Positions 1-64,000 of a stretch of 64,000 bases of DNA are shown here, piece after piece. The DNA lies in contig NZ_JAJQXW010000001.1 of NCBI RefSeq assembly GCF_021246445.1, positions 1,568,168-1,632,167 of the forward strand, read 5' to 3'. Source of the stretch: Rhabdothermincola salaria. GTDB taxonomy: Bacteria; Actinomycetota; Acidimicrobiia; Acidimicrobiales; Acidimicrobilacustridaceae. The notes below the pieces were generated by a model. It saw only the letters and a program-made list of their open reading frames with translations. It made no database searches and was not told where the DNA came from. A program made the position numbers and the translations under genes. Each line of letters starts with the position of its first letter. Within the stretch, counting starts at the first letter, position 1.

Positions 1-539
1 GCTTCCCCGCCATCCTCTACGCCGGGGCGGTGAGCTGGTGCGCAGCCACCAACGCCGACGCCGACGTGACCGCGGTGCTCGACCGCGACGTGTTCGCCGA
101 CCGCGCCGAGGTGCTCGGCGGCCTCCTCGACGCGATCGGGCGCGTGTGGCACCGCACCGGCGAACAGACCTTCAACGCCAGCCCCCTGGCCGCCGAGGTG
201 GTCTCGGGGATGTTCCTGCCGGGGGCCGGCGCCGTCCACCCGGCGCGGGCCAACGCGGTGGCCGGGGCGCTCGACGACGCGCTCACCGCTCTCGGTCGCG
301 CTCGTCCCGCCTGCGCTGATGCCGACGACGTGGTGGTGGAGCTCGACGCTGCCATCCGTCTCGCCCGCCACGGCGCCCGCCGTCTGGCCGCCCGCGGCGG
401 CGGGGCGGCCGGCGCGGCGGAGCGCCTCCGCCTCGACTTCGACGAGGTGCGCGATGCCCAGGGAGCGGCGTGGGACCGGCGGGCCCGTCCGGGCGGGCGC
501 GCCGACAGCTTGGCGAAGCTGCGTCCGCCCCCGGACTGA
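1..539 (+). CDS. C-terminal part of a GH20-like glycosidase (5' end outside window)
   Basis: The frame is open from the left edge, so only the last 178 residues are visible and the start is missing. The segment is alpha-helical. Near its end it has W-x(2)-R-x-RPGG-x(2)-DS, which I recall from the C-terminus of family 20 beta-N-acetylhexosaminidase-like proteins of actinobacteria, where a helical tail follows the TIM barrel. The catalytic Asp-Glu pair would lie outside the window, so the activity cannot be checked. An internal GTG at 30 is probably not a real start, because coding continues upstream of it. It is convergent with the lipoprotein gene on the other strand, 8 bp away. The family assignment is tentative. 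Confidence 0.5.
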   Translation, partial: FPAILYAGAVSWCAATNADADVTAVLDRDVFADRAEVLGGLLDAIGRVWHRTGEQTFNASPLAAEVVSGMFLPGAGAVHPARANAVAGALDDALTALGRARPACADADDVVVELDAAIRLARHGARRLAARGGGAAGAAERLRLDFDEVRDAQGAAWDRRARPGGRADSLAKLRPPPD

Positions 540-547
540 TCGTTCGG

Positions 548-1102
548 CTAGGCGGGGTCGGTGGGGCCCACCACCGGCACGGAGAGGCCGGCGCCGTCCT
601 CGGTCAGCAGCGTGGCCAGGATCACGATCGGGGCGTCGGTGTCGTTGGCCCCGAAGTGCACCATGTCGCCCACCTCCACCACTGACTCCTCGGCCTCGAT
701 GGAGGTGGTGGAGGGGCCGGTGACGTCCTCCTCGGTGCCGGTGGCCCGCCGGACGACAGCAGTGCCCGACTCGACCGTGTAGCTGAGAGTGCCCGACTCG
801 ATGAACGCCATCTGGATGCCGGGGTGCACGTGGGGAGCCAGCTGGGCCCCGGGGGCGATCGTGTAGCGGACGAGCGACAGGGTCATCCCCGGCACACCCG
901 GCGGGTCGACGTGCTCGGAGAGGATCTCGCGGACCACCGGCTCGTCGGACGAGCCCGGGTCGGTCGGGTCGGTCGAGTCCGCGTCGCTCTCGGTGGTGGA
1001 GGGGGCCGCGGCCGAACGCTCCTCGGCGGTGTCGTCGGCACCGCACGCGGCCAGGACCACGAGGAGCAGGGCGGCGAGCAGGACGGTCAGGCGATGGCGC
1101 AT
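548..1102 (-). CDS. Secreted cupin-domain lipoprotein
   Basis: A 184-residue exported protein. Residues 1-20 form a lipoprotein signal (MRHR, hydrophobic stretch, lipobox LAAC with Cys20). An acidic Ser/Thr/Asp-rich linker follows, then a single cupin barrel with an HVHPG metal-binding motif, the typical first half of a cupin site. It should sit on the outer face of the membrane. The substrate is unknown; such one-domain cupins often bind a metal and a small ligand. I chose the ATG at 1102 because the signal peptide begins there; the longer frame to 1153 would put 17 polar residues in front of it. It is divergent from the amidohydrolase gene. Confidence 0.75.
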   Translation of the reverse strand: MRHRLTVLLAALLLVVLAACGADDTAEERSAAAPSTTESDADSTDPTDPGSSDEPVVREILSEHVDPPGVPGMTLSLVRYTIAPGAQLAPHVHPGIQMAFIESGTLSYTVESGTAVVRRATGTEEDVTGPSTTSIEAEESVVEVGDMVHFGANDTDAPIVILATLLTEDGAGLSVPVVGPTDPA

Positions 1103-1254
1103 GGCGGCAGTCTGACGGACCGGGCCGGTCACCGCGTCCACTGCCGCGCCCACGAGCCCAACACCCGAACCAGAGTTCCTGTGACAGCGCTACACGTCGC
1201 CGCGTCAGATGTTCTAGGGTGACAGAGGACACGTCACTCCCGAGGGGGACCCCC

Positions 1255-3003
1255 ATGTACGACCTCAAGATCACCGGCGGCACCATCGTCGACGGCACCG
1301 GCGCCGACCGCTTCGTGGGCGACATCGGCGTCAAGGACGGACGCATCGTCGCCGTCACGCGCGGCGGAGGTCTCGAGGGCGACGCCGCCGAGACCATCGA
1401 CGCCACCGGCAAGGTCGTGGCCCCCGGGTTCGTCGACATCCACACCCACTACGACGGCCAGGTCACCTGGGACGCCGTGCTCGAGCCCTCCAGCGCCCAC
1501 GGCGTCACCACGCTCGTCAGCGGCAACTGCGGCGTGGGGTTCGCCCCCGTCCATCCCGGCGGCGAGACCGAGCTCATCGAGCTCATGGAGGGTGTCGAGG
1601 ACATCCCCGGCACCGCCCTGCACGAGGGCATGACCTGGGGCTGGGAGAGCTTCCCCGGCTACCTCGACAAGCTCGAGAGCCGAGAGCTCGCCGTCGACTT
1701 CGGGGTGCAGATCGCCCACGGCACGGTGCGCACCTACGTCATGGGCGACCGTGGCGCCCGCAACGAGCCGGCGTCGCCCGAGGACATCGACCTCATGGGC
1801 AAGTACGTCACCGAGGCCGTCGAGGCCGGGGCGCTCGGCTTCTCCACCTCCCGCACGCTCGGCCACCGCGCCATGAACGGCGAACCCGTGCCCGGCACCT
1901 TCGCCGCCGAGGACGAGCTGTTCGGCCTCGGTCGAGCGATGGCGAAGGGAGGCCGCTCCGTGTTCGAGCTGGCCCCCATGGGTGCCGCCGGTGAGGACAT
2001 CCTGGCCCCCAAGACCGAGGTCGAGTGGATGCGCCGCCTGGCGGCCGAGGTCGACCGCCCCGTGTCGTTCGCCCTCATCCAGGTCGACGCCGCTCCCGAT
2101 CTGTGGCGCGAGATCATGGACGAGTCGCTCGCCGCCCACGAGGCCGGGGCGCCGATCTACCCGCAGGCCGCCGCCCGCCCCTTCGGGATGCTCCTGGGCT
2201 TCGCCGGCCACCACGCCTTCTCCAAGCGCCCCACCTACGTGGAGCTGGCCTCGCGGCTCTCCCCGCAGGAGCTCGCCGTCGAGCTGCAGAAGCCGACGGT
2301 GAAGGCCGCCATCCTGTCCGAGACCGACCTCCCGTCGGACCCCAACGTGCTGTTCGACGGCATGAACGGGCTCTGCCAGGGCATGGTCGACCGCACCTAC
2401 TCCCTCGGCGACCCGGTCGACTACGAGCCCACCGCCGACCGCACGGTCACGGCCATGGCCCAGGCCCAGGGCCGCGACCCCCTCGACGTGCTCTACGACC
2501 TCTACTGCGAGCACGACGCCACCGCCATGCTCATGGTGCCGTTCTTCAACTACTCCAACGGCAACCAGGACGCGGTGCGCGAGATGCTCACCCACCCGGC
2601 GGGCGTGGCCGGCCTCTCCGACGGCGGCGCCCACTGCGGCATGATCTGCGACGCCTCCTACCCCACCTACCTGTTGTCGTTCTGGGCCAAGGGGCGCACC
2701 CGCGGCGAGGGGCTCCCCCTCGAGTTCGTGGTCAAGAAGCAGGCCCACGACACCGCCCAGCTCTACGGCCTCACCGACCGTGGGGTGATCACCGAGGGCA
2801 AGAAGGCCGACATCAACATCATCGACATGGACCGCATCGAGATCGGCCGGCCCTACATGGCCTACGACCTGCCCGCCGGCGGCAAGCGCCTGCTGCAGGG
2901 GTCCACCGGCTACACCCACACCATCGTCAGCGGCGTGGTCACCCGGCGCGACGGCCAGGACACGGGCGCCCGCCCGGGTCGCCTCGTCCGCGGCGCCCGC
3001 TGA
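1255..3003 (+). CDS. Amidohydrolase family protein (N-acyl-D-amino-acid deacylase type)
   Basis: A 582-residue metal-dependent hydrolase. The N-terminal composite beta-sandwich has the usual GGTIVDGTG start. It leads into the metal-binding HTH at residues 63-65 (DIHTHYDGQ), and a late GGAH motif lies near residues 455-461. The closest family is D-aminoacylase / N-acyl-D-amino-acid deacylase (amidohydrolase family 3), but many actinobacterial members hydrolyse unknown amides. The ATG at 1255 is chosen over 1219 because GAGGGG lies just before it and homology begins with MYDL. A TAGGGT -10 candidate lies near 1215. The SDR gene follows on the same strand 148 bp away, within a catabolic block. 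Confidence 0.85.
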   Translation: MYDLKITGGTIVDGTGADRFVGDIGVKDGRIVAVTRGGGLEGDAAETIDATGKVVAPGFVDIHTHYDGQVTWDAVLEPSSAHGVTTLVSGNCGVGFAPVHPGGETELIELMEGVEDIPGTALHEGMTWGWESFPGYLDKLESRELAVDFGVQIAHGTVRTYVMGDRGARNEPASPEDIDLMGKYVTEAVEAGALGFSTSRTLGHRAMNGEPVPGTFAAEDELFGLGRAMAKGGRSVFELAPMGAAGEDILAPKTEVEWMRRLAAEVDRPVSFALIQVDAAPDLWREIMDESLAAHEAGAPIYPQAAARPFGMLLGFAGHHAFSKRPTYVELASRLSPQELAVELQKPTVKAAILSETDLPSDPNVLFDGMNGLCQGMVDRTYSLGDPVDYEPTADRTVTAMAQAQGRDPLDVLYDLYCEHDATAMLMVPFFNYSNGNQDAVREMLTHPAGVAGLSDGGAHCGMICDASYPTYLLSFWAKGRTRGEGLPLEFVVKKQAHDTAQLYGLTDRGVITEGKKADINIIDMDRIEIGRPYMAYDLPAGGKRLLQGSTGYTHTIVSGVVTRRDGQDTGARPGRLVRGAR

Positions 3004-3151
3004 ACCACCCGGCCCGCCGGTACCGGCGACCTCGCCGGATGCTCCGGGCCTCCCGGCCCACCCGCCTGCGCCGCCTAGGGTGCAGGCGTCCCGTCCGCGG
3101 GCGCGACCTGCGCCCGCGACCAGATCACACACCCCAGGGGGAACACCTTCC

Positions 3152-4000
3152 ATGACTGCTGACGCGTCCCTCGCCGGCCGCACCGCCATCGTCACCGGAG
3201 GCGGCACCGGCATCGGCGCCGCCTGCGCCCAGCGCCTCGCCTCGGACGGCATGGACGTCACCATCTGCGGCCGCACCGAGAGCAAGCTCACCGACGTCGT
3301 CGATCGCATCGGCGCCTCCGGAGCAGCCGGCACCGTGCGCCACCAGGTCACCGACGTCACCGTCGAGGACGACGTGGCCGCCCTCGTGGCCGGGCACATG
3401 GAGGCCTTCGGTCGCCTCGACGGCTTCGTGGCCAACGCCGGCGGGGGCGGGGGCATGGGTCCCTACCACCTGCAGGACACCACCGAGTTCCTACGGGTCC
3501 TGCACCTCAACGTGCTGGGCACCATGCTCTCGGTCAAGCACTCCGTGCCCCACCTGGTGGCGGCCGGCGGTGGCTCCTTCGTCGGCATGTCCTCGCTCGC
3601 CGGGCACCGCACCCACCCCATGTTCGGCGCCTACACGGTGGCCAAGGCCGGCATCGAGGAGATGATGAAGAACGCCGCCGACGAGTACGGCGAGGTGAAG
3701 GTGCGCTTCAACGCCGTGCGCCCCGGCTTCATCTCCACCGAGATCATGGAGGGCATCCCGCGCGACTCCGAGGTCTACGACAGCTACATCCAGCAGACCC
3801 CGCTGGGCGACGTCGGCGAGCCCGAGGACGTGGCCAACCTGGTGCGCTTCCTCGTGTCCGACGAGGCCCGGTGGATCACCGGCATGTCCATCAACGTCGA
3901 CGGTGGCCACCACCTGCGCCGTGGGCCCCTGTTCACCTCGTTCATCGAGCCGGCCATCGGGCACGACGCCCTCGTGGCCAAGGGCCCCGTCCCGAGCTGA
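3152..4000 (+). CDS. SDR family NAD(P)-dependent oxidoreductase
   Basis: A 282-residue classical short-chain dehydrogenase/reductase. The cofactor motif TGGGTGIG is at residues 15-22, the NAG motif (VANAGGGGG) follows, and the catalytic YxxxK has Tyr161 and Lys165 (YTVAKAG). Family knowledge gives NAD(P)-linked oxidation of a hydroxyl or reduction of a keto group; the substrate is not readable. The ATG at 3152 follows an AGGGGGAA ribosome site. The leader contains TAGGGT, a likely -10, near 3076. Sitting between an amidohydrolase and an LLM flavin enzyme suggests a role in catabolism of an organic acid or lipid-like compound. Confidence 0.9.
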   Translation: MTADASLAGRTAIVTGGGTGIGAACAQRLASDGMDVTICGRTESKLTDVVDRIGASGAAGTVRHQVTDVTVEDDVAALVAGHMEAFGRLDGFVANAGGGGGMGPYHLQDTTEFLRVLHLNVLGTMLSVKHSVPHLVAAGGGSFVGMSSLAGHRTHPMFGAYTVAKAGIEEMMKNAADEYGEVKVRFNAVRPGFISTEIMEGIPRDSEVYDSYIQQTPLGDVGEPEDVANLVRFLVSDEARWITGMSINVDGGHHLRRGPLFTSFIEPAIGHDALVAKGPVPS

Positions 4001-4041
4001 GCCCTCTCCCGGCCGCCGATCGGCCGGTTGCTTGACCGTGA

Positions 4042-4080
4042 TCACGATCCGCCGGCTCCCAGTAGCGTGGCGGATCGTGA
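4042..4080. promoter_or_regulatory. 12-bp perfect inverted repeat around a TAGCGT box
   Basis: TCACGATCCGCC (4042-4053) and its exact complement GGCGGATCGTGA (4069-4080) are separated by 15 bases. The spacer ends with TAGCGT at 4063-4068, a plausible -10 hexamer. The dyad lies in the gap between the SDR gene (ends 4000) and the flavin oxidoreductase gene (starts 4133). It could be an operator wrapping the promoter of the downstream gene or a terminator of the upstream gene. There is no T-run after it, which favours the operator reading. Confidence 0.5.
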
Positions 4081-4132
4081 CGCGTCAGGCACCAGATCGA
4101 ACCCGCACCACCAGCCCGATGGGAGGCCGCCG

Positions 4133-5095
4133 GTGAAGCTCGGGCTGTTCTTCGACCTGCGCAACCCCGAGCCGTGGGCCCGGCCGTGGCCGGAGGTCTA
4201 CGGGGCCACGCTCGACCTGCTCGAACGGGCCGAAGCCCTGGGCTGCGAAGCGGCCTGGTTCACCGAGCACCACCTCTTCGACGACGGCTACCTCCCCCAG
4301 CCCCTCACCTTCCTCGCCGCGGTGGCCGCCCGCACCCGGCGCATGACCATCGGCACCGCCGTCGTGTTGGCCGCGCTGCGGCCGGCCCCCCTCGTCGCCG
4401 AGGAGGCGGCCGTGGTCGATCAGCTCTCCGGGGGGCGCCTGGAGCTGGGCATCGGAGCCGGCTACGTCGCCCGCGAGTACGAGCTCTACGACCGCGACAT
4501 CACCCGGCGCTACGGCCTCACCGACGCCGCCGTGGCCGAGATCCGCCGCCTGCTCGACGACGGCGTGGTGACCCCGGGTCCCGCCCAACGCCCCTTCCCC
4601 CTCTGGCTGGGCTACCAGGGCCCCCAGGGGGCACGGCGAGCAGGACGCCTCGGCGTGGGCCTGCTCAGCCTCGACCGCTCGTTGCTCGAGCCCTACCGCG
4701 ACGGCCTCGTCGAGGGAGGCCACGACCCGGCCACGGCCCGCACCGGCGGCCTGCTCGACATCGTGGTCGCCGGCGATCCCGAGGCCACCCTCGAGCGCAT
4801 CCTCCCCCACTACCTGCACCAGGCCAACAGCTATGGGGCGGCCGCAGCGGCCGGCACCGGTCGGGAACCACGCGTGCTCACCGCCGAGAAGGTGCTGTCG
4901 CGCCGCACCGGCCCGGGATCGGTGCCGGGTCTGCGGGTGCTCACGCCCGACGAGGCCGTGGCTGCCATCCGCGAGGCCGTCGCCGACTCGCCCGTCGAGC
5001 ACGTGTACCTGTGGGCCAGCATCGCCGCCATGCCCGACGACCTCGTCGAGGAGCACGTCGAGCTCCTCTTCACCCAGGTCCGCCCCCGCCTGTGA
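4133..5095 (+). CDS. LLM class flavin-dependent oxidoreductase
   Basis: A 320-residue luciferase-like monooxygenase (FMN or F420-dependent TIM barrel). It opens with VKLGLFFDLRNP. It carries the EHHLFDDGY region typical of bacterial luciferase-like proteins and the LSGGRLELGIGAGY motif that is a hallmark of the family. Members oxidise or reduce alkanes, aldehydes, sulfonates or F420-linked alcohols; the substrate is unknown. GTG at 4133 is preferred because GGGAGG lies 6 bases upstream and homology begins there; the frame extends back to 4028 without support. The preceding gap contains a 12-bp inverted repeat. Confidence 0.85.
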   Translation: MKLGLFFDLRNPEPWARPWPEVYGATLDLLERAEALGCEAAWFTEHHLFDDGYLPQPLTFLAAVAARTRRMTIGTAVVLAALRPAPLVAEEAAVVDQLSGGRLELGIGAGYVAREYELYDRDITRRYGLTDAAVAEIRRLLDDGVVTPGPAQRPFPLWLGYQGPQGARRAGRLGVGLLSLDRSLLEPYRDGLVEGGHDPATARTGGLLDIVVAGDPEATLERILPHYLHQANSYGAAAAAGTGREPRVLTAEKVLSRRTGPGSVPGLRVLTPDEAVAAIREAVADSPVEHVYLWASIAAMPDDLVEEHVELLFTQVRPRL

Positions 5096-5145
5096 CCCCC
5101 GAAGTGGTGGTGGCGCGGCACGGCCCACCGCACCGGAGCCCGAGC

Positions 5146-5916
5146 GTGAACGCCGCGGCAACGGTCTTGCTCCTGGTGATCGGCGTCTTCACGATCGTGG
5201 GCTGCACCGGGTCGGACGAAGGGGGCTCCGTCACGTCGGAGGGGCACTTCGGTCCTCTCGAGATCGACCTGGCGGTCAGCCCGACCTCCCCGACCCTCGA
5301 CGACTCGTTGGTCGGGCGCCTGACCGTGGTGAACACCGGTGCCGAGCCGTTGTCGCTGCGACGTCTCTGCCCTTCGTCCATCAGCCTCACCCCGAGCTCT
5401 TGGAACGGCCCCGGACTCCCGGTCGCGGGGTCCGGTCAGCCCGCGCCGCTGGACGCGCTGACCTTGGCCCTCGCCGCGCTCCGGTCGGTCCCGTTCGAGG
5501 GGGACGACTGCGACCCGGGTGAGGTCCTGACCCTGGAAGGAGGCGACGAGCTCACCACGGAAGGCTCCCTCGACCTCGCCACCATCGGGTTCGGCCCCGG
5601 ACCGGCCCAGGTGCGAGCCCATATCGGCCTCGGAGCGGTGTACGCGTTCGAGGCCACCGAGGCACCCGCCCCGATCGTGGTGGAGCTGCCCACCCCATCG
5701 ACCGACCGGATACCTCTCGACCGAGCCCTGGCCTCCGCCCTGGAGCTGCCTGCGCTGCAGGAATGGGCCGCCGACCACGACCAGGGCTTCGAGGCCGAGG
5801 CGGCGACCGTCGAGCGAGGTTGGCAGATACTCGTGCACCAGCGCGACGTGCCACCGGAGCAGCTCGATCAGGTCACCGTCCGGGTCGACGACGAGGGATC
5901 GCGAGTGGATCGCTAG
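5146..5916 (+). CDS. Putative lipoprotein, unknown function
   Basis: A 256-residue protein that begins with a short lipoprotein signal. The hydrophobic run LLLVIGVFTIVG ends at Cys20 in an IVGC lipobox. The mature part is a beta-rich domain with a LTVVNTGAEPL segment, which resembles Ig-like domains of exported proteins, and an acidic C-terminus. No catalytic motif is visible and I do not recognise the family. The GTG at 5146 is chosen because the signal peptide starts there; the longer open frame upstream overlaps the flavin enzyme in another frame and is an artefact. It lies 50 bp after that gene. Confidence 0.65.
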   Translation: MNAAATVLLLVIGVFTIVGCTGSDEGGSVTSEGHFGPLEIDLAVSPTSPTLDDSLVGRLTVVNTGAEPLSLRRLCPSSISLTPSSWNGPGLPVAGSGQPAPLDALTLALAALRSVPFEGDDCDPGEVLTLEGGDELTTEGSLDLATIGFGPGPAQVRAHIGLGAVYAFEATEAPAPIVVELPTPSTDRIPLDRALASALELPALQEWAADHDQGFEAEAATVERGWQILVHQRDVPPEQLDQVTVRVDDEGSRVDR

Positions 5917-5993
5917 GCGCAACGGCGTAGACCCCTCATCGGTCGACCCAGCCCGCCCCGCCTCCCGGCCGCGCTCAAGGGGCACGAACACGC

Positions 5994-6218
5994 TCACCGT
6001 TGGTTGGCGGCGTCCTCCTCGGCGAGGGCAGTGAGGACGAGAGCCCATGAGGCGATCCCGTGCTCACACCAGCCGTCCGGCGTCACCAGGCACTCGTCGG
6101 GGCAGCGGCACACCCCGTCGGCCACCCACTCGGCGAGGGTCTCGTCGTCGGGTGGAGCCCACCCGCTGTTGTGCTCGAAGAACACGTGCGCGTTCCGGAT
6201 CGCGGCCTCGGCGTCCAC
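5994..6218 (-). CDS. Small Cys-rich conserved hypothetical protein
   Basis: A 74-residue acidic protein with a cluster of cysteines (CRCPDEC and WCEHG) that could bind a metal ion, a Trp-rich C-terminal helix and no signal peptide. The start is ATG. I recall similar short proteins in other actinobacteria but no assigned function. It lies between a lipoprotein gene and a DUF2071 gene and faces left. The non-random Cys/His spacing makes it more likely real than a chance frame. Confidence 0.6.
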   Translation of the reverse strand: MDAEAAIRNAHVFFEHNSGWAPPDDETLAEWVADGVCRCPDECLVTPDGWCEHGIASWALVLTALAEEDAANQR

Positions 6219-6302
6219 ACGGCCAGTGTCGCACCGACACGAGCGTCCCGGGCGAGGTCCGAGATGCCGTCCTCGAAGAGGGGCAGCACCGAGGACCTCC
6301 TC

Positions 6303-6995
6303 TCAGAGCCGCTGCGGGAGCCCCACCTGCACGACGGCGGCATCGGCGGCCACGACGTGCACCGGATCGTCGTCGACCGGGTACCCGGCGGCCCGGACGA
6401 GACCGGCGTCGACGTCGACGTCGACGCACCGACGCTGCTCCCAGGGGCGGTGGCGCACGGGAGCCCAGAGCACGCTCGCCGGCGATCGCGACCACCAGGG
6501 ACGGGCGTAGAGGGCGTAGCGCTCGGTGAGGAAGGCATCGAGGTCGGCTCGGTCGTCCACGGCGTCACCGACGGCGACGCGCACCCGCCCGGTGGTCCCG
6601 CCCGGGCGACGGATCGACCACGCCCGACAGCCCGGCCCGTCGTGCGCCGACGTGTGGATCTGCGAGCGCTGGTAGGGCAACGACCAGGCGACCCGAGCGG
6701 CGGCCGCACCGAGCCGCGAGGACGCGTCGAGAGAGTCGAACCACACGCCCGGGCCCCGGGGGCCGATGACGTAGGTGCGCACGTTCACCTCGCTGAAGTT
6801 CTCGGTGGTGGGCACCGCCGGGAGCTCTCGCCCGGCGATCACCAGCCGGAGACGCTGCATCTCGAAGGGCACCAAGCCGACCCAGGCCCGACCCTCGAAC
6901 AGGTCCGGCCGCACTCCCGTCGGGAGCCGGCGGGCGACCGTCTCGATCGGCACGGGCCAGTGGCACCACACGATCGAGCTCCATCGCTGGGTCAT
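6303..6995 (-). CDS. DUF2071 (YqjF-like) domain protein
   Basis: A 230-residue protein matching DUF2071. It begins MTQRWSSIVWCHWPVP and continues with the conserved LPTGVRPDLFEGRAWVGLVPF block and the NVRTYV segment. The family is widespread in bacteria; its fold resembles acetoacetate-decarboxylase-like proteins and its function is unproved. The ATG at 6995 is chosen because homology starts there; the 124 upstream residues of the open frame are low-complexity and run antisense across neighbouring DNA. It is divergent from the small membrane-protein pair. Confidence 0.8.
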   Translation of the reverse strand: MTQRWSSIVWCHWPVPIETVARRLPTGVRPDLFEGRAWVGLVPFEMQRLRLVIAGRELPAVPTTENFSEVNVRTYVIGPRGPGVWFDSLDASSRLGAAAARVAWSLPYQRSQIHTSAHDGPGCRAWSIRRPGGTTGRVRVAVGDAVDDRADLDAFLTERYALYARPWWSRSPASVLWAPVRHRPWEQRRCVDVDVDAGLVRAAGYPVDDDPVHVVAADAAVVQVGLPQRL

Positions 6996-7163
6996 CACCA
7001 GCGGCCGATCGAAGCCGGCAGCACCAGGGACGACCCCATGCCCTCCACGGGCCTGCGCAGGGGCTGGACCGGACGTCGTCACACCACCGGGAACGGCGCC
7101 GTCGGTCGCCCTATTCCTCCGCTCGCAACCGCCACCCGGTGTGGCGCCACCGCCGCGGGAAGG

Positions 7164-7177
7164 ATTTAGCACTAAAT
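7164..7177. promoter_or_regulatory. AT-rich palindrome, likely operator
   Basis: ATTTAGCACTAAAT is a dyad of two 6-bp arms (ATTTAG/CTAAAT) around CA, in otherwise roughly 70 percent GC DNA. It lies 43 bp before the start of the first small membrane-protein gene and between two divergent genes. Its composition and position fit a repressor site overlapping a promoter. TTAGCACT is also half of the HrcA CIRCE element, but the second CIRCE arm is absent. Confidence 0.55.
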
Positions 7178-7220
7178 GTGGTTGGACGGGTCGACGCCTT
7201 CGTGCAGAAAGGACTCTCCC

Positions 7221-7436
7221 ATGCCCTCCGTGCCACCATCCCTCCGACGTCGACTGCCGTTCCTGTTCGCCGGGTTCCTGTCGTTCCTCTTCTCGGTGTA
7301 CCTGTACTTCGTCGCCGACGAGCAGACCGCCGGGATCTTCGTGGGCCTCTGGGTGCCCTCCATCCACTCCCTCGGCACCCTCCTGCTCACCGCCATCGAG
7401 CAGCCCACCCCCAAGCAGGCCGAGGTGACGTCGTGA
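7221..7436 (+). CDS. Small membrane protein A, unknown function
   Basis: A 71-residue protein with a basic N-terminus (SLRRRL) and two hydrophobic segments, roughly residues 10-28 (PFLFAGFLSFLFSVYLYF) and 34-56, joined by an acidic turn (ADEQ). The C-terminus is short and polar. The topology suggests a helical hairpin in the membrane. The ATG at 7221 follows AAAGGA. Its stop overlaps the GTG of the next small gene, so the two are translationally coupled. I do not recognise the family. The palindrome at 7164-7177 probably controls it. Confidence 0.65.
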   Translation: MPSVPPSLRRRLPFLFAGFLSFLFSVYLYFVADEQTAGIFVGLWVPSIHSLGTLLLTAIEQPTPKQAEVTS

Positions 7437-7621
7437 GCGAGCTCGCCATCTTCATCGTCGGTTCGATCATCTTCGCCATCACCGTCTACGGCAGCGTCAT
7501 GGGCGGCGGCATCGCGCTCGGGCGTCTGGCCGACCACGAGGCCGAGCCCGTGGACAGCCACGACACCGCCGACACCGCCCCCGGCCGCACTGCGGACCCC
7601 AAGGGCCCGGACAGCGCCTGA
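7433..7621 (+). CDS. Small membrane protein B, unknown function
   Basis: A 62-residue protein with one strong N-terminal membrane helix (about residues 4-28: LAIFIVGSIIFAITVYGSVM, then GGGIALG) and a polar, acidic, Thr/Asp/Pro-rich tail of about 30 residues. Its GTG overlaps the TGA of the previous gene (GTGA), a classic coupled pair. Together the two genes look like a two-part membrane complex or regulator. No homologue comes to mind. Confidence 0.6.
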   Translation: MSELAIFIVGSIIFAITVYGSVMGGGIALGRLADHEAEPVDSHDTADTAPGRTADPKGPDSA

Positions 7622-7673
7622 CAGCCCCCGACGTCGACGCAGCCGGCCGACGAGCCCAGCCGGCGGGTCCCGA

Positions 7674-8507
7674 TCAGGCCGTCCCCTCGTCGAGCGGGGG
7701 CAGCAGGCCCAGGGCCCGGGCGATGTCCTGGGCCTCGTGGTAGCTGCCGTTGTCGACCTCGGTGGGCCCGGCGGTGACCAGCCAGGCGACGGCCGCGCCC
7801 ACCACGGAGGGGTCGACGCCGCGGCTGGCCACGTCGGAGAGGTTCGACAGCAACTGGGTGCGCTCGGTGGCCACGTAGCCCGGATCGATCGTGTAGGCGA
7901 CGATGCCCTGGCGGCCGTACTCGTTGGCCAGGCGGTCGGCCACCCGGTGGAACCCGGCCTTCACCGCGGCGTAGGTGAGCGCCGCCCCGCCCTTGCCGAT
8001 GGGCCGCCGCAGCTTGTACTTGCCGGATCCCGAGCCGATGTTCACCACGGTGCCCCCGCCCCGCTCGACCATGTGGCCCACCGTGCGCTGCAGCAACAGC
8101 AGCTGGGCGGTGAAGTCGCCCCACACCAGCTTCACGACCTCGTCGGGGTCGGTGTCGAGGAAGGGCTTGGACCCGGCCGGCGACACGTAGATGGCGTTGT
8201 TCACCACCACGTCGAGGTGGCCGAGGCCCTCGATGGCGGCGTCGACCGCCGGCCACAGGGCCTCTCGCTCCAGCAGGTCGAGAGGAACCTGCACCGCCCG
8301 CTGCCCACGCCCCTCGATCTCGGCGGCGGTGGACTCGAGGCTGCCCGGCAGCACGATGGCCGGGTCGTCGGTGCGAGCGGTGGCGTCGCCCTCCTTCACC
8401 GTGCGGGCCGTGATGGCCACGTCGAAGCCGGCCTCGGCGAGGGCGATGGCCGTGGCCCGCCCGATCCCTCGGCTGGCGCCGGTGACCATCGCGGTCCGAG
8501 CTGACAT
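7674..8507 (-). CDS. SDR family oxidoreductase (paralogue 1)
   Basis: A 277-residue short-chain dehydrogenase. It has TGASRGIG at residues 9-16, NNAIYVSP in place of the usual NNAG, and YAAVK with Tyr179 and Lys183. An unusual insertion after beta-3 (ARTVKEGDATAR ... LPGSLESTAAEIEGRG) is shared with the two SDR genes at 16.3 and 17.6 kb, marking the three as paralogues. The family reduces or oxidises hydroxyl/keto groups with NAD(P)H; the substrate is unknown. A TAGGAT -10 candidate lies about 50 bp upstream. It is divergent from a MarR regulator that may control it. Confidence 0.9.
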   Translation of the reverse strand: MSARTAMVTGASRGIGRATAIALAEAGFDVAITARTVKEGDATARTDDPAIVLPGSLESTAAEIEGRGQRAVQVPLDLLEREALWPAVDAAIEGLGHLDVVVNNAIYVSPAGSKPFLDTDPDEVVKLVWGDFTAQLLLLQRTVGHMVERGGGTVVNIGSGSGKYKLRRPIGKGGAALTYAAVKAGFHRVADRLANEYGRQGIVAYTIDPGYVATERTQLLSNLSDVASRGVDPSVVGAAVAWLVTAGPTEVDNGSYHEAQDIARALGLLPPLDEGTA

Positions 8508-8643
8508 GCGGGTTCCCTTCGTCGGAAGAGTTGCTTGATGTGGTTCAGGATCCTACCGGCGCGGGTCGGACGCCTCGCACGAGCCGGTTCGCGCCGGGCC
8601 GACAGCCCGAGGAGCCGAGATCGCAGCGGTAGTGTCGGCGCCC

Positions 8644-9102
8644 GTGAGCCGCCGCGATGACCTGCGCGAGATCGAGTGGTCCCTGCGCCAGGTGGGGCGC
8701 ATCGGCCGCAGCCGCCAGGCTGCCCGCGTGCGCGCCGAGGTCTCGGGGGTGGAGCTCTCCAACCCCGCCGCGGCCATCCTCTCCGCCCTCCACCAGCACG
8801 GGCCCATGCGCTCCGCCGCGCTGGCCGAGGCCGCCGACACCGAGGCTCCCCTGGTGAGCCGGGAGCTGCGCACGCTCGCCGAGCGTGGCTTCGTCACCAA
8901 CGAGACCGACCCGACCGATGGTCGGGCCCGGATCATCGCCCTCACCGACGAGGGCCGCACCGCCTACCGGACGTTCCGAGCCGCCACCGACAAGATCGCT
9001 GCCGACGCGTTCCGGAGCTGGGACAGCGAGGACCTCGAGGTCCTGGCCGGGCTGCTGCGGCGGGTGGTGCAGGACTTCGCCCGGTCCCCCACCACCCGCT
9101 GA
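8644..9102 (+). CDS. MarR family transcriptional regulator
   Basis: A 152-residue winged-helix repressor. It has an N-terminal dimerisation helix, a helix-turn-helix (AALAEAADTEAPLVSRELRTL), and a wing with the DPTDGRARIIALTDEGR signature of MarR proteins. It binds a palindrome as a dimer and usually responds to a phenolic or acyl ligand. GTG at 8644 is chosen because TAGTGT lies 8 bases before it, which fits a leaderless mRNA; GTG at 8632 is an alternative. It is divergent from an SDR gene, the usual arrangement for a MarR repressor and its target. Confidence 0.85.
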   Translation: MSRRDDLREIEWSLRQVGRIGRSRQAARVRAEVSGVELSNPAAAILSALHQHGPMRSAALAEAADTEAPLVSRELRTLAERGFVTNETDPTDGRARIIALTDEGRTAYRTFRAATDKIAADAFRSWDSEDLEVLAGLLRRVVQDFARSPTTR

Positions 9103-9124
9103 GCCACCATCGCGGCCGCAGCCG

Positions 9125-9940
9125 CTACGCCAGGGCGCTGAAGTCCACCTGGCCGGTGGTCATGGCCGCGGTGAACCCGGAGTCCACCAACAGGTTCACG
9201 CCGTTGATGAACGAGGCGGCGTCGCTGCCCATGAAGGCCAGCGGCGGGGCCATGTCGGAGGCCACGGCCATGCGGGCCTCGCCCTGCTGGGAGACCGACC
9301 AGTCGATGACCTTGTCGCCCATGGTCTCGCGGAAGTCCTTCATCAGCGGGGTGTCGACCGGGGCCGGGCAGATGCTGTTGGTGCGCACGCCCTTGGCCAT
9401 CGTGTGCTTGGCGTTGCGCATGGTGAACACCTGCATGCACATCTTGGAGAAGGCGTAGACGTCGCCGATCGTGTCGGGGTGGTCGTCGCACCACTGCAGG
9501 AAGGCATCCCAGTCCTCGATGTCGAGGAGCTCGTTGATCTCGCCGACCTGGTTGGGCCAACCGTTGCCGGCCATCGAGGCGGTGTACACGATGGTGCCAC
9601 CCGACGGGATGCGGTCGATGAGCTTCTCGGCCAGGCGGCGCGAGGCCAGCACGTTGACGGCCATGCAGGTGCGCACCCCGGCGTTGGCAGCCACGCCGGC
9701 GTTCGAGAACAGCACGTCGATGCGACCGTCGATCTGGTCGCAGGCGGCGTCGATGCTGGCCGGGTCGGCCAGGTTGACCTCGACGTAGGCGTCGATGGGG
9801 CCCTCGGGCTTCTTGATGTCGAGCACGGTGATGTGCTCGGCGCCGAGCTCGCGCAGCAGCTCGACCAGCGCGGCACCGATGCCGGTGGCACCGCCGGTGA
9901 CGACGACGCGCTTGCCCTCGTAGTTGAACAGGTCCGACAT
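9125..9940 (-). CDS. SDR family oxidoreductase (3-alpha-hydroxysteroid / coniferyl-alcohol dehydrogenase type)
   Basis: A 271-residue SDR with TGGATGIG at 15-22, a shortened N-terminal half (no alpha-D insertion; LDIKKPEG directly follows beta-2) and YAFSKM with Tyr162 and Lys166. The VLDIKKP block and the late WPNQVGEI-type loop match the 3-alpha-hydroxysteroid dehydrogenase / coniferyl-alcohol dehydrogenase subfamily, so a steroid-like or aromatic alcohol is plausible but unproved. It is convergent with the MarR gene and divergent from the TauD dioxygenase gene. Confidence 0.85.
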   Translation of the reverse strand: MSDLFNYEGKRVVVTGGATGIGAALVELLRELGAEHITVLDIKKPEGPIDAYVEVNLADPASIDAACDQIDGRIDVLFSNAGVAANAGVRTCMAVNVLASRRLAEKLIDRIPSGGTIVYTASMAGNGWPNQVGEINELLDIEDWDAFLQWCDDHPDTIGDVYAFSKMCMQVFTMRNAKHTMAKGVRTNSICPAPVDTPLMKDFRETMGDKVIDWSVSQQGEARMAVASDMAPPLAFMGSDAASFINGVNLLVDSGFTAAMTTGQVDFSALA

Positions 9941-10168
9941 GGGTGATCTCCCCCGAAACGAGCGTTAGGTCCGCCTCGAACCTACTCCACTCCCCGTGCC
10001 CGCCCTCATCACGCTTCTCGCATGACGTCGGCGCACCAGGAGTCGTCGAAGTCATGCACGTTCTCGCCTCTCTCGGTTCCCGCACGAGCCGTTCGATGGG
10101 ATGCCCGGCCGGGCTCGTGCCAACATCGGCGAACGGCCGGACGTGCGCCCGGTCCCGGGGAGGCGACG

Positions 10169-10987
10169 ATGGAGATCATGAGGCTGGGTGCCGCGCTCGG
10201 CGCCGAGGTGCGAGGCATCGATTTCGACCACCTCCTCGACCCCGAGACCCTGGACGGCGTGCACCAGGCTCTCCTCGACCACCAGGTGCTGCTGGTGAAA
10301 GCCCCCACCATGACGCCCGACCAGCACATGGCTCTCGGGCGCCAGCTGGGGGAGATCGAGGTCCACGCCTTCTTCCCGAACCTGGGGCCCGGCTACGAAC
10401 AGGTCAGCGTGCTCGATTCCGAGGAGGGCACCACGGCGTCGATGTGGCACACCGACGAGACCTTCCTCGAGCACCCGCCCATGGGCACGCTCACCCACGC
10501 CAAGCTCCTCCCGGAGGTGGGCGGCGACACCATGTTCGCCTCCAGCACTGCGGCGTACGCCGCGCTCTCGGCGCCCATGAAGCGCTACCTCGAAGGGCTC
10601 ACCGCGGTGCACGACCTGAGCCGCATCAGCGAGCTGCGCTACCGGTTCGGATCGGCCTCGGCGGCCGACTACTCGGCCGCGGTGGCCGACGAGCGCCGGC
10701 ACGCCCACCCGATCGTGCGCACCCACCCCGAGACCGGGGCGCCGGGCCTGTTCGTGAACCCCACCTACACCCGCCACGTCGTGGGCCTGCCCCCCGACGA
10801 GAGCGACATGCTCCTGGCGTACCTGTACCGCCACACGACCAAGGAGCCCTTCACCTACCGCCACCGTTGGGAGGAGGGCGACCTGTTGATCTGGGACAAC
10901 CGGGCCACCATGCACATGGTCCTGGCCGACTTCGGCGGGCGCCGTCTCATGTACCGGGTGTCGGTGGTCGGCACCCACGAGCGCTGA
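10169..10987 (+). CDS. TauD/TfdA family 2-oxoglutarate dioxygenase
   Basis: A 272-residue Fe(II)/2-oxoglutarate-dependent dioxygenase. The metal triad is visible: His94 and Asp96 in WHTDETF and His249 in ATMHMV. Arg263 is positioned to bind 2-oxoglutarate. The family hydroxylates substrates such as taurine, alkylsulfates, phenoxyacetates or carnitine precursors; the substrate here is open. The ATG at 10169 is preceded by GGGGAGG; the frame extends to 10022 but the upstream part is non-homologous. It leads a same-strand block with an EthD-like protein and an old-yellow-enzyme reductase. Confidence 0.9.
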   Translation: MEIMRLGAALGAEVRGIDFDHLLDPETLDGVHQALLDHQVLLVKAPTMTPDQHMALGRQLGEIEVHAFFPNLGPGYEQVSVLDSEEGTTASMWHTDETFLEHPPMGTLTHAKLLPEVGGDTMFASSTAAYAALSAPMKRYLEGLTAVHDLSRISELRYRFGSASAADYSAAVADERRHAHPIVRTHPETGAPGLFVNPTYTRHVVGLPPDESDMLLAYLYRHTTKEPFTYRHRWEEGDLLIWDNRATMHMVLADFGGRRLMYRVSVVGTHER

Positions 10988-11146
10988 CACGCGCCCCACC
11001 GGGATCCAGGGTCGTCGCCGGACCGGCCCGACCGAGCGACGGGCCACACCGGGCGACCCGCGACCGGGACGGAGCCGGACCTCCGCCGGGCCCGACTACG
11101 GTCCGGGGCCGTACCAGGTCGCAGAAGTGCACAACGGGGGAATCCG

Positions 11147-11968
11147 ATGGCTTATCCGCTCGACGTCGGTGGCGTGAACGACTACCCGGTGAAGGTGGGC
11201 AGCATGTTGCTCACCATGGTCGACCCCAACAAGGGGTTCGAGAAGGCCTACAACCGCTGGTACGAGCGCGACCACTTCTACGCCGGTTGCCTGACCGGGC
11301 CGTACCAGCTGGCCGGCAGCCGTTGGGTGGCACCTCGCCGGCTCAAGGACCTGCGCTGGCCCGAGGGCGACGAGACCATCGCCTCGCCCACCGACGCCGG
11401 CTCGTACGTGGCCATCTACTGGGTCGAAGAGGGCCACCACCAGGACTGGAACGACTGGGCCCAGGAGCAGGTCACCTGGCTGTACTCCAACGGCCGGGGC
11501 TTCGCCGAGCGCACCCACACCCACACGGTGCTCTACGACTACGTCGACACCGACTACCGCGACGACGACCCGGTCCCCATGCTGGTGGCCCTCGACGCCG
11601 CCTACGACGGCATCGTCGTCGTCTGGTTCGACGGCCGCGACGGCACCGAGGCCCCCGACCTGCTCAGCGGTCTGCGCGCCGAGGCCCTGCCCGCCCTCCT
11701 CGACGGGGGACCCATCGAGATGGCCACCTCGTTCCGGCCCAACCCCAACCCGGCCAAGGACCAGCCCATGGACCTCGGCACTCCGGCCGGCGGGCCCGAG
11801 CGCCTGTGCCAGATCCTGTTCGTGCGCGGCGACGTGACCGACTGCCTCGAACGCGTCCGGGCCTACACCGACGCCGTCGAGGCCGCCGGCCTGGCCGACA
11901 CCCGTCTGGTGGCGCCGTTCCTGCGCACCGCGCTCGGCACCGACACCTACACCGACGAGCTCTGGTAG
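11147..11968 (+). CDS. Conserved protein with EthD-like alpha/beta-barrel repeats
   Basis: A 273-residue cytosolic protein. The N-terminal half (MLLTMVDPNKGFEKAYNRWY-ERDHFYAG) resembles the dimeric alpha/beta-barrel (ferredoxin-like) fold of EthD and antibiotic monooxygenases, with the NRWYERDH motif in the place of the usual YxxxH. A second similar unit seems to begin near residue 215 (CQILFVRGDVTDCLERV). Function unknown. The start is ATG with GGGGGAA upstream. It is 17 bp before the OYE gene and so probably cotranscribed, which suggests a role in the same degradation route. Confidence 0.65.
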   Translation: MAYPLDVGGVNDYPVKVGSMLLTMVDPNKGFEKAYNRWYERDHFYAGCLTGPYQLAGSRWVAPRRLKDLRWPEGDETIASPTDAGSYVAIYWVEEGHHQDWNDWAQEQVTWLYSNGRGFAERTHTHTVLYDYVDTDYRDDDPVPMLVALDAAYDGIVVVWFDGRDGTEAPDLLSGLRAEALPALLDGGPIEMATSFRPNPNPAKDQPMDLGTPAGGPERLCQILFVRGDVTDCLERVRAYTDAVEAAGLADTRLVAPFLRTALGTDTYTDELW

Positions 11969-11984
11969 CTCGCCACCTGACCTC

Positions 11985-13223
11985 ATGACCGACACCACCC
12001 CCGACCGTCCGGTCACCGCCACGCCGCCGGACCCGTTCGCCCCCGCCACGCTGGGACCGCTCTCGCTGCGCAACCGCGTCGTGAAGGCCGCCACCTTCGA
12101 GGGGGTCGTCCCCGAGGCCCTGGTCACCGACGAGCTGGTCGAGTTCCACCGTCGGCCGGCCGCCGGCGGGGTGGGCATGACCACCGTCGCCTACCTGGCC
12201 GTCTCCCCGGAGGGCCGCACCCACGCCGAGTGCATCTGGCTGCGACCCGAGGCGGTGCCCGGCCTCGCCCGGCTGGCCGATGTCGTCCATGCCGAGGGGG
12301 CCAAGGTCTCGGCGCAGATCGGCCACGCCGGGCCGGTGGCCAACGCCAAGAGCAACCGGGCCACGGCCCTGGCCCCGAGCCGGTCGTTCAACCCGGTGTC
12401 GATGAAGGTCACCCGGGCCGTCACCGACGACGACATCACCCGCATCACCCTCGACTACCAGCGCGGGGCGCGGCTGGTCGCCGAGGCCGGCTTCGACGCC
12501 ATCGAGATCCACCTGGCCCACAACTACCTGCTGTCGTCGTTCCTCTCGCCCAAGTTCAACAAGCGCACCGATCGCTGGGGAGGCAGCCTCGAGAACCGGG
12601 CCCGCTTCGCCCGCCAGGTGGTGCGAGCCGTGCGCGAGGCGGTCGGCGATGGGCTCGCGGTCACCGCCAAGGTCAGCCTCGACGACGGCGTCCCGGGCGG
12701 GTTCCGGCTGCCCGAGAGCGCGGAGTTCTCCCGGATGCTCGAGGAGGACGGCTGCCTCGATGCGCTCGAGCTCACCGGCGGCAGCTCGCTCGCCAACCCG
12801 ATGTACCTCTTCCGGGGCGACGCCCCGCGTGAGGACTTCGCCGCCACCCTGCCCCCCCTCCAGCGCTTCGGCTTCAAGCTCATCGCCGGCAAGATGATGC
12901 CGGCCTACCCCTTCGAGGAGGCGTACTTCCTCGGCAAGGCCCGCCAGGTGCGCGATGCGGTCGACATGCCGCTCATCCTGCTCGGGGGCATCAACACCCG
13001 GGCGACCATCGAGAGGGCCATGGCCGAGGGGTTCCAGTTCGTGGCCATGGGACGGGCGCTGCTACGCGAACCGGACCTGCTGGCCCGCATGCAGTCCGGC
13101 GACCAGCTGGAGGGGAACTGCATCCACTGCAACCGGTGCATGCCGTCGATCTACAGCGGCAGCCGCTGCGTGCTCGACCACCCCGAGCCCATCGTCGTGC
13201 CCGCCGCCCACACCATCAGGTAG
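11985..13223 (+). CDS. NADH:flavin oxidoreductase (old yellow enzyme family)
   Basis: A 412-residue FMN TIM-barrel ene-reductase. Features are the N-terminal LGPLSLRNRVVKAATFEG, IEIHLAHNYLLSSFLSPKFNKRTDRWGGSLENR-type core (positions about 12493-12600), and the LGGINTRATIERAM phosphate-binding segment. The C-terminal tail has CIHCNRCMPSIYSGSRC. The Cys-rich tail resembles the start of the iron-sulfur region of 2,4-dienoyl-CoA reductase-type enzymes, but the second (FAD/NADH) half is absent. It should reduce C=C bonds of enones or enoyl compounds. Confidence 0.85.
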   Translation: MTDTTPDRPVTATPPDPFAPATLGPLSLRNRVVKAATFEGVVPEALVTDELVEFHRRPAAGGVGMTTVAYLAVSPEGRTHAECIWLRPEAVPGLARLADVVHAEGAKVSAQIGHAGPVANAKSNRATALAPSRSFNPVSMKVTRAVTDDDITRITLDYQRGARLVAEAGFDAIEIHLAHNYLLSSFLSPKFNKRTDRWGGSLENRARFARQVVRAVREAVGDGLAVTAKVSLDDGVPGGFRLPESAEFSRMLEEDGCLDALELTGGSSLANPMYLFRGDAPREDFAATLPPLQRFGFKLIAGKMMPAYPFEEAYFLGKARQVRDAVDMPLILLGGINTRATIERAMAEGFQFVAMGRALLREPDLLARMQSGDQLEGNCIHCNRCMPSIYSGSRCVLDHPEPIVVPAAHTIR

Positions 13224-13386
13224 CCAGCCGCGCTCGAGGCCCGGCGCCCGTTGGCCGAGCCCCAACCTCCTCCCGAGCCCATGGGCGAAGCTGTCAGGAG
13301 AGAGCGTCGAGGGGTGACGCCCTGTCCCGACAGCTACGCGGGGACCGGCGGGGGCACAGGGAGCGCTGGAACGGAGGGTGACCGCG

Positions 13387-13833
13387 TCACTGGCGACGCA
13401 GGTCGGCCACCAGCCGTTCGAGCCCGGCCGCCAGGGCGTCCATGTCGTCATCGGTCCAGTCGCGGAGCTGACGGGCCAGCATCGTCTCGTTGGCCTCCCG
13501 CAGCCGCCGGTGGGCCGCCCGCCCGTCGGGCGTGGCGGCCAGCACCCACGACCGGCCGTCGTCGGGGTGCGCCCGGCGTTCGAGGTACCCGGCATCCTCG
13601 AGGACCTTCACCTGCCGGCTCAGGGCGTTGGGCGCCATGTGGCTGCGGCGGCCCAGCTCGCCCACGCCGAGGGGACCGTCGGCCACCAGTCGGCCGAGGA
13701 CCGAGAAGGCGGGGAAGTTGAGCGAGACCCCGGCCCGCTCGGCGTGCAGGGCGTCGAGCTTGCGGCTCCGGGTGAACCGGGCGAGAGCGCTGATGGACTC
13801 GTTGAGCCGACGGCGGCTGGCGGGGGACGACAT
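13387..13833 (-). CDS. MarR family transcriptional regulator
   Basis: A 148-residue winged-helix regulator. The HTH is in LGVGELGRRSHMAPNALSRQ and the wing in RRAHPDDGRSWVLAATPDGR. It is divergent from the acyl-CoA dehydrogenase gene. Two perfect palindromes in the 54-bp gap (13837-13851 and 13853-13865) are obvious binding sites, so it likely represses both itself and the dehydrogenase operon. TAGGCT lies 8 bases before the ATG, which fits leaderless translation. Confidence 0.9.
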   Translation of the reverse strand: MSSPASRRRLNESISALARFTRSRKLDALHAERAGVSLNFPAFSVLGRLVADGPLGVGELGRRSHMAPNALSRQVKVLEDAGYLERRAHPDDGRSWVLAATPDGRAAHRRLREANETMLARQLRDWTDDDMDALAAGLERLVADLRRQ

Positions 13834-13836
13834 CGG

Positions 13837-13865
13837 GACCTAGCCTAGGTCCTTCACATTGTGAA
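13837..13865. promoter_or_regulatory. Two adjacent palindromes between marR and acyl-CoA dehydrogenase
   Basis: The first dyad, GACCTAG-C-CTAGGTC, spans 13837-13851. The second, TTCACA-T-TGTGAA, spans 13853-13865. Both have perfect arms around one central base. The first dyad contains TAGCCT reading right and TAGGCT reading left, so it may supply the -10 box of both divergent promoters. The second lies where the dehydrogenase transcript would begin. A MarR dimer bound to either would block both genes. Confidence 0.65.
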
Positions 13866-13887
13866 CGACTTCTAGGGGGCAGAGGCG

Positions 13888-15192
13888 ATGGCATGGGACT
13901 TCTCGACCGATCCGGAGTTCCAGGAGGAGCTCGACTGGATCCGTGAGGTGGTGGTCGAGCAGATCCAGCCCCTCGACCTGGTGAAGGGCCAGATGAGCAA
14001 GGAGGCCTGGAAGCGGGCCACCGACCCCATCAAGGCCGAGGTCAAGGAGCGGGGCCTGTGGGCCGCCCACCTCGATCCCGAGCTCGGGGGCCAGGGTCTC
14101 GGCCAGGTGAAGCTGGCGTTGATGCACGAGATCCTCGGCCGCACCGGAAGCGCGCCGGCGCTGTTCGGCAACCAGGCCCCCGACTCGGGCAACAGCGAGC
14201 TGCTGGCCATCGGCGCCGACGACGAGCAGAAGGAGCGCTGGCTGTGGCCCCTGCTGGCCGGCGACATGACCTCCAGCTTCTCGCTCACCGAGCCGCACAC
14301 CGCCGGATCCGACCCCACCGGCATCAGCACCCGGGCCGTGCTCGACGGCGACGAGTGGGTCATCGACGGCCACAAGTGGTACGCCTCCAACGCATCGGTC
14401 GCCGACTTCGTCCTGGCCATGGTGGTCACCGACCCCGACGCCGGGCCCCATCGCCGGGCCTCGATGATCCTCATCGAGCGCGACACCCCGGGCATGAACA
14501 TCGTGCGCGACATCGGCACCATGGACCACCCCCACCCCTATCCCGGCGACCACCACCTGGGCGGCCACGCCGAGATCATCTTCGAGGGCTGCCGCGTGCC
14601 CAAGGGCAACCTCATCGGCCAACCCGGGGAGGGGTTCCTGCTGGCCCAGAAGCGCCTGTCCGGCGGTCGCATCCACCACGCCATGCGTTGGATCGGCACC
14701 TGCCAGCGGGCCTTCGACATGATGTGCGAGCGGGCCATCTCCCGCCAGATGGGCGGGCGACCCATGTCCGACAAGCAGTTCGTGCAGGACTTCATCGCCT
14801 CCTCGGCCACCGAGATCCAGGCGGCGCGCCTGCTCACCCTGCACGCGGCCTGGCACTGGGACACCTACGGCGGCTCCGCGTCGCGGGTCCAGATCGCCCA
14901 GATCAAGTGGTGGGGGGCCCAGGTCCTCTACAACGTCATCGACCGGGCCATCCAGGTCCACGGTGCCCTCGGGTACTCCACCGACCTGCCCCTCGAGCGG
15001 ATGTACCGCACCGCCCGCAACTTCCGGCTCTCCGACGGCGCCGACGAGGTGCACAAGTCCTTCATCGCCCGCAAGGTCCTCAAGGACTACAGCCCTGTCG
15101 AGGGCTACCCGACCGAGCACGTCCCCACCCGCACCGCCGAGGCCCAGGCCCGCTTCGCCGAGTACCTCGACCTGGCCGAGGCCAACCTGTGA
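13888..15192 (+). CDS. Acyl-CoA dehydrogenase family protein
   Basis: A 434-residue FAD-dependent acyl-CoA dehydrogenase. It has the SFSLTEPHTAGSDPTG signature and the late QVHGALGYSTDLPLERMYR signature. Length and layout resemble the ACAD10/11-like branch rather than short-chain enzymes. It should introduce the 2,3 double bond in an acyl-CoA and pass electrons to ETF. AGGGGGCAGAGG precedes the ATG. Its TGA overlaps the GTG of the kinase-like gene, matching the ACAD11 arrangement where both are fused in animals. Confidence 0.9.
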   Translation: MAWDFSTDPEFQEELDWIREVVVEQIQPLDLVKGQMSKEAWKRATDPIKAEVKERGLWAAHLDPELGGQGLGQVKLALMHEILGRTGSAPALFGNQAPDSGNSELLAIGADDEQKERWLWPLLAGDMTSSFSLTEPHTAGSDPTGISTRAVLDGDEWVIDGHKWYASNASVADFVLAMVVTDPDAGPHRRASMILIERDTPGMNIVRDIGTMDHPHPYPGDHHLGGHAEIIFEGCRVPKGNLIGQPGEGFLLAQKRLSGGRIHHAMRWIGTCQRAFDMMCERAISRQMGGRPMSDKQFVQDFIASSATEIQAARLLTLHAAWHWDTYGGSASRVQIAQIKWWGAQVLYNVIDRAIQVHGALGYSTDLPLERMYRTARNFRLSDGADEVHKSFIARKVLKDYSPVEGYPTEHVPTRTAEAQARFAEYLDLAEANL

Positions 15193-16250
15193 GCGCCGAC
15201 GCGTTCCCGGTCGAGGAGGCGGTGCCGGCCGACCGGCTGACGGCATGGGTGCGCGCCAACGTGCCCGAGGCGTCAGGACCCCTCGTCATCGACCACCTCT
15301 CGGGCGGGTCGTCGAACCTCACCTTCCGGGTGCGTGACGACGCCAACGACTGGGTGCTGCGGCGACCTCCGCTCGGCCGGCTGCTGGCCACCGCCAACGA
15401 CATGGGGCGCGAGTTCACCGTGCAGCAAGCCCTCGTGGGCACCGACGTGCCGGTGGCCGCCCCGGTGGCCCGGTGCGACGACACCGACGTCATCGGTGCG
15501 CCCTTCTACCTCATGCAACGCCTCGACGGCATCGTCTACGACGACGCCGACGCGGTGGCCCACCTCGACGTCGACGACGCCGCCGCCGCCACCGACGAGC
15601 TGGTCGACGTGCTGGCCCGCCTGCACGCGGTCGACTACGAGGCCGTCGGGCTGGGCGGGTTCGGCAAGCCGCAGGGCTTCCTGGCCCGCCAGGTGAAGCG
15701 CTGGACCACCCAGTGGGAAGCCGCCAAGCAACGTGATCTGCCGGCCGTCGACGAGGCCCTGCGCCGTCTGGCGGAGGCCGTCCCGGCCGAGGCCGGCGCG
15801 GCCGTCGTGCACGGCGACTACAGCTTCAACAACACCATGTGGGCACGAGACGAGCCCCGCCGGATGGTGGGGGTGCTCGACTGGGAGATGTCCACCCTCG
15901 GCGATCCGCTCACCGACGTCGGCATGGTGGTCATGTACTGGGGCGAGATGGGCGAGCTGCTGTGGCGCCAGCGGGCGCCGCAGCCCCATCGCCTCAACCC
16001 GGGCTTCCCGTCGGCCGACCGCCTCATCGAGCGCTACGCCTCCACCAGCGGTCGCCAGGTCGACGAGATCGACGTCTACTGCGTGCTGGCGGCCACCAAG
16101 ATGGCCGCCATCATCGCCGGGAGCCAGGCCCGCCTGGCCGCCACCGACCCCGACCGGGCGGCCGCCATCGCCCCCACCATCGAGGCCGTGGCCCAGATCG
16201 CCCTCGACCGGGCGAACGCCTCGTCGATCCCCGCCCTCCGGGGTCGCTGA
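15189..16250 (+). CDS. Phosphotransferase family protein (APH-like, ACAD10/11 N-domain type)
   Basis: A 353-residue aminoglycoside-phosphotransferase/choline-kinase fold protein. SGGSSNLTF is the Gly loop, VLRRPP holds the ATP-site Lys/Arg region, VHGDYSFNN is the catalytic loop, and VLDWEMSTLGDPLTDVG holds the metal-binding Asp. In animals this domain is fused to acyl-CoA dehydrogenase in ACAD10/11 and phosphorylates 4-hydroxyacyl-CoA before dehydration. The GTGA overlap with the dehydrogenase gene strongly suggests the same joint role in 4-hydroxy acid or gamma-lactone catabolism. Confidence 0.88.
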   Translation: MSADAFPVEEAVPADRLTAWVRANVPEASGPLVIDHLSGGSSNLTFRVRDDANDWVLRRPPLGRLLATANDMGREFTVQQALVGTDVPVAAPVARCDDTDVIGAPFYLMQRLDGIVYDDADAVAHLDVDDAAAATDELVDVLARLHAVDYEAVGLGGFGKPQGFLARQVKRWTTQWEAAKQRDLPAVDEALRRLAEAVPAEAGAAVVHGDYSFNNTMWARDEPRRMVGVLDWEMSTLGDPLTDVGMVVMYWGEMGELLWRQRAPQPHRLNPGFPSADRLIERYASTSGRQVDEIDVYCVLAATKMAAIIAGSQARLAATDPDRAAAIAPTIEAVAQIALDRANASSIPALRGR

Positions 16251-16286
16251 GCTCGCCCCCGTCCCGACGTCGCTGCTCGCCGCCCG

Positions 16287-17114
16287 TCAGGAGCGGCGGG
16301 CCAGGTCCTCGGCCAGCTTGGGCGCGAACACCCAGCGACCCAGGAAGCGCTCGGCGTCGGGGGAGCTCGCCAACCAGGCGATGGTCTCGGCCGTGGCCTC
16401 TGGGCTGTCGGCGCCGAAGCCGTCGGTGAAGTCCTGGTCGGGGTGCAGGGCCCGACGCCGCTCGGTGACCACGTTGCCGGGGTCCACGTTGAAGGCCCAC
16501 ACGCCACGAGGGGCGTATTCGGCGTTCACGCCGCCGGCGACCCGACCGAGGGCCGCCTTCGAGGCCGCGTAGGCGATGCCCCAGCCGCCCTCGCCGGCGG
16601 GGCCGGGCGGATCGTGGCGGGCCGACCCCGACACCATGTCGACGATCCGGCCGTGGCCGCGCTCGAGCATGCCGGGCAGCACCAGCTGGACGAGCCGGAT
16701 CTGGTAGGCGAAGTTCCCCCGCATCAGGTGGTCGAGGTCGTCCATGCGCAGGTCGGCCAGGCGGTCCATGGTGCCCGGGCCCCGGTAGAGGCCGTTGTTG
16801 ACCAGCACGTCGACCCGACCCCACGCGGCGAGCACGGTCGCGACCGCGGCCTCGACGCTGGCCAGGTCGCAGAAGTCCATGGCGACCGGCAGGGCCCGCC
16901 GGCCGGAAGCCTCGATCTCCGACGCCGTGCGCTCGAGGCTTCCTTCCACCGCCACCGACTCGCCGCCGTGCACCGAGTCGGGCTCGACGCGGCCCTCGCC
17001 CTCGCGCAGGGTGCGAGCCGACACCGCCACGTCGAAGCCGGCCCGGGCCAGGGCCAGCGCTGCCGCCCGGCCGATGCCCCGACTGGCTCCGGTGACGAGC
17101 GCGACGCCGGTCAC
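16287..17114 (-). CDS. SDR family oxidoreductase (paralogue 2)
   Basis: A 275-residue SDR with TGASRGIG at 8-15, NNGLYRGPG in place of NNAG and YAASK (Tyr182, Lys186). It shares the long ARTLREGEGRVEPDSVHGGE insertion and the C-terminal NVDPGNVVTERRRAL block with the gene at 17572-18435, so the two are recent duplicates. It is last in a three-gene operon; its start overlaps the stop of the SnoaL-like gene (ATGA). Substrate unknown. Confidence 0.9.
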   Translation of the reverse strand: MTGVALVTGASRGIGRAAALALARAGFDVAVSARTLREGEGRVEPDSVHGGESVAVEGSLERTASEIEASGRRALPVAMDFCDLASVEAAVATVLAAWGRVDVLVNNGLYRGPGTMDRLADLRMDDLDHLMRGNFAYQIRLVQLVLPGMLERGHGRIVDMVSGSARHDPPGPAGEGGWGIAYAASKAALGRVAGGVNAEYAPRGVWAFNVDPGNVVTERRRALHPDQDFTDGFGADSPEATAETIAWLASSPDAERFLGRWVFAPKLAEDLARRS

Positions 17115-17575
17115 GACACGGCGATCGGTCGGTCCTCGGTGAACTCCACCACCAGATGGCGACGGGCGATGCGCCAGCCGTCGAGCGCCCGCACGAACCG
17201 GTCGAGGTACCGGATGTGCATCACGTAGTCGTAGGGCAGCGTCGTGCCCTCGGGCCCGTCGACGTCGTGGATGTGGTGCGCCAGGCAGTAGGTGACCCCA
17301 TCGGCGGTGTCGCCCTCGATCGTGACCGTGTGGTTGGCCATCACGTGCAAGGTGGTGTGGTAGCGGTCGAGCCCCGCCATGGCCGAGGCGATCGCCTCGG
17401 GACCGACCCGCTCGCGCACCGGCGCCTCCGCCCCCCGCTCGAAGATGCGCAGCTCACCGTCCGGCGTGAACAGGGCCGCCGCCGAGGCAGGGTCGTCGCT
17501 GTCGACGCAGGTGGCGTAGGCGGCGACGAGGTCCTGCAGGGCCAGGCGGTCGAGGAGGAACTGGAGCTCGCTCAC
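17111..17575 (-). CDS. SnoaL-like / nuclear transport factor 2-like protein
   Basis: A 154-residue single-domain NTF2-fold protein. LQDLVAAYATCVDSDDPASAAALFTPDGEL is the typical first helix and turn of the family (about residues 12-42). Members include ketosteroid isomerase, scytalone dehydratase-like enzymes and ring-hydroxylating dioxygenase small subunits. It is placed between two duplicated SDR genes and overlaps both by 4 bases, so it probably acts on the same intermediates, for example as an isomerase or dehydratase. Confidence 0.82.
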   Translation of the reverse strand: MSELQFLLDRLALQDLVAAYATCVDSDDPASAAALFTPDGELRIFERGAEAPVRERVGPEAIASAMAGLDRYHTTLHVMANHTVTIEGDTADGVTYCLAHHIHDVDGPEGTTLPYDYVMHIRYLDRFVRALDGWRIARRHLVVEFTEDRPIAVS

Positions 17576-18435
17576 CCCTCGCCCTCACCTGCCGGCCAGT
17601 CGGGCAGCAGCCCGAGGTCGGCGCAGAGCTTGGGGGCGAAGATCCACTTGCCCACGAATCGGGTGGCTTCGGGGTCGGTGGCCAGCCAGGCGACGACGGC
17701 CCCGGTGGCTTCGGCGGGTGCCGATCCGAAGCCCTGCTCGAAGTCGTCGTCGGGGCGCAGCGCCTTGCGCTTCTCGGTGACCACGTTGCCGGGATCGACG
17801 TTGAAGGCCCGCACCCCGCGGTCGCGGTACTCGGCCTCGATGCCGCCGGCCACCCGGCCGAAGGCCGCCTTCGAGGCCGCGTAGGCGATCCCCCATCCGC
17901 CGTCGCCGGCCGGCCCGGGCGGGTCGTGGCGGGCCGAGCCCGACACCATGTTGATGATCCGCCCCTCGCCGTGGTCGACCATGTGGGGCACCACCAGCTG
18001 GATGAGGCGGATCTGGTGGGCGAAGTTCCCCCGCATCAAGTTGTCGAGGTCGCTCATCTGCAGGTCGAGCAGGCGGTCCATGGTGCCGCCCGCCTGGTAG
18101 ATGGCGTTGTTGAACAGCACGTCGATGCGACCGAACCCCTCGAGGACCGCCGCCGGCACGGCCTCCACGCTGGCCAGGTCGAGCAGGTCCATCGGGATCG
18201 ACACCGCCCTACGTCCCCGTCGTTCCACCTCGGCCGCCGTCGTCTCGAGGCTGCCGGGCAGGGCCACGACGGGCTCGTCGCCGCGCACCGAGTTGGGCTC
18301 GCTGCGACCCTCGCCTTCGCGCACCGTTCGGGCGGTGAGCGCCACATCGAATCCGGCTTCGGCCAGGGCGAGGGCGGCGGCCTTGCCGATCCCCCGACTG
18401 GCGCCAGTCACCAACGCGACCGGTCGTTCACTCAT
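17572..18435 (-). CDS. SDR family oxidoreductase (paralogue 3)
   Basis: A 287-residue SDR, first in a three-gene operon. It has TGASRGIG at 10-17, NNAIYQAGG and YAASK (Tyr185, Lys189). It shares ARTVREGEGR and NVDPGNVVTEKRKAL blocks with the gene at 16287-17114 and more distantly with 7674-8507. The ATG at 18435 follows GAGGAG; the longer frame to 18450 lacks support. A TAGGGT -10 candidate lies about 30 bp upstream. The substrate is unknown, and the pairing with an NTF2-fold protein suggests a multi-step alcohol/ketone conversion. Confidence 0.9.
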   Translation of the reverse strand: MSERPVALVTGASRGIGKAAALALAEAGFDVALTARTVREGEGRSEPNSVRGDEPVVALPGSLETTAAEVERRGRRAVSIPMDLLDLASVEAVPAAVLEGFGRIDVLFNNAIYQAGGTMDRLLDLQMSDLDNLMRGNFAHQIRLIQLVVPHMVDHGEGRIINMVSGSARHDPPGPAGDGGWGIAYAASKAAFGRVAGGIEAEYRDRGVRAFNVDPGNVVTEKRKALRPDDDFEQGFGSAPAEATGAVVAWLATDPEATRFVGKWIFAPKLCADLGLLPDWPAGEGEG

Positions 18436-18497
18436 GTCTGCTCCTCGCAACGCGTGGCGAGGACCCTACTGCGCCGGTATCGCCGCAGTGGTCGCTG

Positions 18498-19784
18498 TCA
18501 GCTGCCGTCGGTGGACCAGTGCCAGGGCTCGCTGGGCAGGTTCACGAAGCCGTAGCGGCCGGCGTTGGCCGCCAACCACTGGAAGGCCGGGGAGCTGCGG
18601 CTCTGGATGGACCGACCGTTGTGGGCGAAGTCGATGGCCAGGCCCTGCTCGTGCTTCGAGCGCCCCGGGATCGCCGTGGGCGGACTGCAGGAGTCGGGGT
18701 TCATCTGCCAGATGGCGTACTGGCTGGTGCCGCAGTGCTGCCTGCGCAGCTCGATCTGCATGGCCGGGTCGCGGTAGCCGCTGCCGGTGAGGTGGATCCC
18801 GGCGGCGCTGGCCGCCTCGAGCAGGCTGGCCAGGTTGCCGGCGATGGAACCGGCCACGGTGATGCCTCGCACGCTGGTGAGGCCCCCCGGACGGGGGATC
18901 TGGGTGACGGGTCCGCCGCCACCACCGGAGCCTCCACCGGAGCCACCCCCAGAACCTCCGCCGCTGCTCGGCGCCGGCCGGGCGGCGGCGGCCGCCTCGG
19001 CAGCGGCTCGCGCGGCGGCCAGCTGAGCGGCGATGGCGGCCTGCTCGGCGGCCAGGCGATCGGAGAGCTGCTGGTCGAGGGCGGCGAGCGCCTGGGACTC
19101 GGCGAGCTTGTCGCCGAGGCGGGTGGCGATCTCGGAGGCCACTCGCTCCTGTTCGGCTTGAGCGGACTCGTAGCCGGCCACCGTGTCGGCCAGGCTCGAG
19201 CGTCGTTGCTCGGCGACGTCGCGCGCGCTGCGGGCCTCGTCGCGCTGGTCCTCGAGCTGGCGCTGGGCGGTGCGGTACTCCTCGACGGCGTCGAGCTTGG
19301 AGCCGTTGGCCACCTCGAGGAGGGCCTGCTTGGTGCTGGCGTCGTTGGCCGACAGCTCCTGGAAGGCATCGAGGACCTGCTCGCCCTCGGGCTGGACGTA
19401 CGCCGCGACCGCAGCGTCGACCACGGCGGCGCGGAGCTCACCGATGCGAGCCTCGGTGGCGCGAGCCTCGTCCTCGGCCTGTTGGGCCCGAGCCTCGGCC
19501 TCGTCGACCGCCCGCTGGGCGTCGGCCATCTGGGCCCGGGTGGAACGCACGTTGGCCTCGAGCGCGTCCAGGGCTGCGCTCACCTCGGCGTCGGTGGCCT
19601 CGAGGGTGTCGATCTGGCCCGCCACCTCGGCCCGTTGCGCCTTCACCTCGCGCTGCTCCGCCGCGGTGTCGGCATCGACCGCAGGAGTGGTGGAGAGCGG
19701 CGTACCGGCCAGCACCACGGCGAGAAGCACGGTGGCGGCGGCCGCGAGCGAGGGGATGCGCAGTACCCGGGTGGAGCGGGACAT
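18498..19784 (-). CDS. Secreted coiled-coil D-alanyl-D-alanine carboxypeptidase (peptidase M15, VanY type)
   Basis: A 428-residue exported cell-wall enzyme. Residues 1-35 are a Sec signal. Residues about 40-265 form a long Ala/Glu/Gln-rich coiled coil as in NlpC/EnvC-type hydrolase activators. A (GGGS)n-like linker follows, then a VanY/M15 domain. The zinc ligands are visible: His378 in SKHEQG, Asp385 in LAIDF and His422 in EPWHW. It trims peptidoglycan stem peptides, with the coiled coil probably tethering or regulating it. The ATG at 19784 is where the signal begins. TACATT (19851-19856) is a likely -10, and a CRP-like palindrome lies further upstream. Confidence 0.9.
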   Translation of the reverse strand: MSRSTRVLRIPSLAAAATVLLAVVLAGTPLSTTPAVDADTAAEQREVKAQRAEVAGQIDTLEATDAEVSAALDALEANVRSTRAQMADAQRAVDEAEARAQQAEDEARATEARIGELRAAVVDAAVAAYVQPEGEQVLDAFQELSANDASTKQALLEVANGSKLDAVEEYRTAQRQLEDQRDEARSARDVAEQRRSSLADTVAGYESAQAEQERVASEIATRLGDKLAESQALAALDQQLSDRLAAEQAAIAAQLAAARAAAEAAAAARPAPSSGGGSGGGSGGGSGGGGGPVTQIPRPGGLTSVRGITVAGSIAGNLASLLEAASAAGIHLTGSGYRDPAMQIELRRQHCGTSQYAIWQMNPDSCSPPTAIPGRSKHEQGLAIDFAHNGRSIQSRSSPAFQWLAANAGRYGFVNLPSEPWHWSTDGS

Positions 19785-19888
19785 CGGGAGCAGCGACTCC
19801 TGGCGGCGAGAGGTGGGTAAGAGGACGTCAACGACCTGTAACGGAACCGCAATGTAGCAGGCCCGGAACCCCCGCGCGCGCATCATCT

Positions 19889-19904
19889 TGTGACGCATGT
19901 CACG
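19889..19904. promoter_or_regulatory. CRP/GlxR-like palindrome upstream of the M15 peptidase
   Basis: TGTGA-cgcatg-TCACG matches 9 of 10 defined bases of the CRP consensus TGTGA-N6-TCACA. It is centred about 45 bp upstream of the presumed -10 (TACATT) of the peptidase gene. In mycobacteria and corynebacteria the CRP/GlxR regulators control resuscitation-promoting and other cell-wall hydrolase genes, so the position makes sense. It is a single site, and chance occurrence is possible. Confidence 0.4.
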
Positions 19905-20027
19905 TGCCATCGCCACCAGGATGGGCCGAACGAACCACGAATCCGGCAGCCACCGACCGCGGATCGTCATCTTCGGACAACCCGGCGACCGACCGCAGGG
20001 GCCCTCGCCGGCCGTTCGAGGCCTTCG

Positions 20028-21167
20028 TCAGCCGGCGAGCAGCTCGCTCACCTGGCGGGCCACCTCGAGGTCCTCGCGGGCGTGGACCACGAGGGTGCGC
20101 ACCGTCGCGCCGTCCTCGCTCAGGTCGGCATCGGTGTCAGGAGCGTGGGCCGCATTGGCCTCGTCGTCGATGCCCAGGCCGAGGAAGGCCCCCCACGCAC
20201 AGGTCGAGAGGCGCACCGACCCGGCCCGCTCGGCCACCCCACCGGTGAACACCAACACGTCGAGCCCGCTCATGGTGCCGACCATGGCGCTGATCCCCAA
20301 GCGGAGCCGGTGGTTGTAGACCTTCCACGCCAGCAGGCAGGCCTCGTCGCCGTCGGCGATCCCGGCGAGCACCTCGCGCATGTCGCCGCTGGTCCCCGAG
20401 AGCCCGGCCAGTCCTGACCGGTGCAACAACAGGTCGGTCATCTCGTCGGCGCCCAGACCGGCCTGTTGCTGCAGCCACATCAACGCCCCGGGGTCGACGT
20501 CACCCGACCGGGTGGCCATCACCAAGCCCGACAACGGCGTGAAGCCCATGGTGGTGGCCACCGATCGGCCACCCCGGACCGCGGCGAGCGATGCCCCCGC
20601 CCCCAGGTGGCAGGTCACGACGCGGAGGTCCTCGACGCGACGACCCACCATCCGGGCCGCCCGGCGCGTGGCGTAGGCGTGGCTCAAGCCGTGGAACCCG
20701 TAGACACGCAGCCCCCAACGGTCCCTCCACTCCGCCGGGACGGCGTAGGTGGCCGCCTCTCGCGGGATGGTCGTGTGGAAGGTGGTGTCGAAGCAGGCCA
20801 CCGCCGGCAGGCCGGGCCGCAGCCGACGCACGACCTCGATGGCCTGCAGGGCCGGGGGGTTGTGCAACGGAGCCAGGACCGACACCTCGTCGAGATCGCC
20901 CAGGAGGTCATCGGTGATCATCGCCGGACCGGACTGCTGCGGCCCCCCGTGCACCACCCGGTGGCCCACGACGTCGATGCCGGGGGCCCGGTCGAGGAAC
21001 CGCTCGAGCGCGTCGGGCTCGAGCGGTGCGTCGAGCGCCTCACCGACGATCCGGACGCCCTCGCTCGCCTCGCCCTCGACCCGCCCCCCTCCGATCGCCA
21101 CCACGTCGAGCTTGACGGTGCTCGACCCGACGTTGACGACCAGGACGGTCAGGGACGGCTCGGTCAC
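20028..21167 (-). CDS. ackA: Acetate kinase
   Basis: A 379-residue acetokinase. It has NVGSSTVKLD in the first strand, FDTTFHTTIPREA (substrate pocket), HGLSHAY, CHLGAGASLAAV (phosphate loop) and the MGFTPLSGLVMATRSGDVDP region. It converts acetyl phosphate plus ADP to acetate plus ATP. It is a little shorter than the usual 400. Its first four bases overlap the stop of the phosphoketolase gene (ATGA), so acetyl phosphate made by that enzyme would feed directly into ATP. The 9-bp inverted repeat CTCGCCGGC/GCCGGCGAG (20004-20039) at the 3' end could act in termination. Confidence 0.95.
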   Translation of the reverse strand: MTEPSLTVLVVNVGSSTVKLDVVAIGGGRVEGEASEGVRIVGEALDAPLEPDALERFLDRAPGIDVVGHRVVHGGPQQSGPAMITDDLLGDLDEVSVLAPLHNPPALQAIEVVRRLRPGLPAVACFDTTFHTTIPREAATYAVPAEWRDRWGLRVYGFHGLSHAYATRRAARMVGRRVEDLRVVTCHLGAGASLAAVRGGRSVATTMGFTPLSGLVMATRSGDVDPGALMWLQQQAGLGADEMTDLLLHRSGLAGLSGTSGDMREVLAGIADGDEACLLAWKVYNHRLRLGISAMVGTMSGLDVLVFTGGVAERAGSVRLSTCAWGAFLGLGIDDEANAAHAPDTDADLSEDGATVRTLVVHAREDLEVARQVSELLAG

Positions 21168-23536
21168 GGTTCCCAGGTCCAGTCCTGCACCTCGGGGAGG
21201 TCCTGGAGGTGCTCGGTGATGTACAGCTCGTGGGCGGCCAGCTGCGATCGGCAGTGCTCACCCAGCTCGTCGGCCCCAGCCGGCCGGCGCCGGGCCCGTC
21301 GGAGGGCCTGGAGGCAGAGCTGGTACCTGCTCACGTCGTTGAGGACCACCATGTCGAACGGGGTGGTGGTGGTGCCCTCCTCCTTGTACCCACGCACGTG
21401 GAAGCGATCCTGGCGCCCCTGTCCGTGCACCAGGAAGTGCACGGCCCGGGGATAGCCGTGGAAGGCGAACACCACGTGCTGGTCGGGCGTGAACAACTGG
21501 TTGAAGGCGACCAGGTCCATCCCGTGCGGGTGGTCGTTCGCCGGCAACAGGGTCATGAGGTCGACGATGTTGACCACGCGCACGCGCAGCTCGGGAACCC
21601 ACCGACGCAGGAGCTGTGCGGCGGCCACGGTCTCCATGGTCACCACGTCGCCGGCGCAGGCCAGCACGATGTCGGGGTCCTCCCCGCCGAAGGTGCCGGC
21701 CCACTCCCAGTCGCCGTAGCCCCGGGTGCAGTGCTCGCGGGCAGCGCGCATGTCGAGCCACTGCAGCTGAGGCTGCTTGTCGATCACGATGAGGTTGACG
21801 TAGTCACGAGAGCGCAGGCAGTGGTCGGCGACCGACAACAGGGTGTTGGCGTCCGGCGGGAGGTAGACCCTCGCCACCTCGGGCTTCTTGGAGATGACCG
21901 TGTCGATGAGACCCGGGCCCTGGTGGCTGAACCCGTTGTGGTCGTTGCGCCAGCACGTCGACGTGAGGAGCACGTTCAACGAGGGGACGGGGCGCCGCCA
22001 ACCGAGCTCGGCGGCAGCATCGAGCCACTTGGCGTGCTGGACCGTCATGGAGGCCGACACCATGGCGAAGGCCTCATAGGTGGCGAACAACCCGTGCCGG
22101 CCGGTCAGGTTGTAGCCCTCGAGCCAGCCGTGGCACAGGTGCTCGCTGAGGACCTCCATCACCCGCCCGTCGGGAGCGAGGTGGTCGTCGTCGTCGGTGA
22201 CGGGCAGGGTCCAGCACCGGTTCTCCACGTCGAAGACGGCACCGAGGCGGTTGGAGTTCGTCTCGTCGGGTGAGAAGAGCCGGAAGTTCCCGTCCTCCGC
22301 GTTGCGCACGAAGACGTCGCGCAACCACTCCCCCAGACGGCGGGTCGACTCGTGGTACTCCTGGCCGGGCACGGTGACGTCGAAGGCGTAGTCGACGTAG
22401 TCGGGCAGATCGAGGGCGACCGACACCCGACCCCCGTTCGCCGCCGGGCTGGCGCTCATGCGACGGTCGCCCCGGGGCGCGCCGTCGACGAGATCGGGAG
22501 CCGGCCGGCCGTCGACCCCGAACAGCTCCTCGGGTCGGTAGCTGCGCATCCACTCCTCGAGCACGGCGAGGTGGTCGGGGTCGGTGCGCACCTGGTTCAC
22601 CGGCACCTGGTGCGATCGGAAGGTGCCCTCGACCTGCAGACCGTCGACGACGCCGGGGCCCGTCCACCCCTTGGGGGTGCGCAGCACGATGGCCGGCCAC
22701 CGCCAGGGCAGGCCGACCGCCGGATCGATGGCCCGTCCGGACCGGGCGTCGGCCCGGTTCTCGCCGATGGTGTCGACCGCCCGCTCGAGGGCGTCGGCCA
22801 GGTCGGCGTGCACCTGCTCGGGCCGGTCGCCCTCCACGAACAGCGGGTCGTAGCCGTGGGACCGCAGGAGCGCGGCCACGTCGGCGTCGTCGCTCCGGCC
22901 GAGGACCGTGGGTCCGGAGATCTTGCCGTCGTTGAGGTGCAGGATCGGCAGGACCGCCCCGTCACGGCGCGGATCGAGGAAGCGCACCCCCTTCCACGAC
23001 CCCTCGAGCGGACCGGTCTCGGCTTCCCCGTCGCCCACCACGCAGGCCACGATGCGGTCGGGCGCGTCGAACGCGGCCCCGACGGCGTGCACCAGCGCGT
23101 AGCCGAGCTCACCGCCCTCGTGGATGGAGCCCGGCACCTCGACGCTCACGTGGCTGGGGAAGCCTCCCGGGGTGGAGAACTGCCGGCAGAGCCGTCGGAG
23201 TCCGGCCTCGTCCGTCCCGATGTCGGGGTAGACCTCGCTCCAGGTGCCCTCCAACCACGTGTTGGCGACGACCGCCGGACCACCGTGCCCCGGCCCGCAG
23301 ACGAAGAGCATCTCGAGGTCGCGGGCGACGATGAGCCGGTTCAGGTGGGCCCACAGCAGGTTGAGGCCCGGCGACGTGCCCCAGTGTCCGAGCAACCGCG
23401 GCTTGACGTGCTCGGGGCGCAGCGGTTCGCGCAGCAGCACGTTGTCGCGGAGGTAGATCTGACCGACGGTGAGGTAGTTGGCCGCCCGCCACCACCGATC
23501 GAGGCGTTCGGCGTCCTGCTCGTCGAGCTGGGTCAC
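21164..23536 (-). CDS. xfp: Xylulose-5-phosphate/fructose-6-phosphate phosphoketolase
   Basis: A 790-residue thiamine-diphosphate enzyme. WWRAANYLTVGQIYL at the start, GHWGTSPGLNL, EGGELGYAL and the ThDP-binding GDGEAETGP are all family signatures. It splits xylulose-5-phosphate or fructose-6-phosphate with phosphate into acetyl phosphate and an aldose phosphate. The GTG start follows GGGAGGG, and a TAGGTT -10 candidate lies about 40 bp upstream. It is cotranscribed with acetate kinase, giving a carbon-conserving route from sugar phosphates to acetate and ATP without pyruvate dehydrogenase. Confidence 0.96.
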   Translation of the reverse strand: MTQLDEQDAERLDRWWRAANYLTVGQIYLRDNVLLREPLRPEHVKPRLLGHWGTSPGLNLLWAHLNRLIVARDLEMLFVCGPGHGGPAVVANTWLEGTWSEVYPDIGTDEAGLRRLCRQFSTPGGFPSHVSVEVPGSIHEGGELGYALVHAVGAAFDAPDRIVACVVGDGEAETGPLEGSWKGVRFLDPRRDGAVLPILHLNDGKISGPTVLGRSDDADVAALLRSHGYDPLFVEGDRPEQVHADLADALERAVDTIGENRADARSGRAIDPAVGLPWRWPAIVLRTPKGWTGPGVVDGLQVEGTFRSHQVPVNQVRTDPDHLAVLEEWMRSYRPEELFGVDGRPAPDLVDGAPRGDRRMSASPAANGGRVSVALDLPDYVDYAFDVTVPGQEYHESTRRLGEWLRDVFVRNAEDGNFRLFSPDETNSNRLGAVFDVENRCWTLPVTDDDDHLAPDGRVMEVLSEHLCHGWLEGYNLTGRHGLFATYEAFAMVSASMTVQHAKWLDAAAELGWRRPVPSLNVLLTSTCWRNDHNGFSHQGPGLIDTVISKKPEVARVYLPPDANTLLSVADHCLRSRDYVNLIVIDKQPQLQWLDMRAAREHCTRGYGDWEWAGTFGGEDPDIVLACAGDVVTMETVAAAQLLRRWVPELRVRVVNIVDLMTLLPANDHPHGMDLVAFNQLFTPDQHVVFAFHGYPRAVHFLVHGQGRQDRFHVRGYKEEGTTTTPFDMVVLNDVSRYQLCLQALRRARRRPAGADELGEHCRSQLAAHELYITEHLQDLPEVQDWTWEP

Positions 23537-23677
23537 GGCGCATCCCTCCCTGGCCGACCGTGCGCCGGAACCTACCGGCGCGGTCGCGGCGCATCGGGGA
23601 GGGTTCCTACCCTTTCACCCCACGTTCACCGCGACGCACCCGCCCGCCGGACCCCCGTCGACCGGCGGTCACCGCCG

Positions 23678-24877
23678 TCAGCTGCGCAACACCGGGTCGA
23701 GAAGGGCCAGCCCTCGCCCCCCGATCGACAGCGACCGGCCGGCCAACCCCGGGTGCTCCTCGTCGACGAGGTTGGCCATGATGTCGAGCACCAGACGCAT
23801 GGTGAACCCGGTGGAGAGCGCCATCGCCAGCAGGACCCTCAGGAGCTGGGGGCGCCCGATCACCCACGCGAAGCGGCGGGCGGTCGCGAAGAAGGCGTCG
23901 TACTCGGCCTCCAGGCGAGCGCCGTACAGCGCATCGGCGTGGTGGGGGGAGGCCTGGTGACACTCGGCCGCCAGGCGGCCGGACTCGAGTCCGTAGTCGA
24001 TGCCCTCGCCGTTGAACGGGTTCACGAGGCCGGCGGCGTCGCCGATGGCCACCCATCCCGGCCCGTGGCGGCGCCCGACGTGCATGGGCAGCCGCCAGGC
24101 CCGCGGGCGGGCCAGGACCTCACCCAGACCCCAGGACTCCCGTACCTGGGCGGTGTAGGCGTCGAGCATGCGGTTGAGGTTCAGGTCCGAGAAGTTCCGC
24201 ATGGTGGAGAGCGCACCGACCCCGACGTTGACCACGCCGTCGCCGGCGGGGAACACCCAGCCGTAGCCCGGGACGATGTCGCCATCGGGACCCTGGACGG
24301 TCAGGCACGCCTCCATGTACCGGTCGTCGGCCCGGGTGGACGGGACGTAGGCCCGGATGGCCAGGCCGAACGGCGAGGTGGGGACCCGCACCGCACCCAG
24401 GGCCTTCGCCGCGGGCGAGCCCGCTCCCGAAGCCACGACCACGAGGTCGGCGCGCACCTCGCCGTGCTTGGTGCGCACGCCGACGACCCTCTCGCCGTCG
24501 AGCACCGGCTCGGCGACCGATCGCTCCCGCAGGTCGGCGCCGGCCTTGGCCGCCGTCTCCATGAGCAGCGCGTCGAACTCGGCCCGAGGAGCGACCGCAC
24601 CGCGGGGAGGGAAGGGCCCGTCGGGCCAGTCGACCTCGCGCACGGTGCGACCGGCCTGCACCCGCAGGCCGTCGATGCGGTGGAAGGTCCCGATGTCGAC
24701 CCCCATGCGGTCGAGCTCGGCCACCGCCCGAGGGGTGAGCCCGTCCCCGCAGGACTTGTCGCGGCCGCGCTCGCCCTTTTCGAAGAGCATGACGTCGGCG
24801 CCGCCGCGCGCCGCCCACGTGGCCGCGGCCGACCCCGCCGGCCCGGCCCCGATCACGGCGACATCACAACGCTCCAT
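23678..24877 (-). CDS. Geranylgeranyl reductase family FAD-dependent oxidoreductase
   Basis: A 399-residue flavoprotein. The Rossmann start VAVIGAGPAGSAAATWAA is at residues 5-22. DKSCGDGLTPRAVAEL is the family motif and GDAAGLVNPFNGEGIDYGLESG is the second FAD-binding motif. Members reduce isoprenoid double bonds (geranylgeranyl to phytyl, or menaquinone side chains). In actinobacteria a MenJ-like role in reducing one isoprene unit of menaquinone is common. The ATG at 24877 is where the Rossmann fold begins. It stands alone, next to the repeat island. Confidence 0.88.
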   Translation of the reverse strand: MERCDVAVIGAGPAGSAAATWAARGGADVMLFEKGERGRDKSCGDGLTPRAVAELDRMGVDIGTFHRIDGLRVQAGRTVREVDWPDGPFPPRGAVAPRAEFDALLMETAAKAGADLRERSVAEPVLDGERVVGVRTKHGEVRADLVVVASGAGSPAAKALGAVRVPTSPFGLAIRAYVPSTRADDRYMEACLTVQGPDGDIVPGYGWVFPAGDGVVNVGVGALSTMRNFSDLNLNRMLDAYTAQVRESWGLGEVLARPRAWRLPMHVGRRHGPGWVAIGDAAGLVNPFNGEGIDYGLESGRLAAECHQASPHHADALYGARLEAEYDAFFATARRFAWVIGRPQLLRVLLAMALSTGFTMRLVLDIMANLVDEEHPGLAGRSLSIGGRGLALLDPVLRS

Positions 24878-24952
24878 GCCGACCAGTCTCGCTGCTCGAG
24901 CGACGCTTCCCGCACCCGGGAGGTGAGAGTCACATGACCTTCTCACCACCCT

Positions 24953-24996
24953 TCGGACCCTCGGGGGCCCGGCGGGTCCTGTCCCGCACCAGAACC
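24953..24996 (+). repeat. Dispersed repeat A, copy 1
   Basis: A 44-bp element beginning TCGGACCCTCGGGG and ending CCCGCACCAGAACC. Copy 2 at 25112-25155 differs by 2 bases. It precedes repeat B copy 1, so A and B seem to form a unit. No gene is seen in 24878-25534; the whole 0.65 kb consists of these elements. Confidence 0.85.
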
Positions 24997-25001
24997 GTGA
25001 T

Positions 25002-25066
25002 CATGGCGCCCTCCTCGCAAGCTCGTCGGGACGCGGTGCGGGCGTGTCGCTGGCGCTCCCATCGCC
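25002..25066 (+). repeat. Dispersed repeat B, copy 1
   Basis: A 65-bp element beginning CATGGCGCCCTCCTCGCAAG and ending in TCGCC. Copy 2 is at 25256-25320, with the first 32 bases identical and a few mismatches after. The chance frame through it reads MAPSSQARRD in both copies, but with no homology or ribosome site, so it is not called a gene. Confidence 0.85.
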
Positions 25067-25111
25067 CCCTTGACGGGTCCTCGGGGTCCCGAGGCTGCCG
25101 GTGCCCACCTG

Positions 25112-25155
25112 TCGGACCCTCGGGGTTCCGGCGGGTCCTGTCCCGCACCAGAACC
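25112..25155 (+). repeat. Dispersed repeat A, copy 2
   Basis: The second copy of the 44-bp element, 159 bp from copy 1, with 2 mismatches (GC to TT in the middle). It is followed by unrelated sequence rather than directly by repeat B, so the spacing between A and B is not fixed. Confidence 0.85.
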
Positions 25156-25255
25156 TGACGTGCTCAGTCGCTCAGAGCGGCAGCTTCGCCGAGCCGCACT
25201 CGCTCCTGTGCGCGCGTCAGAACCAGTGGTGCGGTCCACCCCCCGGGACCGTGTC

Positions 25256-25320
25256 CATGGCGCCCTCCTCGCAAGCTCGTCGGGACGTAGTGTGGGCGGG
25301 TCGCTGGCGCTCCCGTCGCC
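25256..25320 (+). repeat. Dispersed repeat B, copy 2
   Basis: The second copy of the 65-bp element. Its last part, GTCGCTGGCGCTCC (25300-25313), is the left arm of a perfect 14-bp inverted repeat with GGAGCGCCAGCGAC at 25360-25373, giving a cruciform or hairpin with a 46-base loop. Confidence 0.85.
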
Positions 25321-25396
25321 CACCTGAGGGCAGGCGTCAGCCGACCCGCAACAGGCGGAGGAGCGCCAGCGACGGAGCCTCAGCAGGGTCCCGCGT

Positions 25397-25543
25397 TTCG
25401 GCGAAGCCGGCGGAGGGAGGCTTGCCGACCGGAGCAAGATGTCACTTCGGCGAAGCCGGCGGAGGGAGGCTTGCCGACCGGAGCAAGATGTCACTTCGGC
25501 GAAGCCGGCGGAGGGAGGCTTGCCGACCGGAGCATCATGTAAC
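25397..25543 (+). repeat. Tandem array of three 49-bp units
   Basis: Three head-to-tail units start at 25397, 25446 and 25495, each beginning TTCGGCGAAGCCGGCGGAGG and ending near GATGTCAC. Units 1 and 2 are near-identical; unit 3 differs in its last 15 bases and contains the stop codon of the aldo/keto reductase gene (25535-25537 on the other strand). CTTCGGCGAAG inside each unit is palindromic. There are no unique spacers, so it is not a CRISPR. It is probably a family of intergenic palindromic elements. Confidence 0.9.
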
Positions 25544-26509
25544 TGCGTCGATGCGGTCGAGCATGTCGGGGTCGAGGCGGTCGAGGACGTCGAGGGCGCC
25601 CATGTTCTCCACCACCTGTTCGGGGGTGCTGGCACCGGTGATGACGGTGGACACGTCCGTGTTGGCCGCGCACCAGGCGATGGCCAGCTGCGACAGCGTG
25701 CACTCGAGCTCGTCGGCGATGCCGGCCAGGCGACGCACGACCTCGTTGCGGCCCGGCTCGGTGAGCATGTCGCGCAGCCACTCGTAGCCGGGCAGCGCGG
25801 CCCGGCTGCCCTCGGGCACACCGTCGAGGTACTTGCCGGTGAGCAGCCCCGAGGCGAGGGGGCTCCAGGTGGTGAGCCCCAGCCCCGTGTCCTCGTAGAG
25901 CCGGGTGTACTCCGTCTCCACGCGCCGGCGCTCGAACAGGTTGTACTGGGGCTGCTCGACGACGGGTTTGCGGAGGTGGTGGCGCTCGGCGATCTCCCAC
26001 GCAGCGCGGATCTCGTCGGCCGACCACTCGGAGGTGCCCCAGTAGAGAGCGTGACCCCGCTCGATGAGGTCGGACATGGCCCACACCGTCTCCTCGATGG
26101 GGGTGTTCGGATCCGACCGGTGGCAGAACACCACGTCGACGAAGTCGAGGCCCAGCCGCTCGAGGCTGCCCTCCATGGCGTGCAGGAGGTACTTGCGGTT
26201 GAGGGTGTTGCGCATGTTGATGTCGTCGTGGAGGCCCCAGAACAGCTTGGTGGAGATCACGTACGACCACCGGGGCCATCCGAGCTCGGCGATGGCCTGG
26301 CCCATGATGCGCTCCGACTCCCCGCCGGCGTAGGACTCGGCGTTGTCGAAGAAGTTCACCCCGCGCTCGCGAGCGGCGGCCAGGCAGTCCCGGGCCAGGC
26401 CGGTGTCGAGCTGGCTGCCGAAGGTGACCCAGGAGCCGAAGGAGAGCAGGCTCACCTCCAGCCCGGAACGACCGAGACGGCGGTGTGGCATGGGTGCGTG
26501 GTTCGACAT
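25535..26509 (-). CDS. Aldo/keto reductase (voltage-gated K+ channel beta-subunit type)
   Basis: A 324-residue TIM-barrel NADPH reductase. The motifs are [13 protein letters not shown] (Asp and catalytic Tyr), STKLFWG (catalytic Lys) and [14 protein letters not shown] (His). The FWGL, SEW and QPQYNLFER segments match the AKR6/Kv-beta subgroup. It reduces aldehydes or ketones. TAGCAT lies 7 bases before the ATG at 26509 and suggests a leaderless transcript. The last codons lie in the third unit of a 49-bp tandem repeat, so the C-terminus has been remodelled by the repeat. Confidence 0.92.
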
Positions 26510-26583
26510 GGGCCCGATGCTAGGGACACCGCCCTCGTGGCGGCCGATCCGAGCCGATCGGCGCCCCTCAGCCGACCGGACGC

Positions 26584-26615
26584 GACACGGGCGCCGCCGC
26601 GGCGGCGCCCGTGTC
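26584..26615. terminator. 32-nt perfect palindrome, terminator of tRNA-Gln
   Basis: GACACGGGCGCCGCC and its exact complement meet at a GC centre, forming a stem of up to 16 bp. It begins 7 bases after the 3' end of tRNA-Gln on the minus strand. There is no U-run, which is common for high-GC actinobacteria. It also lies about 75 bp upstream of the aldo/keto reductase start and so insulates the two. Confidence 0.7.
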
Positions 26616-26622
26616 ATCGTGC

Positions 26623-26693
26623 TCGGGGGGGAGGACTCGAACCCCCAACGACTGGACCAGAACCAGTTGTGTTACCGATTACACCACCCCCGA
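26623..26693 (-). tRNA. tRNA-Gln (anticodon CUG)
   Basis: Read on the minus strand, this 71-nt sequence folds as a cloverleaf. The acceptor TCGGGGG pairs with CCCCCGA, the anticodon stem ACTGG/CCAGT encloses the loop TTCTGGT (anticodon CTG), and the T arm is GGGGG-TTCGAGT-CCTCC. The 3' CCA is not encoded. CUG reads the CAG codon, the main Gln codon at this GC content. It is downstream of the gltX-DUF218 pair on the same strand. Actinobacteria generally charge this tRNA with Glu through GltX and then amidate it with GatCAB. Confidence 0.95.
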
Positions 26694-26742
26694 AGGGCAG
26701 TCTGAGGTTAGTGGCCGCGCTCGCGACCCACCAACCTGACGC

Positions 26743-27336
26743 TCACAGCAGGTTGGAGAGCCGGCGGTAGCCGATGATCCGGCCCACGGCGACCGCGGCG
26801 GTCTCCCTGGCCAGGGAACGCAACGACGACGACGCCTCGGTGGGCGAGACGTGGGCGTCGAGCCCGACCTCACCGGCGATGCCCTCCACCCGCATGGCGT
26901 GGTAGGGATCGGTGACCACGATGACGTCGTCGCCCACCTGCGCCTGGCGCAGGATGACCGCCGAGGCGGCCAGCTCCTCGTAGCTGTTGGTCCCCCCGAC
27001 CTCCACCTTGAGCGCCTCGTCGGGGAGACCCACGTCGCGCAGGTACTGGTAGCCGCTCTGGCCCTGGGTGAACTCGTCGCCCGGTTGCTTGCCGCCGGTG
27101 ACCACCACGAGGGGCGCCACCCCCTGCTCGTAGAGGGCGGCGGCGTGGTCGAGGCGGGAGCGCAGCACCGGTGAGGGCACGCCGTTCCACTGGGCGGCGC
27201 CCATCACCACGATGGCCGACGCCGCGCTGGTGTCGTCCTGACGGGCGGCGTGCCAGACCTGCACGAAGGTCACGCCGACGTAGAGCACCCCGAGCGCGAC
27301 CACGCCCAAAGCCAGGCGCACGGCCCACCGGATCAC
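26743..27336 (-). CDS. DUF218 (YdcF/SanA-like) membrane-anchored protein
   Basis: A 197-residue protein. Residues 4-26 form one N-terminal membrane helix (WAVRLALGVVALGVLYVGVT) and the rest is a DUF218 domain. The motifs are AIVVMGAAQWNGVPSPVL, VTGGKQPGDE, TNSYEEL and VTDPYHAMR, all characteristic. YdcF binds S-adenosylmethionine and SanA/ElyC relate to envelope integrity, so a role in cell-wall precursor metabolism is possible but unproved. The GTG start lies 27 bp after the gltX stop with GAGG upstream, so it is cotranscribed with gltX. Confidence 0.85.
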   Translation of the reverse strand: MIRWAVRLALGVVALGVLYVGVTFVQVWHAARQDDTSAASAIVVMGAAQWNGVPSPVLRSRLDHAAALYEQGVAPLVVVTGGKQPGDEFTQGQSGYQYLRDVGLPDEALKVEVGGTNSYEELAASAVILRQAQVGDDVIVVTDPYHAMRVEGIAGEVGLDAHVSPTEASSSLRSLARETAAVAVGRIIGYRRLSNLL

Positions 27337-27363
27337 GCCCTCGTCGCCTCGATCGTCACCGGC

Positions 27364-28803
27364 TCAGACTCGCGCTGCTGCAGCACGGATCCGCGTCAAG
27401 GTCTCGTCGCGGCCGAGCACCTCCAACGACTCGAAGAGGGGCGGGCCCACGCTGCGACCGGTGACGGCCACCCGCACCGGGGCCTGCACCTTGCCCTTGG
27501 CCACCTCGTGATCCTCGGCGTAGGCGAACAGCACGACCTCGAGGTCCTCGCGGGTCCAGGGGCAGTCGGCGAAGACCCGCTCGGCATGGGCGAGCACCGC
27601 CACGGCGAGGTCGCGGCCCTTGACCATCACCTTCTGCCAGGACGCGTCGTCGATCACCGGCTCGGGCAGGAAGACGAAGTCGACGTAGCCGGGGACCTCG
27701 GAGAGCAGCTTCACCCGCTCCTGGACCAGGGGGGCGAGCACCTCGAAGGTGGCCACGTCGAACGCGTCGGGCGCCCACGGGACGTCCTCGGCGTAGAGCC
27801 AACGGGTGGAGCGGCTCACGAACTGCGGCAGCGAGAGGTCCCGGATGTACTCGCCGTTGAAGTGCTGCAGCTTCTTCACGTCGAAGAAGGCGCCGGCCTT
27901 GTTCACGTCGGCGAGGCGGAACAGCGCGACGATCTCGGCCAGGGGTCGGATCTCGATGCCGTCGGGCGCACCCCACCCGAGGGTGGCCAGGTAGTTCACC
28001 ATCGCCTCGGAGAGGTAGCCCCGGTCGATGTAGTCGCCCACCGAGACGTCGTCGCGGCGCTTGGAGAGCTTCTGGCGCTTCTCGTTCACGATGAGGGGGA
28101 GGTGGGCGAAGGTGAGCGAGCCGGGAGTGTCGAGCGCGTCGCGCAGCAACAGCACCTTGGGCGTGACGTTGATGAGGTCCTCGCCGCGGATCACGTGGGT
28201 GATCCCCTGGGCGGCATCGTCGACGGCGTTGGCCAGGTGGAACATCGGGGTGCCGTTGGAGCGCACGATCACGAAGTCCTCGAGGTGGGCGTTCTCGAAC
28301 GAGACCGCCCCCCGGATGACGTCGTCGAAGGCCACGGTGCCGTCCGTCGGCACCGCGAAGCGCACCACCCGGCCCTCGCCCGGACCGAGGCCCCGGTCGC
28401 GGCAGTGGCCGTCGTAGCCGGGCGTGCCTCCCCTGGCTTCGGCCCGGGCCTTGACCGCGTCGGGCGTGCAGTCGCACCAGTAGGCCCGGCCGGCGCCGAG
28501 CAGGGTGTCGATGGCCTCCCGGTAGGCGTCGGCGCGCTGGGACTGGTGCACCGGCGTGCCGTCCCAGTCGAGGCCCAGCCACTCGAGCGACCGGAAGATC
28601 ACGTCGATGAGCTCCGGTCGGGACCGCTCGGCGTCGGTGTCCTCGATCCGCAACAGGAACTCCCCGCCCTGCTGGCGGGCGAAGAGCCAGTTGAACAGGG
28701 CCGTGCGGGCACCACCGATGTGGAGGTAGCCCGTCGGGGAGGGGGCGAAGCGCACACGGGTCGGTGGGGTGGAGACGTCGGTGGGCGCGGGGCTGGAAGT
28801 CAC
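27364..28803 (-). CDS. gltX: Glutamyl-tRNA synthetase
   Basis: A 479-residue class I synthetase. The HIGH-like motif is YLHIGGA at about residues 26-32 and the KMSKS-like motif is KLSKR near 245. CDC and the following Cys/His residues in the insertion may bind zinc. It charges tRNA-Glu and, in organisms lacking GlnRS, tRNA-Gln as well. The GTG at 28803 is supported by TACCAT located 6 bases upstream, which suggests leaderless translation; no Shine-Dalgarno is seen. The open frame extends far beyond this, antisense to the divergent L,D-transpeptidase gene, and is not coding. Confidence 0.95.
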   Translation of the reverse strand: MTSSPAPTDVSTPPTRVRFAPSPTGYLHIGGARTALFNWLFARQQGGEFLLRIEDTDAERSRPELIDVIFRSLEWLGLDWDGTPVHQSQRADAYREAIDTLLGAGRAYWCDCTPDAVKARAEARGGTPGYDGHCRDRGLGPGEGRVVRFAVPTDGTVAFDDVIRGAVSFENAHLEDFVIVRSNGTPMFHLANAVDDAAQGITHVIRGEDLINVTPKVLLLRDALDTPGSLTFAHLPLIVNEKRQKLSKRRDDVSVGDYIDRGYLSEAMVNYLATLGWGAPDGIEIRPLAEIVALFRLADVNKAGAFFDVKKLQHFNGEYIRDLSLPQFVSRSTRWLYAEDVPWAPDAFDVATFEVLAPLVQERVKLLSEVPGYVDFVFLPEPVIDDASWQKVMVKGRDLAVAVLAHAERVFADCPWTREDLEVVLFAYAEDHEVAKGKVQAPVRVAVTGRSVGPPLFESLEVLGRDETLTRIRAAAARV

Positions 28804-28809
28804 CCGCCG

Positions 28810-28819
28810 ATGGTACCGT
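28810..28819. promoter_or_regulatory. Overlapping divergent -10 boxes of gltX and L,D-transpeptidase
   Basis: The central GGTACC is shared. On the minus strand TACCAT (28810-28815) lies 6 bases from the gltX GTG. On the plus strand TACCGT (28814-28819) lies 8 bases from the transpeptidase ATG. Only 24 bp separate the two start codons, so both mRNAs would be leaderless and the two polymerases would exclude one another. Confidence 0.5.
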
Positions 28820-28827
28820 CGGCGCCC

Positions 28828-29673
28828 ATGAGCCTCCGTCGAGCCACCCTCTCGCGCCTGGTCGCGGCCCTGGTCGTCGCCCTCGGCCTCCTCGCCGGCG
28901 CCTGCTCCAGCGGTTCCCAGCCCACGGCCGAGCCGGTCACCACCACCGTCGAGTCCACCACCACGACGGCCGCCCCCAACGTCGTCACCGTGGCCGCCGC
29001 CGTGGGCGACGAGCTCGAGGTCGTGGCCGAGCCGCCCGAGGGCATCGAACCGACCACCTCCACCTCCACGACGGTGCTCGACCGCTCCCTGCCCGCCATC
29101 CCCCGCCCGGACCTCAACTCCGCCGGAGCCCGCAAGACCGACGCCGGCTGGGCGTTCGAGAACCCCACCTACTTCGGGAACCCCCTCGTGGTGGTGGTGA
29201 CCGAAGACGCCGGCGAGTGGCTGCGGGTCATGATCCCCGCTCGCCCGAACCAGCTGGAAGGGTGGGTCCGCGCCGCCGACGTCGAGACCAGCACCCACTC
29301 CTACCGCATGGAGCTGAGCCTCTCGGACTTCAACCTCAAGGTGTACGACGGCGACGAGGTCATCGAAGAGACCCAGGTCGTCATCGGCCAGGACAACACC
29401 TACACCCCGACCGGGCGCTTCTACCTGAACGAGAAGATCGAGCAGTCCAACCCCGGTGGCGTCTACGGCCCGTGGGTGCTGTCCACCAACGCCTACAGCG
29501 AGAGCCTCGACACCTTCGACGGCGGCCTTCCGGTGGTGGCCTTCCACGGCACCAACCAGCCCGAGCTCATCGGCACCCAGGCCTCCAACGGCTGCATCCG
29601 GATGCCCAACGACGTGGTGATCCGCCTGGCCGAGATCCTCCCGGCCGGCACCCCAGTCGACGTGCTGGCCTAG
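28828..29673 (+). CDS. L,D-transpeptidase (YkuD family) lipoprotein
   Basis: A 281-residue exported peptidoglycan cross-linker. The signal ends in the lipobox LLAGAC. A Thr/Ser-rich linker follows (TTTVESTTTTAAP and a second TTSTSTT), then an SH3-like region near 105-150, then the YkuD domain with HGTN (His240) and SNGCIRM (catalytic Cys256). It forms 3-3 cross-links. TACCGT 8 bases before the ATG suggests a leaderless transcript. It is divergent from gltX, 24 bp away. Confidence 0.92.
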   Translation: MSLRRATLSRLVAALVVALGLLAGACSSGSQPTAEPVTTTVESTTTTAAPNVVTVAAAVGDELEVVAEPPEGIEPTTSTSTTVLDRSLPAIPRPDLNSAGARKTDAGWAFENPTYFGNPLVVVVTEDAGEWLRVMIPARPNQLEGWVRAADVETSTHSYRMELSLSDFNLKVYDGDEVIEETQVVIGQDNTYTPTGRFYLNEKIEQSNPGGVYGPWVLSTNAYSESLDTFDGGLPVVAFHGTNQPELIGTQASNGCIRMPNDVVIRLAEILPAGTPVDVLA

Positions 29674-29694
29674 GACCCGGAGGTCTGGGCCGCT

Positions 29695-29711
29695 CGCCCC
29701 TGCGAGGGGCG
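29695..29711 (+). terminator. Short GC-rich hairpin after the L,D-transpeptidase
   Basis: CGCCCC-TGCGA-GGGGCG, 21 bases after the stop codon, forms a 6-bp stem. There is no T-run. Its position between two convergent genes makes termination plausible. Confidence 0.35.
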
Positions 29712-29755
29712 CCGGTTGGGCGCCTCTCAGCTGCCTCGGGCCCTCCGGGGCCGGA

Positions 29756-30319
29756 TCAGTGGGTGGAGGTGTCGGCGCCGTGGGCGGCGAGGGCCGCCTC
29801 GGCGAGGGCCAGCACCCGGGCCGGCTCGGCGGCCACCATGGTGGCGACCTCGGCCGGGGTGAGGCGCAGGACGTCGTCGGGCACGCTGGCGACCAACGCT
29901 CCCCGCTCGGTGTAGTGGTGCGAGCTGGCGACCCCGGCGAAGGCGTCGCGCCGGGCCGCGGCCAGCTCCGAGGTCGGCTCGGTGAGGAAGCCCCAGAGGT
30001 TGAGGGCGAAGGTGATGTCGTGGATCATCGGGGCGCGCCCGAACAGCGCAGCGCGGCGCATGGCGAGAGCCAGGCACCCGGAGAGGGCGTCGTCCTCGTG
30101 CTCCCCTGCGGTGAGCACCAGCTTCCCGCGGAACTGGTTGGCCAACTTCATGGCGTAGCCCTGGTCGGGCCCGGGGTTCCCCAGCCGGGGCCCCTGGGGC
30201 TGGCGTCCGCCGAGCTCGGCGGGCCGATCGGCTCGCCACGAATCGGGCCGACGCGGCGGCGAGGCGTAGACGCGGGCCTTGTCGTCGGTGGGCGTGGGCA
30301 CGTAGTCGGGAGCAGCCAT
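29756..30319 (-). CDS. Conserved actinobacterial hypothetical protein
   Basis: A 187-residue cytosolic protein. The N-terminus is Pro/Arg-rich (YVPTPTDD, SPPRRPDSWRADRP), followed by GPRLGNPGPDQGYAMKLA and a helical region with HEDDA, which suggests a helical bundle. I recall this as a conserved protein of actinobacteria without known function. TAACGT lies 8 bases before the ATG at 30319, supporting that start over the frame to 30427. It is convergent with the L,D-transpeptidase gene. Confidence 0.7.
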   Translation of the reverse strand: MAAPDYVPTPTDDKARVYASPPRRPDSWRADRPAELGGRQPQGPRLGNPGPDQGYAMKLANQFRGKLVLTAGEHEDDALSGCLALAMRRAALFGRAPMIHDITFALNLWGFLTEPTSELAAARRDAFAGVASSHHYTERGALVASVPDDVLRLTPAEVATMVAAEPARVLALAEAALAAHGADTSTH

Positions 30320-30445
30320 CGCCGGGCACGTTAGTTCTCGCCTCGGTGCGGAGCCCAACGTGGCCCGGGCTCCGGCGACGCCCGGTCGCCACCGCGATCG
30401 TCGCCGTCGGTTGCCGTTCACATCCACGCTGTGTCCGACGAGCGA

Positions 30446-30462
30446 GGAACCGTTGCGGTTCC
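30446..30462 (-). terminator. Hairpin after the DUF222 gene
   Basis: GGAACCG-TTG-CGGTTCC is a perfect 7-bp stem with a 3-base loop, starting 11 bases beyond the DUF222 stop codon. No T-run is present. Confidence 0.45.
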
Positions 30463-30472
30463 CGGCTCCCGG

Positions 30473-32488
30473 TCAGGCGGCTCGGACGAGTTGGTGGGCT
30501 CGGTGGCGGATGAGGGCGTCGACGGCGTCGTCGTCGAGGGGGTCGCCGTTGGTGTCGTGGGGTCCGAGGGCGCCGCTGGTGAGCAGGGCCACGACCTCGT
30601 CGAGGATCTCGGCGATCTCGGTCAGCTCGGCGCTCTCGGCCCTCTCGGCCCTCTCGGTCAGCTCGGCCTTCTCGGTCAGCTCGGCCTTCTCGCGGACCCC
30701 GGCTTGGCCTGGGGTCGTGGCCGGCTCGAAGACGTCGACGAACTCGGCGGGCACGACCAGATCGCCGCCGCGACCAGCGGCGTCGTCGGGCTGGGCCTCG
30801 TCGGGCCGGGTGCCGTGGGTGTCGGCCGTGGTCGTTTCGGTTCCGGCGGAGCTGGCAGTGCGGCGGGTGGCCACGGACTCGGTGCCTGCCACGGGACGGT
30901 CGTTCGCGACGGGCCGGTCGTTCGCGACGGGCTCGCCGGTGGGTGGGGTGAAGGGGTCGGGGGTGAGGGCGTCGACGGTGGGGTGGTGGAGTGGGAGGCG
31001 GGGTGGTCGGGTGCGTCTCGGGGGTGGTGAGAGCACGGGTGGGCGGTCGGGGAACGTGAACACGACGGTGCCGTCGGGTTCGACGCTGAGGCCGTGGCCT
31101 TTGCGGTGCACGAGACCGTGGTGGGCGCCGCACAGGGCGACGAGGTTGACGACAGAAGTGGGGCCACCGTCGGTCCAGGCACGGACGTGGTGGATGTCGA
31201 CCCAGGCGGCGGGGGCGTGACAGCCGGGGTAGCGGCAGGTGCCGTCACGGGCGAGGATGGCGTCGCGCAGGGTGGGGGTGGCCAGGCGGATGGAACGACC
31301 GTGATCGAGGATCTGTCCGTCGATGGTCAACAGCCGGGCCAGGGTGGTGCCCTCCCCGAACAGCTCGTTGACGACCTCGGGGGGCAGGGTGCGTCCTTCG
31401 ATGGTTCCCATGACTGTGGATCCGCGGGCCAGGGCGTGGGTGAGGAACGCTTCGGTGGCCGGCGTGTACCCGTGCAGAGCGCACCAGGCTTCGAGTTGGT
31501 CTCTGGTGGTGATCCCGGCGCCCCACAGCACCGACGCAGCCAACGAATCCAGGTCGGCGATGGCCATGATGTGGGGGTGCTGACGCCCCGGACGGCCAGC
31601 CCTGGTCGTGTGGTGATCGAGGAAGAAGCGGGCGATGGTCACCGACGCCTCAGCTCGGCGTTGCGCGGCGGTGCGCACCTCACCGGGTTCGTCGGCGCGT
31701 TCCGCGACCCGTAGGGCGTTCTCGATCACGGTGGCATCACCCGGCGCGAAGGTGCTGCGCTGCTCGGCGCGATCGTCGAGGGTGCGTGACCACTGCGTCT
31801 CCGACGGCGCCACCACCGGCGGGGCCTCCAACCGGGCCGGATCCGCCGAGGTGACCGCATCAGCGCGGGCCACCCAGTCTTCGATGACCACCTTGGTGTC
31901 GGCCACACTCAACCCGACCAGCACCGGCGAACACACCGCGTCGTGGTCGGCGTAGAACTCGACGAGACCCTTGGGGATCAACCGGACCGCCATCTCCACC
32001 TGCGCCCCCGACAGCGACCCGTCGACCCACAACGACCCCATGGTGGGCCAGGCCGACAGGCGATCGGCACGCACCAGCAACGCCCGCGCCGCCGATTCGG
32101 TCAACCCGAGGCGGGCTCGCATCCACGACGCTTTGGTCGGGAACCCCTCACCGCGGTGACCGTCAGCGGCGAAGAACCCCACCAACGCCGCCACCCGAAC
32201 CGCTTCCAGGCGATCGATCCGGGCCGACAGCGCCACGATCCCAGCCTCCCCCACCACCGCATCAGGCAAACCACCCAAGCCGCCACCGCCCAGGCCGTCG
32301 AGGCCGTCGAGGCCGTCGAGGCCGTCGCCGACCGGGCCGTGCCCATTGAGGTCGTGACCGGTCGAGTCGTGACCCTCGAGGCCGGGGTCGTTCGAACTGT
32401 GGTCAGTCGGGGTGTGCTCTGCGACCGGGGCGGCCGCGCCGGGGGCGGTGATGTCGCCGATTCTCCCGGTCGCAGCCCTTTCGAACAT
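30473..32488 (-). CDS. DUF222 / HNH endonuclease domain protein (13E12-repeat-like)
   Basis: A 671-residue protein. The first 35 residues and a low-complexity stretch (GLDGLDGLDGL from four 9-bp repeats, 32292-32327) precede a DUF222 helical domain (about 70-330). An HNH nuclease motif (CRYPGCHAPAAWVDIHHV followed by NLVALCGAHHGLVH, about residues 415-465) comes next. The C-terminal tail is long and repetitive, with ANDRPV twice and KAELTE twice (18-bp repeats at 30656-30691). Homologues in mycobacteria (13E12 family) occur in many copies and are damage-inducible. The ATG at 32488 has TAGATT 7 bases upstream and a LexA-like box next to it. Confidence 0.9.
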   Translation of the reverse strand: MFERAATGRIGDITAPGAAAPVAEHTPTDHSSNDPGLEGHDSTGHDLNGHGPVGDGLDGLDGLDGLGGGGLGGLPDAVVGEAGIVALSARIDRLEAVRVAALVGFFAADGHRGEGFPTKASWMRARLGLTESAARALLVRADRLSAWPTMGSLWVDGSLSGAQVEMAVRLIPKGLVEFYADHDAVCSPVLVGLSVADTKVVIEDWVARADAVTSADPARLEAPPVVAPSETQWSRTLDDRAEQRSTFAPGDATVIENALRVAERADEPGEVRTAAQRRAEASVTIARFFLDHHTTRAGRPGRQHPHIMAIADLDSLAASVLWGAGITTRDQLEAWCALHGYTPATEAFLTHALARGSTVMGTIEGRTLPPEVVNELFGEGTTLARLLTIDGQILDHGRSIRLATPTLRDAILARDGTCRYPGCHAPAAWVDIHHVRAWTDGGPTSVVNLVALCGAHHGLVHRKGHGLSVEPDGTVVFTFPDRPPVLSPPPRRTRPPRLPLHHPTVDALTPDPFTPPTGEPVANDRPVANDRPVAGTESVATRRTASSAGTETTTADTHGTRPDEAQPDDAAGRGGDLVVPAEFVDVFEPATTPGQAGVREKAELTEKAELTERAERAESAELTEIAEILDEVVALLTSGALGPHDTNGDPLDDDAVDALIRHRAHQLVRAA

Positions 32489-32495
32489 GCGTCCC

Positions 32496-32517
32496 AATCT
32501 ACCAGACACATGTTCGA
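32496..32517 (-). promoter_or_regulatory. Promoter with SOS-box-like site for the DUF222/HNH gene
   Basis: On the minus strand TCGAACATGTGTCTGG (32502-32517) matches 13 of 16 positions of the mycobacterial LexA consensus TCGAACRNRYGTTCGA as I recall it, with a perfect left half. It lies directly upstream of the -10 TAGATT (32496-32501), which is 7 bases before the ATG. A second half, TCGAACATG (32481-32489 on the plus strand), makes a 9-bp inverted repeat with CATGTTCGA (32509-32517). A repressor here would block transcription. Confidence 0.55.
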
Positions 32518-32719
32518 GATGCAGCGTAGATACCGAACTATTTCGCGACCTTTTTCGGAGTTCGAACGGATTCTCACCGGGCGCGCCGACACCCACACCG
32601 CACGTGGCCGGCGGTCCGTCTCGTCCTGCCCGCGCACCACGACCTCGGGCCCGGCGGCAGCCCGGGCTGCGCCTCCGAGGGGCCGGACCCTCAGCCCCTC
32701 AGCCCCTCAACCCCGTAGC

Positions 32720-33178
32720 TCACTCGAGCTCGGCCACGATCTCGCCGATGATCTTGCTGGCCTGGTGGGTGGGCAGAGGCTCGCCGCCTTCGGCGTCGGC
32801 GACCTCGGCGGCGAAGTCCTCCACGGAGTGCACGCCACCGGCGAGGACGTGGCGCAGCGCCTCGGCGCTGGCGGAGGGGTCGTCGAGCCCGGCCACCGCA
32901 TCGGCGACGGCGTGATCGGGGTCCTCGGCCACGGCGTGGACGAGTGCCCTGGCCTCCTTGCGGCCGTCGGCGGTCGAAGTGGCCGCCTCGCCGTCGTGTT
33001 GTTGGAGGTCCCACTCGGCCAGGGCCTCGTCGTAGCCACCCTCGCCGGGGTGGAGGAGCCGGGTCGTCGGACCGGCGGGCTCCTCCGCCGCATCGGGCTC
33101 GTCGCCCTCGGCGTCGGGCCCACGCTCGGGTTCCACGGGGACGACCAGGGTGCCGTCGTCGTTTCGGATGATCTCCAC
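32720..33178 (-). CDS. Acidic hypothetical protein
   Basis: A 152-residue acidic protein starting VEIIRNDDGTLVVPVEPE. A short basic/beta start is followed by a long Asp/Glu/Ala-rich helical region and a final helix (ASKIIGEIVAELE). The GTG at 33178 follows GAGGAG at a good distance; the upstream extension to 33274 is low complexity. There is no motif I can name. It is separated from cimA by a hairpin, so it probably has its own promoter. Confidence 0.55.
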   Translation of the reverse strand: MEIIRNDDGTLVVPVEPERGPDAEGDEPDAAEEPAGPTTRLLHPGEGGYDEALAEWDLQQHDGEAATSTADGRKEARALVHAVAEDPDHAVADAVAGLDDPSASAEALRHVLAGGVHSVEDFAAEVADAEGGEPLPTHQASKIIGEIVAELE

Positions 33179-33275
33179 GGTGCTCCTCGGTGGTCGACCA
33201 GCACCACGCGGTGCCGGCCCCTGGTGCCTACCCGATCCGTGGCCCGCGAGTCTCCCCTCTGCGGCGACCACCACT

Positions 33276-33305
33276 GCCGGCGGCCTTCCCGGAGGTGCCG
33301 CCGGC
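33276..33305 (-). terminator. Hairpin ending the leuB-ilvE-cimA operon
   Basis: GCCGGCGGC and its exact complement GCCGCCGGC are separated by 12 bases, about 57 bases beyond the cimA stop. It is a strong 9-bp stem without a T-run, placed before the next start codon. Confidence 0.5.
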
Positions 33306-33361
33306 CACCGTCGAAGCGCGGCCCGACCGACGAGAGCGGCCGACCGAGAGGACCCGGGCGG

Positions 33362-35014
33362 TCAGTCCGAGCCGTGCAGCAGGCCGTACTGGATGGAGTC
33401 CATCAAGGCCTGCCACGAGGCCTCGATCACGTTGCTGTCGACGCCGACGGTCGTCCAGACCCGTTCGCCGTCGGTGGAGTCGACCAGCACCCGCACCACC
33501 GCCCCGGTGGCCGCTCCGCCGTCGACGACACGCACCTTGAAGTCGGTGAGGTGGATGCGGTCGAGCACCGGGAAGCGCCCGTTGAGAGCGCGCCGCACGG
33601 CGGCGTCGAGGGCGTTGACCGGGCCGTTGCCCTCGCCCACGGCGGCGACGCGGTGGCCGTCGATCCACAGCTTGACCGTGGCCTCCACGGTGACCTCGAC
33701 CTCGCCGCTGGGCATGACCGGACCCTCGCGGTGGTAGCTCGAGACGCGGTAGGCCTCCACCTGGAAGAAGGACTGCTCCCAGCCGGCGGCTCGACGCATC
33801 AGCAGCTCGAGCGAGGCGTCGGCGGCTTCGAAGGTCCAGCCGACGGACTCGAGGCGCTTGAGGTCCTCGCTGAGGGCGCCCGCGGCGCGGTCGTCGAGCT
33901 CGAGCCCGAACTCGGCGGCCTTCATGGACATGCCGGCCCGGCCACCGAGGTCGGAGACGAGGACCCGGGTGTGGTTGCCGACGACCGAGGGGTCGACGTG
34001 CTCGTAGGTGGCTCCGCCGGCGCGGCCGAGCGCCGAGGTGTGCAGGCCGCCCTTGTGGGCGAAGGCGGAGACGCCGACGAAGGGGTCGGAGGGCTGGGGC
34101 GGCAGGTTGACCAGCTCGGCCACCCGGTGGCTCACCAGGGTGAGCCGCTCCATGCGGCCCTCGGGGAGGGTGGCCACGCCGAGCTTGAGGGTGAGGTCGG
34201 GGATGACCGTCATCAGGTTGGCGTTGCCGGTGCGTTCGCCGTAGCCGTTGATGGTGCCCTGGACCTGGGTCGCCCCACCGAGCACCGCGGCCACGGAGTT
34301 GGCCACCGCGCAGCCCGAGTCGTTCTGGGTGTGGATGCCGACCGCCACGTCGGCGCCCAGGTGCGAGGTGATCTGGGTGGTGATGTGCTGGACCTCGTGG
34401 GGCAGCGAACCGCCGTTGGTGTCGCACAGCACCACGCAGGCGGCGCCGTTGACCGCAGCCGCCTCGAGCACCCGGAGGGCGTACTCGGGGTTGGCCTTGT
34501 AGCCGTCGAAGAAGTGCTCGGCGTCGAAGAAGACCCGCAGGCCCGCATCGGCCAGGAAGCGCACCGACTCGCCGACCATGGCCACGCCCTCGTCGAGGGT
34601 GGTGCGCAGAGCCTCGGTGACGTGGAAGTCCCAGCTCTTGCCCACGATGCACACCGTGCCGGTGCCGGCTCCCACCAACGCCGACAGGGTGGGGTCGACG
34701 TCGACCTTGCCGGCGGGACGGCGGGTGGAGCCGAAGGCCACCAGCTCGGCGGTGGAGAGATCGAGCTCGGTGGGTGCGCGCCGGAAGAACTCCTCGTCGC
34801 GGGGGTTGGCCTGCGGGTACCCGCCCTCGATCCAGCGGACGCCGAGCCAGTCGAGCTGCTCGGCGACGCGCAGCTTGTCGTCGACCGTGAGCGAGATGCC
34901 CTCGAACTGGGCGCCGTCGCGCAGCGTCGTGTCGAAGATCTCGACCGACTCGGGGAGCTGGGGGGTGCCGGCGGCCGTGGCGCCGGGGCGGGGTGCGCCG
35001 TTGCTAGTGGACAT
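33362..35014 (-). CDS. cimA: (R)-citramalate synthase
   Basis: A 550-residue DRE-TIM enzyme. It begins the catalytic domain with DTTLRDGAQFEG (residues about 28-39). It has the metal site GIHTQNDSGCAVANS, where leuA has a STHCHNDLG version, and an LeuA-type regulatory dimer domain at the C-terminus (FKVRVVDGG). It condenses pyruvate and acetyl-CoA to citramalate, the threonine-independent entry to isoleucine. It is third in the leuB-ilvE-cimA operon; its first bases overlap the ilvE stop by 11. Distinguishing it from leuA is helped by a clear leuA at 51-53 kb. Confidence 0.9.
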   Translation of the reverse strand: MSTSNGAPRPGATAAGTPQLPESVEIFDTTLRDGAQFEGISLTVDDKLRVAEQLDWLGVRWIEGGYPQANPRDEEFFRRAPTELDLSTAELVAFGSTRRPAGKVDVDPTLSALVGAGTGTVCIVGKSWDFHVTEALRTTLDEGVAMVGESVRFLADAGLRVFFDAEHFFDGYKANPEYALRVLEAAAVNGAACVVLCDTNGGSLPHEVQHITTQITSHLGADVAVGIHTQNDSGCAVANSVAAVLGGATQVQGTINGYGERTGNANLMTVIPDLTLKLGVATLPEGRMERLTLVSHRVAELVNLPPQPSDPFVGVSAFAHKGGLHTSALGRAGGATYEHVDPSVVGNHTRVLVSDLGGRAGMSMKAAEFGLELDDRAAGALSEDLKRLESVGWTFEAADASLELLMRRAAGWEQSFFQVEAYRVSSYHREGPVMPSGEVEVTVEATVKLWIDGHRVAAVGEGNGPVNALDAAVRRALNGRFPVLDRIHLTDFKVRVVDGGAATGAVVRVLVDSTDGERVWTTVGVDSNVIEASWQALMDSIQYGLLHGSD

Positions 35015-35921
35015 GCTCCAACCAGTCCTTGTAGCGGTCGACCTCGCCGCGCACGGTTCGGGCGTACTCGGCTGCGATGGCCGTGGTCATCGGGCCGGGG
35101 CACGGGATGTCCCGGTCGTCGACCGAGTTGACCGCCGAGACCTCGGCGGCGGTGCCGCACACGAACATCTCCTCGCAGACGTAGAGGTCGCTGCGGGTGA
35201 GGTAGTCGAAGCGGACCTCGAAGCCGAAGTCCTTGGCGATGGCGATCACCGTGTCCTGGGTGAGGCCCTCGAGGGCCCCGGCGGCCACCGGCGGGGTGAC
35301 GAGCACGCCGTCGCGGGCCACGAAGATGTTCTCGCCGGTGCACTCGCTCACGAACCCCTGCGGGCTGAGCATGATGGCTTCGTCGTAGCCAGCCTTGAGG
35401 GCCTCGACCTTGGCCAGCGAGGAGTTCACGTAGTTGCCGGTGGTCTTGGACGCCGGCGGCATGGTGTTGTGGTCGTGGCGGGTCCACGACGAGATCTTCA
35501 TGCGCACGCCCTTGGTGACCGCCTCCTCGCCCAGGTAGGCGCCCCACGGCCAGCAGGCGATGGACACGTCGATGGAGCAGGGCAGGGTGTTGAGGCCCAT
35601 CTCGCCGTAGCCGTAGTAGGCGATGGGACGGATGTAGGCCGATGGCAACCCGCTGGCCCGCACCACGTCCTTGGTGGCCTGCACCAGCTCCTCGACGGAG
35701 TAGGGCAGCTCCATCCCCATGATCTTGGCCGAGTTGTGCAGGCGGGCCATGTGCTCGGTGAGACGGAACACGGCCGGGCCCTGGGGCGTCTCGTAGGCCC
35801 GGATGCCCTCGAACACGCCCATGCCGTAGTGCAGGGTGTGGGTGAGCACGTGGATGCGGGCGTCGTCCCAGGCGACGAGCTCGCCGTTCATCCAGATCTT
35901 CTCGGTGGGTGTGATGGGCAC
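35004..35921 (-). CDS. ilvE: Branched-chain amino acid aminotransferase
   Basis: A 305-residue class IV PLP aminotransferase. It has IWMNGELVAWDDA, HTLHYGMGVFEGIRAY near residues 29-44, a Lys in the PPASKTTGNYVNS region, EALKAGYDEAIML and SECTGENIFVARDG, all diagnostic. It catalyses the last step of Leu, Ile and Val synthesis. The GTG at 35921 is chosen because AGGGGG lies just upstream. It is 14 bp after the leuB stop and overlaps cimA by 11 bp, so the three form one operon under the leader at 37053-37094. Confidence 0.94.
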   Translation of the reverse strand: MPITPTEKIWMNGELVAWDDARIHVLTHTLHYGMGVFEGIRAYETPQGPAVFRLTEHMARLHNSAKIMGMELPYSVEELVQATKDVVRASGLPSAYIRPIAYYGYGEMGLNTLPCSIDVSIACWPWGAYLGEEAVTKGVRMKISSWTRHDHNTMPPASKTTGNYVNSSLAKVEALKAGYDEAIMLSPQGFVSECTGENIFVARDGVLVTPPVAAGALEGLTQDTVIAIAKDFGFEVRFDYLTRSDLYVCEEMFVCGTAAEVSAVNSVDDRDIPCPGPMTTAIAAEYARTVRGEVDRYKDWLEHVH

Positions 35922-35935
35922 AGGTGTTCCCCCTG

Positions 35936-36910
35936 TTACAGCCGGCCGGCGACAGCGTCGCCGATCTCGGTGGTGGATCCGGTGAGGGTGGCGGTCTCGG
36001 CACACGCCGCACGGATGCGTGCGGCCGCGTCGGCCTCGCCCAGGAAGTCGAGCATCATGGCCGCCGAGAGGATGGCGGCGACCGGGTTGGCCTTGTTCTG
36101 ACCGGCGATGTCGGGGGCCGAGCCGTGCACCGGCTCGAACATCGACGGTCCGGTGCGATCGGGGTTGAGGTTGCCCGAGGAGGCGAGCCCGATGCCCCCC
36201 GACACCGCTCCACCCAGATCGGTGAGGATGTCGCCGAAGAGGTTGTCGGTGACGATCACGTCGTAGCGCTGCGGGCTCTCGACGAAGTAGATGCACGCGG
36301 CATCGACGTGGTTGTAGGCGGTCTCCACATCGGGGTACTCGGCGGCCACGGCGTCGAAGGTGCGCTCCCACAGGTCGCCGGCGAAGGTGAGCACGTTGGT
36401 CTTGTGGACCAACGTGAGGTGCTTGCGCTCCCGGCTGCGAGCCAGCTCGAAGGCGTAGCGCACGCAGCGCTCGACCCCGAAGCGGGTGTTGACCGACCCC
36501 TGCGTGGCGACCTCGTGGGGGGTCCCCTTGCGCAGGAAACCGCCCTCGCCGGCGTAGGTGCCCTCGGTGTTCTCGCGGATCACGATGAACTCGTGCCCGG
36601 GGGCCAGGAACGGACGCTGGTTCACGTAGAGGTCGAGGTCGAAGCGCATCTTGAGCAACAGCCCCCGCTCGATGACGCCAGGAGGCACGTCGGGGGTGCC
36701 TACCGCACCGAGGAAGAGGGCGTCGAGACCACGCCACTCGGCGATGGTGGCGTCGTCGAGGACGACCCCGTCGCGCAGGTAGCGCTCACCGCCGAGGTCG
36801 TAGTCGACCGTGTCGAGCTCGACACCCGCCGCCCGCACGATGCCGAGCGCGATCGGGACGACCTCGTGGCCGATGCCGTCTCCGGGGATGACTCCGATCC
36901 TGTGACTCAA
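35936..36910 (-). CDS. leuB: 3-isopropylmalate dehydrogenase
   Basis: A 324-residue NAD-dependent decarboxylating dehydrogenase. [14 protein letters not shown] is at about 5-18. [46 protein letters not shown] and [14 protein letters not shown] are core motifs. It oxidises 3-isopropylmalate to the leucine keto-acid precursor. I chose TTG at 36910 because GGAG lies at good spacing and homology begins there. The in-frame extension to 37036 runs into the regulatory leader and is not needed. It leads the operon. Confidence 0.92.
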
Positions 36911-36943
36911 CGCAATTCTCCGAGCAGGCTTGGGTGGCGGCGC

Positions 36944-36988
36944 CGTCGGCTCTCCCGACGACGGGGCCACAGTGTGCACAGCGGCCCC
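36944..36988 (-). promoter_or_regulatory. Hairpins in the leuB leader (possible attenuator)
   Basis: Two stems lie between the leader peptide and leuB. GGGGCC-14-GGCCCC spans 36963-36988 and CGTCGG-GAGAG-CCGACG spans 36944-36960 on the minus strand. A 9-bp stem (37030-37052) with loop TTCGT abuts the leader stop. Neither downstream stem has a T-run, so intrinsic termination is less certain than at leuA, and translational or Rho-linked control is also possible. Confidence 0.45.
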
Positions 36989-37052
36989 TACAACGACAAA
37001 GCCGCCCACCAGGTGGACGGCCAGAGAAGCGCACACCGACGAACGGCGTGCG

Positions 37053-37094
37053 CTACCGAATGATCGCTACCAGGGTCGTGGGGGCGACGGGCAC
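37053..37094 (-). CDS. Branched-chain leader peptide of leuB-ilvE-cimA
   Basis: GTG to TAG, 13 residues: [13 protein letters not shown]. Six residues (Val, Leu, Val, Ile, Ile, plus the Ala between) make a Leu-Val-Ala-Ile-Ile block just before the stop, with the rare codons GTA and ATT. A TACACT -10 box lies 7 bases before the GTG, so the start codon would be the first transcribed bases. A 9-bp stem with loop TTCGT begins right after the stop codon, and further hairpins precede leuB. All three branched-chain amino acids are read, fitting an operon that serves Leu, Ile and Val. Too short to be recognised by homology. Confidence 0.65.
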
Positions 37095-37101
37095 GACGCA
37101 G

Positions 37102-37107
37102 AGTGTA
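37102..37107 (-). promoter_or_regulatory. -10 box of the leuB leader transcript
   Basis: TACACT on the minus strand, 7 bases before the leader GTG; transcription would start at or beside the G of GTG. The -35 region (TGTGCG) is weak. Confidence 0.5.
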
Positions 37108-37158
37108 CCCCCCTCGCCGAGGCGGCGCACAGGGGTATGCCCGCCCGCTCCGCCTCGC

Positions 37159-37164
37159 TACCAT
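37159..37164 (+). promoter_or_regulatory. -10 box of greA (leaderless start)
   Basis: TACCAT lies exactly 7 bases before the greA GTG at 37172. No Shine-Dalgarno is present, so the mRNA is probably leaderless. Confidence 0.5.
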
Positions 37165-37171
37165 CCACCAG

Positions 37172-37639
37172 GTGCCCGACGTCCACCACCTCTCACAATC
37201 AGCCTACGACCGCCTGAGCAGCGAGCTCGAGGAGCTCACCACGCACGGCCGGGTCGACATCGCCCGCAAGATCCAGGCCGCCCGTGAGCTGGGCGACCTC
37301 TCCGAGAACGGCGACTACCACGCCGCCAAGGAGGAGCAGGGCAAGATGGAGGGACGCATCCGCCACCTGCAGGCGCTCCTGCAGGACTGCGAGATCGTGG
37401 AGGCGGGCGCCACCGACTCGGTCGCCACCGGCGTCGTCGTGTCCATCTGCTACGAAGGCGACGACGATCCGGAGCGCTTCCTCATCGGCTCCATCGAGGA
37501 GCGCAACGGCGACGTCGAGGTCGTCTCTCCGGGCTCACCGCTCGGCCAGGCGCTGATGGGCCGGCGCATCGGCGAGGTCGTCGGCTACGAGGCGCCCAAC
37601 GGCGAGCTGCGGGTCGAGATCGTCGACATCGAGGCCTGA
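37172..37639 (+). CDS. greA: Transcription elongation factor GreA
   Basis: A 155-residue protein with the GreA/B architecture. The N-terminal coiled-coil has ELGDLSENGDYHAAKEEQG with the acidic tip DLSENGDY that reaches into the polymerase channel and helps cleave backtracked RNA. The C-terminal FKBP-like domain has SPLGQALMGRRIGEVV. It is slightly shorter than the usual 158. The GTG at 37172 is supported by TACCAT 7 bases upstream. The alpha/beta-hydrolase gene follows 14 bp later. Confidence 0.94.
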   Translation: MPDVHHLSQSAYDRLSSELEELTTHGRVDIARKIQAARELGDLSENGDYHAAKEEQGKMEGRIRHLQALLQDCEIVEAGATDSVATGVVVSICYEGDDDPERFLIGSIEERNGDVEVVSPGSPLGQALMGRRIGEVVGYEAPNGELRVEIVDIEA

Positions 37640-37653
37640 GTGGCGCCACGCCG

Positions 37654-38556
37654 GTGAGCCAGCCCCGGTCCTCCGCCGACGACCATGGCGAGGCCGATGA
37701 TCCGGAGGCCACCGCGCCGTTCCCCACCCCCGGGTTGCCCGAGGGTCGTGTCGTGGAGCTCCCCGGTAGAGGCACGACCTTCGTGCGCGAGGTCGCGGGG
37801 CCACCAGGGGCCCCGACCGTCGTGTTGCTCCACGGCTGGACGGCCAACTCCGCCCTGAACTGGTTCGCCACCTATCAGCCTCTCGGTGAGCACTTCAGGG
37901 TGGTGGCCCTCGACCACCGGGGTCACGGTCTGGGTCTGCGCACCTGGCGTCGCTTCCGTCTGGAGGACTGCGCCGACGACGTCGCCGCCCTGGCCGAGGT
38001 GCTCGGCATCGAACGCTTCGTACCGGTCGGCTACTCGATGGGCGGCCCGATCGCCCAGCTCCTCTGGCAGCGCCACCGCTCGCGGGTCCAGGGTCTGGTG
38101 CTGTGCGCCACCAGCCGCAACTTCAAGGCCCATCCGAGCGAGCACGCCGTGTTCGGCGTCATCGCCGGGCTCACCGTGGCCGCCCGGGCCGCGCCCATCG
38201 GGTTGCGCCGGCGCGTCACCGACAGGGTCCTGGTGGCCCGCTACGAGGACACGCCGTTGGGCCGCTGGGCTCGGGACCAGGCGCGCCTCAACGACCTGCG
38301 TTCCATCCTCGAGGCCGGCCACGCGCTGTCGACGTTCTCCTCCAAGGCCTGGATACGCGACGTCGACGTCCCGACCGGGGTGGTCATCCCCCGCTTCGAC
38401 GCCACCGTGCCCCCTCGACGCCAACGGCGGCTGGCCGAAGCCATCCCCGGCGCCCGGGTCTGGGAGGTCGACGGGGCCCACGACGTCTGTGCCGTCGATC
38501 CACCGGCGTTCGTGCCCGCCCTCCTCGAGGCCTGCCACCACGCCGCCGCGGGGTGA
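37654..38556 (+). CDS. Alpha/beta hydrolase
   Basis: A 300-residue hydrolase fold. VVLLHGWTANSALNW carries the oxyanion loop (HGW), GYSMGGPIAQLL the nucleophile Ser (GxSxG), and DGAHDVCAVDP the catalytic His; the acidic partner is not obvious but would lie in the RFDATVPP segment. It resembles actinobacterial esterases and C-C hydrolases. GTG start, 14 bp after greA and so probably cotranscribed. Substrate unknown. Confidence 0.85.
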   Translation: MSQPRSSADDHGEADDPEATAPFPTPGLPEGRVVELPGRGTTFVREVAGPPGAPTVVLLHGWTANSALNWFATYQPLGEHFRVVALDHRGHGLGLRTWRRFRLEDCADDVAALAEVLGIERFVPVGYSMGGPIAQLLWQRHRSRVQGLVLCATSRNFKAHPSEHAVFGVIAGLTVAARAAPIGLRRRVTDRVLVARYEDTPLGRWARDQARLNDLRSILEAGHALSTFSSKAWIRDVDVPTGVVIPRFDATVPPRRQRRLAEAIPGARVWEVDGAHDVCAVDPPAFVPALLEACHHAAAG

Positions 38557-38574
38557 GGCGCCTGCCGGTGCGCC

Positions 38575-40167
38575 TCAGGTGGCCACCAGGTCGATGCGGT
38601 GGCCCAGGACCCGCTCGAGGAGGTCCTTGCGCTCCGTCCCGGTGTGCAGCTCGAGGCTGAGGTCGGCTCCCGGACGGCCGGTGACGAGGATCTGCAACGG
38701 ACCCGAGCCGTTGGCGCTGGTGACCCGGAGGTGCTCGACGGGGCCGGCGTGGGAGCGGTCGAGGGCGATGGCCACCCGCAGGATGCCGGCGAGGACCGTC
38801 ACCGCCTCCTGGTCCTCCGGCCGGAGGCGGGCGAACTCGGTGTGCTTGGGCTTCGGTGCGCTCTTGCGGTGGTAGCGGGCGATCAGGGCGATGAGCTCGA
38901 TCTCGTGGTCGGTGAAGCCGGCCAATCGGTCGGAGTGGCGGATCAGGTAGTAGCTGTGCTTGTGGTGCTCGGAGTGGGAGATGGCCTGCCCCACGTTGGC
39001 CAGCAACGCCCCGGCCTCGAGCAGCTCGCGCCACTCGTCGTCGAGGCCGTGCCAGCGGGCGGTGGCGTCGAACAGCTCCAGCGCCAGCCCGGCCGTGCGC
39101 TCGGAGTGCTCCGGCTCGTCGTCCATCGACGCGGCGAGGGCCACCACGCTACGACGGCGGAGGTCGCGCAGGTGGTGGAGGTTGGCCCCCCGGCGGCGGG
39201 CGAGGGCATCGAGCAGCGCTCCCTCGCGCAGGGCGTAGTCCGAGAAGACCACCTCGTCGATGCCGAGGCCACGCACCACGCCGTCGAGGATGAGGGCCCC
39301 GGCCAGGATGATGTCGGCCCGCCCCGCGTCCATGCCCGGCAGCCGTCGCCGGCCCTCGACCGTCTCGGCCGCGATGAGCTCGTCGACGACGGCGGCGATC
39401 TCGGCGGCGGTCACCGAGGCGTTGTTGTAGGTCCGCGCCGGTTCGTCACCCCGCGCCGTGAGGGCCATGGCGACCACGGCCTCGGCGGTACCCGAGGACA
39501 CCACCGCCACCTCGAAGCCGACCCGTTCCACGTCGCGGGCCATGGGGGCCAGCACCGAGCGGATGTTGCGTCGGCAGGCATCGACCGCACCGGGGTGGAG
39601 CCGGTCGCCCCGGAAGAAGCGCCGGGTGAGCCGGATGGCGCCGAGCTTGAGGCTCCCCACGGCGAGGGTCTCCCCCCGCTCCCCCACCAGGATCTCGGTC
39701 GAGCCGCCGCCGATGTCCACCAGCACGAGACGGCGGTCGAACACGGGAACGGCCTGCAGCACGCCCAGATGGATGAGTCGGGCCTCCTCCACCCCCGAGA
39801 TGACCTCGACCTCCACGCCCGCCTCGTCGCGGGCCCGGGAGAGGAACTCCTCTGCGTTCTCCGCTTCGCGCACCGCGGAGGTGGCCACCGCGTGCACGTC
39901 GGCGTCGTGGATGGCCGCGATGCGGGCCATGCGGGCCAGGGCCTGCACCCCCCGGTCGATGGCGTCGGGGACCAGGCGCTTCATGTCGCCCGACGCCGAC
40001 CCGAGGCGGACCATCTCCTTCTCCCGGGCGATGACCTCGAACTCGCCACCGCCGTCGCCGGGGCCCCGACCGATGCGAGCCACCACCATGTGGAAGGAGT
40101 TGGTGCCGATGTCGATGGCCGCGAGGGGCCGCTCGACGGGGGTGGCGTCGTCGCTCACGACGTTCAC
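38575..40167 (-). CDS. Ppx/GppA family exopolyphosphatase
   Basis: A 530-residue protein of the ASKHA fold. AAIDIGTNSFHMVVAR (phosphate 1) and LVDIGGGSTEILVG (phosphate 2) are both present, and a C-terminal HD-type helical region (HSEHHKHSYYLIRHSD) follows. It hydrolyses polyphosphate or the 5'-phosphate of pppGpp. It is last in a two-gene unit with the IclR gene (4-bp ATGA overlap), an uncommon pairing that ties polyphosphate or stringent metabolism to leucine regulation. Confidence 0.9.
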   Translation of the reverse strand: MNVVSDDATPVERPLAAIDIGTNSFHMVVARIGRGPGDGGGEFEVIAREKEMVRLGSASGDMKRLVPDAIDRGVQALARMARIAAIHDADVHAVATSAVREAENAEEFLSRARDEAGVEVEVISGVEEARLIHLGVLQAVPVFDRRLVLVDIGGGSTEILVGERGETLAVGSLKLGAIRLTRRFFRGDRLHPGAVDACRRNIRSVLAPMARDVERVGFEVAVVSSGTAEAVVAMALTARGDEPARTYNNASVTAAEIAAVVDELIAAETVEGRRRLPGMDAGRADIILAGALILDGVVRGLGIDEVVFSDYALREGALLDALARRRGANLHHLRDLRRRSVVALAASMDDEPEHSERTAGLALELFDATARWHGLDDEWRELLEAGALLANVGQAISHSEHHKHSYYLIRHSDRLAGFTDHEIELIALIARYHRKSAPKPKHTEFARLRPEDQEAVTVLAGILRVAIALDRSHAGPVEHLRVTSANGSGPLQILVTGRPGADLSLELHTGTERKDLLERVLGHRIDLVAT

Positions 40168-40829
40168 TCTTGTCGCAACCCGGCGTCGCGCTCCAGCCTG
40201 CGGGCGGCGGCCACCACCGCCGCGCCGTAGCGGCGGCCCGGTGCCCGGGTGGTCCGACCGATGGGGCCCGAGACGCTCATGGCGGCCACGATCCGGCCGT
40301 CGGCGTCGAGGACCGGCGCGCTGACCGAGGCCACGCCCGGCTCACGCTCGCCCACGCTGTCGACCCACCCCCGTCGGGGAAGGGCGTCCGGTTCGGCCAG
40401 GAGGCGCCCCGCGGAGCCGGCCCCGAGGGGGAGGCGGGCCCCGACAGGCACGATGGTGCGCAGCCCGTGGGGCGACTCGAGCGCGGCCACGCAGACCCGC
40501 ACCTCGCCCTCACGCAGGTACAGCTGCACGCTCTCACCGGTGGCGTCGCGGAGCTCGGCGAGCGCGGGGCCGGCGGCGTCGACGAGGGACAGGCCTTCCG
40601 AGGCGGCCCGGCCCAGGGCGACCAGCCGGGCGCCGAGGGCGAAGCGCCCCTCGTCGTCGCGTCGCACGAGCCCGTGGTGCTCGAGGGCCACGGCGAGGCG
40701 ATGGGCCGTGGCCCGGGTGAGCCCGGTCGCCTCCACCAGCTCGGCCAGGGAGCGGGGCTCGACCTCGAGCACGGCCAGCACGGCCACGGCCTTGTCGAGG
40801 ACGCCCACACCACCTACACTCGATCCCAC
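40164..40829 (-). CDS. IclR family regulator (LtbR/NdgR type) of leuCD
   Basis: A 221-residue regulator. The winged HTH is at the start ([23 protein letters not shown]) and the IclR effector domain follows ([34 protein letters not shown]). In corynebacteria and Streptomyces the IclR-type LtbR/NdgR gene is divergent from leuCD and represses it, exactly this layout. TAGTCT lies 6 bases before the GTG at 40829, suggesting a leaderless mRNA. The palindrome at 40844-40860 is the likely operator for both directions. Confidence 0.9.
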
Positions 40830-40843
40830 GAGACAAGACTAGC

Positions 40844-40860
40844 GTCTCACATATTGAGAC
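40844..40860. promoter_or_regulatory. Palindrome between the IclR gene and leuC (probable operator)
   Basis: GTCTCA-CATAT-TGAGAC is a perfect 6-bp dyad, AT-rich at its centre. A further GAGAC at 40830-40834 pairs with GTCTC at 40844-40848. The IclR -10 (TAGTCT, 40836-40841 minus) lies between these, so a bound dimer would block its own gene and leuCD. Confidence 0.65.
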
Positions 40861-41005
40861 ACAAGCAGGACGCAGACGGACCCACCCCACCAGGGCCCGG
40901 CCACCACGAGGGTGGCTCCCCGGTCGAGGTGGACAGCCGAGACGCGACGTCGGGCTCGAGATGCGCCGGTCGGCCCCCGCCGGCGCCGACGAAAGGACCG
41001 CACCC

Positions 41006-42412
41006 ATGGCCGAGGCCAGGACCCTCAGCGAGAAGATCTGGGACGACCACGTCGTACGCCGGGCGAACGGCGACCCCGACGTGCTCTACATCGACCTGCA
41101 CCTCGTCCACGAGGTGACCTCCCCGCAGGCCTTCGACGGCCTGCGGCTGGCCGGGAGGACCGTGCGCCGCCCGGACCTCACCGTCGCCACGGAGGACCAC
41201 AACGTCCCCACCCTCGACATCGACCAGCCCATCGCCGATCCGATCTCGCGCAAGCAGGTCGAGGTGCTGCGGGCCAACACCGCCGAGTTCGGCGTGGTCG
41301 AGCACCCCATGGGCTCGCCGGGCCAGGGCATCGTGCACGTCATCGGCCCCGAGCAGGGCCTCACCCTGCCGGGCATGACCATCGTGTGCGGCGACAGCCA
41401 CACCGCCACCCACGGCGCGTTCGGCGCCCTGGCCTTCGGCATCGGCACCAGCGAGGTCGAGCACGTCCTCGCCACCCAGACCCTGCAACAGCACCGTCCC
41501 GGCACCATGGCCGTCGAGGTCGACGGCACCCTGTCGCCCGGGGTCACCGCCAAGGACCTGATCCTGGCCATCATCGGCCGCATCGGCACCGGCGGCGGCA
41601 TCGGCTCGATCATCGAGTACCGGGGTGAAGCCATCCGCAACCTCTCGATGGAAGGCCGCATGACGGTCTGCAACATGTCCATCGAGGCCGGAGCCAAGGC
41701 CGGTCTCATCGCCCCCGACGAGACCACCTTCGCCTACCTCGAGGGCCGCGAGCACGCCCCGAAGGGCCCGGCCTGGGAGGCCGCCCTCGAGTACTGGCGC
41801 AGCCTGCCCACCGACGAGGGCGCCAGCTTCGACAAGGTCGTGCACATCGACGGGAGCGCCCTGACCCCGTTCGTGTCCTGGGGCACCAACCCCGGTCAGG
41901 TCGTCGAGCTCAGCGGGGCCGTGCCCGACCCCGACAGCTTCGAGGAGGCCTCGGGCAAGGACGCCGCCCGCCGAGCCCTGGAGTACATGGGCCTCACGGC
42001 CGGCACCCCGATCCGCGAGGTCCCGGTCGACACCGTCTTCATCGGTTCGTGCACCAACTCGCGCATCGAGGACCTGCGGGCCGCGGCTGCCGTGGCCGAG
42101 GGCCGTTCGGTGAAGTCCGGGATGCGCGCCATGGTCGTGCCCGGCTCTTATCAGGTGAAGCTCCAGGCCGAGCGCGAGGGCCTCCACGAGGTCTTCACCG
42201 GGGCCGGCTTCGAGTGGCGAGAGCCGGGCTGCTCGATGTGCCTGGCCATGAACCCCGACAAGCTCGCTCCCGGCGAGCGGGCCGCATCCACCTCGAACCG
42301 CAACTTCGAGGGCCGTCAGGGCCGCGGCGGGCGCACCCACCTGGTGAGCCCCGCCGTCGCCGCCGCCACCGCCATCGCCGGCACGTTCGCCGCCCCCGGC
42401 GACCTCGACTGA
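41006..42412 (+). CDS. leuC: 3-isopropylmalate dehydratase, large subunit
   Basis: A 468-residue aconitase-family protein. The three cluster cysteines are visible: Cys349 in GSCTNSR and Cys409 and Cys412 in [28 protein letters not shown] is the family core. It isomerises 2- to 3-isopropylmalate via a 4Fe-4S cluster with LeuD. The ATG at 41006 follows GAAAGGA; the frame from 40961 is not needed. It is followed 13 bp later by leuD and preceded by an IclR operator. Confidence 0.97.
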
Positions 42413-42425
42413 AAAGGACCTCCCC

Positions 42426-43034
42426 ATGGATCCCGTCATCACCCTCACCGGCACGGCCCTCCCCCTCGACCGCTCCGACGTCGACACCGACCAGATCATC
42501 CCCAGCGACTGGCTCAAGCGGGTCGAGCGCACCGGCTTCGGCAAGGGGCTCTTCTCGGAATGGCGAGAGGACCCCGAGTTCGTCATGAACCTGCCCCAGT
42601 TCGGCGAGGCCGCCATCTTGCTCGCCGGCGAGAACTTCGGCGTCGGTTCGTCACGCGAGCATGCCGTCTGGGCCATCACCGACTACGGCTTCACCGCCGT
42701 CGTCGCCCCCCGCTTCGGCGACATCTTCCGCAACAACGCCACCAAGAACGGCCTCGTCCCCGTCGTGGTCAGCCACGAGATCAGCCGACAGCTGATCGAC
42801 GCGGTCATGGCCGACCCCACCATCGAGATCACCGTCGACGTCCAGGCCAAGCGCCTGCGGGCCCCGGCCATCGACCTCGATGTCGAGTTCCCCCTCGACG
42901 ACTCCACCCAGGAGCGCTTCCTGAAGGGCCTCGACGACATCGGCATCACCCTGCAGTGGGAGGGCGACATCACCGCCTTCGAGGCCACCCGGCCCGAGTG
43001 GATGCCCACCAGCGGGGCCGAGCGGGCGGGCTGA
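42426..43034 (+). CDS. leuD: 3-isopropylmalate dehydratase, small subunit
   Basis: A 202-residue swivelling-domain partner of LeuC. DVDTDQIIPSDWLKRV, NFGVGSSREHAVWAI and FGDIFRNNATKNGL are diagnostic. AAAAGGA precedes the ATG. It makes a heterodimer with LeuC. A cut-off methyltransferase begins 4 bp after its stop. Confidence 0.97.
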   Translation: MDPVITLTGTALPLDRSDVDTDQIIPSDWLKRVERTGFGKGLFSEWREDPEFVMNLPQFGEAAILLAGENFGVGSSREHAVWAITDYGFTAVVAPRFGDIFRNNATKNGLVPVVVSHEISRQLIDAVMADPTIEITVDVQAKRLRAPAIDLDVEFPLDDSTQERFLKGLDDIGITLQWEGDITAFEATRPEWMPTSGAERAG

Positions 43035-43038
43035 CGCC

Positions 43039-43272
43039 GTGGCCGACCGCTACACCCACGGCCACCACGACTCTGTGCTGCGCAGCCACCGGTGGCGCAC
43101 CGCCGAGAACTCCGCCGCCCACCTGCTCGACCACCTCGAGCCGGGCCAGCGGCTGCTCGACGTGGGCTGCGGACCCGGCACCATCACCCTCGACCTGGCC
43201 GCCCGGGTGGCGCCGGGCGAGGTCCTCGGCCTCGACGTCGCGCCCGAGGGCGTGAGGGCCGCCCACCGCTGA
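43039..43272 (+). pseudogene. N-terminal remnant of a SAM-dependent methyltransferase
   Basis: Only 77 residues remain of a protein whose full family is about 270 residues. The start YTHGHHDSVLRSHRWRTAEN and the SAM motif LLDVGCGPGTITLDLAARVAPG are intact, then the frame stops after VLGLDVAPEGVRAAHR. The missing part (motifs II-VI and the substrate region) is not found in any frame of the next 60 bp. The beta-propeller gene starts at 43331. It has been cut by a deletion, leaving a likely non-functional domain. It starts GTG 4 bp after leuD and is co-transcribed with it. Confidence 0.8.
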
Positions 43273-43330
43273 GGGCCACGACCTCCAGATCGCCGGGAAC
43301 CAGATCGACGGCGGCGACGTCTCATCCACC

Positions 43331-45814
43331 ATGACCACGACGAACGGTTGGCCCAGGCGGGTGTGGGAGGGCGTCGCCCTCGTGACGACGGCAGGCGTCC
43401 TGGCGGTCGGCTGCACCGGCGGAGGGGACGGCGGCGGCGGTCCCGCCACCCCGGTGGTGGGTGCCGTGGCCCGCCTCGTATCGTTCGACTCCTGCGACGA
43501 CCTCCTGGGCTGGTTCCACGAGGAGGCCGGGGAGCGGGTCACGGCCTACGGGCTCGAGGAAGGCTGGTACGGCGTCCCAGGGCCGACCATGAGGCCCTTC
43601 ATGGCCGAGGACTCCGCCGCCAGCGAGAGCAGCCGGGCCGCCGCCGACGGAGCCGAGGCCTCCACCCCCACCACTGTCGGCGACTTCTCCACCACCAACG
43701 TCCAGGAGGCCGGGGTGGGCGAGCCGGACCTGGCCGTCACCGACGGCAGCCGGCTCGTCACCGTGGTCGGCGGGGACCTGCGGGTGGTCGACCTCACCGG
43801 TCCCGAGCCGGTGGTGGCCGCCACCGTCGAGCTGGGCGAGCCCGGTGGCCGACTCCTCGTGGAGGGCGACCACGCCGTGGTGATCAGCCACGGCTGGAGC
43901 GACCGCATGCCGGTCGAGCCCGACGGCGGCATCGGGTCGTCGTCGATGCTGCCGCCCGGCTCCGGGCGCACCACCCTCACCCGCATCGACCTCGACGGCG
44001 AGCCCCGAGTGGTGGGACGGGTCGAGATCGGTGCCGACCACGTCGACGCCCGCATGGTCGACGGCGTGGTACGGGTCGTCACCCGCTCCGGTCCCGAAGA
44101 CCTCGGCTTCGTGTACCCGAGCGGCACCGAGGCCTCCGAGCAACGGTCCATGGAGGCCAACCGCGACATCATCGCCTCGTCCACCATCGAGGACTGGCTC
44201 CCGGAGCTGGCCGTGGCGAACGCCGATGGCACCGAGGAGGTCCGCCAGGCGGTGGCCTGCGACGCCGTCGACCATCCCGAGCAGTTCTCCGGCTTCGACG
44301 TGGTCACCGTGGTCGGCCTCGACCTGCGCGCCGACGGCGCCGAGCTGGTGCCCTCCGCCGGCGTGGTCGCCGGGGCCGGCACCGTCTACGCCTCCACCGA
44401 CACGCTCTACGTGACCACCGAACGCTGGCCCGACGCCGCCGTCGACGGCGACACTCCGACCAGCGACGAGGACGGGGCGGAGGATGCGGTCGGCACCGCC
44501 GTGCCCGGGCCGACCCGCCCACCGACCCCGGCCCCGGAGCTGGGGGACCCAGCCACCGAGAATGAGCCGGCGGCACCGGAGACCACCGTGCCCGACACGA
44601 CCACCGCGCCCACGACGACGCCCGGCACCAGCCCGTCCTCGGCGCCCACCACGTCGACGACCAGCACCACCGAATCGACCACGACCTCGACCTCGACCTC
44701 GACCACTGAACCGTCGACGACGACGACCAGCGAACCCGAAGCCACCACGACCACCACGACCCCCGACGACCCTGTCGAGGCCGGTCCCCACACCGACGTG
44801 CACGCCTTCGGCATCGCCGGCCGAGGCCCGGCCGAGTACCTGGCGTCGGGCCGGGTGCGGGGCACCGTCCTCGACCAGTTCTCGCTGTCCGAGCACGAAG
44901 GTCACCTGCGGGTGGCGACCACCGTCGACCCCGGCTGGTGGGGGTGGTCGAGGCCGATGACGACCGTCGACGGTGGTCGCCGCGTCGCCCCCGAACCCGA
45001 GGTCAGCGAGAGCTTCGTCACCGTGCTCGAACGCGACGGCGAGACGCTGGCCCGCATCGGGGAGGTCGGCGGGCTGGGCCGGACCGAGCAGATCTACTCG
45101 GCCCGCTTCGTGGGCGACCTGGCCTACGTGGTCACCTTCCGGCGCACCGATCCGCTCTACGTGGTCGACCTGCGCGACCCCGCCGCCCCGGTGGTCGCCG
45201 GTGAGCTGAAGATCAACGGCTACTCGTCGTACCTGCAGCTCGTCGACGAGGGCCGCCTGCTGGGCGTGGGCCAGGACGGCACCGACGACGGGCGGCTGAT
45301 CGGGTTCGCCGAGAGCCTGTTCGACGTGAGCGATCCGGCGAACCCCACCCGCCTGGCCCAGTTCACCGTGGCCGACGGCACCTCCCTGGCCGAGCAGGAC
45401 CACCACGCCCTGTTGTGGTGGCCGGCCACCGACACGCTGGTGGTGCCCCTCGAGGTCTGGGGGGCGGGGCCGATCGTCCCGTTGCCGGCCCCCGAGCCCG
45501 GCGCCGACATCGCCCGCGCCCCGGCCGACGTGTTCCGCGGCGTGCTGGTCACCACCGTCACGGACGACGGCATCGTCGAGCGGGGACGGTTGGCCCACCC
45601 CTCCGCCACCGAGGAGCAACCACCGGGTGGCACACGACCGGTGTGCCCGCCCGAGGCGGACTGCGGACCGGGCTTCTACGAGCCCGCCGGCTACGCACCC
45701 ACCATCGAACGCTCCCTGGTGGTCGGCGACCGGCTCCTCACCGTGTCGACGGCCGGGGTCATGGTCAACGACCTGGCCACGCTCGAGGCCCGGGCCTGGA
45801 CGGCCTTCGCCTGA
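43331..45814 (+). CDS. Secreted beta-propeller domain lipoprotein
   Basis: An 827-residue exported protein. The signal ends with AVGC (Cys28). It matches the beta-propeller family known from archaea and actinobacteria (Beta_propel): NVQEAGVGEPDLAVTDGSRLVTVVGGDLRVVD and repeated blades (VVISHGW, YVVTF..DPLYVVDL, LFDVSDPANPTRLA). A 65-residue Thr/Pro/Ser-rich spacer (about 410-482) with TTT and STS runs divides the protein and is probably O-mannosylated. Function unknown, likely protein-binding at the surface. It begins 58 bp after the methyltransferase remnant. Confidence 0.85.
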   Translation: MTTTNGWPRRVWEGVALVTTAGVLAVGCTGGGDGGGGPATPVVGAVARLVSFDSCDDLLGWFHEEAGERVTAYGLEEGWYGVPGPTMRPFMAEDSAASESSRAAADGAEASTPTTVGDFSTTNVQEAGVGEPDLAVTDGSRLVTVVGGDLRVVDLTGPEPVVAATVELGEPGGRLLVEGDHAVVISHGWSDRMPVEPDGGIGSSSMLPPGSGRTTLTRIDLDGEPRVVGRVEIGADHVDARMVDGVVRVVTRSGPEDLGFVYPSGTEASEQRSMEANRDIIASSTIEDWLPELAVANADGTEEVRQAVACDAVDHPEQFSGFDVVTVVGLDLRADGAELVPSAGVVAGAGTVYASTDTLYVTTERWPDAAVDGDTPTSDEDGAEDAVGTAVPGPTRPPTPAPELGDPATENEPAAPETTVPDTTTAPTTTPGTSPSSAPTTSTTSTTESTTTSTSTSTTEPSTTTTSEPEATTTTTTPDDPVEAGPHTDVHAFGIAGRGPAEYLASGRVRGTVLDQFSLSEHEGHLRVATTVDPGWWGWSRPMTTVDGGRRVAPEPEVSESFVTVLERDGETLARIGEVGGLGRTEQIYSARFVGDLAYVVTFRRTDPLYVVDLRDPAAPVVAGELKINGYSSYLQLVDEGRLLGVGQDGTDDGRLIGFAESLFDVSDPANPTRLAQFTVADGTSLAEQDHHALLWWPATDTLVVPLEVWGAGPIVPLPAPEPGADIARAPADVFRGVLVTTVTDDGIVERGRLAHPSATEEQPPGGTRPVCPPEADCGPGFYEPAGYAPTIERSLVVGDRLLTVSTAGVMVNDLATLEARAWTAFA

Positions 45815-45890
45815 CTCCCGACCCGTTCGGCACCGGCGGTAACGTCGCCCGCCGGTGCCCGGGTGGGCCGGGCCGACGACAGGGGGCACA

Positions 45891-47402
45891 GTGGACCAGG
45901 CACGGCTGCCGGTGATCGTGGGCGTGGGCGAGGTGGCCAACACCGACGACGACCGCATCGTCCACCCCCTCGAGCTGCTGGCCGAGGCCGTGGACCACGC
46001 CGTCGCCGACAGCCACGCCGGCCGTCGCCTCCTCGACCGGGTGGGCTTGGTCGGCGCCACCCCGCTGTCGATCTACAGCGAGGACCGGGCCGCCGACCTG
46101 GTGGCGGCCCGCTTCGGGCTGGCTGCCGCCGACACGGTCGAGACCGGGTACACCGGCTCTGGTCCCCTGCGGCTGCTGGCCGAGGCCGGGCGGCGCATCG
46201 CCGAGGGCCGCATCGAGGCGGCCCTGCTCGTCGGCGGCGTGGCCGACGCCTCGGTGAAGCGAGCCCGTCTCCGGGGCGAGGACCCACCGGCGCCGCCCAC
46301 CTCGGTGTGGTCGCAGGGATCGCGCCACCAGGCCCCGATGCCCAGCGGACGGCGCCTCCCGGTCGAGGGCCCGCTGCCCGCCGAGATCCGCGCCGGGGCG
46401 CAGATGCCCGTGCAGCTCTTCGCGCTCATCGAGAGCGCCATGGCCCGGCCGGGCGAGTCCTGGGCCGGGCACCGCGCCCGCCTCGGTGCGCTGATGGCTC
46501 CGTTCACCGCCACGGCGGCGTCCCGTCCCGAGGTGGCCTGGTTCCCCCGGGCCCGCTCCGGCGCGGACCTGGCCGAGGTGCGCCCCGACAACCGGCTGGT
46601 GGCCGAGCCCTACACCAAGTCCATGTGCTCGTTCCCCACCGTCGACCTGGCCGCCGCCGTTCTGGTGTGCTCCGTGGCCGAGGCCGACCGCCTCGGGGTC
46701 CCGGTGGAGCGACGGGTGCACCCCTGGGCCACCGCCTCGGTGAAGGACCCCATGGCCCCCTCGCGGTGGGCCGAGATGCACCGCTCCCCCGCCCTGGGCC
46801 TGGCCGCCCGCACCGTGCTCGACCACACGGGCGTCGACCCGGCCGCCATCGCCGCCTTCGACCTGTACTCGTGCTTCCCCGCCGCGGTGCAGCTGGGCCT
46901 CGACGCCTTCGGGGTGGCCCTCGACGACCCCCGCCCCTTCACCCTCACCGGAGGGCTGCCCTACTTCGGGGGCCCCGGCGCCTCCTACGGGCTCCACGGC
47001 CTGGCCGCCGCCGCCCGGCGCGCCCGGGCCGACCTCGGCGAGGTGGTGGCCCTCACCGGTGTCGGCGGGATGCCCAACGACTTCGCCGCCGGCCTGCTGG
47101 CCGCGACACCACCCGAGCGGGCGCCAGCCTTCGACGAACCGCCTGCCCCCACCAGCACCGTCGGTCCACCGCCCGAGGCGCCGGTGGAGGGCGTGGCCAC
47201 CGTGGTGGCCATGACCGTCGTGCACGGGCCCGACGGCGACGCGCAGGCGGCCCCGCTGGTGGCCGAGCTCGACGACGGGGCCCGGGTCGGGGCCCGCACC
47301 GACGACCCCGACCTCATGAGCCAGCTCACCGACACCGGACTGGTGGGTCGCCCGGTGCGCCTGACCGCCAGCGAGGCGGGCCTCACCTACCAGCCGGTCT
47401 GA
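45891..47402 (+). CDS. Thiolase-like acetyl-CoA acetyltransferase with C-terminal extra domain
   Basis: A 503-residue thiolase-fold protein of the TLP1 type with an additional C-terminal beta domain (about 415-500; TLP1_add_C). [15 protein letters not shown] is the usual start. In the place of the catalytic Cys loop there is [16 protein letters not shown] without the Cys, and the later His/Cys block reads SYGLHG and GVGGMPNDF. Related mycobacterial proteins lack normal thiolase activity as I recall, so the reaction is uncertain. GTG start with AGGGGG. It is convergent with the CoA-transferase gene. Confidence 0.8.
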
Positions 47403-47432
47403 GCCCGGCGAGGGCGTCCAGCCGCCCCCGCC

Positions 47433-49817
47433 CTACTCGGCCGGCTGGGCCACCTCCAGGGCGCCCAGGGCGACCAGCCGGTCGATGTCGGCGTCGTCCA
47501 TGGCCAACAGGTCGCGACAGATGGCCACGGTGTGCTCCCCCAGCGCCGGGGCCGGGGCCAGGTGGGGCTCGCCCAGACCGGAGGCGGTGAAGCACGGACC
47601 CTCCACCAGCATCGAACCGGAGCCGGGCTGGTCGAGGGAGACGACGTAGCCCCGCTCGACGAAGAGCGGGTGCTCGGCCTGCAGTCGCGGACTCAGGGCC
47701 CGACCAGCGGGCACACCGGCGGCGAGCAGCTGGCGCTCGGCGTCGTCGGTGGCGACGGTGCCCACCCAGGCCGCCACCGCGGCGTCGACGGCATGGGCGT
47801 CGGCGAGGCGGCCCTCCTCGGTGGCCCACTCCGGACGGTTGAGCTCGGGCACCTCCGAGGCCAGGGCGGCCCACTGCCGATCGTCGGCGACGCACACCGC
47901 CAGCCAGCTCTCGGCCCCGCCGGGCTCGTCCGGTCCCCGGTAGAGGTTCCACGGGGCATGGTCGAGGTGGCGGTTGCCGAGGGGCTGGGCGGCCCCGGCC
48001 TCGAGGCTCTCGGCCAGCAGCAGGTCACCGAGCAGGGCGGCCACCGCTTCGAACTGGGCCACGTCGAGGTGGCATCCCCGTCCGGTGCGCTCACGGGCCA
48101 ACAGCCCGGCGAGGGCCCCGAAGGCGACGAGGCGACCGGCCAGGTGGTCGGGGTGGATGGTCATCACCCCACGGGGGGCCTCCGCGTCGTGGGCCCACAG
48201 CCAGGTCAGTCCGCCGACCGCCCGGGCGCTCGGGCCGTAGCCCTTGCGGGTGGCCCAGGGCCCGCGATCGCCGTAGAGCTGGCTGCCCACCATGACCAGG
48301 CGGGGGTTGATCGCCGAGACCGCCTCCCAGCCCAACCCGAGACGATCGATGACGCCGGTGGCGTTGTTCTCGACGAGCACGTCGACGTGCGGGAGCAGCG
48401 AGCGCACCACCTCTCGCCCCTCGTCGGTGCCGAGGTCGGCGCCGAGGGCCCGCTTGGCCCGGGCCACGGTGGCGAACGCCGGGTTCATGTCGCCACCGAG
48501 GACCCGACGCTGGAAGTCGGGCCGGGTGGAAGTCTCGACCTTGATGACGTCGGCCCCCCACTCGGCCAGCAGGCGCCCTGCCTCGGGAGCAGCCACGCCG
48601 GTGCCGATCTCGAGGACCCGCAGGCCGGTCAGGGGCCCCACGCCAGCGGGGCCAGGGTCGTTCTCGGGGCGGGGGCGCGCCGGCCAGGACGGCGGAGCAT
48701 CGACCGTCTGCGGGGGCCCGCTGGCGGCAGCCCGCACGCCGTCGACGCCGAACAGCCCGGCCATCACCAGGCCGGGCCGGGCCTCGGAGTCGACCGGCAT
48801 CTCGGTGAAGGTGCCACGAGCCACGACGTGAGGGTTCTCGAGCAGCTCGGCCGGCGTGAGCACCGGCGTGACCCGCAGGCCGGCCGCCTCGCCGTCGACG
48901 GTGACCTCCTCGCGGGTGCGGCCGGCGAACTTGCCCGGGAGGCGCTCCATGATCTGGGCCCGCTCCTCCTCGCCCAGCATGGCGGCCTCCCATCCGGCAC
49001 CGGTCCACTCCGGCGGGTTGCCCAGCCAGGCGATGAGGCTGCGCCAGTCGTTGGCCGTCATGGGCAGCACCAGGCGGGCCATCCCGTCGGAGCACTCGAA
49101 GAGGGGGTACAGACCCGATCCGGAGCGGACCTGGTCGAAGTTGAGAAGGCTCCACAGGGGCAACGACATCTCGGTGCACTGGGCCAGGGCCAGCACGGTC
49201 GAGGTGTCGACGACCTGGCCGGCGCCCCCGTGGCGGACCTGCCACAGGGCCATCAGGGCGGCCAGGGCCGAGGTGGTCGACCCCACGTCCTCGCAGTAGG
49301 AACCGGGCGCCGACACCGGCGGCAGCTCGGGCACGCCCGAGCGGTACACGACCCCGGCGAGGGCCTGGGCGACCAGCTCGGTGGCCGGCCACTCGGCACC
49401 GGGCCCCTCGATGCCGTAGGGGGTGACGGACACGACCACCAGGTGGGGGTGGCGCTCGGAGAGCCGCGCCGGGGCCATGTCGTCGCGCTCGTGGCCCCAC
49501 CCGTCGGCCACGACCACGATGTCGGCCCCGGCCAGGACCTCCTCGACGGCCTGGTGGCCCTCGTCGAGCGCAGGATCGATCTCGACGACGACCTTGCCGA
49601 CGTTGCGGTGGACGTGGTGCAGCCCGGTGCCGTCGGCGGCACGGGGCCGGCGCCGGCGCCCTGCGCCACCGCCCGGTGGCTCGATCCGCACCACCTCGGC
49701 GCCCAGGTCGCTCATCAACCGGGACGTGAACGCCCCGTAGCCATCGGTCAGGTCCACCACTCGGACATCGCCGAGCAGGGCCGTCGGGTCGGTGATGGGA
49801 TCGCTGCTGTCGTTCAT
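47433..49817 (-). CDS. Double-domain CaiB/BaiF family CoA transferase
   Basis: A 794-residue protein made of two complete type III CoA transferase domains (about 10-390 and 415-790). Each has DLGAEVVRIEPP or EWGADVIKVETS near its start and a conserved Asp (SYCEDVGS and HPDHLAG). It should move CoA between organic acids (for example for a carnitine or bile acid-like substrate). Most members are single-domain homodimers; here one chain covers both halves. The ATG at 49817 matches the family start. Confidence 0.9.
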   Translation of the reverse strand: MNDSSDPITDPTALLGDVRVVDLTDGYGAFTSRLMSDLGAEVVRIEPPGGGAGRRRRPRAADGTGLHHVHRNVGKVVVEIDPALDEGHQAVEEVLAGADIVVVADGWGHERDDMAPARLSERHPHLVVVSVTPYGIEGPGAEWPATELVAQALAGVVYRSGVPELPPVSAPGSYCEDVGSTTSALAALMALWQVRHGGAGQVVDTSTVLALAQCTEMSLPLWSLLNFDQVRSGSGLYPLFECSDGMARLVLPMTANDWRSLIAWLGNPPEWTGAGWEAAMLGEEERAQIMERLPGKFAGRTREEVTVDGEAAGLRVTPVLTPAELLENPHVVARGTFTEMPVDSEARPGLVMAGLFGVDGVRAAASGPPQTVDAPPSWPARPRPENDPGPAGVGPLTGLRVLEIGTGVAAPEAGRLLAEWGADVIKVETSTRPDFQRRVLGGDMNPAFATVARAKRALGADLGTDEGREVVRSLLPHVDVLVENNATGVIDRLGLGWEAVSAINPRLVMVGSQLYGDRGPWATRKGYGPSARAVGGLTWLWAHDAEAPRGVMTIHPDHLAGRLVAFGALAGLLARERTGRGCHLDVAQFEAVAALLGDLLLAESLEAGAAQPLGNRHLDHAPWNLYRGPDEPGGAESWLAVCVADDRQWAALASEVPELNRPEWATEEGRLADAHAVDAAVAAWVGTVATDDAERQLLAAGVPAGRALSPRLQAEHPLFVERGYVVSLDQPGSGSMLVEGPCFTASGLGEPHLAPAPALGEHTVAICRDLLAMDDADIDRLVALGALEVAQPAE

Positions 49818-49882
49818 GGTCCTCGGGGCGATTCGTCGGGTGCGGGTGGTGCGGGTGGAGCAGGCCGGACAGTGACGCGTGG

Positions 49883-51085
49883 TCAGACGGTGGGGATCAT
49901 GTGCTCGGCGAAGGCGGGGCTGGTCGCCCCTTCGGGCACGGCGTCGAGCCCCGCGGCCACGTCGTCGACCAGCGGCCCGACGCGTGCCGCCAGCGGGGCC
50001 AGCACGTCGAGGTCGAAGCCGTAGACAGCCGCCGCGTTGCCCGCCAGCATGGCCTCGACCTCGGGGCGGGGCACGCCGGCGAAGGTCTTGGCGATGCCCT
50101 CCTTGGAGAACGGGGGCGTGCCCTCGAGGTGCGGGTAGTCGCTGCCCCACATGATGTGGTCGACGCCGAGCAGGTCGCGTCGCTCGCAGTCGTCACGGTG
50201 CAAGAAGCTGGCGCCGATGGCGCAGTTGGTCTCCCAGTACTCGCTGGGCATCCGCTCGAGCAGGAAGGGCTCCACGAACGCCAGCTCGCCGACGTTGCCG
50301 GCCGCCAGCTGGGCGTAGAAGTTGTCCATCGACGACAAGGCGGTGGCCACCCACCCCACGCCCTGCTCGGCGAGCACCAGACGCAGGGCCGGGAAGCGAT
50401 CGAAGACGCCCGAGAGCACGAAGGCCCACAGGGGTCGGTGCGAGTACCACGCCACCTCCATCAGCCACATCGACAGCGAGGCCGGATAGGGCCCGTACTG
50501 CGGCGAACCACCACCGCCGTGGGCGTTCACGACCAGGCCCCGCTCCTCGCAGGCCCGCCAGACCGGATCGTGGTCCGGAGCGTGCAGAGGAGCGATGGGT
50601 GCATCGGGCGGGACCCCGGGGAGCAACACCCCACCCCGCAGGCCGTGGTCGGCGATCCAGTGGACGTCGCGCACGGCTTCGTCGGTGTCGTTGAGGAGGA
50701 TCTGGCCGATGCCGGCACGGCGCTCGGGAGCCTCCGCGCACCACTCGGCCAGCCATCGGTTGTGGGCCCGGAGGCCAGCGAGGCGCAGCTCGAACTCGTC
50801 CGCCGCCGGGGACGTGGCCACCAGCCCACCGCTCGGGAAGAACGGCGGCACGGTGTTCGGGTACACCACCTCGGCCACCACGCCGTCGGCCTCGAGGTCC
50901 CGCAGGCGCCGTCCGCTGTCCCAGTTCCGGTCGGCGTCGTCGCGCTGGAGATCGCCGAACGGGTTGACGAAGCCGTCGGCCCAGGCGTCGAACGCGTCGT
51001 GGTGGCGCGCCTCGAGGTAGGGCCGGTAGTCGCGCAGGTCGGCGCCGGCGTGGCAGTCGGCCGAGATGACGGTGTAACGCTGCAT
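49883..51085 (-). CDS. Amidohydrolase family 2 (ACMSD-like) protein
   Basis: A 400-residue metal-dependent TIM barrel. VISADCHAG at residues 7-15 gives the first metal ligands, VNAHGGGG the third, and WGSDYPHLEGT the last Asp. Such proteins decarboxylate or hydrolyse aromatic intermediates; in actinobacterial catabolic clusters they often follow a CoA transferase. The ATG at 51085 is preceded by GAGGGGG; the frame to 51118 adds a few residues without support. The CoA transferase gene follows it 65 bp downstream. Confidence 0.88.
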   Translation of the reverse strand: MQRYTVISADCHAGADLRDYRPYLEARHHDAFDAWADGFVNPFGDLQRDDADRNWDSGRRLRDLEADGVVAEVVYPNTVPPFFPSGGLVATSPAADEFELRLAGLRAHNRWLAEWCAEAPERRAGIGQILLNDTDEAVRDVHWIADHGLRGGVLLPGVPPDAPIAPLHAPDHDPVWRACEERGLVVNAHGGGGSPQYGPYPASLSMWLMEVAWYSHRPLWAFVLSGVFDRFPALRLVLAEQGVGWVATALSSMDNFYAQLAAGNVGELAFVEPFLLERMPSEYWETNCAIGASFLHRDDCERRDLLGVDHIMWGSDYPHLEGTPPFSKEGIAKTFAGVPRPEVEAMLAGNAAAVYGFDLDVLAPLAARVGPLVDDVAAGLDAVPEGATSPAFAEHMIPTV

Positions 51086-51166
51086 CGGGTCCCCCTCAGG
51101 CATCCACTCGGCCAGCACCCCGAGCCCCAGGGTGCGACCGTAGCGGCCCGAGGGGGCCGGACCGGG

Positions 51167-51194
51167 CGGGAAGGCGGCTGCGGCCGCCCTCCCG
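51167..51194 (-). terminator. Hairpin after leuA
   Basis: CGGGAAGGCGGC and GCCGCCCTCCCG flank the loop TGCG, giving a 12-bp stem with one mismatch, 17 bases beyond the leuA stop codon. No U-run. Confidence 0.55.
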
Positions 51195-51210
51195 CACGAT
51201 CAGCGGGCCA

Positions 51211-52806
<1,596 letters not shown>

Positions 52807-52880
52807 GGCGGGGCCTTTCGAGGGGACGCGAGTCGTAGGGGGCGAGGAGAAGGGCGAGGCGGGCGAGCGGTGTCGGCGGG

Positions 52881-52924
52881 GCGAAAACGCAAGAACCCCC
52901 TGGCCCGGTGGGCACAGGAGGTTC
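52881..52924 (-). terminator. Attenuator terminator of leuA
   Basis: Read on the minus strand, GAACCTCCTG pairs with CAGGGGGTTC and an inner GCCC/GGGC stem closes an ACC loop, about 14 bp in total (52893-52924) with one bulged T. It is directly followed by TTGCGTTTT, giving a T-rich tract rare in this genome. It lies between the Leu-rich leader peptide and the leuA start. An alternative pairing GCGAGC/GCTCGC (52926-52951) upstream may act as the pause or anti-terminator partner. Confidence 0.75.
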
Positions 52925-52952
52925 AGCGAGCACCGATGTGGGGGCGCTCGCC

Positions 52953-52988
52953 CTACGTAAGGAGAAGCTCGAAGCGTGTCGAGGACAT
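52953..52988 (-). CDS. leuA leader peptide
   Basis: ATG to TAG, 11 residues: MSSTRFELLLT, with three consecutive Leu codons CTT CTC CTT. CTT is rare in this GC-rich genome. The stop lies 28 bases before a strong terminator hairpin, the geometry of a leucine attenuator like those known for leu operons of other bacteria. CACACT with TTGACG upstream ends 7 bases before the ATG, so it is probably translated from the first base of the transcript. When Leu-tRNA is low, the ribosome would stall at the Leu codons and let the anti-terminator form. Confidence 0.8.
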   Translation of the reverse strand: MSSTRFELLLT

Positions 52989-52995
52989 GTCGGTC

Positions 52996-53024
52996 AGTGT
53001 GCCGGGACGCTCACCGAACGTCAA
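52996..53024 (-). promoter_or_regulatory. Promoter of the leuA leader
   Basis: TTGACG (53019-53024) and CACACT (52996-53001) are separated by exactly 17 bases, and 7 bases separate the -10 from the leader ATG. It begins 20 bp after the serA stop, so leuA does not depend on read-through from serA. Confidence 0.7.
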
Positions 53025-53044
53025 CCTGCGAGCCAGGAGCCGGA

Positions 53045-54604
53045 TCAGGTCAAGGAGGCGACCGACACGATGCCATCGACCGAACGAAGCGCGTCCTGGA
53101 CCTCGGCGGGCACCGGCTCGGTGGTGGCCAGCACCATCAGCGCCGAGACGCCGCTCGCCGACTGGCCCACGTCCATGTCGGCGATGTTGATGCCGGCCTC
53201 GCCGACCAGCGTGCCGACCTTGCCGATCATCCCGGGACGGTCGTCGTTGCGCACCACGACCATGTGCCGGGCGGGCGGGAGGTCGACGCGGTGGTCGTCG
53301 ACCATCACCAGCCGGGCCTCGCCCTCGAGCCCGACGAGGGTGCCGGAGATGCAGTGCTCGCCGGCCCGGATGGTGATCTGGTTCACGTAGTGGTGCGACG
53401 TCGTCGTGGCCGTCTCGGTGACGCCGATGCCGTGCTCCTCGGCCAGCTTGGGCGCGTTGACGTAGGACACCGGGTCGTCGCTGATGCGCCCGAAGAAGCC
53501 CTTGAGCAGCGACAGGGTGAGGATGCGGGTGTCGTACCCGCCGATCTCGCCCTCGTAGGAGATCTGCAGCTCGCCCACACCGCCGGTGAGGCCGGCGAAC
53601 AGCGAACCGAGCCGTTCGGCGAGCGAGAGGAAGGGGCGCACCGTCTCACTGGCCTCGGCGGCGTTGACGTTGACTGCGAACGGCACGAACTCGCCGGCGA
53701 GGGCCAGCTCGACCATGTCGGCGATGGTGTCGCCGGCCTTGTCCTGGGCCTCGTGGGTGGAGGCACCGAGGTGCGGGGTGACCACGACCTCGGGCAGACC
53801 GAACAGGGGCGACTCGGTGGTGGGCTCGGTGTCGAACACGTCGAGGGCGGCGCCCCCGACGTGACCGCTCTTGATGGCCTCGGCCAGGTCGGACTCGATC
53901 ACGATGCCGCCCCGGGCCACGTTGATGATGCGGATGCCGGCTTTGGCCTTGGCCAGGCGGTCGGCATCGATCAGGCCGATCGTCTCGGGGGTCTTGGCCA
54001 CGTGGAGCGTGACGAAGTCGCTGACGTCCATCAACGTGTCGAGATCGACCAGGTCGATGTTCATCTTGCGACCCATCTCGGGGCTGACGAACGGGTCGTG
54101 AGCCACGATGCGCATCCCGAAGGCCATGGCCCGCTGGGCGACCAGCTTGCCGATGCGACCGAGGCCGACGACGCCGAGGGTCTTGTCGGCGAGCTCGACA
54201 CCGGTCCAGCGGCTGCGCTCCCAGCGGCCGGCCACGAGCGCGGCGTGGGCCTGGGGGATGTTGCGGGCCTGGGCCAACAGCAGCGCCATCGTCTGCTCGG
54301 CCGCGGAGAGGATGTTGGACTGCGGAGCGTTGACCACCATGACGCCGCGGTCGGTGGCCGCAGCCACGTCGACGTTGTCGAGCCCGATGCCGGCCCGGCC
54401 CACCACGACCATGTCGGTGGCGGCGGCGAGGACCTCGGCGGTGACCTGGGTGGCCGAGCGGATGATGAGGGCATGGGCCCCCGGCACCGCCTGCAACAGC
54501 TCGTCGGGGCTGAGCCCCTCGTGGATGTCGACGGTGTGACCGGCCTCGCGCAGACGGTCGAGACCGCCTTCGGCGATGGCTTCGGTGACGAGGATGCGGG
54601 CCAT
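53045..54604 (-). CDS. serA: D-3-phosphoglycerate dehydrogenase
   Basis: A 519-residue NAD-dependent enzyme in the long actinobacterial/mycobacterial form. It has IIRSATQVTAEVL, the Rossmann motif GVVGLGRIGKLVAQRA, NVARGGIVIESDLAEAI, then an ASB domain (about 315-440) and an ACT domain (VRNDDRPGMIGKVGTLVGEAGINIADMDVG) that binds serine for feedback control. The ATG at 54604 is chosen because TAGGAT lies 7 bases upstream. It makes 3-phosphohydroxypyruvate for the serC product downstream in this window. Confidence 0.96.
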   Translation of the reverse strand: MARILVTEAIAEGGLDRLREAGHTVDIHEGLSPDELLQAVPGAHALIIRSATQVTAEVLAAATDMVVVGRAGIGLDNVDVAAATDRGVMVVNAPQSNILSAAEQTMALLLAQARNIPQAHAALVAGRWERSRWTGVELADKTLGVVGLGRIGKLVAQRAMAFGMRIVAHDPFVSPEMGRKMNIDLVDLDTLMDVSDFVTLHVAKTPETIGLIDADRLAKAKAGIRIINVARGGIVIESDLAEAIKSGHVGGAALDVFDTEPTTESPLFGLPEVVVTPHLGASTHEAQDKAGDTIADMVELALAGEFVPFAVNVNAAEASETVRPFLSLAERLGSLFAGLTGGVGELQISYEGEIGGYDTRILTLSLLKGFFGRISDDPVSYVNAPKLAEEHGIGVTETATTTSHHYVNQITIRAGEHCISGTLVGLEGEARLVMVDDHRVDLPPARHMVVVRNDDRPGMIGKVGTLVGEAGINIADMDVGQSASGVSALMVLATTEPVPAEVQDALRSVDGIVSVASLT

Positions 54605-54611
54605 GCGGTCG

Positions 54612-54617
54612 ATCCTA
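54612..54617 (-). promoter_or_regulatory. -10 box of serA
   Basis: TAGGAT on the minus strand is 7 bases before the serA ATG, implying a leaderless transcript. Confidence 0.5.
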
Positions 54618-54684
54618 CGGCCCTGCGGCACAGTGCTCCTCCGGGCCGACCCGTCCGGTGACCGATGCCACCGGGTGCCCGGTG

Positions 54685-55092
54685 TCAGCCACCGGCGACC
54701 TTGAAGCTGATGTAGAAGGCCACCGCGGGGATGACGACGAGCGCCACCGCGAAGATCACCAGGGCCCGCAGCGTGGAGGCGCGGTCCCGGACCGGCGGAC
54801 CGTCTGTCGGGGCGGCCGCCGCCGGCGACCCGAGCACTCCCCCGAGGGGACGACGGGGCGGCGCCGGGGAGGGGTCGACCGGTTCGGCATCGGGGAGGCC
54901 GAGGACCTGGCGCGCCCGGCGTCCCTGACCGGCCACCACCGTCACCTCGACGCCGGCGGAGACGTCGCGCAACGAGGGGCCCAGGCCGGCCAACAGCAGC
55001 GACTCGACCAGGGGGCGGGCCTCCTCGTGGTCGGCGACGACGGCGATCACCTCGTCGGCGTCGGCGGGCTCGGGATGGTCCTCGGGGCTCAC
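54685..55092 (-). CDS. Small membrane protein with DUF2007-like N-terminal domain
   Basis: A 135-residue protein. Residues about 14-65 (EVIAVVADHEEARPLVESLLLAGLGPSL) resemble DUF2007, putative signal-transducing domains. A Pro/Ala-rich linker follows and the C-terminus is one membrane helix (LRALVIFAVALVVIPAVAFYI). GTG start. It is 41 bp after the peptidase stop, so it probably belongs to the aminotransferase-peptidase operon. Function unknown. Confidence 0.7.
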   Translation of the reverse strand: MSPEDHPEPADADEVIAVVADHEEARPLVESLLLAGLGPSLRDVSAGVEVTVVAGQGRRARQVLGLPDAEPVDPSPAPPRRPLGGVLGSPAAAAPTDGPPVRDRASTLRALVIFAVALVVIPAVAFYISFKVAGG

Positions 55093-55133
55093 CCGTCCTC
55101 AGTCGGCACGTCCACCATCGCCCTTGAGCGACC

Positions 55134-57176
55134 TCAGAGGTCGGTGATCTCGAGCGGCTCGATGTCGTCGGACAACTCGAAGCCGAGGACCTGGGCGTAG
55201 AAGCTGGCCTCGGCCTGCAACGCCCGCACGATGGTGGCGGCCTGCCGGAAGCCGTGCTGCTCGCCCTCGAAGGCCAGGTAGGCGTGGGGCACGCCCTTGT
55301 CGGCCAGGGCCTCCACGATCATCTCGCTCTGCGCAGGCGGCACCACCTCGTCCTCGAGGCCCTGCAGGACCAACAAGGGGCACTCGAGCTCATCGGTGTG
55401 GTGGATGGGAGAGCGCTCCTCGTAGAGGTCGCGGCGGGCCGGGTAGGGCCCCACGAGCGAGTCGAGGTAGCGGGCCTCGAACTTGTGGGTGTCGCGTGCG
55501 AGGGCCTCGAGGTCGGCCACGCCGTACATGGAGCAGCCGGCGGCGAAGACCTCACGGAAGGTGAGAGCGGCCAGGGTGGTGAAGCCCCCGGCGCTCCCCC
55601 CGCGGATGATGAGGCGATCACGGTCGGCCGCGCCGTGGTCGACCAGATAGCGGGTGGCACCGACGCAATCGTCGACGTCGACGATGCCCCACTCGCCGTT
55701 GAGCCGACGCCGGTAGCGGCGTCCGTACCCGGTGGAGCCTCCGTAGTTGACGTCGACGACCCCGAACCCGCGCGACGTCCAGAACTGCACGCCGAGGTTC
55801 AGCTGGGGCCGGGCCGCCGAGGTGGGGCCGCCGTGGATCATCACGATGAGCGGCGGCGCCTCGCCGGCCGGAGCCACCACCTCGGGGTTGGTGGGCGGGT
55901 AGTGCAGGGCGTGGGCGAAGCGGTCGCCGGTGGTGGCGAAGATGATCGGCTCGGGCACCGAGAACCAGGCGACATCGATGCCCAGCTCCCGGGGTGGACG
56001 CAGGGCCACCGTGCTCACCGCGGTGGCACCGTCGGGGGCGACGACATCGGGCACGTCGAGCGCGAACACCGCCGCCTCGGTGGTGGGCGACGCCCCGACC
56101 GCCACTGCGCCGCTCCCGAACGCGCGCAGCGACGACCAGGCGGTGATCCCCGAGGCCAGCGCCACCACGTCGCCGCCGTCGGCCTCGACCACACCGAGGT
56201 GGTCGAGCCCGTCGCGCATGAAGGCGACGAGGATGCGACCGTCGGCCAGGACCGCCCAGCGGGACTGGTCGAACACCCAGTGGGGCACCCCGATCTCGGC
56301 CTCGAGCAGGGCGACCGGCGCCGGTTCGGGGACGACGGCCGCCGGACCGTCGGTGGCGGCGCTCACCTGGTCGGCCGTCAGCCGGTAGAGGTTCCACCAG
56401 TCGGCGCGATCCGAGCAGAACAGCAGGGAACCGTCCGGACCCCAACCGGGGTTGGTGACCGACTCGTCTCGGCTGCCGGCGACCACCACCGCGTCGCCGA
56501 CGGAGATGTCGTCCGAACCGTCGGGGCCATCGACGATGGGGGCCACGCACAGCTCGGTGCCGTCCCACGGCATGTCGGGGTGGTTCCAGCGCAGCCAGCA
56601 GAGGTGGCGGCCATCGGGGCTCGGCCGGGGGGCGGCCACGAAGTCGCTGCCGGTGGCCAACACCACCGGATCGGCGGGATCGCCGTCGGGACGCAGGGCG
56701 ACACCGACCAGCTCGTTGGCCGGCTCGCTGCCGTCGGGGCGGTGCCGCTCGCGCACGCACACGGTCCAGCGGCCGTCCGCGGTGACCCGGCCGTCGGCGT
56801 AGCGGTCGCCCAGGGGAACCTCGGGCTCGGGGGTGAGCGCCACCGGCCGGTCGGCACCGCCGTCGAGGCGGTACAGCCGCTGGTCGGCCCAGTTGGCGAA
56901 GACGACGTCGGGCCCGTGCAACCACCACGCGCCCCCGCCGTACTCGTGCACCCGGGTGCGCGCCGCGTAGCCGTCGGGGAGGACGTCGACGCGGTCGCCG
57001 CCGGGACGGTGGCGGACCAGCTGGACCCGTCCCCCTTCCTCGGGTCGGGCCTCGGCCCACCACACGTCGTCGAGGCCCACGGCCACCTCGCCGATCGAGA
57101 CCGACTTGGCGACGATGACCTCGGGGGTGATGGGCGAGGGCCACGACCCGTGGGGCCGTGCCTCGGGGGCCGGCAC
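55134..57176 (-). CDS. S9 family peptidase (prolyl oligopeptidase / acylaminoacyl peptidase type)
   Basis: A 680-residue two-domain serine peptidase. An N-terminal beta-propeller (about 20-420) gates the active site. The C-terminal hydrolase has GGSAGGFTTLAAL (nucleophile Ser), LEDEVVPP (Asp) and EGEQHGFR (His). It cleaves short peptides or acylated amino acids in the cytosol. The GTG at 57176 is 6 bp after the aminotransferase stop, so the two are cotranscribed. No signal peptide. Confidence 0.92.
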   Translation of the reverse strand: MPAPEARPHGSWPSPITPEVIVAKSVSIGEVAVGLDDVWWAEARPEEGGRVQLVRHRPGGDRVDVLPDGYAARTRVHEYGGGAWWLHGPDVVFANWADQRLYRLDGGADRPVALTPEPEVPLGDRYADGRVTADGRWTVCVRERHRPDGSEPANELVGVALRPDGDPADPVVLATGSDFVAAPRPSPDGRHLCWLRWNHPDMPWDGTELCVAPIVDGPDGSDDISVGDAVVVAGSRDESVTNPGWGPDGSLLFCSDRADWWNLYRLTADQVSAATDGPAAVVPEPAPVALLEAEIGVPHWVFDQSRWAVLADGRILVAFMRDGLDHLGVVEADGGDVVALASGITAWSSLRAFGSGAVAVGASPTTEAAVFALDVPDVVAPDGATAVSTVALRPPRELGIDVAWFSVPEPIIFATTGDRFAHALHYPPTNPEVVAPAGEAPPLIVMIHGGPTSAARPQLNLGVQFWTSRGFGVVDVNYGGSTGYGRRYRRRLNGEWGIVDVDDCVGATRYLVDHGAADRDRLIIRGGSAGGFTTLAALTFREVFAAGCSMYGVADLEALARDTHKFEARYLDSLVGPYPARRDLYEERSPIHHTDELECPLLVLQGLEDEVVPPAQSEMIVEALADKGVPHAYLAFEGEQHGFRQAATIVRALQAEASFYAQVLGFELSDDIEPLEITDL

Positions 57177-57182
57177 GCGGGC

Positions 57183-59662
<2,480 letters not shown>

Positions 59663-59699
59663 GCCCCGCCTCGTCCCGGGCGCCCGACCCCCGGGCCGC

Positions 59700-60088
59700 T
59701 CAGGTCGGCGGCGCGAAGAACTCGAGGGGTAGCCCGTCGGGGTCCCGGAACGACAGCCCGGAGCCGTAGCTGGCGTCCTCGATACCACCGTGGCGGATGC
59801 CGAGCTCGTCGAGCCTGGTCTCCCATCCTCCAACTCGTGCCGGTCGGCACACCCGAAGGACAGGTGGTCGAGCCCGGGGCGACGCTCGTCGAAACCGACG
59901 TCGTCGAGGCCGTCTGGGAACTCGTGCAGCCCGACGAGGGTGTCGCCGAGCGACCAGACGACGTGCCTGAACGGCCCCGTGTCCTCGTCCATGACCGGCT
60001 CGGTGCCGAAGAGCCGTGCGTACCAGGGCACGCTGCGCTCGAGATCGGTCACCGTGAGGGCGATGTGGGTGATCGACGGGAACGTCAT
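59700..60088 (-). pseudogene. VOC (glyoxalase/bleomycin resistance) protein, frameshifted
   Basis: The first 88 residues (MTFPSITHIALTVTDLERSV onward) read in one frame as a normal vicinal-oxygen-chelate domain. After residues RHELED the frame fails, and the rest (WETRLDELGIRHGG to LEFFAPPT, the usual C-terminus) reads in the next frame. One base is missing near 59822-59832. Restoring it gives 129 residues, the normal length. It is either a pseudogene or a sequencing error; the intact flanks suggest a recent change. The ATG is at 60088. Confidence 0.85.
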
Positions 60089-60291
60089 CGGCGGCACCTC
60101 CGCGTCGGGTCGTTCCCCCGCGACCCTGGCGGCACTCCATGGCGGGGTCAAGGGCCAGCGGAGGAGCCGTACCTGCTGCGAACCTCCGGGGCGCGGTAGG
60201 TTCACCAGGGACTGCACAGAGCGCATCGAGCCCCGCCTCGGCGGGCACTCCCCGTGGCAGGGCTCCCCGGCTGGTCCGGGAGGGATCCTCG

Positions 60292-62751
60292 ATGGCCCAG
60301 GCCCGCACGGCGAGAACCCGTTTCGGCGACCACGTCATCGACGCCGGGGCCCGCACCTTGACCCGCGGCGGGGTCGTCGTCGACCTCGAGCCGCGCACCT
60401 TCGACGTGCTGGCCTACCTGGTGGACAACCGCGACCGTGTCGTCCCCAAGACCGAGCTGCTCGACGAGCTCTGGGGCGACCGCTTCGTCAGTGAATCGGC
60501 ACTCAGCACCCGGATCAAGCACGCCCGGGCCGCCATCGACGACGACGGCCGGCGCCAGCACCGCATCCGCACCGCCCACCGTGTGGGCTACCAATTCGTG
60601 GCCGAGGCCGAGGAGCTCGACGGACCGGGCCCCGACCTCCCCCGGACCGGACTCCCCGACTGGACCCTGCCCCGCCGCCGGGACCTCGTGGGACGGGACC
60701 GGGATCGTCGGGAGGTCACCGCACGACTGGACGGCCACCGGCTGGTGACGATCACCGGCCCCGCGGGCGTGGGGAAGACGGCGTTGGCCGAGACGCTGAT
60801 CGCCGAGGTGGCCGCCCCCGACCCGATCGTCTGCCACCTCGCCGAGACGCGCGACCCGTCGAGTGTCGGCGACGTCGTGCTCCGGGCCCTGGGGCACGCT
60901 CGCCAGGGCGGCGGGGGGCCCATGGAGACGGTCCTGCGCGTCCTCGAGCGCCGCCAGGGACTGGTGCTGCTGGACAACTGCGAGCACGTGCTCGCGGCCG
61001 TGGAGCCGCTCGTCGCGGGGTTGCTCGCCCGCTGTCCCGGGGTCCGGGTCCTGACCACGAGCCGGGTGCCACTCGGGCTCGAGGACGAGAGCGTGGTGGT
61101 GCTCGGTCCGCTCGCCCTCGACGACGCCGTCAGGTGCTTCGCTCGCGGCGCCGCCGACGCCGGGGCCACGGTCGAGGTGGACGACCCCGCCCTGGTGGAG
61201 CTCTGCGAACGGCTCGACGGCGTGCCGTTGGCCCTGGATCTCGCCGCCGCCCGCACCCGGGTGCTGTCGCCGGCGGAGATGGTGCCGCTGCTCCGCGACC
61301 GCTTCCGCCTCCTGCGCGCCACCGTCGCGGGGGCCGAGCGTTCGCTGCACGCCGCCCTGGCCACCTCCTGGGACGCGCTCGACGACGTCCAGCAAGCGTT
61401 GCTCGCCGACCTCGCCGTGCTCGTCGGCCCGTTCACCCTCGACGATGCCCGCATGATCGCCCTGGCCGACGCCGATCCGTTCGACGTGGTCGACCACGTC
61501 GAACGCCTCGTGCGCCACTCGCTCGTCGTGGCCCGCCCGGCCGAACGGGGCAGGACGCAGTTCCAGTTGCTCGACTCGGTCAGGGACTTCGTGCTCGAGC
61601 AGGTGCCGCTCGACGACGATCGACGCCGGCGCCACGTCGCCCACTTCGTCCAACGAGCCGAGCACCTCGATGCCCGGTGCCAGACGGACCACATCGACGA
61701 GGCCATCGCCGAGCTCTCCGCCATCTGGTCCAACCTGCGCGCCGCGGTCGGGTACGGGCTCGCCATCGACGACGTCGACGCCGTGGGCCACCTGCTGCGG
61801 GCCGTGGTGGAGGTCGCCGAGCTGCGAGCCACCTACGAGGTGGCGGACTGGGCGGGTCGCGCCGTCGAACGGTTCGGCGACGAGCCGCAGTCGGACCTGC
61901 ACGCGGACACGATGGCCGTCCTCTCCCGCATGCTGGCCCACCAGGGCCACGTCGAGCGCGCCGCCGAGCTCGCCCGCAAGGCGGCCGCGGCCCACCGCTC
62001 CCATCCCACTGCGATGGCCCTGGTGTGGTCCGCCTACTACCGAGGTGATCTCGACACCGTGGTCGAGCTGGCTCCCCAGCTGGTCGAACTCAGCCGGTCG
62101 GCTCGGGGCTTCGACCGGGGCTACGCCGATGGCTTCGTCGCCATCGTGGCCGCCGTGCGCCAGGACACCGACGTCACCTCGGCCACCGTCGAGCCCGACG
62201 ACGCCGCCACCGGCGTGCTGGGCACGCTCGACGTCCTGACGGCCGGCCTTCGCGTGTGCGCCTCCGACCCCGTCCGGGCCATCGCGCTGCTCGAGGCCGT
62301 CGCCGAGACGTCGCTGGCACGCGAGTACCGGCTGCTCCTGGGGGCGGCGGCGAGCACCCTGACCCAGGTGGCGCTGCCGTCACGGCCGCCCCGGGAGGCC
62401 ATGGACATCCTGCGACGCACCCTCGGTCGCTACCAGGAGCGAGGCATGTGGAACCTCGTCGTCGCCGACGTGGTCATGGCCGCCCGCCTCCTCGCCGACG
62501 CCGGTGAGGTGGATCTGGCGGCTCGCCTCCTCGGGGCGCGGGAGACATCCGGCTACTCCGTGGGGCTCTCCGAGGTGCTCGCGGCGCTGCTGCGCGACGA
62601 GCTGTCGGCGAGGCTGGGCGAGCGGGCCGATGAGCTCGTCGCGGAAGGACGCCGCTGGCGCCCGCCGGACGCCGCCGAGGCCGCCATCGGGGGTCTGGCG
62701 CGGGTGCTGGCCCGGGAGGAGCCACCGGAGCCAGACCCCGATGGGGCCTGA
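60292..62751 (+). CDS. AfsR/SARP-like winged-helix regulator with NB-ARC-type ATPase
   Basis: An 819-residue regulator. An OmpR/SARP-type winged HTH comes first (about 15-100: LEPRTFDVLAYLV, ELWGDRFVSESALSTRI, RTAHRVGYQF). An AP-ATPase/NB-ARC domain follows, with Walker A GPAGVGKTALAE near 155-166 and Walker B VLLDNCEHV near 225. A long helical repeat region (about 440-800, TPR-like) ends the protein. Such proteins act as ATP-dependent transcription activators, like AfsR or the CadC/LuxR mixed family. TAGGTT (60197-60202) is a likely -10, about 90 bp upstream. GGGAGGG precedes the ATG. Confidence 0.88.
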   Translation: MAQARTARTRFGDHVIDAGARTLTRGGVVVDLEPRTFDVLAYLVDNRDRVVPKTELLDELWGDRFVSESALSTRIKHARAAIDDDGRRQHRIRTAHRVGYQFVAEAEELDGPGPDLPRTGLPDWTLPRRRDLVGRDRDRREVTARLDGHRLVTITGPAGVGKTALAETLIAEVAAPDPIVCHLAETRDPSSVGDVVLRALGHARQGGGGPMETVLRVLERRQGLVLLDNCEHVLAAVEPLVAGLLARCPGVRVLTTSRVPLGLEDESVVVLGPLALDDAVRCFARGAADAGATVEVDDPALVELCERLDGVPLALDLAAARTRVLSPAEMVPLLRDRFRLLRATVAGAERSLHAALATSWDALDDVQQALLADLAVLVGPFTLDDARMIALADADPFDVVDHVERLVRHSLVVARPAERGRTQFQLLDSVRDFVLEQVPLDDDRRRRHVAHFVQRAEHLDARCQTDHIDEAIAELSAIWSNLRAAVGYGLAIDDVDAVGHLLRAVVEVAELRATYEVADWAGRAVERFGDEPQSDLHADTMAVLSRMLAHQGHVERAAELARKAAAAHRSHPTAMALVWSAYYRGDLDTVVELAPQLVELSRSARGFDRGYADGFVAIVAAVRQDTDVTSATVEPDDAATGVLGTLDVLTAGLRVCASDPVRAIALLEAVAETSLAREYRLLLGAAASTLTQVALPSRPPREAMDILRRTLGRYQERGMWNLVVADVVMAARLLADAGEVDLAARLLGARETSGYSVGLSEVLAALLRDELSARLGERADELVAEGRRWRPPDAAEAAIGGLARVLAREEPPEPDPDGA

Positions 62752-62772
62752 CCCGGCGGCCCGGCCCGGCCC

Positions 62773-63564
62773 TCAGCGGCGCCGGGCGCGGAACGTGTGG
62801 CTGTAGACGTCGAAGGAACGGGCCCGCTCCTCACCCGGGGCTCCTCCGAAGGTGTCGACGGCCATCCCCACCGACAAGCCGGTGAAGCCGGCCTCTTCGA
62901 TCGCCGCGCACCACTCGTCGACCGACCGGCCGCCGGCGATGCAGTCGGTCCACAGCCCGATGTCGCTGCGGGCTTCGTCGGGGACGTCGCGACCCACGGC
63001 GATGTCGGCGAACTGGAGCACCCCGCCGGGCCGCAGCACCCGCCGCGCCTCGCCGAAGACCCGGGCCTTGTCGGCGACGAGGTTCAACACGCCGTTGCTG
63101 ATCACCACGTCGGCCCAACCGTCGGGAACCGGCAGGTCCTCGAGGATCCCGGCCCGGTAGTCGATGGTGTCGAGCCCCAGGGTGCTGGCCACCCGGCGGG
63201 CCCGCTCGAGCATCGCCTCGGTCATGTCGACGCCGATGACGTGGCCCTGGCGACCCACGACGTGGGCGGCGACCACGCAGTCGAAGCCGCCACCGGAGCC
63301 CAGGTCGACGACGTTCGCGCCCTCGGGCAGCGGAGCGGCCGAGAACGGGTTGCCGACACCGGCGAAGCTGGCCACGGCATCGTCGGGCAGCTCGGCCAAG
63401 AGGTCGGTCGGGTACCCGAGCCGTTCGGCCAGCGGCCGTCCGGTGTGGAAGTGGTACCCGGCCCCCGGGTCGGTGGCCACATCGGTGTACTTGGTGCGCA
63501 CCTCGGCGCGCAGGGCCTCCGGGTCCACGGTGAGGGTGTTGGTGGTGGTGGTCGTGTCCTGCAT
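62773..63564 (-). CDS. SAM-dependent methyltransferase (ArsM-like)
   Basis: A 263-residue class I methyltransferase. The N-terminal helix and YHFHTGRPLAERLGYP block precede VVDLGSGGGFDCVVAA (SAM motif I), GVDMTEAMLERARR (motif post I) and the VISNGVLNLVADKARVF motif IV. The layout resembles arsenite methyltransferase, but the canonical Cys residues of ArsM are missing (only CVVAA, DCIAGG and WCAA), so a different substrate is likely. It begins with a Thr-rich MQDTTTTTNT. It is convergent with the AfsR-like regulator gene, 22 bp apart. Confidence 0.85.
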   Translation of the reverse strand: MQDTTTTTNTLTVDPEALRAEVRTKYTDVATDPGAGYHFHTGRPLAERLGYPTDLLAELPDDAVASFAGVGNPFSAAPLPEGANVVDLGSGGGFDCVVAAHVVGRQGHVIGVDMTEAMLERARRVASTLGLDTIDYRAGILEDLPVPDGWADVVISNGVLNLVADKARVFGEARRVLRPGGVLQFADIAVGRDVPDEARSDIGLWTDCIAGGRSVDEWCAAIEEAGFTGLSVGMAVDTFGGAPGEERARSFDVYSHTFRARRR

Positions 63565-63740
63565 GACTGCCTCCCTGGTCGAGCTGCGGTGCGTCCTCGC
63601 ACCGCTGGGTCCACCATCGCCCCGGGCGGGCGCCGAAGTCCTTGCGGAACCCTGGCGGTGCCGTGGCGAGGGCAGCGATCGGCCCGGTGAGGCGCGGGTC
63701 GTCAGGGCTCGGGGGCCTGGCCCACGGTTTCTCGTCGCCG

Positions 63741-64000
63741 TCAGCGGGGACGGCGGTCCCAGTCGAGCGCTCCCCCGGGGCCCAGCTCGGCCGGCACCGG
63801 GCGACCCAGCGTGTGGGCCTGCCAGGTGACCTCGTCGTTCATGGACCGGGGGTACACCACCTCGTCGGTGGCCATCAGGTCGTCGACCAACGCGCCCCAG
63901 CCGGCCGGGTCGGCCTCGTCGTCGAGCCGGACCCCTCGGTTCTCGCCCAGCACGACCCGAGCGGCACGACCCCCACCGACCGAGAACGACTCCCCCGAGA
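63741..64000 (-). CDS. C-terminal part of an unknown protein (5' end outside window)
   Basis: The frame stays open to the right edge, so the start is missing; 85 complete codons plus a stop are visible. It contains SGESFSVGGGRAARVVLGEN, a charged region, and a short end DWDRRPR. I do not recognise the family. The GTG at 63953 is probably not the true start, because the frame and its composition continue upstream of it. Confidence 0.5.
   Translation of the reverse strand, partial: SGESFSVGGGRAARVVLGENRGVRLDDEADPAGWGALVDDLMATDEVVYPRSMNDEVTWQAHTLGRPVPAELGPGGALDWDRRPR

Follow-up and report, generated by a model that had tools for sequence, protein, structure and literature searches.

The stretch of the Rhabdothermincola salaria genome analysed here (64,000 nt, referred to as the window; coordinates are window positions unless stated otherwise) carries the operon leuB-ilvE-cimA on its minus strand. 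leuB, encoding 3-isopropylmalate dehydrogenase (35936-36910), begins with TTG, and its translation scored over the cut-off of NCBIfam model NF002898; ilvE, encoding a branched-chain aminotransferase (35004-35921), begins with GTG and scored over the cut-offs of NF005146 and TIGR01122; and cimA, encoding citramalate synthase (33362-35014), overlaps the end of ilvE by 11 nt and matched TIGR00977 with 657.6 bits against a cut-off of 450. Citramalate, the product of CimA, lies on the route to isoleucine, and cimA is the committed step to that amino acid. A search of the organism's own genome for threonine deaminase (TIGR01127) gave no match over the cut-off, the best being partial with 51 of 378.75 bits, which makes the citramalate pathway the probable source of isoleucine in this genome. 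The gene divergent to the operon, upstream of the leader described below, is greA. Elsewhere in the window, an IclR-type regulator gene (40829-40164, minus strand) lies divergent to leuCD (leuC at 40961, plus strand); it matched only PcaR and BhcR models, below their cut-offs, and we presume that it may be a counterpart of LtbR/NdgR.

Upstream of leuB, a -10-like hexamer, TACACT (37107-37102), is followed after a 7-nt gap, the spacing of a leaderless start, by a GTG (37094-37092) that opens a frame of 13 sense codons and a TAG ending at 37053. The initial annotation had proposed this frame as a branched-chain-specific leader peptide, and the hexamer, the gap and the 14-codon frame were all found where it had placed them. 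It had likewise correctly read the five residues preceding the arginine, Leu-Val-Ala-Ile-Ile, from CTG GTA GCG ATC ATT, of which GTA, ATC and ATT are the control codons. A leuB start at 37036, which would have put the frame inside leuB, was not supported, since leuB homology begins at the TTG at 36910 and the relatives start there too.

The leader frame is directly followed by a stem (stem 1), in which 37052-37044 pairs with 37038-37030. The 9-bp stem abutting the stop codon at 37030-37052 had been noticed before; it grows to 10 bp (37029-37053) if the G of the stop codon (37053) is counted as pairing with C37029. Between the leader frame and leuB, the first gene, stands a feature that the initial annotation left unnamed: a hairpin at 37021-37001, GCCGTCCACC-T-GGTGGGCGGC on the minus strand, with the T-rich tail TTTGTCGTT at 37000-36992. 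Judged from its sequence and from the alignment of relatives, this hairpin and tail (36992-37021) are a conserved intrinsic terminator. Two more hairpins reported ahead of leuB do exist (36988-36963 and 36960-36944, minus strand) and, by eye, are missing upstream of leuB in the nearest relative (L003). The first of these hairpins gave a match to the Rfam family BjrC68 at E=0.012, under the gathering score of that family; it was the only Rfam 15 match at E up to 1. At gathering scores, Rfam 15 gave no T-box, riboswitch or leader family, and its sole match was tRNA-Gln.

To compare relatives, leuB upstream regions were drawn from 61 genomes and 80 named loci. From these, 49 leuB loci were taken by hand and one (L073) was added by eye; near-duplicates, weak or misplaced candidates and one locus ending in TGA (L127) were left out. 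One alignment (A1) held 49 of the 50 loci, with L136 dropped, and a second (A2) held 46. In many of the relatives the layout was alike, with Val/Ile codons followed by TAG, an abutting stem and the terminator; TAG was present in 46 of 46 rows, rows having been picked with TAG. In the 46 sequences, stem 1 was paired in 93.9% of cells and varied at both positions of 8 of its 10 pairs, and the terminator was paired in 98.2% of cells and followed by a T-rich tail. Taken together, the two stems were paired in 96.1% of cells compared to 33.9-51.8% for slid partners, and both-sided changes occurred in 11 of 20 pairs, a kind of count that kinship inflates. The comparison across relatives confirms that the leader before leuB-ilvE-cimA is real and conserved, its translation being predicted. 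The element is not universal among close relatives; none was found before leuB in several members of the window's own family (L013, L017, L018, L019, L028, L030, L111 and L138). Three leuB loci from records titled Bifidobacterium breve MAG (L031, L035 and L071) encode LeuB proteins 88, 77 and 68% identical to that of the window and look mislabelled.

Covariance models recovered the same element. Model R2, built from 30 elements of other families, none from genomes G000-G036 and with leuB at most 81% identical to the window's, recovered the site (37070-36991) with E=2.8e-15 when run on the whole window; its other four matches there had E values of 0.17, 3.1, 4.3 and 8.5, the first being the palindrome of this terminator read on the opposite strand. 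With a threshold of E up to 0.01, the full model, R1, gave matches in 196 of 296 genomes sampled from the class (148 of the 210 good-quality genomes); with E up to 0.001, it matched 44 of 296 genomes of a phylum sample. Twenty of the latter genomes lie outside the class, and 19 were taken into the analysis; they gave 20 stretches, with 13 before ilvB, 2 before leuB and 5 without a match to the five query proteins.

In 100 genomes with a completeness of at least 90%, R1 gave 129 matches in 79 genomes, and 120 of the matches precede leuB (39), cimA (26), ilvB (54) or leuA (1). The remaining nine, among them G119:C18:89073-89147, G184:C39:20144-20231 and G130:C139:20790-20869, were left unassigned to these genes, and several of the nine are weak or partial. 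In the 47 genomes that have leuB next to cimA, the element preceded leuB in 35 and cimA in 4, and 8 had none at either gene. In the 30 genomes with the two genes separated or split between contigs, it preceded cimA in 17 and leuB in 3, and 10 had none at either gene. Thus 17 of the 20 elements in genomes with separated genes are at cimA, and the other three are at contig breaks: leuB is 2 nt from the contig end in G082 and 31 nt in G167, and cimA lacks its first 122 residues in G212. Among genomes with only one of the two genes matched, the element was before cimA in 5 of 6 that have cimA and before leuB in 1 of 8 that have leuB. The element tracks cimA, the isoleucine-committed step, rather than leuB.

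The genome of the window holds two sister elements. The one before leuA (52893-53001, minus strand) has CACACT at 53001, the peptide MSSTRFELLLT (52988-52953), a stem abutting the leader frame (52952-52926) and then a terminator (52924-52893); the one before ilvB (L171, G000:C1:1643708-1643625, minus strand) lies about 11.5 kb past the window end and has the peptide MSPADIIVISLVVLR. Sequences of further elements were taken from the 100-genome sample for 48 of the 54 ilvB matches and, anew, for 14 of the 39 leuB matches. By target gene, cimA leaders read Ile-Ile-Ile, ilvB leaders Leu/Val(/Ile) and leuA leaders Leu-Leu-Leu. All four classes share a short linker between the hairpins (median 2-5 nt; 3-8 nt from stem 1 to terminator in leuB elements) and a terminator that starts about 28-31 nt past the stop codon. 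In view of these sequences, the leuB leader is best read as belonging to a single module that occurs in four forms with exchanged codons, before leuB, cimA, ilvB and leuA. Some cimA leaders (L293, L295, L296, L297 and L306) end in TGA instead of TAG, and their stem then starts with a G directly after the stop codon, so the base of the stem seems to carry more weight than the stop codon itself.

Taking the control codons as positions -5 to -2 before the leader stop, 213 of the 256 control codons in 64 leuB elements, a set that includes close relatives and perhaps one species twice, encode Ile or Val (132 Ile, 81 Val and 2 Leu). Corresponding numbers were 87 Ile, 2 Val and 0 Leu of 100 in cimA elements and 19 Ile, 81 Val and 54 Leu of 156 in ilvB elements. 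In leuA elements there were 0 Ile, 3 Val and 92 Leu of 120, in a set that was collected by its Leu run. Model R1 spans the five codons ahead of the stop and is thereby biased toward Ile/Val-rich matches. Ile occupies -4, -3 and -2 in 24 of 26 cimA leaders, and 30 of 32 genomes have L-L-L-x-stop ahead of leuA. Read from these codons, the conserved signal of the leuB leader is Ile plus Val, not Leu, and this signal fits the operon because CimA feeds the isoleucine route.

The initial annotation had matched the peptide to an operon serving Leu, Ile and Val. A control-codon leader does precede leuB-ilvE-cimA, but its leucine part did not hold, since Leu makes up only 2 of the 256 control codons and the element tracks cimA. 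The Leu of the window peptide lies outside its own -5 to -2 positions and appears incidental. It was borne out that the leuA leader, with MSSTRFELLLT, differs in specificity from the Ile/Val signal before leuB. The multivalent Leu/Val/Ile sensor first proposed is thus improbable as an alternative; the window peptide does have Leu before Val-Ala-Ile-Ile and IlvE serves all three branched-chain amino acids, yet Leu is nearly absent from leuB control codons and wholly so from cimA ones, compared to about a third of those in ilvB elements.

The control codons are also rare ones. GTA and ATT had been called rare, and in ten window genes ATT accounts for 0 of 185 Ile codons, GTA for 3 of 387 Val codons and CTT for 3 of 347 Leu codons. 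In the leaders, with rarity gauged in the window genes, ATT makes up 60 of 132 Ile codons (leuB), GTA 54 of 81 Val codons (ilvB) and CTT 37 of 92 Leu codons (leuA). Within the last six codons of the genome's own three leaders, 6 of 12 Ile/Leu/Val codons are rare compared to 7 of 919 in the ten genes, for a set of rare codons picked after the counts were seen.

Leader start codons were examined with the pattern of a start 5-9 nt behind [TC]ANNNT, comparing in-frame to out-of-frame starts. An in-frame start at this spacing was present in 36 of 50 leuB elements. Counted by starts, the spacing was found for 38/99 in-frame and 5/87 out-of-frame starts in leuB elements, 8/21 and 0/28 in the 14 further leuB elements, 30/94 and 8/90 in ilvB elements, and 15/62 and 1/41 in leuA elements. 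The spacing was not supported in cimA elements, where 9/46 in-frame and 5/46 out-of-frame starts gave no clear excess. Mycobacteria translate leaderless starts at promoter distance (PMC4633059). For the leader before leuB, we infer a leaderless start and translation of the frame.

With a probability of roughly 85%, we consider the leader to be a transcription attenuator that senses the supply of isoleucine (and valine) and controls leuB-ilvE-cimA. From the promoter, transcription would begin on or close to the first codon of the leader, and a ribosome would translate the 13 codons, which close in rare Val and Ile codons. With ample charged tRNA, the ribosome would reach the UAG and the transcript would end at the terminator before leuB; with scarce charged tRNA, it would stall on the control codons, stem 1 would act differently and RNA polymerase would read through. 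We infer the response to amino acids, and its direction, from the sequence. It is very improbable that the terminator is constitutive and the short frame conserved but free of regulation, or that an RNA-binding protein binds here; either would agree with the failure to find a conserved antiterminator (see below), but the control codons vary with the downstream gene across four operon classes and use rare codons, and the frame, stop codon and stem hold a fixed geometry across elements.

One way in which stalling could prevent termination is that of a classical attenuator (1:2/2:3/3:4). While a stalled ribosome sits on the 5' arm of stem 1 (A), its 3' arm (B) would form an antiterminator by pairing with C, the 5' arm of the terminator. 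B is G-rich and C is C-rich, a 7-pair B:C helix was paired in 84.0% of cells compared to 35.6-61.4% for slid partners, and in the leuB class alone B fits its own C better than the C of other classes (-5.80 vs -4.89 kcal/mol). Against this, B:C showed no covariation, its pair 41-62 was broken in 25 of 46 sequences, and own B:C was weaker than swapped B:C over 158 elements (-4.31 vs -4.66). Own B:C pairing also averaged -5.63 compared to -6.31 kcal/mol when B was shuffled, with 0 of 46 in the best 5%, and fold energies gave no clear support for B:C. The swap test used 158 of 168 elements, those that gave both hairpins, and had A:B and C:D as positive controls, which hold in part by construction, complementarity having guided the choice of arms; in it the pairings A:D, U:C, U:D, U:B and U:A, with U as the final 24 nt of the coding frame, did not outperform those with swapped partners. 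By covariation, shuffling and swapping, tests uncalibrated on known attenuators, a conserved antiterminator sharing bases with the terminator was not found.

Assuming that a ribosome covers 12 nt beyond the first base of its A-site codon, stem 1 was computed to be formed at 0.97 with the ribosome at -4, 0.86 at -3, 0.42 at -2 and 0.00 at the stop codon, and the C arm was mostly free. Movement of the ribosome between the control codons and the stop codon would therefore chiefly alter stem 1. Since stem 1 would be formed with the ribosome paused at -4 or -3 but melted once it is at the stop codon, the change has the wrong sign for the classical scheme, which we regard as unlikely. Stem 1 itself may instead be the switch, being near the terminator and fully melted only with a ribosome at the stop codon; we favour this scheme, though tentatively. 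By analogy, stem 1 would favour readthrough, as suggested by the model for M. tuberculosis ilvB1, in which a ribosome at the stop codon prevents an antiterminator. More broadly, and at somewhat less than even odds, branched-chain operons of the Acidimicrobiia may share a two-hairpin attenuator without a base-sharing antiterminator, in which stem 1 senses ribosome position and the swap of three or four codons assigns a new end product.

If this attenuator reading holds, the citramalate route to isoleucine gains an end-product control that was not found described in the literature searched. That search, which took in only a minority of subscription papers, returned no leader peptide described for citramalate synthase, for Acidimicrobi- or for cimA-leuB in the text available to it, the sole match being a paper on a methanogen (PMC13158618). 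A gene bearing an Ile leader flags the isoleucine-committed step for genome annotation. In addition, four natural codon versions in an otherwise fixed geometry make it testable how actinobacterial leaders, said to miss classical parts (PMC1262725), can work.

Comparison with known systems, by their published descriptions, places the element in a familiar group. Described in Actinobacteria are ilvB leaders, a LEU element of leuA, and trp and leuS attenuators, with remarks on their missing parts (PMC1262725), as well as a Corynebacterium ilvB uORF, or ilvB-II motif (PMC10272879). For ilvB1 of M. tuberculosis, replacement of the LVVI control codons by Ala codons abolished induction, and the authors proposed that a ribosome at the stop codon prevents the antiterminator, whereas one stalled at LVVI allows it (PMC13236596). 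Like these ilvB leaders (PMC1262725, PMC10272879, PMC13236596), the elements described here have a short Val/Leu/Ile-rich frame before a terminator; unlike them, again as compared by description, they stand before leuB-ilvE-cimA or cimA, carry control codons for Ile and Val or for Ile alone, and have a stem 1 that starts in the stop codon. The LEU element is described as a pseudoknot in which a run of Leu codons pairs with the leuA Shine-Dalgarno (PMC1262725), whereas the present elements carry an intrinsic terminator and those before leuB have no Leu run. Mycobacterial leaderless short frames (PMC4633059) likewise have a start codon at promoter distance and need no Shine-Dalgarno, and cysteine-rich ones were proposed as attenuators; the present leaders differ from them in their amino acids and clear intrinsic terminator. 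As in enterobacterial trp, leu and ilv attenuators, control codons and a terminator precede the first gene, and rare control codons are known from the leu leader, though not as a general feature (PMC1183508); unlike in those attenuators, no conserved antiterminator was found here and stem 1, apart from the stop-codon G in its first pair, sits entirely past the leader frame. What stands out is the antiterminator that was not found, the tie of Ile-only and Ile/Val leaders to cimA, and the four-way codon swap.
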